A DNA stretch of 21,156 bases from a virus. Both the position numbers and the translations under genes were made by a program. Below the pieces are notes generated by a model. That model was not told the origin of the DNA, searched no databases, and saw nothing but the letters and a program-made list of their open reading frames with translations. Location: the IMG/VR virus record IMGVR_UViG_3300024518_003117, positions 1 through 21,156 of that record; one strand, written 5' to 3'. Position 1 is the stretch's first letter. Each line of letters starts with the position of its first letter. Of this stretch, positions 1-21,156 are shown piece by piece.

Positions 1-664
1 TCATCAACTGTCTATCTCTACAATACTCACGACCAATCAAATCCATAGAATAGTTTTTATCCCATTCTTTTTGATAACTCGTTGCATTATCTCTACCCTC
101 GCAATTCATTCCAAGAAACTTATCATTGGCCTCTTGAATTTTTCTTTGGTATGGATTGTTGCTATCTTTGTCGTGCATTAAGATATTGATATCAGGATTT
201 AATCCCTCTTTGCCTCTCATCTCATCTCTAAAATAAGCATAACCAAAATCACTTCCTCTTGATGATGAATTGCTACCTGTATCTATTGAACCATTGATTT
301 TAAAATCAAAGTGTTCTTCAATCATTTTAGGACTACCTTTTTTTTCTTTAATGTTTCCATTATAGTCGGTCACATCTTCTTCATGCACTCCTTGATAAGC
401 AACATGGAAACAACTATCAGGGGCAATAGTATTTACATTCTCGTATTTGTTCTGTAAATAATTTGCCATATCCACATCTTTTTGTGGATAGTTTTCTCTA
501 CCAATAGAGTACATTAATTCCCACGTCTTATCTTGAAGTGGTTTAATTTGCTCTCTTAATTGAGTATATCTTTCTTTCTCTATGGTATCTTCCATTTGCA
601 ATCTGTCATCTATCTTAATTGCAATCTTGTTTCGGTATTCTTGGTTTAATCTTAACCTAGTCAT
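1..664 (-). CDS. Unknown phage protein, 3' end outside the window
   Basis: An open frame of 221 codons reads leftward from an ATG at 664 and leaves the window without a stop, so the C-terminus is missing. The start is supported by an AAAAGGA ribosome site 6 nt upstream and by a TTGACA/TATAAC promoter at 697-725. The protein begins MTRLRLNQEYRNKI and is hydrophilic and rich in Asn, Asp, Lys and Glu, with no signal peptide or membrane segment. I see no catalytic motif that I can name. The N-terminal pattern loosely recalls phage Nmad5-type (nucleotide-modification-associated) proteins, but that is a guess from memory. It is the first gene leftward of the divergent promoter, which suggests early or independent expression. 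Confidence 0.75.
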   Translation of the reverse strand, partial: MTRLRLNQEYRNKIAIKIDDRLQMEDTIEKERYTQLREQIKPLQDKTWELMYSIGRENYPQKDVDMANYLQNKYENVNTIAPDSCFHVAYQGVHEEDVTDYNGNIKEKKGSPKMIEEHFDFKINGSIDTGSNSSSRGSDFGYAYFRDEMRGKEGLNPDINILMHDKDSNNPYQRKIQEANDKFLGMNCEGRDNATSYQKEWDKNYSMDLIGREYCRDRQLM

Positions 665-696
665 AATTATCCTTTTTGTTAGTTTGTTAAAATAAA

Positions 697-725
697 GTTA
701 TAATTGATCTTGACATTACTGTCAA
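697..725 (-). promoter_or_regulatory. Sigma70-type promoter for the leftward gene at 664
   Basis: On the minus strand a perfect -35 TTGACA (725-720) is followed after 17 nt by TATAAC (702-697). The expected start near 690 leaves a leader of about 26 nt carrying AAAAGGA before the ATG at 664. It overlaps the rightward promoter at 710-739, and the two -35 boxes form an inverted repeat with 4 nt between them. Confidence 0.65.
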
Positions 726-739
726 TGGGATTATATAAG
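710..739 (+). promoter_or_regulatory. Sigma70-type promoter reading into the structured non-coding region
   Basis: TTGACA at 710-715 is followed after 18 nt by TATAAG (734-739); a 16-nt spacer gives TATATA. No gene starts within the next 500 nt on this strand, so the expected transcript is a non-coding RNA or a very long leader for the 79-aa gene at 1240. Confidence 0.55.
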
Positions 740-781
740 ATATTACTATTTATTTATAAAAACTTAAATACAATTAAAGCT

Positions 782-819
782 AACTTGTGGTTGGCAGTAC
801 AAAAACGCAACCACAAGTT
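782..819. repeat. Perfect 12-bp inverted repeat
   Basis: AACTTGTGGTTG at 782-793 and CAACCACAAGTT at 808-819 are exact reverse complements around a 14-nt loop. AT-rich tracts lie on both sides. It lacks a proper T-run on either strand, so it is more likely a structural element or binding site than a terminator. Confidence 0.85.
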
Positions 820-874
820 GCAGAAAGAAAAAATTTGAAAAAAAACATATTTATATAATATGTAAGGGTTCAAG

Positions 875-950
875 CTGATCCCTGATCCAAGGTTAAAGGC
901 AAATTGGTACCTTTAAAAGTTTGCCCATGTAATTTTGGATCTGGGATCAG
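875..950. repeat. Long imperfect inverted repeat, 16-nt arms
   Basis: CTGATCCCTGATCCAA (875-890) pairs with TTGGATCTGGGATCAG (935-950) at 15 of 16 positions around a 44-nt loop. The loop has its own pairings, GGCAAA/TTTGCC (898-903/920-925), or alternatively TTAAAGG/CCTTTAA around a GGTACC site. As RNA this would be a long hairpin with two competing inner folds. Confidence 0.8.
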
Positions 951-1047
951 GGTTGTTAGCTGTGGGATAAAAACCACTATAACATTGGTTGCAATTCACG
1001 TTTGCGGAATGGCTTCAAAGCTAGAATGAGAAGTCCGCCAATGTAGC

Positions 1048-1072
1048 ACAACTCCTGGTTGTAAACTTTTTT
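1048..1072 (+). terminator. Weak Rho-independent terminator candidate
   Basis: ACAAC and GTTGT form a 5-bp stem (1048-1052/1058-1062) with loop TCCTG, followed four bases later by six Ts at 1067-1072. The stem is short, so efficiency is doubtful. Its position just before the first GC-rich promoter module fits the end of the upstream RNA. Confidence 0.35.
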
Positions 1073-1083
1073 ATATAAAAAAA

Positions 1084-1163
1084 GGGTGGGCCCTCCCTAA
1101 AGTCTGCAAGCTTTCAAGCCGCAAGCCAGCAAGCTTGACAAGGGACCTGGGATAGTATAGGAT
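1084..1163 (+). promoter_or_regulatory. Repeat-type promoter module, copy 1
   Basis: In order: the block GGGTGGGCCCTCCC (1084-1097), four CAAGC repeats at 1107, 1115, 1122 and 1130 (steps of 8, 7 and 8), a perfect TTGACA directly against the last repeat (1135-1140), a 17-nt spacer, and TAGGAT (1158-1163) within GGGATAGTATAGGATT. Copy 2 at 1565-1645 has the same order and nearly the same spacing. It would start RNA near 1170, about 70 nt before the ATG at 1240. Confidence 0.7.
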
Positions 1164-1180
1164 TACAGCTTGAGCTCGTT

Positions 1181-1217
1181 TGGTGCTTTTCCGCTCGATA
1201 AATTTGCCAAAGCACCA
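1181..1217 (+). promoter_or_regulatory. Leader hairpin upstream of the 79-aa gene
   Basis: TGGTGCTTT (1181-1189) and AAAGCACCA (1209-1217) are exact complements, giving a 9-bp stem with a 19-nt loop in the predicted 5' leader. It ends 12 nt before the AAAAAGGA ribosome site and 22 nt before the ATG at 1240. It could control message stability or translation; there is no T-run for attenuation. Confidence 0.5.
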
Positions 1218-1239
1218 TAACAAACAAAAAGGAAAAAAA

Positions 1240-1479
1240 ATGAACATAAGAGAAATAAAAAAAGGTGATAAGATCCTACACACTCACATGGGCAGCCAGC
1301 CGCCAGTGTCCGGCATCGTTAAAGAATCTCCAATAGTTGGCCGGGGCATCCGCAGCACATTGCTGGTCCTGGTTAAAGGTTCGGAGGTTGGACTCTTCGA
1401 CGAGATCGGGTCCATCTATACAAAAGAAATATTAAAGGTGTTCCGGGACGATAACTGGTTACCAGTTGAGCATGTATAA
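1240..1479 (+). CDS. Small conserved-type phage protein of unknown function (79 aa)
   Basis: The start is the ATG at 1240, preceded by AAAAAGGA at good spacing; a longer frame upstream has no ribosome site and would run through the leader hairpin. The protein opens with MNIREIKKGDKILH, and has a GIVKE segment, a hydrophobic stretch LLVLVKGSEVGLFDE and an end LPVEHV. Alternating hydrophobic stretches with Gly turns suggest a small beta-barrel (SH3- or KOW-like), which is only a structural guess. No catalytic residues are evident. It is transcribed from repeat-type promoter copy 1 and followed by a GC-rich terminator hairpin, so it seems to be a one-gene unit in the GC-rich island. Confidence 0.7.
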   Translation: MNIREIKKGDKILHTHMGSQPPVSGIVKESPIVGRGIRSTLLVLVKGSEVGLFDEIGSIYTKEILKVFRDDNWLPVEHV

Positions 1480-1501
1480 AAAATTCCTGTCTGTTAGGAA
1501 G

Positions 1502-1526
1502 GGGGCCTCCGGGCCCCTGAGTCTTT
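1502..1526 (+). terminator. Terminator with UCCG tetraloop
   Basis: GGGGCC (1502-1507) and GGCCCC (1512-1517) form a 6-bp GC stem closed by TCCG, which belongs to the very stable UNCG tetraloop class. A short T-run (TCTTTT) follows at 1521-1526. It lies 22 nt after the stop of the 79-aa gene, which fits termination of that transcript. Confidence 0.65.
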
Positions 1527-1564
1527 TAATAAAAAAATTGAATAAAGAAAACGCTCCCCCGGAT

Positions 1565-1645
1565 GGGTGGGCCCTCCCGGATAGGCTCAAGCGTTCAAGC
1601 TCTCAAGCGTTCAAGCTTGACAGGTCCAGGGAACTGGGATAATAT
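1565..1645 (+). promoter_or_regulatory. Repeat-type promoter module, copy 2
   Basis: GGGTGGGCCCTCCC (1565-1578), then CAAGC at 1588, 1596, 1604 and 1612 on an exact 8-nt period, TTGACA at 1617-1622, a 17-nt spacer and TAATAT at 1640-1645 within GGGATAATATAAGATT. From the GC block to the first repeat is 23 nt and to the -35 box 52 nt; copy 1 has 23 and 51. RNA would start near 1652, 15 nt before the ATG of the Gp88-like gene. Confidence 0.75.
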
Positions 1646-1666
1646 AAGATTCAACAGAAAGGAAAC

Positions 1667-2278
1667 ATGTTAATAAAAGAAGCAAACAAAATAATAATAT
1701 CACTATCACAACCGGATAAGATGCCTGGCTTCGCGTACGGCCTCCCGGCGTGGGAATGCAAGACCGGCGGCAAGCTGGCCAAGGTCCCGGGCTCGGTGTG
1801 CTTCGGCTGTTATGCCATGAAAGGCAATTACACAAGATTCCCAGAAATTAAAAAATCACAATATAAAAGACTCAAGTCATTACAACACCCGCGATGGGTG
1901 GAAGCCATGGCTACGGTGATCAATAGCGAGCGAGTCAGCAAGCTTAAAGTATTTAGATGGCATGACGCCGGCGACGTCCAGGATCTTAATCATCTAGAAA
2001 AAATTTTTAAAGTTTGCGAGCTAACGCCAACGGTCCAGCACTGGATGCCAACCCGGGAAGCCTGGATAAAGGACCATTTAAAAGACTGTCCAAAAAATTT
2101 AATTGTTAGATTATCAATGACGATGGTAGACCAGCCGGCAGCAGGAAGCTGGGACAATACATCAACGGTAGTTACCAGCGGCGCCACGTGCCCGGCACCC
2201 CATCAGGGCGGCCAGTGTGGAGATTGCCGGAACTGTTGGAGCTCAAATATTAAAAATATTGCATATGGTAAACATTAA
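1667..2278 (+). CDS. Gp88-like cysteine-rich phage protein
   Basis: 203 aa. The ATG at 1667 follows AGAAAGGAA at ideal spacing. The sequence resembles the phage Gp88 family of unknown function: KMPGFAYGLPAWECKTG near residues 18-34, KVPGSVCFGCYAMKGNY near 39-55, FRWHDAGDVQDL near 97-108, then LTPTVQHWMPTREAW and LIVRLSMTMV. The C-terminus has a second Cys cluster, with CPAPHQGGQCGDCRNCW. At least seven Cys in two clusters suggest a metal or iron-sulfur site; that is inference. Codon use is much more GC-rich than in the neighbouring AT-rich genes, suggesting separate ancestry. The family match is from memory of the motif pattern. Confidence 0.72.
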   Translation: MLIKEANKIIISLSQPDKMPGFAYGLPAWECKTGGKLAKVPGSVCFGCYAMKGNYTRFPEIKKSQYKRLKSLQHPRWVEAMATVINSERVSKLKVFRWHDAGDVQDLNHLEKIFKVCELTPTVQHWMPTREAWIKDHLKDCPKNLIVRLSMTMVDQPAAGSWDNTSTVVTSGATCPAPHQGGQCGDCRNCWSSNIKNIAYGKH

Positions 2279-2444
2279 AAAAACAAAATATACTTTTTTA
2301 TATAGATCCAGGGATGGGCACTGTATGCGCCCTGAATCATTTTTAAATATTAACAAAGGTCGGACCCTGTCCAGCTCGCAGCTCAGGTTCTTAGGCATAA
2401 CCAAGGTAAAATTAAAAGATGTTCAGACACCCAAAATATTATAA
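2265..2444 (+). CDS. Putative small basic protein (59 aa)
   Basis: The ATG at 2265 overlaps the end of the Gp88-like gene by 14 nt. The product begins MVNIKKTKYTFLYRSRDGH and is basic, with one Cys and no membrane segment. No clear ribosome site precedes it, so translation would depend on coupling to the upstream gene. The frame stays open without obvious repeat-derived sequence, but I recognise no homologue. It may be a chance ORF. Confidence 0.35.
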   Translation: MVNIKKTKYTFLYRSRDGHCMRPESFLNINKGRTLSSSQLRFLGITKVKLKDVQTPKIL

Positions 2445-2688
2445 AGAATTACGCAAGCGTAATAAATCGGATCAGGTAATTAGCCGAGGAGACTCGACGG
2501 AGGCTGGAAGGCGTTCACCTGGTCCGGGCCTCAAGCCACAAGATAACAATGCCAGCTTTGAAGGCATCAGTGAAGCAGAATATAACAAACGTCATATGAA
2601 AGCTCTAAAAGATGCTGATCCGGGCCTCAAGCTCTCAAGCGCCCAAGCTTTCGAACCAACCTACCGAGGCTTCAAGCCCGACGGCTAA
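2419..2688 (+). CDS. Doubtful ORF with repeat-derived C-terminus (89 aa)
   Basis: The ATG at 2419 overlaps the preceding small ORF by 26 nt. The N-terminal part, MFRHPKYYKELRKRNKSDQ, is basic and looks protein-like. From about residue 70 the frame runs into the CAAGC repeat array, and it overlaps the well-supported antisense nuclease gene by 54 nt. No ribosome site is obvious. If real, it is the last gene of the GC-rich plus-strand island; its tail is probably non-functional sequence. Confidence 0.3.
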   Translation: MFRHPKYYKELRKRNKSDQVISRGDSTEAGRRSPGPGLKPQDNNASFEGISEAEYNKRHMKALKDADPGLKLSSAQAFEPTYRGFKPDG

Positions 2689-2755
2689 GGGTTCAAGCTT
2701 CAAGCCGGAGGCCACAAGCTCCAGTATCCCTGATCCAGGGTACAAGCGCACAAGC
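2628..2755. repeat. CAAGC repeat array
   Basis: Nine CAAGC copies start at 2628, 2636, 2644, 2673, 2693, 2701, 2715, 2743 and 2751; four of the eight steps are exactly 8 nt. They have the orientation of the repeats in the promoter modules at 1107 and 1588, but no TTGACA follows. A CCCTGATCCAGGG inverted repeat is embedded near 2728-2740. The array covers the 3' end of the minus-strand nuclease gene. Confidence 0.8.
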
Positions 2756-3006
2756 TCCGGGTTCGGGGAACCGGCAACGAGGACAAATGAATTTTTTGGA
2801 TGACGTACAAAAAAGCTTATTTGGTGGGGTGATAGACGTACTTTATTAACTTTTGTTAACTTTAACTCTACAAGAAAAAAGCGGCCGTTAGGATTATACC
2901 CCAATATGTCAGGAGTACCGAATAAACAGCGATTCTCAAGCCTTGTCCATATAATTTTACTTTTAATTCTTTTAAGCTCACGCCACAAATCCTTCTCTAA
3001 TTGCAT
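2635..3006 (-). CDS. VRR-NUC-like PD-(D/E)XK nuclease
   Basis: 123 aa from an ATG at 3006, preceded by an AGGG-containing weak ribosome site. The core shows the PD-(D/E)XK signature: GTPDILGY at 30-37 (P32, D33), then FLVELKLTK with E47 and K49, and a conserved-looking HQ at 61-62 in LSPHQISFF. This fits the small stand-alone VRR-NUC group of structure-specific DNA nucleases in phages, which would act on branched or nicked DNA in recombination or packaging. The last 35 or so residues, from about VRLYPGSG, are encoded by the CAAGC array and look like an added Leu/Gly/Ala/Glu-rich tail. It follows the 75-aa gene by 12 nt and shares its promoter at 3267-3295. Confidence 0.8.
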   Translation of the reverse strand: MQLEKDLWRELKRIKSKIIWTRLENRCLFGTPDILGYNPNGRFFLVELKLTKVNKVRLSPHQISFFVRHPKNSFVLVAGSPNPELVRLYPGSGILELVASGLKLEPLAVGLEASVGWFESLGA

Positions 3007-3018
3007 CGGTTAACCCTG

Positions 3019-3246
3019 TTAGAGTTTTCCAATAATTTTACCCATAGACTCGACGGGTTTTTCGCAAGTAAGGACTAATCTGTGTGTGTCTTTGCTGCCA
3101 ATAACTCTGTTTTCTAAAAGCTTTGCGCCGCTAATATCATAGAACTCACCATTAGGCAACTCTATTTGTACTCGGGCATATTGACATACAGGCTCTTTAA
3201 AAAACTTCTCTAAAAATGCTTTAAAGGCTCTTCCTTCGGTTCTCAT
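3019..3246 (-). CDS. Small phage protein of unknown function (75 aa)
   Basis: The product MRTEGRAFKAFLEKFFKEP... is basic at its N-terminus, with a beta-rich middle (VQIELPNGEFYDISGAKLL) and an end KPVESMGKIIGKL. I recognise no domain. It begins with an ATG at 3246 without a clear ribosome site, 14 nt downstream of the predicted start of the minus-strand promoter (TTGACT-17-TAATAT, 3267-3295), and is the first gene of a two-gene unit with the nuclease. Placement next to a nuclease and terminase small subunit hints at DNA processing or packaging, but no motif shows that. Confidence 0.7.
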   Translation of the reverse strand: MRTEGRAFKAFLEKFFKEPVCQYARVQIELPNGEFYDISGAKLLENRVIGSKDTHRLVLTCEKPVESMGKIIGKL

Positions 3247-3252
3247 AATTTA

Positions 3253-3280
3253 TTGCTTTTCATATGATATTATATATAAA
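3253..3280 (+). promoter_or_regulatory. Promoter for the terminase small subunit
   Basis: TTGCTT (3253-3258), 16-nt spacer, TATAAA (3275-3280). The expected start falls on the A of the ATG at 3287, so the transcript would be leaderless; no ribosome site is present. It overlaps the minus-strand promoter completely. Confidence 0.6.
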
Positions 3281-3295
3281 GCTATTATGAGTCAA
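3267..3295 (-). promoter_or_regulatory. Promoter for the leftward 75-aa/nuclease unit
   Basis: Minus strand: TTGACT (3295-3290), 17-nt spacer, TAATAT (3272-3267), start near 3260. The -35 box is formed by codons 2-3 of the plus-strand terminase gene, so the two transcription units share the same promoter DNA. Confidence 0.6.
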
Positions 3296-3814
3296 GAAAT
3301 TGTTAAAAAGAAGGCAGCCTATCCAACTGAACTTACTGAGATGCAACGTAGATTTTGTGAGTATCTTATAATGAATGAGGGCAGAACTACTAGAAAAGAA
3401 GCGGCTATAAAAGCAGGGTATGCAGAAAAATCAGCAGCTCAAGAAGCGGCCGGACTGATCCAGTTACCAAAGATTCAAAGATATTTACAATCTAGATCCA
3501 ATGAAGTTAATAGATCGTTTACTGTTACAAAAAATAACTATGTGAGAAGACAACAAGTCTTATCTCAAACATTAGTAGATCAAGGTAAGATTGAGAAAGC
3601 ATTAGGTTTCGAGAACTTAATAGGTAAAGCAACAGGACAGTTTATGGATATACATATACATGGAAACTTAAATGACTTAACCAAATCAGAAAAATTAGAC
3701 GAGATTAAACGTATTAAAGAGTTACAAAAAGATAGATTAGACGCTAACCCGGTTATGATAACATCGAAGAAAAAAGTTAATGAATCCGAGTCATCTTCTT
3801 CACGCAAGAAGTAG
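3287..3814 (+). CDS. Terminase small subunit
   Basis: 175 aa. Residues 15-67 show the usual small-terminase N-terminal helix-turn-helix: LTEMQRRFCEYLIMNEGRT followed by KEAAIKAGYAEKSAAQEAAGLIQLPKIQRYL. A middle helical part (near 68-115) would serve oligomerisation. The C-terminal 40 residues are charged, ending in KKKVNESESSSSRKK, and may contact the large subunit. The protein recognises phage DNA and starts packaging together with the large terminase, which is not in this window. The ATG at 3287 sits at the predicted transcription start. It is the only plus-strand gene between about 2.7 and 8.2 kb and converges with the next gene, overlapping it by 38 nt. Confidence 0.85.
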   Translation: MSQEIVKKKAAYPTELTEMQRRFCEYLIMNEGRTTRKEAAIKAGYAEKSAAQEAAGLIQLPKIQRYLQSRSNEVNRSFTVTKNNYVRRQQVLSQTLVDQGKIEKALGFENLIGKATGQFMDIHIHGNLNDLTKSEKLDEIKRIKELQKDRLDANPVMITSKKKVNESESSSSRKK

Positions 3815-4094
3815 GGAAGACAGAACGCTCACTAAAGTGAATTGATCCATCTTCTTCAACATCATAACCTGCAAATATTCTAACAGTCTCAGCATCTTTA
3901 CTAAACAACCAACCTTCACTTACAGGTGTAGCTAATTTCATATTTTTAAATTCTTTGTCTGTACCCCAACCGCCCTCAGTTATGATATCAATCCAGTCTA
4001 TACGTACACGCTTGTAAGGAAACTTAACAAACTGTTTTACAGTCTTAGGTTTAGTGTAGCTGTTTATTCTTCTAGATTTATTTTTGGATTTCAT
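3777..4094 (-). CDS. Small phage protein of unknown function (105 aa)
   Basis: A basic N-terminus (MKSKNKSRRINSYTKPK) leads into a folded-looking beta-rich region: VRIDWIDIITEGGWGTD, SEGWLFSKDAETVRIFAGYD and a final FPTSCVKKM. The pattern of a beta strand with WxDI, then a GWL segment, then a short sequence ending in C-x-KK recurs in small phage proteins I have seen, but none has a known role to my knowledge. Its last 38 nt are antisense to the end of the terminase gene. It is the first minus-strand gene left of the 4.1-4.5 kb control region. Confidence 0.7.
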   Translation of the reverse strand: MKSKNKSRRINSYTKPKTVKQFVKFPYKRVRIDWIDIITEGGWGTDKEFKNMKLATPVSEGWLFSKDAETVRIFAGYDVEEDGSIHFSERSVFPTSCVKKMTRIH

Positions 4095-4198
4095 TTGTAA
4101 CTGTATAGCACTCTCTCAGATATTTTCTATTCTTAAAACGCATAAGAACTTTTTTAAAACATCCCTTAGTTTGTTGGTATTGCTAGCTTATTTGATAT

Positions 4199-4238
4199 GT
4201 GTGATATTTATGTCACACTATTGTGATATTTATATCAC
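4199..4238. promoter_or_regulatory. Twin palindromic operators
   Basis: Two 16-bp sites, GTGATATTTATGTCAC (4201-4216, extended by GT/AC on the flanks) and GTGATATTTATATCAC (4223-4238). The second is a perfect palindrome of 7-bp arms around TT and the first has one mismatch. Their starts are 22 bp apart, about two helical turns, as expected for cooperative dimer binding. The TGTGA-N8-TCACA form resembles but does not equal the CRP consensus, which has N6. Confidence 0.75.
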
Positions 4239-4252
4239 AGTGTGCTCTATTG

Positions 4253-4267
4253 TCTCATAATATGAGA
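4253..4267. repeat. Perfect 15-bp palindrome
   Basis: TCTCATA, A, TATGAGA: 7-bp arms around a single base, 14 bp to the right of the twin operators. It is a separate candidate protein-binding site within the same non-coding region. Confidence 0.7.
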
Positions 4268-4309
4268 AGTTGCTTAAATGAGCCTACTTAATCAACACTT
4301 CTGGAAAAA

Positions 4310-4524
4310 TTGTATCTTTTGTATCCAATTGTATCTTGCTCCAGGGTACAAATTTGAGCGATTAAGTGTTGGTACTAAACACTTCTAACTTTTGTACCCT
4401 TTGTAACCGGTTTTTAAAAAAAAAAAAAATAAAAAGTAAAAATACTTGAAAAAATGGTTACAATGGTTACAATTGCAAAAAATGGCTAATTTACTGTACT
4501 ATTTGATGATTGGTCTGGTTACAA
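4310..4524. repeat. TTGTANC(C) repeats with A14 tract, possible origin or operator cluster
   Basis: Direct copies start at 4310, 4319, 4329, 4392 and 4401; inverted copies (GGNTACAA) start at 4344, 4456, 4465 and 4517. Copies within a group lie 9-10 bp apart, so they face the same side of the helix. Between the groups lie a stem-loop, AAGTGTT/AACACTT (4364-4370/4378-4384), and a T5A14 tract (4411-4429) that would melt easily. Together with the palindromes at 4199-4267, this makes 4095-4526 a 430-bp gene-free control region. Confidence 0.65.
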
Positions 4525-4526
4525 TT

Positions 4527-5213
4527 TTATTCTTCTTTGGGTTTATTCTTGTAATATTGATCACATTTGCGCAAGAAAGCATGTTGATGCTTAACAAAGT
4601 CTCTTCCCGATACTTCAAACTTCTGAAACAAAAAATCTTTCGTGCACATTAGAACGACTCCAGACTGGATCTTGGTCCCGTATACCTGGTTATGGGCCAT
4701 TGTATATGCCCCTAGCTGTTCAAAATAATCTAAAATCCATTCACGTCTCTTTGGTTTATTGCTTTGCTTGAAGTCAACAATAGCCGGTTGACCATCATAG
4801 ATTCCTACAACGTCAGTTGCGCCTGCGTACAGGTCCGGGTAATATAATGTTGTCTCAAGGCCCCACAACTCTTCCAGGTCCCCGAGCCCTGATTCTATGA
4901 TTCTATGCGCCATCTTTTCTGCATGCTGACCCAGGGGTGTTAGGTCTTTATAACCCTTTCCATCTAGGTAGTGTTCAAGATAGGTATGCATTGCTGTCCC
5001 TCTTGCTGCAGCAAGATCTCTCACTTCATCAGCAGCCTTTGCACCCAGTCTCGCTTTCCAGGCATCAAGGGACGCCTTCTTCTCCGGAGACTGACACGCT
5101 GACAAGATAGTCGTCACACTTGGTAACTTATTACCACCTATATCATAATGCCTGCCACCATTTATAACTGACCGCATAGACTTAGGATATTGGTATAATT
5201 TATTTATTTTCAT
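4527..5213 (-). CDS. RecB/Cas4-type PD-(D/E)XK exonuclease
   Basis: 228 aa. The motifs of this family appear in order: RGTAMHTYLE (71-80, catalytic His76), GATDVVG (131-137, Asp134), VDFKQ (146-150, Asp147 and Lys149) and QLGAY (166-170, the Q-motif with Tyr). This is the RecB/Cas4/MGME1-like group, which degrades DNA ends using Mg2+. In a phage it would process ends in recombination, break down host DNA, or remove flaps in replication. The start is fixed by GGAG in the end of the preceding gene, whose TAA abuts this ATG (TAAATG). It is the last gene of the operon that begins near 8118, and its stop is in the repeat-rich control region. Confidence 0.85.
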   Translation of the reverse strand: MKINKLYQYPKSMRSVINGGRHYDIGGNKLPSVTTILSACQSPEKKASLDAWKARLGAKAADEVRDLAAARGTAMHTYLEHYLDGKGYKDLTPLGQHAEKMAHRIIESGLGDLEELWGLETTLYYPDLYAGATDVVGIYDGQPAIVDFKQSNKPKRREWILDYFEQLGAYTMAHNQVYGTKIQSGVVLMCTKDFLFQKFEVSGRDFVKHQHAFLRKCDQYYKNKPKEE

Positions 5214-5351
5214 TTATTCTCCATAGCCGTCTATTGCTCTTGGGTGAAATTTCTTTCTGCTATATAATTTTTTACTCTTAACAATCCTTTGATACCAGTT
5301 TCTAAGCTGACGTACAAGAGGATTTCTTTTTTTATTAAATTTTTTTACCAT
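5214..5351 (-). CDS. Small basic phage protein (45 aa)
   Basis: Translated by hand: starts MVKKFNKKRNPLVRQLRNW and ends FHPRAIDGYGE, with 15 Lys/Arg and few acidic residues. The ATG at 5351 overlaps the preceding gene by 17 nt and the stop abuts the exonuclease ATG, which argues for a real, coupled gene. The RNP...SKK.Y.RKK pattern is like short basic proteins common in phage genomes, whose roles are unknown to me; nucleic-acid binding is a reasonable guess from charge alone. Confidence 0.65.
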   Translation of the reverse strand: MVKKFNKKRNPLVRQLRNWYQRIVKSKKLYSRKKFHPRAIDGYGE

Positions 5352-5517
5352 CTTTAATACTATGCGTAACTGCTCTTCCTTTCTTATTGTCATAAGACAA
5401 GAAACCTGTCCATTTTGGGTTTGGAGTGACTAAAGATTTTAGTAATTTTTTAAAAGACATTGATTCTTTTTCTTCCTCAGGCTTACCATCTTCAGTAACT
5501 TTAAATTTATATTTCAT
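5335..5517 (-). CDS. Small hypothetical protein (60 aa)
   Basis: MKYKFKVTEDGKPEEEKESM opens the protein, followed by a basic helix (SFKKLLKSLV) and a C-terminal beta-like part with GFLSYDNKKGRAVTHS. No domain is recognised. Its ATG overlaps the stop of the 111-aa gene as ATGA, and its end overlaps the 45-aa gene, so it sits within a translationally coupled chain that leads to the exonuclease. Confidence 0.65.
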   Translation of the reverse strand: MKYKFKVTEDGKPEEEKESMSFKKLLKSLVTPNPKWTGFLSYDNKKGRAVTHSIKDGKKI

Positions 5518-5849
5518 GGTTTTTTAGATTCATTCTCATAAGACATATCTGTTGCATGTTCTTTACGTCTTTTGTAAGTTCTTTTATGAATACTTTCCTG
5601 TAAATCTTTACTAAAGCTTGCTAACGGTTTCGTCCTTTCCCTTGTTTGTCGTTTAGATTCCTTGTAAGATTCTTCTAACTCTTTTTTCTCCCTCTCGGCT
5701 TGATCTAAGAAATCTTTAGAGATAAAACTTTCTTCAACATTAATAACTGTTCCCTCGAGATTTTTTTTAAAAATTTCATCATAATTTTTTCGGTACAGAT
5801 CATCTGAAGGTCTGGATTTACCATCCCAATTATTTTTTTTTGTAGCCAT
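5514..5849 (-). CDS. Charged hypothetical protein (111 aa)
   Basis: The ATG at 5849 follows CAGGGACAAGGGG, which supports this start. The protein is highly charged; residues 50-70 (LDQAEREKKELEESYKESKR) should form a long helix or coiled coil, and the C-terminus is rich in Lys, Arg and Glu. No signal peptide, membrane segment or metal site is present. A scaffold or nucleic-acid partner role would be speculation. It overlaps the preceding 37-aa ORF by 20 nt and the next gene by 4 nt. Confidence 0.65.
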   Translation of the reverse strand: MATKKNNWDGKSRPSDDLYRKNYDEIFKKNLEGTVINVEESFISKDFLDQAEREKKELEESYKESKRQTRERTKPLASFSKDLQESIHKRTYKRRKEHATDMSYENESKKP

Positions 5850-5943
5850 ACCCCTTGTCCCTGTTGCAGTATAATTTTTGCCATGACCATGAATTCAAGG
5901 ATGATGAATAATGGTAAATTTTTTCTAAAAAATATTTAATCAT
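5830..5943 (-). CDS. Putative 37-aa protein
   Basis: Starts MIKYFLEKIYHYSSSLNSW and ends DKGYGYKKK. It is aromatic-rich with a basic tail. The only upstream ribosome-like sequence is a weak AAAGAG. It fills an otherwise empty gap and overlaps the next gene by 20 nt, in keeping with the packing style here, but I have no homologue in mind. Confidence 0.45.
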   Translation of the reverse strand: MIKYFLEKIYHYSSSLNSWSWQKLYCNRDKGYGYKKK

Positions 5944-5984
5944 TTTACACTCTTTTTATTTTCCCATATATTATTACTATATCA

Positions 5985-6146
5985 TCAATCATTTTCCTCC
6001 TTTTTAATTTGTGTCCAGGTTCCACTATATACCCATCTTCGTTTTTGAACAGGATAACCATTATCCTTACACCATTTATCAGCAAAGTATTCGATCACTT
6101 TAGACTCTTCACGGACCCCACCCCAGTCATTATGTTTAATTTTCAT
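5985..6146 (-). CDS. Small Trp-rich hypothetical protein (53 aa)
   Basis: Starts MKIKHNDWGGVREESKVIE and continues with YFADKWCKDNGY and RRWVYSGTWTQIKKEEND. Four Trp in 53 residues and an even mix of charges suggest a compact fold. The ATG overlaps the HNH gene stop by 4 nt (ATGA) and AAAAGG lies directly upstream. No known domain. Confidence 0.6.
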   Translation of the reverse strand: MKIKHNDWGGVREESKVIEYFADKWCKDNGYPVQKRRWVYSGTWTQIKKEEND

Positions 6147-6712
6147 CCTTTTATAATCCCCTGTAGCACCATATTATGATATTTATCCTCCATGGTATCT
6201 GGACGTTTACAAAGAGATCCTTTATTATTTTCGTGAGAAGTTCCCCACTTCAGATTCTCAATAAGAAAGTTTGTTTTGTCATCATTACGGTGCATAACAT
6301 TTTTCTTTTCTTCTGGATTAGGGATATAAGCCAAAGCTATTATTCTATGAATCGTACCATCCCAACATGCCTCGACGCCATTTTGGTCTTTGAATCCCAA
6401 CTGAAAAGTTATTCTAGGATAACCACTTTTAAAGTCACAATTAAGTTGTGATTTATCACGGCTCCTACCTCTGCTCTTTTTTCCATGTTCTGTGTATTTA
6501 ATTCTTTTAACACAAGGCCATATTTTTTTTTGATATATAGGAAAAGTATTGGGGACCCCATAAAAAGGATGAGAACCTCCCGATGGATAAATTATATAAG
6601 TATCTTTTGGTATGTTTTGATCTGTTATAACTTCTTCTAATTTTTTAGGTTTTAAACCATTTGGATCTATAAATATTTCTTCTGGTTCAGGAAAAAAAGA
6701 TGTTTGGATCAT
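6143..6712 (-). CDS. HNH endonuclease (HNH_3-type, homing-endonuclease-like)
   Basis: 189 aa. The catalytic core lies in the C-terminal half: DGTIHRIIALAYIPNP (118-133), then NVMHRNDDKTNFLIENLKW (138-156) and GTSHENNKG. This is the HxxxAxAFIPNP...VxHxNxxxxxNxxxNL.W.T..eN pattern of HNH_3 proteins, with His122, His141 and Asn152 as metal and catalytic candidates. Such genes are often free-standing homing endonucleases that cut related phages without the gene. The N-terminal 115 residues include a strand-rich region (YPRITFQLGF) that may bind DNA. It overlaps both neighbours by 4 nt, so it is fully integrated in the operon, which argues for regular expression. Confidence 0.8.
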   Translation of the reverse strand: MIQTSFFPEPEEIFIDPNGLKPKKLEEVITDQNIPKDTYIIYPSGGSHPFYGVPNTFPIYQKKIWPCVKRIKYTEHGKKSRGRSRDKSQLNCDFKSGYPRITFQLGFKDQNGVEACWDGTIHRIIALAYIPNPEEKKNVMHRNDDKTNFLIENLKWGTSHENNKGSLCKRPDTMEDKYHNMVLQGIIKG

Positions 6713-6903
6713 TTCCTAACCGTGATTGTCCATGGGGCATTAGCTGTCCGGAGCCCATCTTTACTCTCATCCCAGTATCTTTTACAAAGATTGCCTGAGC
6801 CTGCTATGAATTCATGTTGTTTTTCAGAGTGCGGATTATAAGGTCTTTTAATTTTCTTGCCATCAGACTTTGAAAAATAATTTATAAAATATTTATTGGT
6901 CAT
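6709..6903 (-). CDS. Small hypothetical protein (64 aa)
   Basis: MTNKYFINYFSKSDGKKIKR leads to a C-terminal part with GSGNLCKRYWDESKDGLRTA and a final APWTITVRK. It is basic with a single Cys. No domain is recognised. It overlaps the 27-aa membrane peptide gene and the HNH gene by 4 nt each, so its translation is probably coupled to both. Confidence 0.6.
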   Translation of the reverse strand: MTNKYFINYFSKSDGKKIKRPYNPHSEKQHEFIAGSGNLCKRYWDESKDGLRTANAPWTITVRK

Positions 6904-6983
6904 AGTACCACCACCAGCATGTAGACACTAAATAATGTAACCAATGTTAGTGTTCCAAATATAATTATAAAAATTTTATTCAT
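6900..6983 (-). CDS. 27-aa single-pass membrane peptide
   Basis: Starts MNKIFIIIFGTLTLVTLFSV; nearly the whole peptide is one hydrophobic helix with Lys3 near the N-terminus. The ATG follows AAAAGGAAT and overlaps the LAGLIDADG gene stop by 4 nt, and its own TGA overlaps the next ATG by 4 nt. This double coupling supports translation despite the size. The role is unknown; tiny phage membrane peptides can act as holins, antiholins or exclusion factors. Confidence 0.55.
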   Translation of the reverse strand: MNKIFIIIFGTLTLVTLFSVYMLVVVL

Positions 6984-7411
6984 ATTCCTTTTCTTTGTCT
7001 CTCTCGTTCTAGTGCTAGATCAATTACGTTATCCCCAAGGTCTTGAATATCGGGTTCATAGTGATCTATAATTTGTTCTATCTTATGTAATTTAACAACC
7101 GCATGTGGCCATAATAACTTACATACATATAAGGCATCTCTATGAGAACATTGCCAACGATATTGTTTTTTCCAGTTCTTAGCATAAGGTTTTAAAAATC
7201 TACGTTCCTTCAAAGTGCCACACCCCAAAGTCTCATGAACTAATTCCATAATATTTTTATCCGTCATGGACATTTCCATTCTTATCTTCCACACCTTAGT
7301 TGGATTTTTTCTAGTTTTTCTTTTTTCCATTAGTTGTTTATAATAGATACTGCCTTCCCCATCAAAGAGTCCGGCTATGTAAGATATATCTAATTTTAAA
7401 TTAGTGTTCAT
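6980..7411 (-). CDS. LAGLIDADG-type endonuclease
   Basis: 143 aa with one LAGLIDADG motif at 12-20 (IAGLFDGEG, catalytic acid probably Glu19) followed by a SIYYK strand, as in single-motif enzymes that act as homodimers. The rest has the usual DNA-contacting basic strands (ERRFLKPYAKNWKKQYRWQ near 69-87) and a helical C-terminus. These enzymes make site-specific double-strand breaks. It is free-standing: the flanking genes are continuous and overlap it by 4 nt on both sides, so there is no sign of an intron or intein. A domesticated DNA-binding role is possible. Confidence 0.8.
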   Translation of the reverse strand: MNTNLKLDISYIAGLFDGEGSIYYKQLMEKRKTRKNPTKVWKIRMEMSMTDKNIMELVHETLGCGTLKERRFLKPYAKNWKKQYRWQCSHRDALYVCKLLWPHAVVKLHKIEQIIDHYEPDIQDLGDNVIDLALERERQRKGI

Positions 7412-7632
7412 TTTTTCATCATTATTCTTAAGTTTGAATTTTCTTCAGCAAGTCTATCAATATCTTTTTTAAGAGTCTGCACTTGAAACTCTAAATCTAA
7501 TATAGCCCCACCTGCTTCCCTGCATTTCTTCTGCATGTATTCTTTTTGTTTAGTTAACATCTCAATTTGAAGTGTCAAATCCTCAGGTCCCCTATCCTCT
7601 ACGATCCTTTTCATATCCTCATCGATCAGCAT
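7408..7632 (-). CDS. Coiled-coil protein (74 aa)
   Basis: From about residue 15 to the end the protein is a predicted coiled coil, with heptad-spaced Leu/Ile/Met (TLQIEMLTKQKEYMQKKC, then LDLEFQVQTLKKDIDRL). There is one Cys and no membrane segment. The ATG at 7632 has GGAAAG upstream; an internal ATG at 7614 is an alternative. It overlaps the lipoprotein-like gene by 14 nt and the endonuclease by 4 nt. Function unknown. Confidence 0.6.
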   Translation of the reverse strand: MLIDEDMKRIVEDRGPEDLTLQIEMLTKQKEYMQKKCREAGGAILDLEFQVQTLKKDIDRLAEENSNLRIMMKK

Positions 7633-7837
7633 TATTTCTTTCCTTTAAGTTGTGATAGATATGTGTTTTAATATCCTTTTCTGTACTTATAATAGTTAGA
7701 AAATCCATACCACTATAAGCTTTTGCATAAGCGTTATGGCTTATGGCAATTCCTGTGCCCGAACTCAACATAGCAAACTCAGTGCAAGCGGTGCAAACCG
7801 TCAGAATCAACAATAATATCGTCAACTTTATCCGCAT
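7619..7837 (-). CDS. Putative lipoprotein or exported small protein (72 aa)
   Basis: The ATG at 7837 is chosen over the open frame upstream because AAGGAG stands 6 nt before it. Residues 1-18 are a typical export signal: MRIK, a hydrophobic run (LTILLLILTV) and CTAC, with Cys18 as a lipid-attachment candidate; the -3 residue is Cys rather than Leu, so the lipobox is not perfect. The mature part is small and polar. In a phage such a product would sit in the host envelope, perhaps in superinfection exclusion or lysis. It shares 59 nt with the preceding gene in another frame. Confidence 0.6.
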   Translation of the reverse strand: MRIKLTILLLILTVCTACTEFAMLSSGTGIAISHNAYAKAYSGMDFLTIISTEKDIKTHIYHNLKERNNADR

Positions 7838-7967
7838 CAATTTCTCCTTGGCTATCGCATACTCCACATTGGGCAGTAACTTCTTCTTTTGTTAATTTAT
7901 AAGGTACTCTGATGTAACCATTTCCCTTACAAGCTGGACAAATTATTTTAAGCTTTGGCTTTGCCAT
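7779..7967 (-). CDS. DnaJ-type zinc-finger protein (62 aa)
   Basis: The sequence has one pair of CxxC motifs in DnaJ cysteine-rich style: CPACKGNGY (Cys10, Cys13) and CGVCDSQGEI (Cys34, Cys37), expected to bind one Zn2+. No J-domain is present. The C-terminus is acidic (DADKVDDIIVDSD). Small DnaJ-like zinc proteins of this kind occur in many phages, with unknown roles. The ATG at 7967 lies inside the last codons of the RHH gene, and its 3' part overlaps the lipoprotein gene by 59 nt. Confidence 0.7.
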   Translation of the reverse strand: MAKPKLKIICPACKGNGYIRVPYKLTKEEVTAQCGVCDSQGEIDADKVDDIIVDSDGLHRLH

Positions 7968-8118
7968 TTAATTTCCTCGCTTTCTCATTCACTAAAATAC
8001 TTATAGTTTGTGATCTACTCAAAATTGCATTTGGCACCATTACTTTTCTTATCTTATCTATTAAATCATAATCTACATGCTTTAAAGATACATTTTTATA
8101 TTTTGTTATATCCGTCAT
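7948..8118 (-). CDS. Ribbon-helix-helix-like small DNA-binding protein (56 aa)
   Basis: The protein matches the Arc/CopG pattern: a short strand (YKNVSLKHV, 7-15), a helix (YDLIDKIRKVM, 17-27), then LSRSQTISILVNEKARKL (33-50) as the second helix with the usual S-R-S-Q turn. Such proteins bind palindromic operators as dimers through the strand. It is the first gene of a long operon with its own promoter (8156-8185) and a strong site, AAAGGAAGGAG, before the ATG, which fits an autoregulator. The twin palindromes at 4199-4238 are candidate targets, by inference only. It overlaps the next gene by 20 nt. Confidence 0.65.
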   Translation of the reverse strand: MTDITKYKNVSLKHVDYDLIDKIRKVMVPNAILSRSQTISILVNEKARKLNGKAKA

Positions 8119-8155
8119 AATGATATACTCCTTCCTTTCATTAATTTAATATGGG

Positions 8156-8185
8156 ATTATTCTCATAAAATACAATAGGTGTCAA
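8156..8185 (-). promoter_or_regulatory. Promoter of the RHH-led operon
   Basis: Minus strand: TTGACA (8185-8180), 18-nt spacer, AATAAT (8161-8156). RNA would start near 8149, giving a leader of about 31 nt with AAAGGAAGGAG ahead of the ATG at 8118. Confidence 0.65.
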
Positions 8186-8192
8186 GAAAAAA

Positions 8193-8411
8193 GTGACTAA
8201 GATTATGTTAATTATGTACTTATGCAGTGGTATTCCTGGAAACCAATGTGGTGTCATCCCTACTCCAACGGTTCTATTTAATGACCATTATAGTTGTATG
8301 GTTTATGCTTATGATTACTCTCTTAATTTGATAGCGGGATTTGATAGAAAATGGGTTAATAAAACAAAAGCTTTCACTAAATTTACCTGTAAAGTTGAAC
8401 ACATTATTTAA
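8193..8411 (+). CDS. Small Cys-containing, possibly exported protein (72 aa)
   Basis: Begins with GTG at 8193, or ATG at 8205 (68 aa). The N-terminus is hydrophobic (MLIMYLCSG), then come CGVIPTP, a DHYSCMVYAYDYS segment and a final FTKFTCKVEHII. The four spaced Cys and weak hydrophobic start suggest a disulfide-bonded periplasmic product. The architecture (hydrophobic start, Cys, a ...YDC/YSC... repeat, a final KFTC near the end) recurs in small proteins of marine phages as I recall. It is an isolated plus-strand gene, back to back with the RHH operon and convergent with the next gene. No strong promoter or ribosome site was found. Confidence 0.55.
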   Translation: MTKIMLIMYLCSGIPGNQCGVIPTPTVLFNDHYSCMVYAYDYSLNLIAGFDRKWVNKTKAFTKFTCKVEHII

Positions 8412-8602
8412 TTACAAATGCATCCAAAGAATACGCTGCCATCTTTTAAAAGATGTCTGTTTATCTCTTCGTTATAATTTGTTAATTTTTCTCTTATTAT
8501 ATCACACAGATCAAGACAGTTTTTAAAAACTTCACCATCAACCATTTCTTTTGTGACTTCAATTAAATGATAGAGATCATCATGTAGAATAATTAAATCC
8601 AC
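8408..8602 (-). CDS. Small acidic helical protein (64 aa)
   Basis: Starts with GTG at 8602, whose G is also the last base of the upstream TAG; AAAGGCGG lies just before, so coupled translation is likely. The product MDLIILHDDLYHLIEVTKEM... is helical and acidic, ending in FFGCICN. No domain is recognised. Its last bases overlap the end of the plus-strand gene. Confidence 0.5.
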   Translation of the reverse strand: MDLIILHDDLYHLIEVTKEMVDGEVFKNCLDLCDIIREKLTNYNEEINRHLLKDGSVFFGCICN

Positions 8603-8781
8603 TAACCGCCTTTTGTATCATATGCTTTGGTCCCGAACTCTATTATTTTCCTGATTCCTGGTGCCTGTATCTCTAAACTTGCATAAGGTTGCCAGGCTTT
8701 TTTAATTAGATTTAATTCTAATATAAGATTGGACCATTGTTTATGGCTGATGTCTTTACTTGTTATTGTTAGTTTTTTCAT
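8602..8781 (-). CDS. Small hypothetical protein (59 aa)
   Basis: Hand translation gives MKKLTITSKDISHKQWSNLI... ending in KIIEFGTKAYDTKGG. A promoter at 8787-8815 places the transcription start at or one base from this ATG, so the message would be leaderless, and no ribosome site is visible. It is followed directly by the GTG of the next gene. The composition looks protein-like; function unknown. Confidence 0.55.
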   Translation of the reverse strand: MKKLTITSKDISHKQWSNLILELNLIKKAWQPYASLEIQAPGIRKIIEFGTKAYDTKGG

Positions 8782-8786
8782 AAATT

Positions 8787-8815
8787 AATATAGGATATTA
8801 TAAGAGGTCTGTCAA
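8787..8815 (-). promoter_or_regulatory. Internal promoter on a stop codon
   Basis: Minus strand: TTGACA (8815-8810), 17-nt spacer, TATATT (8792-8787). The -35 box contains the TGA that ends the 45-aa basic protein gene. The predicted start is at the ATG at 8781. Confidence 0.65.
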
Positions 8816-8949
8816 CCCCTGCCTTGGCCTTGATATTTCTTATGTCGATTATTTAATTTCTCTGATTTTGAACGAGATTTTTTATGTTTCCCGGGACGTT
8901 TTTTATGCTGGTCACGGGGTGCATATTCGGCGCCTTTGGCCTTCTTCAC
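8812..8949 (-). CDS. Highly basic small protein (45 aa)
   Basis: Starts with GTG at 8949 in a 4-nt GTGA overlap with the preceding zinc-ribbon gene. It reads MKKAKGAEYAPRDQHKKRPG and then KHKKSRSKSEKLNNRH, ending GQGRG, with 18 Lys/Arg/His-type charges and almost no hydrophobic residues. It is probably unstructured and nucleic-acid-binding. The Y-A-P-R...H-K.RPGKH pattern occurs in other marine-phage small proteins in my memory. It is the last gene before the internal promoter. Confidence 0.6.
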   Translation of the reverse strand: MKKAKGAEYAPRDQHKKRPGKHKKSRSKSEKLNNRHKKYQGQGRG

Positions 8950-9167
8950 TTCCAGCCTTTAACAAAAGGGACACCACCATCAGTACGTCTTGTCATGATA
9001 GGTAAATAACTGATTTTTCCATTTACATGTTGCTGTAAATCAGAACCACAATTCATACATCTAAAAAAATCGTGTGCTAAGCCAACCAAAGTTGTATAGG
9101 CATTACAAGTAGGACATTGTCCGTTAACAAGTTCTGCTTTAAATTCAAATGTTTTTTCTTTATTCAT
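8946..9167 (-). CDS. Zinc-ribbon protein (73 aa)
   Basis: Two CxxC pairs, CPTC (Cys18, Cys21) and CMNC (Cys37, Cys40), 16 residues apart, form a zinc ribbon; the second is in FFRCMNCGSDLQ, which is typical of ribbons in transcription or DNA-binding proteins. The C-terminal third is basic and aromatic. The ATG overlaps the upstream stop by one base (TAATG). Its role is unknown; a regulator or accessory of the replication operon is possible. Confidence 0.65.
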   Translation of the reverse strand: MNKEKTFEFKAELVNGQCPTCNAYTTLVGLAHDFFRCMNCGSDLQQHVNGKISYLPIMTRRTDGGVPFVKGWK

Positions 9168-9376
9168 TACTCTAGTATAAGCTTTTTAATACTTTTTTCA
9201 CCTAAATAAATTTCTGTTTCAGCCAAAGATTTAATACAAGTATACTGTACATTTTCATTATAAACTCTGTTGGCGATTCTTTTTCCTTTTAAACACGCAG
9301 ACATACTAGGCTGTATTCTATGTTCTTTAATTTCATTATTAACCAGCATTAAAAGAGCTACTACTACCTCAGTCAT
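9167..9376 (-). CDS. Small protein with export-like start and two Cys (69 aa)
   Basis: The start MTEVVVALLMLV is a short hydrophobic helix, followed by EIKEHRIQPSMSACLKGKRI and VQYTCIKSLAE. The two Cys could form a disulfide in the periplasm. The layout (hydrophobic start, CLxGKRxA, then VQYxCIKSxAE) is familiar from small marine-phage proteins of unknown role. It is coupled by TAATG on both sides. Confidence 0.55.
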   Translation of the reverse strand: MTEVVVALLMLVNNEIKEHRIQPSMSACLKGKRIANRVYNENVQYTCIKSLAETEIYLGEKSIKKLILE

Positions 9377-9561
9377 TAACTAAGTCCCCACCATATTAAA
9401 GCTAATGGTATAACAATATGTTCAAAAATTTCATACAAACAAATAAAAACTAATAGCCATGTAAATAAAATACTAGTTTTAGATTTTAGAGTTAGATACT
9501 CAAACAATCTTACATGCCAAGTGGTAATTTTTTCTGTAATTTTTAATAATTTTTCTTTCAT
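9376..9561 (-). CDS. Small membrane protein (61 aa)
   Basis: A basic, helical N-terminus (MKEKLLKITEKITTWH) is followed by a long hydrophobic part from about residue 29 (TSILFTWLLVFICLYEIF, then IVIPLALIWWG), which could span the membrane once or twice. It lies between the coiled-coil membrane protein and the two-Cys protein. A holin-type or envelope role fits but is not shown. Confidence 0.6.
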   Translation of the reverse strand: MKEKLLKITEKITTWHVRLFEYLTLKSKTSILFTWLLVFICLYEIFEHIVIPLALIWWGLS

Positions 9562-9962
9562 TAATGCTCTTTGCTATTACCATTACTTCTTACTTTGTCT
9601 TTAAGAATTTCTATCCCTGTTAAAATTTTATCTACATCTTTTTGTAGTCTTAAAATATTAACTGCATTGTGTCTTGATTCTTTAATTTCTAGCTGGATGT
9701 ACTCCACGTCAGATAATAAACTTTCGATCAACAAAAATTGCTCAGAATCTGCGGGCAAACTTCCTAATTCTCCCCGAGGCCATTTGATGGAAAATTCAAC
9801 TGCTTGATCTAAATCTTTTTTCATTAAAACATTGTCATTCTCTATTGAGTTGATCCGTTCAATGATTCCAAAATATGCCCAGACGCCGATAGCCACTGCG
9901 GCCAAAATTGAAAGGAGGTTTCTCATCGGCATAGAAATTGCCGTGTTATCTGATACTCTCAT
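9561..9962 (-). CDS. Membrane-anchored coiled-coil protein, possible inner-membrane spanin
   Basis: 133 aa. An N-terminal transmembrane helix (NLLSILAAVAIGVWAYFGII, about 15-34) is followed by coiled-coil segments (RINSIENDNVLMKKDLDQAV near 36-55; a second from about 87 to 125). In between lies a short loop with WPRGELGSLPADSEQ. N-in/C-out topology with a periplasmic coiled coil is the layout of Rz-like i-spanins. The gene directly upstream encodes a 52-aa lipoprotein, the usual partner. The same layout is also seen in virion or assembly proteins, so the spanin call is inference. Coupled to both neighbours by TAATG. Confidence 0.55.
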   Translation of the reverse strand: MRVSDNTAISMPMRNLLSILAAVAIGVWAYFGIIERINSIENDNVLMKKDLDQAVEFSIKWPRGELGSLPADSEQFLLIESLLSDVEYIQLEIKESRHNAVNILRLQKDVDKILTGIEILKDKVRSNGNSKEH

Positions 9963-10120
9963 TAGTTACAGTTATCTTTGCTTAAGTCTACCGGTATTTC
10001 TTTTGTAAACCAAATCCAAGAAGATAGTTTAGTTCCATCTTGTGTGTAAGTACATCTAGGTCCTACTGCAACACACGAAGTAAATGCAAGTAGTGATAGT
10101 ATTAATAGTAATTTTTTCAT
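9962..10120 (-). CDS. 52-aa lipoprotein, possible outer-membrane spanin
   Basis: Starts MKKLLLILSLLAFTSC, a clean type II signal peptide with Cys16 as lipidation site. The mature part is 37 residues with two further Cys, ending in PVDLSKDNCN. Tiny outer-membrane lipoproteins next to a membrane-anchored coiled-coil protein are typical of spanin pairs that fuse the membranes at the end of lysis. The mature part has only one Pro, unlike the Pro-rich Rz1 proteins, so other envelope roles remain possible. TAATG coupling at both ends. Confidence 0.65.
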   Translation of the reverse strand: MKKLLLILSLLAFTSCVAVGPRCTYTQDGTKLSSWIWFTKEIPVDLSKDNCN

Positions 10121-10284
10121 TATTGACAGCTTTCGCATTCTCCTGTGTCATCTATTACAACACCACCTTCGTCTTCAAAACTTTTATCCTCTTCTCTACT
10201 ATTACATTCACAGTTGGTGCATTCACCTTCTGCGTTTGGACAGTGGCATATTTTATTACATTTTTTACAAAATCGTTCAGTCAT
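10120..10284 (-). CDS. Cysteine-rich metal-binding protein (54 aa)
   Basis: Nine Cys in 54 residues: CKKC (6, 9), CHC (13, 15), CTNCEC (22, 25, 27) and CESC (50, 53). The start is the ATG at 10284, supported by AAGGGA 5 nt upstream; a GTG at 10305 gives a longer frame without support. The first cluster would bind one or two metals in metallothionein or zinc-knuckle style; the centre and end are acidic. The function is unknown. It overlaps the 33-aa gene by 8 nt. Confidence 0.6.
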   Translation of the reverse strand: MTERFCKKCNKICHCPNAEGECTNCECNSREEDKSFEDEGGVVIDDTGECESCQ

Positions 10285-10378
10285 CTTTTCCCTTAGGTAA
10301 ACCACTTGCTAACCAGTCGCCAATTTTTTTAAATGGCCAACAAAGAACTTTACCAATATATTTTATAATTTTTTTCAT
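10277..10378 (-). CDS. Putative 33-aa amphipathic peptide
   Basis: Starts MKKIIKYIGKVLCWPFKKIG and ends in LPKGKDD. The basic/hydrophobic alternation predicts an amphipathic, membrane-surface helix. AAAGGA lies 13 nt before the ATG at 10378, a little far. Overlap with the Cys-rich gene and the tight packing support it; no function is known. Confidence 0.5.
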   Translation of the reverse strand: MKKIIKYIGKVLCWPFKKIGDWLASGLPKGKDD

Positions 10379-10396
10379 AGGGCATAAAATCCTTTA

Positions 10397-10501
10397 CTAA
10401 AAAAGTATAGCCCCAATTATAAAGCCAACGGCCGCGCTAATAATGCACAGGCTATGGTCTAACCAAAATTTTTGTACTTTAAGTTTAATTTCATTAATCA
10501 T
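10397..10501 (-). CDS. 34-aa single-pass membrane protein
   Basis: MINEIKLKVQKFWLDHSLCI leads into one transmembrane helix (IISAAVGFIIGAILF). The ATG at 10501 overlaps the end of the polymerase gene by 8 nt. The KFWLDH...VGFIIGAI pattern is one I recall from small proteins downstream of replication genes in marine phages. Unknown role. Confidence 0.6.
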   Translation of the reverse strand: MINEIKLKVQKFWLDHSLCIISAAVGFIIGAILF

Positions 10502-12380
10502 TAATGTCCCCCCAGTTTGTACCAAATTCGTAATCGACTTTATTTGGTACTTCTAGCTTAACAGCATTTTCCATAATCTCAATAACTTTTTTAGCTTGAG
10601 AATCGCTCTCTATGGATACACATAACTCATCATGTATTTGAATATGTGGTATAATACCTTCTTTATACAGGTCCAACATAGATTTCTTAGTCATATCCGC
10701 CGCACTTCCTTGAATTAATTTATTTAAAGCTTTGTAAGTATAAGCTCTTTTAATCCCCGGTCCATGTTCCTGGAGTGCATCTTCATGAGTCATGGCTTTA
10801 TGCATACCAAAACTATTCGGTTCCCATAAATGGAATCTACATAACCTTCCAAGTAAAGTTCTTATCTGTCCCCGGTCCTGTGCTCTGTTAGAAGCTTTCT
10901 CCATCAGTTGTTTAACGAAGGGTACTTTTGCATGGTACGCATTAAATAATTCAGTAGCCTTTTCTTTACTAACACCAAGTTCTGCTTGAAGTTTAGCTTT
11001 ACCCATACCATAGAATAATCCTAAGTTAATTGTCTTGGCTTGTGTTCTAGGTATCTCGGCCATGTCGGCCACTGTCTTGTGAAAGTCTGAGCCAGCATCA
11101 TCATTATACGAATCGACAACATCATATACTGATGGCAACTTATATAAAGATGCATAGTGAACAACTAATCTTGGTTCTTGTTGTGAGTAATCAAAACAAC
11201 CCCACTTACAACCTTCTTCTGGAATAAATAATGCTCTAATCTTAGGGCCTAGGTCTTTGTTCCGTGCCGGAATCTGTTGCAGGTTAGGATTCTGATAAGA
11301 GAATCTTCCTGTTACAGTACCCCCAGCAGCATTTCTAAGTTGATTAATCTCTGCGTGGATCCTACCTTTGTGTTCATAACGTAGAATAGAATCGATAAAA
11401 GTAGTGTGAGCTTTATTGACTTCTCTTGCTTTGGCAATTAAATTAACAACAGGATGACTGTGTTCTTGTAAGAAGTTCTTGGTAAAACTTGGTGCATCTG
11501 TTTTTTCTGTTCTTTCAAATGGTATCTTTAAATTATCAAAGACTTGTGCTATACTGCTCGCGGCCCAAATCTGGGGTTTAATATTGGTTTCCTTTTCTAT
11601 TGCAGTTAGTATATCCTGTTCTTCTTTTATTAAAGTTTTCTTAAGTTTTTGTGCACTCTCAACATCTACTCGTACACCTTTGAATCTCATGTCAACTAGA
11701 CATGGAAATAAATCTGTCTCTAATTCCATAATTGATTGTAAATCTTGTGATATAATTTCTTTCTTCATCTCTTGCCATAAAGCAAACGTGGCTTCTGCAT
11801 CCCTTTCGGCATAAGCACCAACATTAAGTGAGGGTAGTCTATACATTTCAGACTTAGGGTCTATTCCCCATTCAGCTGCGGCCTCACTAAGACCGGCTTC
11901 GTTCTTACCATAGCCATTATATTTCCATGATAAACTGTTAAGATCATATCTATATCTATTTTCATCAGTCACAGCTGCGGCTATCATTGTGTCTACAATC
12001 ATGCCATTAATTTTTAAACCCATGGCTCTGATCCAACATACATCGTACATTGCATTGTGAAATATTTTTGTAGCAGTTGTATTTAAAATATCTTGAAACC
12101 ATTCTAAAACTTTCTTCTTCTCCATATTGCCACCACCGTGATGACCTATTGGAAAATACCCTTTGTAATTAGATGTTGCTACAGCTATCCCTATTACTTC
12201 TCCATTACCAATAATGGCTCCTGATCCTTTTTTAATTAAGTCCGGGTCTCTTGTTTCTAAATCAATTGCAATTTCATCAACCTGTCTTAGGTCAGGAAAT
12301 TCTGCGGGTATTACCCATTCTGTTTGAGCACTAAACGTAGGTATTTTCATAATGTTAGGTAACAAAGAATCAATAGGCAT
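10494..12380 (-). CDS. polA: DNA polymerase, family A, with 3'-5' exonuclease
   Basis: 628 aa. The exonuclease domain has Asp40-x-Glu42 (IAIDLET), HNAMYD (108-113, Asp113) and YAERD (190-194). The polymerase domain has motif A DYSQQEPR (397-404, Asp397, Glu402), motif B RTQAKTINLGLFYGMG (445-460: Arg445, Lys449, Tyr457) and motif C HDE (583-585). All catalytic residues are present and no 5'-nuclease domain exists, as in T7-type replicases. The position equal to E. coli Phe762 is Leu453; this Phe/Tyr/Leu site is known to vary among phage polymerases and to affect fidelity and nucleotide selection. It copies the phage genome with the primase and helicases upstream in the same operon. The start could also be Met11 (12350); neither has a clear ribosome site. 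Confidence 0.95.
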   Translation of the reverse strand: MPIDSLLPNIMKIPTFSAQTEWVIPAEFPDLRQVDEIAIDLETRDPDLIKKGSGAIIGNGEVIGIAVATSNYKGYFPIGHHGGGNMEKKKVLEWFQDILNTTATKIFHNAMYDVCWIRAMGLKINGMIVDTMIAAAVTDENRYRYDLNSLSWKYNGYGKNEAGLSEAAAEWGIDPKSEMYRLPSLNVGAYAERDAEATFALWQEMKKEIISQDLQSIMELETDLFPCLVDMRFKGVRVDVESAQKLKKTLIKEEQDILTAIEKETNIKPQIWAASSIAQVFDNLKIPFERTEKTDAPSFTKNFLQEHSHPVVNLIAKAREVNKAHTTFIDSILRYEHKGRIHAEINQLRNAAGGTVTGRFSYQNPNLQQIPARNKDLGPKIRALFIPEEGCKWGCFDYSQQEPRLVVHYASLYKLPSVYDVVDSYNDDAGSDFHKTVADMAEIPRTQAKTINLGLFYGMGKAKLQAELGVSKEKATELFNAYHAKVPFVKQLMEKASNRAQDRGQIRTLLGRLCRFHLWEPNSFGMHKAMTHEDALQEHGPGIKRAYTYKALNKLIQGSAADMTKKSMLDLYKEGIIPHIQIHDELCVSIESDSQAKKVIEIMENAVKLEVPNKVDYEFGTNWGDIND

Positions 12381-12410
12381 GTGAACAGCCCCATGTAAGA
12401 TGGTATATGA

Positions 12411-12629
12411 TTATCTGGTTCCATAGTCCCTTTCAATTATCATTTCTATAAAGTGAATAGCCTTGTCCAAATCCTGTCTCTTTCCTTTCAGCCTATGACG
12501 GCAGATGTATTTTATAACGCAGCCTTCTGGAAAAAGCAACTCATTTTCAACTACAAATTTACTTGGTTGAATTTTAAACTTCTGATAATGTGATCCACCA
12601 ATTTGTTTGTCGTATGCCTTAGATGTCAT
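12411..12629 (-). CDS. DUF3310 family protein
   Basis: 72 aa with the recognisable DUF3310 pattern: YDKQIGGSHYQKFKIQPSKF at 6-25, then GCVIKYICRHRLKGKRQDL (36-54) and DKAIHFIEMII. The family is common in phages and is sometimes labelled nucleotide kinase, without firm evidence to my knowledge. The ATG is preceded by GGAGGACAAAGG, a very strong site, and overlaps the helicase gene by 11 nt. Its place between helicase and polymerase suggests a link to replication or nucleotide supply. Confidence 0.8.
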   Translation of the reverse strand: MTSKAYDKQIGGSHYQKFKIQPSKFVVENELLFPEGCVIKYICRHRLKGKRQDLDKAIHFIEMIIERDYGTR

Positions 12630-14097
12630 AACCTTTGTCCTCCTTTTTTGCAGCCATTATATATAAGTTTTGTTTTGTACGAGTAACACCTACGTACCAA
12701 ACTCTTTGTTCTTCATCGTACTTGTCTTGGTTTTTTTCAATTGCTTCTCTTATTTTTTTAGTATTATCTAAAATAATTAAAACATTGGTAGCTTCCCCAC
12801 CTTTAGCTGCGTGTATGGTAGATAGTTTTATTCTGGCATCGTTGGATAAGTCTTCTTCATTACGTAACATTTCTCTTATGTATAAGCATTCTTCAGGGTC
12901 AGCCTTAAATACTTGGTACCAATTATCTGTAAAACTAAAACCAAATTCTTTTAAATCATACATACGTTCTTCTTTTAATTCTCTATCCAGTTCTAGAAAT
13001 TCAAATAAATCTTTACATTCTGATAACGATAGTAGATCGCCATTAGTCCAACGTGTGTAATTTCTTATTGACTTATACAGTCGGGTCCTGTAACTTTTCC
13101 TATCTTTTATTTCAAAATACAACCCTCTTTCTTTTAACTCCGGTACTAAATTCTTGAGTCTATAATTTGTTCTTCCGAGTACTAACCAGTCTCCGGAATG
13201 TAAAGGAACGTCTTCTATTGAAGTTATATATTCTACATAACCTTGTTTGGGCCTGGGGGACCATTTTTTTTTAATTCTTCTGTCGTCAGGTATTCGATTT
13301 AAAATACAATTAGCTATATCCTGTACCTTTTCTGGAATCCTGTATGATTGTGGCAAAATAATGTCTTTTGCAGGTTCACCTTGAAATCGTTTAACATCTG
13401 CACCAGCCCAGCCATAAATTGCTTGATCGTCGTCACCAGCTAAGATAATATGTTTAGAGTTTTTCTTTAATATATCGTACATTCTCCATTGTATTGGGGA
13501 TAAATCCTGTGCTTCATCAATGAATACTACGTCATATTTCGGACACAATTCGGACACATTAAATTTTTCGATCATATCGGTAAAATCTACCAAACCGTAA
13601 GCTTGTTTATAATTATCTACTTCATCTTTTAAAATTTTTAATTGGTGCTTATCGATGTCCTCTGAATACATATCTGTATTATATTCTTCTTCTATTGTAT
13701 TTTCCTTGATCCTTGCGGCATTGATAATGTTAAAATATTCGCTGTCTGAATCTACAAACCCTGTCTTTTCATCTCCATTGGAATAAACTGTAACTTCTAT
13801 CCCTATACTTCTACCGATGTCTTCGTAGTGTTCGTCTTGCATGACTTCGCTTTTTTTCATACCCAGTTCTGTAAAGGCTAACGAATGTAAAGTTCTAAAA
13901 TATTTTAAATCTTTTTGAGAGTATTTGGGAAATGCTGCGAGCATTCTATCAATAGCTTCTTCTGCTGCTTTCTTTGTGAAAGCAAAGTAACCAATCTTAT
14001 CAATGGGTGTGCCAAACTTAACTAAAGTCTTTACATAGTTAATTAATCTAGTTGTTTTCCCTGTTCCCGGAGGCCCGTATATTTTTCTAGTGCTCAT
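12619..14097 (-). CDS. UvrD/Rep-type superfamily 1 helicase
   Basis: 492 aa from the ATG at 14097, fixed by a 4-nt overlap with the membrane-peptide gene; an upstream TTG extends the frame without support. Motif I GPPGTGKTT (8-16), Ia FAFTKKAA, II DEAQDLS (194-200), III GDDDQAIYGW (221-230), IV LPQSYRIP (248-255), then STIHAAKGGEA and VWYVGVTRTKQNLYI near the C-terminus give a full SF1A set. It is shorter than UvrD (about 720 aa), as phage versions are. It would unwind DNA ahead of the polymerase or in recombination. No ring-shaped replicative helicase is present in the window, so it is a candidate for the main fork helicase. Confidence 0.92.
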   Translation of the reverse strand: MSTRKIYGPPGTGKTTRLINYVKTLVKFGTPIDKIGYFAFTKKAAEEAIDRMLAAFPKYSQKDLKYFRTLHSLAFTELGMKKSEVMQDEHYEDIGRSIGIEVTVYSNGDEKTGFVDSDSEYFNIINAARIKENTIEEEYNTDMYSEDIDKHQLKILKDEVDNYKQAYGLVDFTDMIEKFNVSELCPKYDVVFIDEAQDLSPIQWRMYDILKKNSKHIILAGDDDQAIYGWAGADVKRFQGEPAKDIILPQSYRIPEKVQDIANCILNRIPDDRRIKKKWSPRPKQGYVEYITSIEDVPLHSGDWLVLGRTNYRLKNLVPELKERGLYFEIKDRKSYRTRLYKSIRNYTRWTNGDLLSLSECKDLFEFLELDRELKEERMYDLKEFGFSFTDNWYQVFKADPEECLYIREMLRNEEDLSNDARIKLSTIHAAKGGEATNVLIILDNTKKIREAIEKNQDKYDEEQRVWYVGVTRTKQNLYIMAAKKEDKGYDI

Positions 14098-14174
14098 AAT
14101 GCTGGTCCTAAATGTAGATATATCCAAAATGCTGTGAATAAAACCATGGTTATTAAATCCATTTTAGCTGCCAT
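14094..14174 (-). CDS. 26-aa membrane peptide between primase and helicase genes
   Basis: MAAKMDLITMVLFTAFWIYL followed by HLGPAL: one hydrophobic helix. The ATG shares one base with the primase stop (TAATG), and its TGA overlaps the helicase ATG by 4 nt (ATGA). This coupling is the main evidence. It may serve to link translation of the two large genes, or be a functional membrane peptide. Confidence 0.55.
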   Translation of the reverse strand: MAAKMDLITMVLFTAFWIYLHLGPAL

Positions 14175-15814
14175 TACATTATCTCCGTGTTATGTTCTAC
14201 TAGAGTGTGGTTAATTCTTATGTCTTCAAATTCTTGAATACTAATCATAACAATGTTTTTTGTGGGGGTATTGTATTTACCTTTTTCTTTTGTTGGAAAT
14301 CTTTTTTGTTCTAAGAACTGTATGTCACATTTTTTATAGTTTGTTTTCATCATGACTCCAGTTTTGTCTTCCGAGTGTTTCCAGTTTTTAGATTTCAGTT
14401 TGTCATAAAATTTTTCGAATCTAAAATAGGCATAACCTTCTTCAATCAATACAGTTCCGGATTTAAAACTTGAATCATTCATGGCTTTAGGTCCATTAAT
14501 TTTTGCATGTAATACATCATGTAATTTTTCCCTAGGTGAAGTTCCTATAGGAGGACTTACTACTGTTTGTGTCTCAAAAAGAGCTTCTAAAACTGTCTGG
14601 TCTTCTGGTCCTTTTATTATTGGTGGTGGAAAACCTGCGGCTCTTGCTATGGAGTTTCTACGCCTACGTTGGTCTGTAACATGTTCAATTGTTTTACAAT
14701 ATACTGTTGCTTTTCCTATGCCGTCTGGTTTTGTTACATCAAATTCGTATTCTGGATCTGGTTCAATATCTATTTTTCTTAGATTAGTTAATACAGGATA
14801 AGATCCTTTAGACCCTGCAAGTATACCAAATTTCTTTTTAACACATATTCCTTTTTTACAATGATCGCTAAGGGGGCTTTGAGTACACGTATAACCTTTT
14901 TCAGATTTAGACCATGACCTCACTTTAGCGTTCAAAGTCTGCTTGTCCCATGCATTTGCATGGGTGGGTTCAAAATATTTTACTGGTGCATTCATGACCC
15001 TTTGTTGCCAGTTATCTCCGTACTTCATCTTCACAAATACATGATAATTATACATAAACCGGTCCTTGCCATCAAAGCCGGGATTCTTCATTATCTTGCT
15101 AAGATGAGCTAGACATGGAGGGCCATCGTCAAATTCTTCGTCTACACCCTCTAAATCTTTATTTTCTATACTTTCTGTAATGTTTTTTAAATCTTCTACA
15201 TTAACCATATTACTTTCTACTACTTGAATAAATTGTTCGAAGGTAAAAGGTATGCCATCCAGATTGATTGCTAGTCTTTCTGATTTTTTAAAATAAGGTA
15301 GGTTTATAAACTGACCAGGCTTTATTGTCCCTGTTTCCGGATCCTTAGTCAATTGGGTCTGCTTAGGGAATATTTCACAATTGGGTTTTAGTTTAAATAA
15401 TGAAAGTAGATTACTTAAAAAAGAAACTATTAAAGTAGCTAAAACAAACTCATTCATAAATAAATATAAATGTAGTCCGCCACTTTTAGATAGAACAGGT
15501 ATTAGAGGTAGTTTGTATTCTTGAATCTTATCTATAATAAATTTTTTATCAAAGTCAGCGTAGTTTTTTGGATCTACATCTATGACTCCAAATCGTGCTT
15601 CTGAATTTTCGTTACATGGTTGAACACCAATTGACAGGGACCCATTTAAATGATTTTCATAAATTTGATCAGTAAGTTTTTCATGGTTCCAAAGATAATC
15701 ACCTTTTTTAAGTTTGAGTTTTCCACTATCGGGATCACGTTCAGCATTTTTAAGATTAGCTGTACCATAGCCCATACGATATCCTTCAAATATTTTTATA
15801 TACTTTTTTTCCAT
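14174..15814 (-). CDS. Archaeo-eukaryotic-type primase (AEP/TOTE-like) with Cys-containing C-terminal domain
   Basis: 546 aa. The AEP catalytic Asp pair is in FGVIDVDPK (Asp79, Asp81) and the SGGLHLYLF motif (111-119, His115) follows; GQFINLPYF (167-175) is also typical of TOTE-like primases. Between 230 and 330 a helical domain has DGPPCLAHL (Cys234) and YTCTQSPLSDHCKKGIC (Cys310, Cys319, Cys324): four Cys spaced like the iron-sulfur domain of PriL-type large subunits. The last 200 residues are of unknown type. The protein should make primers and perhaps extend them. No ribosome site is visible; a structured 68-nt leader separates it from the upstream gene. First large replication enzyme of the operon. 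Confidence 0.85.
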   Translation of the reverse strand: MEKKYIKIFEGYRMGYGTANLKNAERDPDSGKLKLKKGDYLWNHEKLTDQIYENHLNGSLSIGVQPCNENSEARFGVIDVDPKNYADFDKKFIIDKIQEYKLPLIPVLSKSGGLHLYLFMNEFVLATLIVSFLSNLLSLFKLKPNCEIFPKQTQLTKDPETGTIKPGQFINLPYFKKSERLAINLDGIPFTFEQFIQVVESNMVNVEDLKNITESIENKDLEGVDEEFDDGPPCLAHLSKIMKNPGFDGKDRFMYNYHVFVKMKYGDNWQQRVMNAPVKYFEPTHANAWDKQTLNAKVRSWSKSEKGYTCTQSPLSDHCKKGICVKKKFGILAGSKGSYPVLTNLRKIDIEPDPEYEFDVTKPDGIGKATVYCKTIEHVTDQRRRRNSIARAAGFPPPIIKGPEDQTVLEALFETQTVVSPPIGTSPREKLHDVLHAKINGPKAMNDSSFKSGTVLIEEGYAYFRFEKFYDKLKSKNWKHSEDKTGVMMKTNYKKCDIQFLEQKRFPTKEKGKYNTPTKNIVMISIQEFEDIRINHTLVEHNTEIM

Positions 15815-15828
15815 AACTATACTGTCTA

Positions 15829-15860
15829 TGTGGACCGTTCAGTCTCCCACCCGGCCCACA
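15829..15860 (-). promoter_or_regulatory. Intercistronic hairpin before the primase gene
   Basis: As RNA from the minus strand, TGTGGGCCG (15860-15852) pairs with CGGTCCACA (15837-15829) through 9 pairs including one G-U, with a 14-nt loop. It lies in the 68-nt gap between the primase ATG and the upstream stop, the largest gap in this operon and far more GC-rich than its surroundings. A 14-codon ORF (15870-15826) runs through it. Confidence 0.55.
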
Positions 15861-15882
15861 CTGTGCACATACCCCGAGGGGA

Positions 15883-16647
15883 TTATATAATGCTTTTACT
15901 TTCTGCAGGTTTCTCTTCGCCGTGTTTTACTTTCACAGCTCCTTTAGAAACGTTTGCCGAAAATTCTTTAGCTTGCTGATAATCACCAGCGTTGGTGACT
16001 GGGCCTAATTTACTAACTTCCCAACCAAACCAATTACCTTTATCATTAGACATTGGTGTAGTCTTTAGTTTGTAAATGTGGCTATAAGATGCCGGTGTAT
16101 ATAGACCGTTCTTACCTTTTAGCTTGATACCAGACATCATTGAATTCCATTTCCTACTAATTTTTAATTGAGTACGAGTCATAGAAATTAATGCCGTTGA
16201 TGGAGTATCTCCTGTGATCATCACAAAGTGAGACGCTGTCTTTTCAATATAATTACCATTAGGTAATCTATCTCTATAGTTAGCATCTGGTTTTGTTTGT
16301 GACATGATATCAGAGGAAGCATCATGTACCATTACTGGTGCACCAGGTCCTTCTCCTCTATCTTTCCATTCAACATACTCTAGTTTATAAAATGAAGGTA
16401 TAACATCAATGCCTTTTACTCCATCGTATAAATCTCCAGTTACTGAATTGAAAATCATTCCAGGTTCTGCTCCTTCTACGTACTTACCATCTCTTTTATT
16501 TACTTGCGGAGACAGTTGTACGAGTACTTTAAGAAAGGGTAAAGCTAAGTCTTTTTGACTTATATTGCCTAAACCTTTCCCTGCATCATCTTCAAACATA
16601 CCTGCTGCTGGAAGACCTGCGTTCTTTTTTTGTGCTACTTCATTCAT
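15883..16647 (-). CDS. Conserved-type phage protein, possible ssDNA-binding protein
   Basis: 254 aa. It has a beta-rich core: LALPFLKVLVQLSPQVNK (35-52), EGAEPGMIFNSVTGDLYDG (58-76), IDVIPSFYKLEYVEWKDR (80-97), then strands with HFVMITGD, TALISMTRTQLKISRKWNS and a C-terminal YSHIYKLKT and GNWFGWEV. There is no catalytic motif and the end is Lys/Glu/Ser-rich. Its place just before primase, helicase and polymerase fits a single-strand DNA-binding protein, and I recall this family near replication genes in marine phages, but the assignment is inference. The ribosome site AAGGA is within the last codons of the upstream gene. Confidence 0.55.
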   Translation of the reverse strand: MNEVAQKKNAGLPAAGMFEDDAGKGLGNISQKDLALPFLKVLVQLSPQVNKRDGKYVEGAEPGMIFNSVTGDLYDGVKGIDVIPSFYKLEYVEWKDRGEGPGAPVMVHDASSDIMSQTKPDANYRDRLPNGNYIEKTASHFVMITGDTPSTALISMTRTQLKISRKWNSMMSGIKLKGKNGLYTPASYSHIYKLKTTPMSNDKGNWFGWEVSKLGPVTNAGDYQQAKEFSANVSKGAVKVKHGEEKPAESKSII

Positions 16648-16649
16648 GA

Positions 16650-17204
16650 TTATTTGTTCCTTGTTATTTTTGTTCTGTTGCTTGTGAACAGGTTAAATAA
16701 GTCAGAGGGCATATCAAGTCCATTTTCGATACGCTCCCTAACTAATGCTTTAAGTGTCATGGGTTCAACCTTTAATTTCTGGACTGGTTCATACCCTTGA
16801 CCTTGCGCAAGGACAGCATATTGCTGTGCCTTGTTATCTTCGGAACGTCCAAAAGCAACGGTTATCTCATTTTTGATAAGATCCCCTAGGCCGTTCTCAC
16901 GAAGCCATGTGTAAGCTTCTTCCCGCTTGTCAACTGGGATAGAAGCTCCGTAGACGGGTTTAACTTCAACTGAAGTACCGTCTGCTAATTTTAATGTAGA
17001 GATATTCATTTCCTGCATCATCGTAGGAATTACCTCTGCTGAAACTAAATCAACTTTTCTTTTTAGTTCCTTTAATTCTCCATCTTTAACTAAAAGTTCT
17101 TCTTCTAGTTTTTGTAGTTTAACAACTTGATCGGCCAAGCTACCCGCCTCATTTACTGAGTCCAAATCTTTTCTTTGGTCCTCTTCAAAATTTATATTAC
17201 TCAT
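16650..17204 (-). CDS. Conserved-type phage protein with coiled coil (184 aa)
   Basis: Residues 22-52 are a coiled coil (LADQVVKLQKLEEELLVKDG onward, into ELKELKRKVDL). Then come EVIPTMMQEMNISTLKLADG (57-76), VKPVYGASIPVDKREEAYTW and a WLRENGLGDLIKNEITVAFG block. A basic C-terminus follows. I know of similar phage proteins upstream of ssDNA-binding or recombination genes, but not of a proven role. It has AAAGGA upstream of the ATG, overlaps the preceding gene by 8 nt and lies 2 nt before the next gene, so it is part of the replication operon. Confidence 0.65.
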   Translation of the reverse strand: MSNINFEEDQRKDLDSVNEAGSLADQVVKLQKLEEELLVKDGELKELKRKVDLVSAEVIPTMMQEMNISTLKLADGTSVEVKPVYGASIPVDKREEAYTWLRENGLGDLIKNEITVAFGRSEDNKAQQYAVLAQGQGYEPVQKLKVEPMTLKALVRERIENGLDMPSDLFNLFTSNRTKITRNK

Positions 17205-17592
17205 CTTGTATTTTTCCTTTCTCGTATAAGTTAATTGAAATTGGATAATACATTCTATCTTGTTTGTCCCACTTTAATAGATTGTATTTTCCGTTAGTCA
17301 TGTCGGAAACTATAGAACACGTAACACCTATAATAGCAGGATCACCTGTAAGTAATAAATAATCTTTAAGTGTGTAGTCTTTTAAAAGATTTCTAAGTTT
17401 AAATACTAACGGTCCCGGTGAAAATATTATTTGTGAAAATTCTGGAAGTAAAAATTTAAACTCACCGTATTTACTCGCACTCATAATATTTATTTTAGGT
17501 GCACCAGCTTTAGTTCCTGGCAACTCCTGTAATACATAAACCGTAGGTTTATAATTATTTTTTATTTCTTCGTATTTCATACTTTCTGACAT
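17197..17592 (-). CDS. First gene of the replication operon, unknown function (131 aa)
   Basis: The start is set at the ATG at 17592, two bases after the predicted transcription start; the ATG at 17580 (127 aa) is an alternative with AGAAAG upstream. A TTG further out lies inside the promoter. The protein contains TVYVLQELPGTKAGAPKINI, a GEFKFLLPEF stretch, FSPGPLVFKLRNLLKDYTLK and DYLLLTGDPAIIGVTCSIV. The last, together with NGKYNLLKWDKQDRMYYPI, looks like the core of a compact alpha/beta fold. I recognise the pattern from marine phages but know no function. Being first in the operon, it may act early. Confidence 0.65.
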   Translation of the reverse strand: MSESMKYEEIKNNYKPTVYVLQELPGTKAGAPKINIMSASKYGEFKFLLPEFSQIIFSPGPLVFKLRNLLKDYTLKDYLLLTGDPAIIGVTCSIVSDMTNGKYNLLKWDKQDRMYYPISINLYEKGKIQDE

Positions 17593-17620
17593 TGACAATA
17601 TATATAATATGTTCTATAAA
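17592..17620 (+). promoter_or_regulatory. Promoter for the SNF2-like helicase
   Basis: TTGACA (17592-17597), 17-nt spacer, TATAAA (17615-17620). RNA would start near 17627, with a 22-nt leader holding AGAAAGAAG before the ATG at 17649. Entirely interleaved with the minus-strand promoter. Confidence 0.75.
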
Positions 17621-17629
17621 AGATGTCAA
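17601..17629 (-). promoter_or_regulatory. Main promoter of the replication operon
   Basis: Minus strand: TTGACA (17629-17624), 17-nt spacer, TATATA (17606-17601), start near 17594. Each promoter's -10 box lies in the spacer of the other, so only one RNA polymerase can bind at a time. Confidence 0.75.
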
Positions 17630-17648
17630 TACAGAAAGAAGAAAAATT

Positions 17649-19082
17649 ATGAACTATAAATTTAAGACCAAGCCTTATGCTCATCAAATAAAAGCGTTAG
17701 AGCTTTCATGGGAAAAACCTTACTTTGCTTACTTTATGGAAATGGGTACAGGCAAATCAAAAGTATTACTGGATAACATTGCTATGTTATACGACGCCGG
17801 TAAAATCAATGGTGTTCTAATTGTGGCACCCAAAGGTGTTTATAAAAACTGGTATGATGGAGAAATTCCTGCACACTTACCCGATCATATTGAATACACG
17901 TCTGTATTATGGCAAGCCATGATTAATAAGACACAACAAAAAGAATTAGATAAACTATTTGCACCAGGAGAAGATTTACACATTCTTTTGATGAATGTAG
18001 AAGCCTTCTCTACTAAAAAAGGGGTAGAGTTTGCAGCTAAGTTTTTAAGATGCCACAGAACTATGATGGCAATTGATGAGTCTACGACTATTAAAAACCC
18101 AGATGCTAAACGGACTAAACATATATGTTCTCTTGCTGATTATGCCCCCTATAAAAGAATATTAACCGGCTCTCCAGTTACTAAGTCTCCTCTTGATTTA
18201 TATAAACAATGTGAGTTTCTTAAAAAAGAACTATTAGGACATTCCTCTTATTATACTTTTAGAACTAGATATGCCGTTATGAATACGGCTAATTTTGGTG
18301 GTAAGTCCGTACAAATAGTCACGGGTTATCAACATCTTCCAGAACTTTCAGAAAAATTAAAACCTTTCTCTTATAGAGTATTAAAAGATGATTGTTTAGA
18401 TCTACCAGAAAAAACTTTTATTAAACGTATAGTTACATTAACCCCTGATCAAAATAAGCTTTATTTACAAATGAAGAATTTAGCTCTTGCACAAATGGAC
18501 GGTAAGATGATGACTACTGCTACCGTTATGACTCAGCTTATGCGATTACAACAAATTACTTGTGGCCACTTTACAGCTGATGATGGGAGCATTCAAGATG
18601 TAGACTCAAACAGATTACCCGAACTAATGAGTGTACTCGAAGAAATAGAAGGTAAGGTTGTTATATGGGCCCATTGGCAAAGAGATGTTAATAGGATAAT
18701 CCGGGAGATATCGAAAAAGTTTGGCGAAAAAAGTTTCGTCGATTATTACGGATTGACCCCTATGAAAGACCGTCAGGAAAATATAAAAAAATTCCAGGAC
18801 CCTAATTCAAATGTGAAATACTTTATTGGTACTACACAGACAGGTGGTTATGGTATTACATTAACTGCAGCTAGCACTATGATATATTATTCTAATGGTT
18901 ATGATCTTGAGAAAAGACAGCAATCAGAAGCAAGGATAGATCGTATTGGTCAGAAATATCCAATGACATACGTCGATATATATTGTGAGAACACAGTTGA
19001 TGCTAGGATTGTCAAAGCTTTAAAAAAGAAAGTTAATATTGCTAGTCAGATTATGGGGGAACCCCTTAAGGATTGGATTTAG
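17649..19082 (+). CDS. SNF2-like superfamily 2 helicase/translocase
   Basis: 477 aa from the ATG at 17649; the open frame starts earlier, but its first codons are the promoter. Motifs: AHQ (11-13), MGTGKSKVL (32-40, Walker A), VAPKGVYKNW (motif Ia), IDEST (142-146, Walker B), LTGSPV (172-177, motif III), then in the second lobe VVIWAHWQRDV, TQTGGYGITLT and QQSEARIDRIGQ (motif VI with Arg fingers). This is the SNF2/Rad54-like group, with DEST in place of DEAH. It uses ATP to move along double-stranded DNA, possibly to remodel forks or strip proteins. It is the only plus-strand gene right of 8.4 kb, and its end overlaps the M15 peptidase gene by 4 nt tail to tail. Confidence 0.9.
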   Translation: MNYKFKTKPYAHQIKALELSWEKPYFAYFMEMGTGKSKVLLDNIAMLYDAGKINGVLIVAPKGVYKNWYDGEIPAHLPDHIEYTSVLWQAMINKTQQKELDKLFAPGEDLHILLMNVEAFSTKKGVEFAAKFLRCHRTMMAIDESTTIKNPDAKRTKHICSLADYAPYKRILTGSPVTKSPLDLYKQCEFLKKELLGHSSYYTFRTRYAVMNTANFGGKSVQIVTGYQHLPELSEKLKPFSYRVLKDDCLDLPEKTFIKRIVTLTPDQNKLYLQMKNLALAQMDGKMMTTATVMTQLMRLQQITCGHFTADDGSIQDVDSNRLPELMSVLEEIEGKVVIWAHWQRDVNRIIREISKKFGEKSFVDYYGLTPMKDRQENIKKFQDPNSNVKYFIGTTQTGGYGITLTAASTMIYYSNGYDLEKRQQSEARIDRIGQKYPMTYVDIYCENTVDARIVKALKKKVNIASQIMGEPLKDWI

Positions 19083-19576
19083 TCTACGGCTTGGCCGCCT
19101 TCCCATTTCATCTCGGGGAGACCTTCAGAATATTGTTTACCGTCAAAGGTAAGAATTTGTTTTCTGTTTGATCCTTTCTCATCATAAGACGCATGAATCC
19201 ATCCAGCTTGGCCATCATCGGGTTTATAAAACTCAAGAATACATTGATCGAAGTCTACATTGTTAGTCAGCCAGTAAGCCAGCTTAATATTTGGAACACC
19301 ATTGATTTCGAAGTCCGCCGCGCATCCAAGTGCGTGCTGTGATGTCTTTTTGCTCCCTATAGCCTCACACAGCGCTTCTGAGCGGTATCCTGAGCTAATG
19401 CTTATAGGTTTGTCGAAGTGTGCTCTAACGGGCTCTAAGACCTCGTAACAGAGGTTTCCTAAATTTTTTATCTCCCCGGCCCCTGGTGTATTGTCAATTC
19501 CTTTACGTGACGCTACCATGGAACGTGTCATCTCATCTAAAGTAAAATGCTTCGAAAGCTGAAAGGGTTTTTTCAT
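19079..19576 (-). CDS. M15-family peptidase, likely endolysin
   Basis: 165 aa. Zinc ligands and the catalytic area fit M15_3 peptidases: ISSGYRSEALC (60-70), SQHALGCAADFE (79-90, His81 and Asp88) and GWIHASY (125-131, His128 as third ligand). The N-terminal FQLSKHFTLDEMTRS is the usual opening of this family. It cleaves peptide cross-links of the cell wall (D-Ala-related or L-Ala-D-Glu bonds). There is no signal peptide, so a holin would be needed for release; a holin-like gene lies 5 nt upstream. A virion-bound role is the alternative. Confidence 0.85.
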   Translation of the reverse strand: MKKPFQLSKHFTLDEMTRSMVASRKGIDNTPGAGEIKNLGNLCYEVLEPVRAHFDKPISISSGYRSEALCEAIGSKKTSQHALGCAADFEINGVPNIKLAYWLTNNVDFDQCILEFYKPDDGQAGWIHASYDEKGSNRKQILTFDGKQYSEGLPEMKWEGGQAVD

Positions 19577-19581
19577 AATGT

Positions 19582-19773
19582 TTATTGGGAAATAATTAAC
19601 GCAAATATAACATAAGCCATACCAGATATCAATGCCCCAACAGAGACTAATAAGATACTTTCTACCCTATTAATTTGGCTCTCAAGCTTAAGTATTTTAT
19701 CATGAGTTTGTTTCTGCATAATTCTGCATAACTTTTCATGTGATTCTATTTTTTGTAATGCGTTTTTAGCCAT
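19582..19773 (-). CDS. XhlA-like holin candidate (63 aa)
   Basis: A helical, coiled-coil N-terminal half (SHEKLCRIMQKQTHDKIL, then KLESQINRVE) leads to one C-terminal transmembrane helix (ILLVSVGALISGMAYVIFAL, about 41-60). This is the layout of the XhlA family, which acts with holins and endolysins in some phages. It lies between the large virion protein gene (8-nt overlap) and the M15 peptidase (5-nt gap), as expected for a lysis cassette. The family call is from layout and a few residues only. Confidence 0.65.
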   Translation of the reverse strand: MAKNALQKIESHEKLCRIMQKQTHDKILKLESQINRVESILLVSVGALISGMAYVIFALIISQ

Positions 19774-21156
19774 TGGGAAATAATAAATCGAATTTTTGTT
19801 TGTTTGTCAAGCCAGCAAAGTTACCACCGGACACTTGGTTTTGTAGTGCACCAGCATCAACTTGTGGTAGATTTAATGACGTAGGTGTGATCGGCGTGTC
19901 CTGCATAATTGGCATCAAAGGATTCTCAAATACAGGGAACTCGGGTAAGGCTAATGAAACATTGGCCATTTTAGATTGAAGATCTCCAATAACACTAGCA
20001 GCTTTGTCAAAAGGATCAGCCATTCCTAATGCAGCAGCGTTATCTGCAAATGCATGTTGTACATCTATTGAAATAGTAGATGGGTTAAATATATTATCTT
20101 CAATTGCGTTTATTTCTCTATTAGAAATTCTTTCTAGGGACCCATAAAAATTTTCATCAGATATACCGAGCAATCTTGCTGCATCCATGTCCCCTTTTAA
20201 ATTTTTCTTTACACCAAACAATGCACGGTTTGAATTTATATATGCATCTACAATTTCTCTTGGTTCAATGGGCCCACCTTTAAGAGCCACCCTAGTAAAT
20301 AGAGATCTAGAATCTCTTATACCTTTTTGATAGTCAGCAACTTTAAAGTTCATAGTTCGTTCAGGTTTTACTTCGACCGCTCTAAATCCAAATAGACCTC
20401 CGAACTCATTACCAAATTCAAAGTCTTGTCCATACTCATCGTACTTACCTTTCGTAAGCACATCTACTTGTTTTATGGATCTATCTAATCTTTTTAATTG
20501 GTCTAATGAAAAAGGCATTTGAGCTTTAACTAAGTGACCTATGATTTTACTTATTTTATCGCCGTCATTGTCTTGATCATTATAAACTTGGAAACCTTCT
20601 CTACTTCTACCCCCTCTCACAATAATATCGAACGCAGCTTCAGTCCAAATAGATTCTGATATAAAGGGTTGTGCAAATTCTGACATAGCCGTTAGTACTC
20701 CTTTCATTAAGTCATCCATCATACCGTCGTTGTCTTTGTTACCGTCTTGAACAGAATTAACTAAAGTTTGTAAAGGCCTTATTAATGTATCGTATGCATT
20801 AGCGTGACTAAAATCTACGTATTTAAAATTACCATCCTTATCTTTCATAGGTAGGAGTGTAGAATTCTTAGACCACTTCGCGGCAAATCTTCTAATGGCT
20901 TCTCTTTCTTCATCAGTTACGTCGTACAGAGCTTGGAAAGCTGCTGTTGTTGCAACGGGTATAGCTGCAACTGTTGTAGTGAAACCAAATAATCTAGTGT
21001 AACCAATACCTTTTAAAGGGGAAACAGTTTTAAGAACTTTACCGGCACCATCAGTTATTTCAATCGTCTCATTAATTTCTCTTAAGGCACGTCTAACAAT
21101 GTTTGTTCCTGTTCTTGCTATCTCTGCGGGGAAAGATACAAAGTTTCCTAGAGGTA
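19766..21156 (-). CDS. C-terminal part of a large virion protein, 5' end outside the window
   Basis: The frame stays open to the right window edge, giving at least 462 residues; an ATG at 20848 is internal. Near the visible start there is a hydrophobic stretch (LFGFTTTVAAIPVATTAAFQ), then DEEREAIRRFAAKW and DFSHANAYDTLIRPL, a long helical and charged part, and a C-terminus with Pro-rich spacing (LPEFPVFENPLMPIM) ending in FDLLFPNG. No enzyme motif is seen in this part. Size, position before the lysis genes and composition fit a large internal or injection protein of a podovirus-like phage, which is inference. No capsid or tail gene is present to confirm it. Confidence 0.6.
   Translation of the reverse strand, partial: PLGNFVSFPAEIARTGTNIVRRALREINETIEITDGAGKVLKTVSPLKGIGYTRLFGFTTTVAAIPVATTAAFQALYDVTDEEREAIRRFAAKWSKNSTLLPMKDKDGNFKYVDFSHANAYDTLIRPLQTLVNSVQDGNKDNDGMMDDLMKGVLTAMSEFAQPFISESIWTEAAFDIIVRGGRSREGFQVYNDQDNDGDKISKIIGHLVKAQMPFSLDQLKRLDRSIKQVDVLTKGKYDEYGQDFEFGNEFGGLFGFRAVEVKPERTMNFKVADYQKGIRDSRSLFTRVALKGGPIEPREIVDAYINSNRALFGVKKNLKGDMDAARLLGISDENFYGSLERISNREINAIEDNIFNPSTISIDVQHAFADNAAALGMADPFDKAASVIGDLQSKMANVSLALPEFPVFENPLMPIMQDTPITPTSLNLPQVDAGALQNQVSGGNFAGLTNKQKFDLLFPNG

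Follow-up and report, generated by a model that had tools for sequence, protein, structure and literature searches.

What reads a row of short, evenly phased repeats that touches a phage promoter, and what would its binding do there? This question is raised by a virus record of 21,156 bp (IMGVR_UViG_3300024518_003117), which was analyzed at its full length and is referred to here as the window. The window is part of a pelagiphage of the HTVC023P/HTVC027P type, with matches to HTVC027P, HTVC023P and 023Pt_psg01 in PolA, helicase, primase, GP88 and further proteins. A plus-strand island at its left end, with a G+C content of 47% compared with 33-35% elsewhere, holds the two promoters P1 and P2 (Table 1). 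A sequence-only reading had described two places with the same order of elements, and this description was confirmed: in both copies the first CAAGC lies 23 nt after the start of the GGGTGGGCCCTCCC box, the four CAAGC units keep a period of 8 nt with a single 7-nt step (in array 1), and a perfect TTGACA stands directly 3′ of the last unit. The GGGATA.TATA.GATT block that was placed next in this order is indeed present in both copies, but its distance from TTGACA is unequal (8 vs. 13 nt). A -10-like TA...T hexamer nevertheless lies exactly 17 bp from TTGACA in both P1 and P2, despite this shift of the block by 5 nt. In the whole window, CAAGCNNNCAAGC occurs eight times, on one strand and within 1.7 kb, compared with 0.03 copies expected from dinucleotide shuffles.

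Table 1. Positions in the window of the arrays, promoters and associated genes.
Feature	Position	Strand	Basis
GGGTGGGCCCTCCC box, 5′ of array 1	1084-1097	+	read from sequence
CAAGC array 1, four units, starts 1107, 1115, 1122, 1130 (steps 8, 7, 8)	1107-1134	+	
Promoter P1: TTGACA 1135-1140, 17 bp, TAGGAT 1158-1163	1135-1163	+	read from sequence
79-aa ORF downstream of P1, no family match	1240-1479	+	
GGGTGGGCCCTCCC box, 5′ of array 2	1565-1578	+	read from sequence
CAAGC array 2, four units, starts 1588, 1596, 1604, 1612 (steps 8, 8, 8)	1588-1616	+	
Promoter P2: TTGACA 1617-1622, 17 bp, TAATAT 1640-1645	1617-1645	+	read from sequence
GP88-family gene (PF17338), downstream of P2	1667-2278	+	89.9 bits vs. 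curated cut-off 24.4
CAAGC units 3′ of GP88, third cluster, without TTGACA	2628-2755	+	
RHH-like protein, 56 aa, proposed array binder	7948-8118	-	
TTGACA 5′ of the RHH-like gene, without a CAAGC array	8180-8185	-	

Several smaller features accompany the island. A long imperfect inverted repeat, CTGATCCCTGATCCAAGG ... TTTTGGATCTGGGATCAGGG, occupies positions 871-955 upstream of P1. A convergent nuclease-like gene (2635-3006, minus strand) overlaps the downstream CAAGC units with its 3′ end, and these units are therefore also translated into its C-terminus. The GGGTGGGCCC box (1084-1097 and 1565-1578) is far more frequent at 8-nt or mixed arrays than at those of period 7, and is perhaps a second binding site.

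Public viral contigs were scanned exactly for CAAGC-N-CAAGC-N-CAAGC-TTGACA at periods 6 to 11. Period 7 gave at least 120 stretches and period 8 (CAAGCN3CAAGCN3CAAGCTTGACA) gave 60, and periods 6, 9, 10 and 11 were rejected with 1, 1, 0 and 0 stretches, respectively. The 8-nt period put forward in the sequence-only reading holds for the window but is not general, the period being 7 nt in most relatives. GP88 is the first gene behind 45 of the promoters examined from the 8-nt scan, the window included, and the remaining promoters mostly have a few small gene families downstream. Among the matches listed in the 7-nt scan, GP88 starts no more than 900 nt behind 71 of the 86 promoters examined. 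In 15 larger viral records, arrays of at least three units are confined to the GP88 island and always lie on one strand; the reversed pattern, used as a control in the same 15 records, yielded no arrays.

These scans start from the pattern; a set of 80 GP88 loci was gathered by protein search only. Among the 74 of these unselected loci with at least 200 nt of upstream sequence, 61 have an array within 400 nt upstream, and in 42 of the 74 TTGACA follows directly behind that array. The repeats are thus kept with the promoter, and the refuting case named in the sequence-only reading, relatives that possess the promoters and not the repeats, does not hold. A second array lies within 700 nt downstream of GP88 in 63 of 71 unselected loci, and none of 121 downstream arrays is followed by TTGACA. 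In the GP88 loci, successive CAAGC units are 7 nt apart 820 times, 14 nt apart 78 times and 8 nt apart 29 times, with little else, and control words in the same loci are near zero and show no phasing. The spacer letters are nearly free, with all 16 dinucleotides found among 914 7-nt steps, and broken units with one-letter changes (CAGGC, CGAGC and GAAGC) are common and still in phase. The expected conservation of spacing is therefore borne out in the relatives, and because the word and its phase are kept while the spacers are free, the phased CAAGC arrays look like selected binding sites and not like slippage repeats. The GP88 homologues that were checked in Roseobacter and Caulobacter phages, and that of HTVC033P, have no such arrays.

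A -10-like hexamer lies 16-18 bp from TTGACA in 89 of 97 distinct array promoters, compared with a mean of 14 after shuffling, and 81 of the matches are at exactly 17 bp. TTGACA followed at 16-18 bp by a TATAAT-like hexamer is the sigma-70 arrangement, which P1 and P2 of the window share, and judged by their hexamers and spacing the array promoters are near-consensus promoters for the host RNA polymerase. According to the published infection transcriptome of HTVC027P (PMC12753301), this phage has no RNA polymerase of its own, and its genes fall into early, middle and late classes and an "extra cluster 2". This last cluster consists of exactly gp33 and gp34, is separate and transient in the RNA-Seq data, and is high at 6-9 h; promoters are not mentioned in this paper (PMC12753301). 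In the genome of the cultured phage, gp34 and gp33 (the GP88 gene) are the only genes preceded by arrays abutting TTGACA. The temporal cluster formed by gp33 and gp34 therefore provides independent experimental support for the array promoters as a separate regulatory class. Its timing is compatible with activation and repression alike and does not tell them apart. With the 61 of 74 loci, the phase and the temporal class of HTVC027P, the earlier suggestion that the repeats form a phased array of half-sites for a regulator that binds side by side is supported. For gp34 of HTVC027P (L075:17530-17670), the published assignment to Pdase_C33_assoc (PF14756) was not reproduced, and hmmscan found no Pfam family at E ≤ 0.5.

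A candidate for the array binder is encoded by the same phages. The window ORF at 7948-8118 has the look of a ribbon-helix-helix (RHH) protein, and its counterpart in HTVC027P is gp21. Its homologues have 56-60 residues and are encoded 3.3-7.3 kb behind GP88, on the strand opposite to it. Each of the 27 distinct GP88 loci that combine an array with 7.5 kb or more of downstream sequence carries the gene. The gene also occurs where CAAGC arrays are absent (L105 and psg01), and its presence alone therefore does not discriminate. Divergent RHH-like proteins were also detected by profile in psg01 and, with a weak match, in HTVC023P; with these matches, presence or absence was dropped as a diagnostic and the relation of subtype to period was used instead. 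The Pfam family RHH_1 matched four members, with a best value of 7e-4; in divergent members of subtype E the match falls just short of the curated cut-off, and the window protein itself has no Pfam match. The PHROG families "Arc-like repressor" and "transcriptional repressor" match some members below threshold, and a sequence search of the PDB yielded nothing of use. A structure search with a monomer model of the window's own subtype returned no RHH match of weight. Because RHH proteins are dimers and the monomer model was unproductive, the search was repeated with subtype E, and RHH folds (MatP, CopASO, Arc, CopG, AmrZ and ParG) dominated the Foldseek results against the PDB, all with weak E-values. 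In RHH proteins, the N-terminal strand reads the bases. The N-terminal strand KYK[NS]xS[LV] is conserved across the subtypes, and the CAAGC word is conserved in the same way, whereas the remainder of the protein differs between phages, as does the period.

The variation of protein and period is matched. In subtypes B, C and D, 279 steps are of 7 or 14 nt and 5 of 8 or 16 nt; in subtype E, 33 steps are of 8 or 16 nt and 2 of 7 or 14 nt, from few distinct loci. Subtype A is mixed, and both periods are tolerated within one phage. Some of the loci behind these counts are overlapping records. HTVC027P and L020 have GP88 proteins that are 84% identical, yet they differ in both RHH subtype and period. 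RHH subtype goes with array period in these sequences, with the qualification that the subtypes were defined once the data had been seen and that subtype E is small. In partial Mantel tests, whose permutations correct for ancestry only in part, RHH distance tracks period when ten of eleven other genes are held fixed one by one, and it also does so with the gene beside P1 held fixed. The small genes beside RHH show no tracking of period once RHH is held fixed, and the gene beside P1 shows none either. The genes adjoining the array, that of the terminase small subunit among them, are no weaker than RHH in tracking period, and the RHH signal is lost (partial 0.04) once the nuclease gene overlapping the downstream array (2635-3006) is held fixed. 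Strong tracking by genes near the downstream array is what linkage predicts.

The sequences themselves show phased arrays in a promoter context, the association of these arrays with GP88, and an accompanying RHH-like gene whose subtype matches the period. We infer further that the RHH protein is the array binder, that its binding is cooperative and that its effect on the array promoters is repression. We consider it fairly probable that the arrays are multi-copy operators of the phage RHH protein, which would time GP88 by repressing it. Each dimer of this protein (window 7948-8118; gp21 in HTVC027P) would take one CAAGC, read by its N-terminal strand, and the array would be filled side by side with a dimer every 7 or 8 bp. 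As the last unit adjoins the -35 box, the resulting filament would cover or crowd the -35 region of a near-consensus sigma-70 promoter. The accumulated protein would then repress GP88 and the small gene behind P1, and repression that sets in after accumulation would leave a pulse of expression in mid-infection. In many relatives of HTVC027P, GP88 would accordingly be expressed from a strong promoter that is bordered on its upstream side by evenly spaced CAAGC units, most likely the landing sites of the RHH protein. The downstream array might take part in looping, obstruct convergent transcription or titrate the RHH protein. A broader proposal falls a little short of being probable: one RHH family would have kept its base-reading strand and the CAAGC word while its packing switched between 7 and 8 bp, with operator period and protein co-evolving, and the arrays flanking GP88 would form a dedicated one-island regulon, possibly acting by looping or as a roadblock.

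The same arrays and the same protein could also serve activation, with dimers stacked up to the -35 edge recruiting the host RNA polymerase and turning GP88 on after the early genes. The last CAAGC unit ends exactly at the -35 box, a position typical of class II activators, and RHH proteins of the AmrZ type are able to activate. In HTVC027P, moreover, the early genes come first and gp33 and gp34 do not rise until 6-9 h. However, promoters that are near consensus in both hexamers and in spacing should need no help, and in many subtype-A promoters the spacer between -35 and -10 contains another CAAGC in phase, where a bound protein should block. Repression is preferred because of these two features, and we regard activation as unlikely. 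Reading of the arrays by a host (SAR11) DNA-binding protein or by another phage protein is a distinctly poorer prospect. Promoters of host sigma-70 type and the occurrence of the RHH gene without arrays are in its favor, but the period follows the phage RHH subtype, and the exact 8-nt pattern had only three matches in 84,980 species genomes, one on a phage contig within a SAR11 cell and two on MAG contigs (L072 and L073) that look unrelated. These three matches therefore give no sign of a host regulon, within a scan that covered the 8-nt pattern only.

The terminase small subunit (TerS), encoded just downstream, might bind the arrays in the initiation of packaging or in its own autoregulation, given that pac sites often lie near terS, that the arrays are about 1-2 kb or less from terS, and that TerS distance tracks period as strongly as that of any gene. 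However, neighbors between the array and terS that do not bind DNA also track period, as expected from linkage, and packaging leaves unexplained both the arrays that touch TTGACA with 17-bp spacing to the -10 hexamer and the separate expression class of gp33 and gp34; we find this very improbable. That the arrays are simple repeats spread by slippage or by a mobile element, and not binding sites, is hardly credible. The G+C content of the island, above that of the rest of the window, and the difference in period between phages would agree with such an origin, but CAAGC and its phase are retained between spacers of nearly random sequence, the control word set lacks phasing, and the arrays stand at the promoter and the 3′ end of one gene only.

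Operation by the RHH protein, which we favor, has precedents. A literature search found no paper describing these repeats. The omega protein (ParB of plasmid pSM19035) binds parS/operator arrays that lie over promoters and consist of 7-10 contiguous non-palindromic heptads, with one RHH dimer per 7-bp repeat (PMC9499535). The likeness would lie in an RHH or RHH-like protein and in runs of contiguous, non-palindromic 7-bp units over promoters, a description that fits the 7-nt class of most relatives, whereas the window is mainly of 8 nt. The omega unit is WATCACW, whereas the pelagiphage unit is CAAGC with two or three free letters; in the pelagiphage arrays all units have one orientation, the period is 7 or 8 and the target is GP88; and omega has a ParA partner, whereas none is annotated in HTVC027P. 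As the nearest worked example, omega provides the geometry that we propose for the CAAGC arrays. The RHH protein MetJ likewise binds promoters in a side-by-side manner, at 8-bp intervals, but it is a metabolite-controlled cellular repressor with a palindromic 8-bp met box, whereas the CAAGC units lack a palindrome and share one orientation. Arc and Mnt of P22 are small phage RHH repressors at promoters, with operators of a few half-sites compared with runs of 3-7 short units here. Plasmid replication iterons, near the origin and the Rep gene, have a period of about 17-22 bp, unlike the CAAGC period of 7-8. Apl of phage 186 binds several direct repeats between promoters (PMC7498355). Its repeats are one helical turn apart, and it is an excisionase and lysis-lysogeny regulator.

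HTVC023P-type phages infect SAR11, which is among the most abundant bacteria of the ocean. Little is known about the gene timing of these phages, and the present case supplies a definite operator together with its target and a candidate regulator (56-60 residues), in a phage that is in culture and whose infection RNA-Seq reads are public (PRJNA1253180). The array promoters offer a reason why two HTVC027P genes form a temporal cluster of their own, and the 7- and 8-bp periods provide a natural series of operator and protein variants for the packing of RHH proteins on DNA. In addition, the widespread and uncharacterized GP88 family becomes tied to dedicated control. Its conserved cysteines, CxxCYA near the N-terminus and CPA...CxxCRxCW near the C-terminus, suggest a metal or Fe-S site.

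Beside the RHH gene of the window, a 62-aa ORF (7779-7967, minus strand) with a zinc-finger-like CxxCxGxG motif overlaps the end of that gene and may be translationally coupled to it. HTVC023P has no CAAGC arrays and carries three copies of a direct repeat of about 33 nt directly before gp22 (L096, around 12480-12566). In psg01, whose RHH protein is of subtype E, 4-nt GAGC/AAGC repeats occupy the position of the relatives' CAAGC arrays (L070:4877-4950 and 5670-5790).
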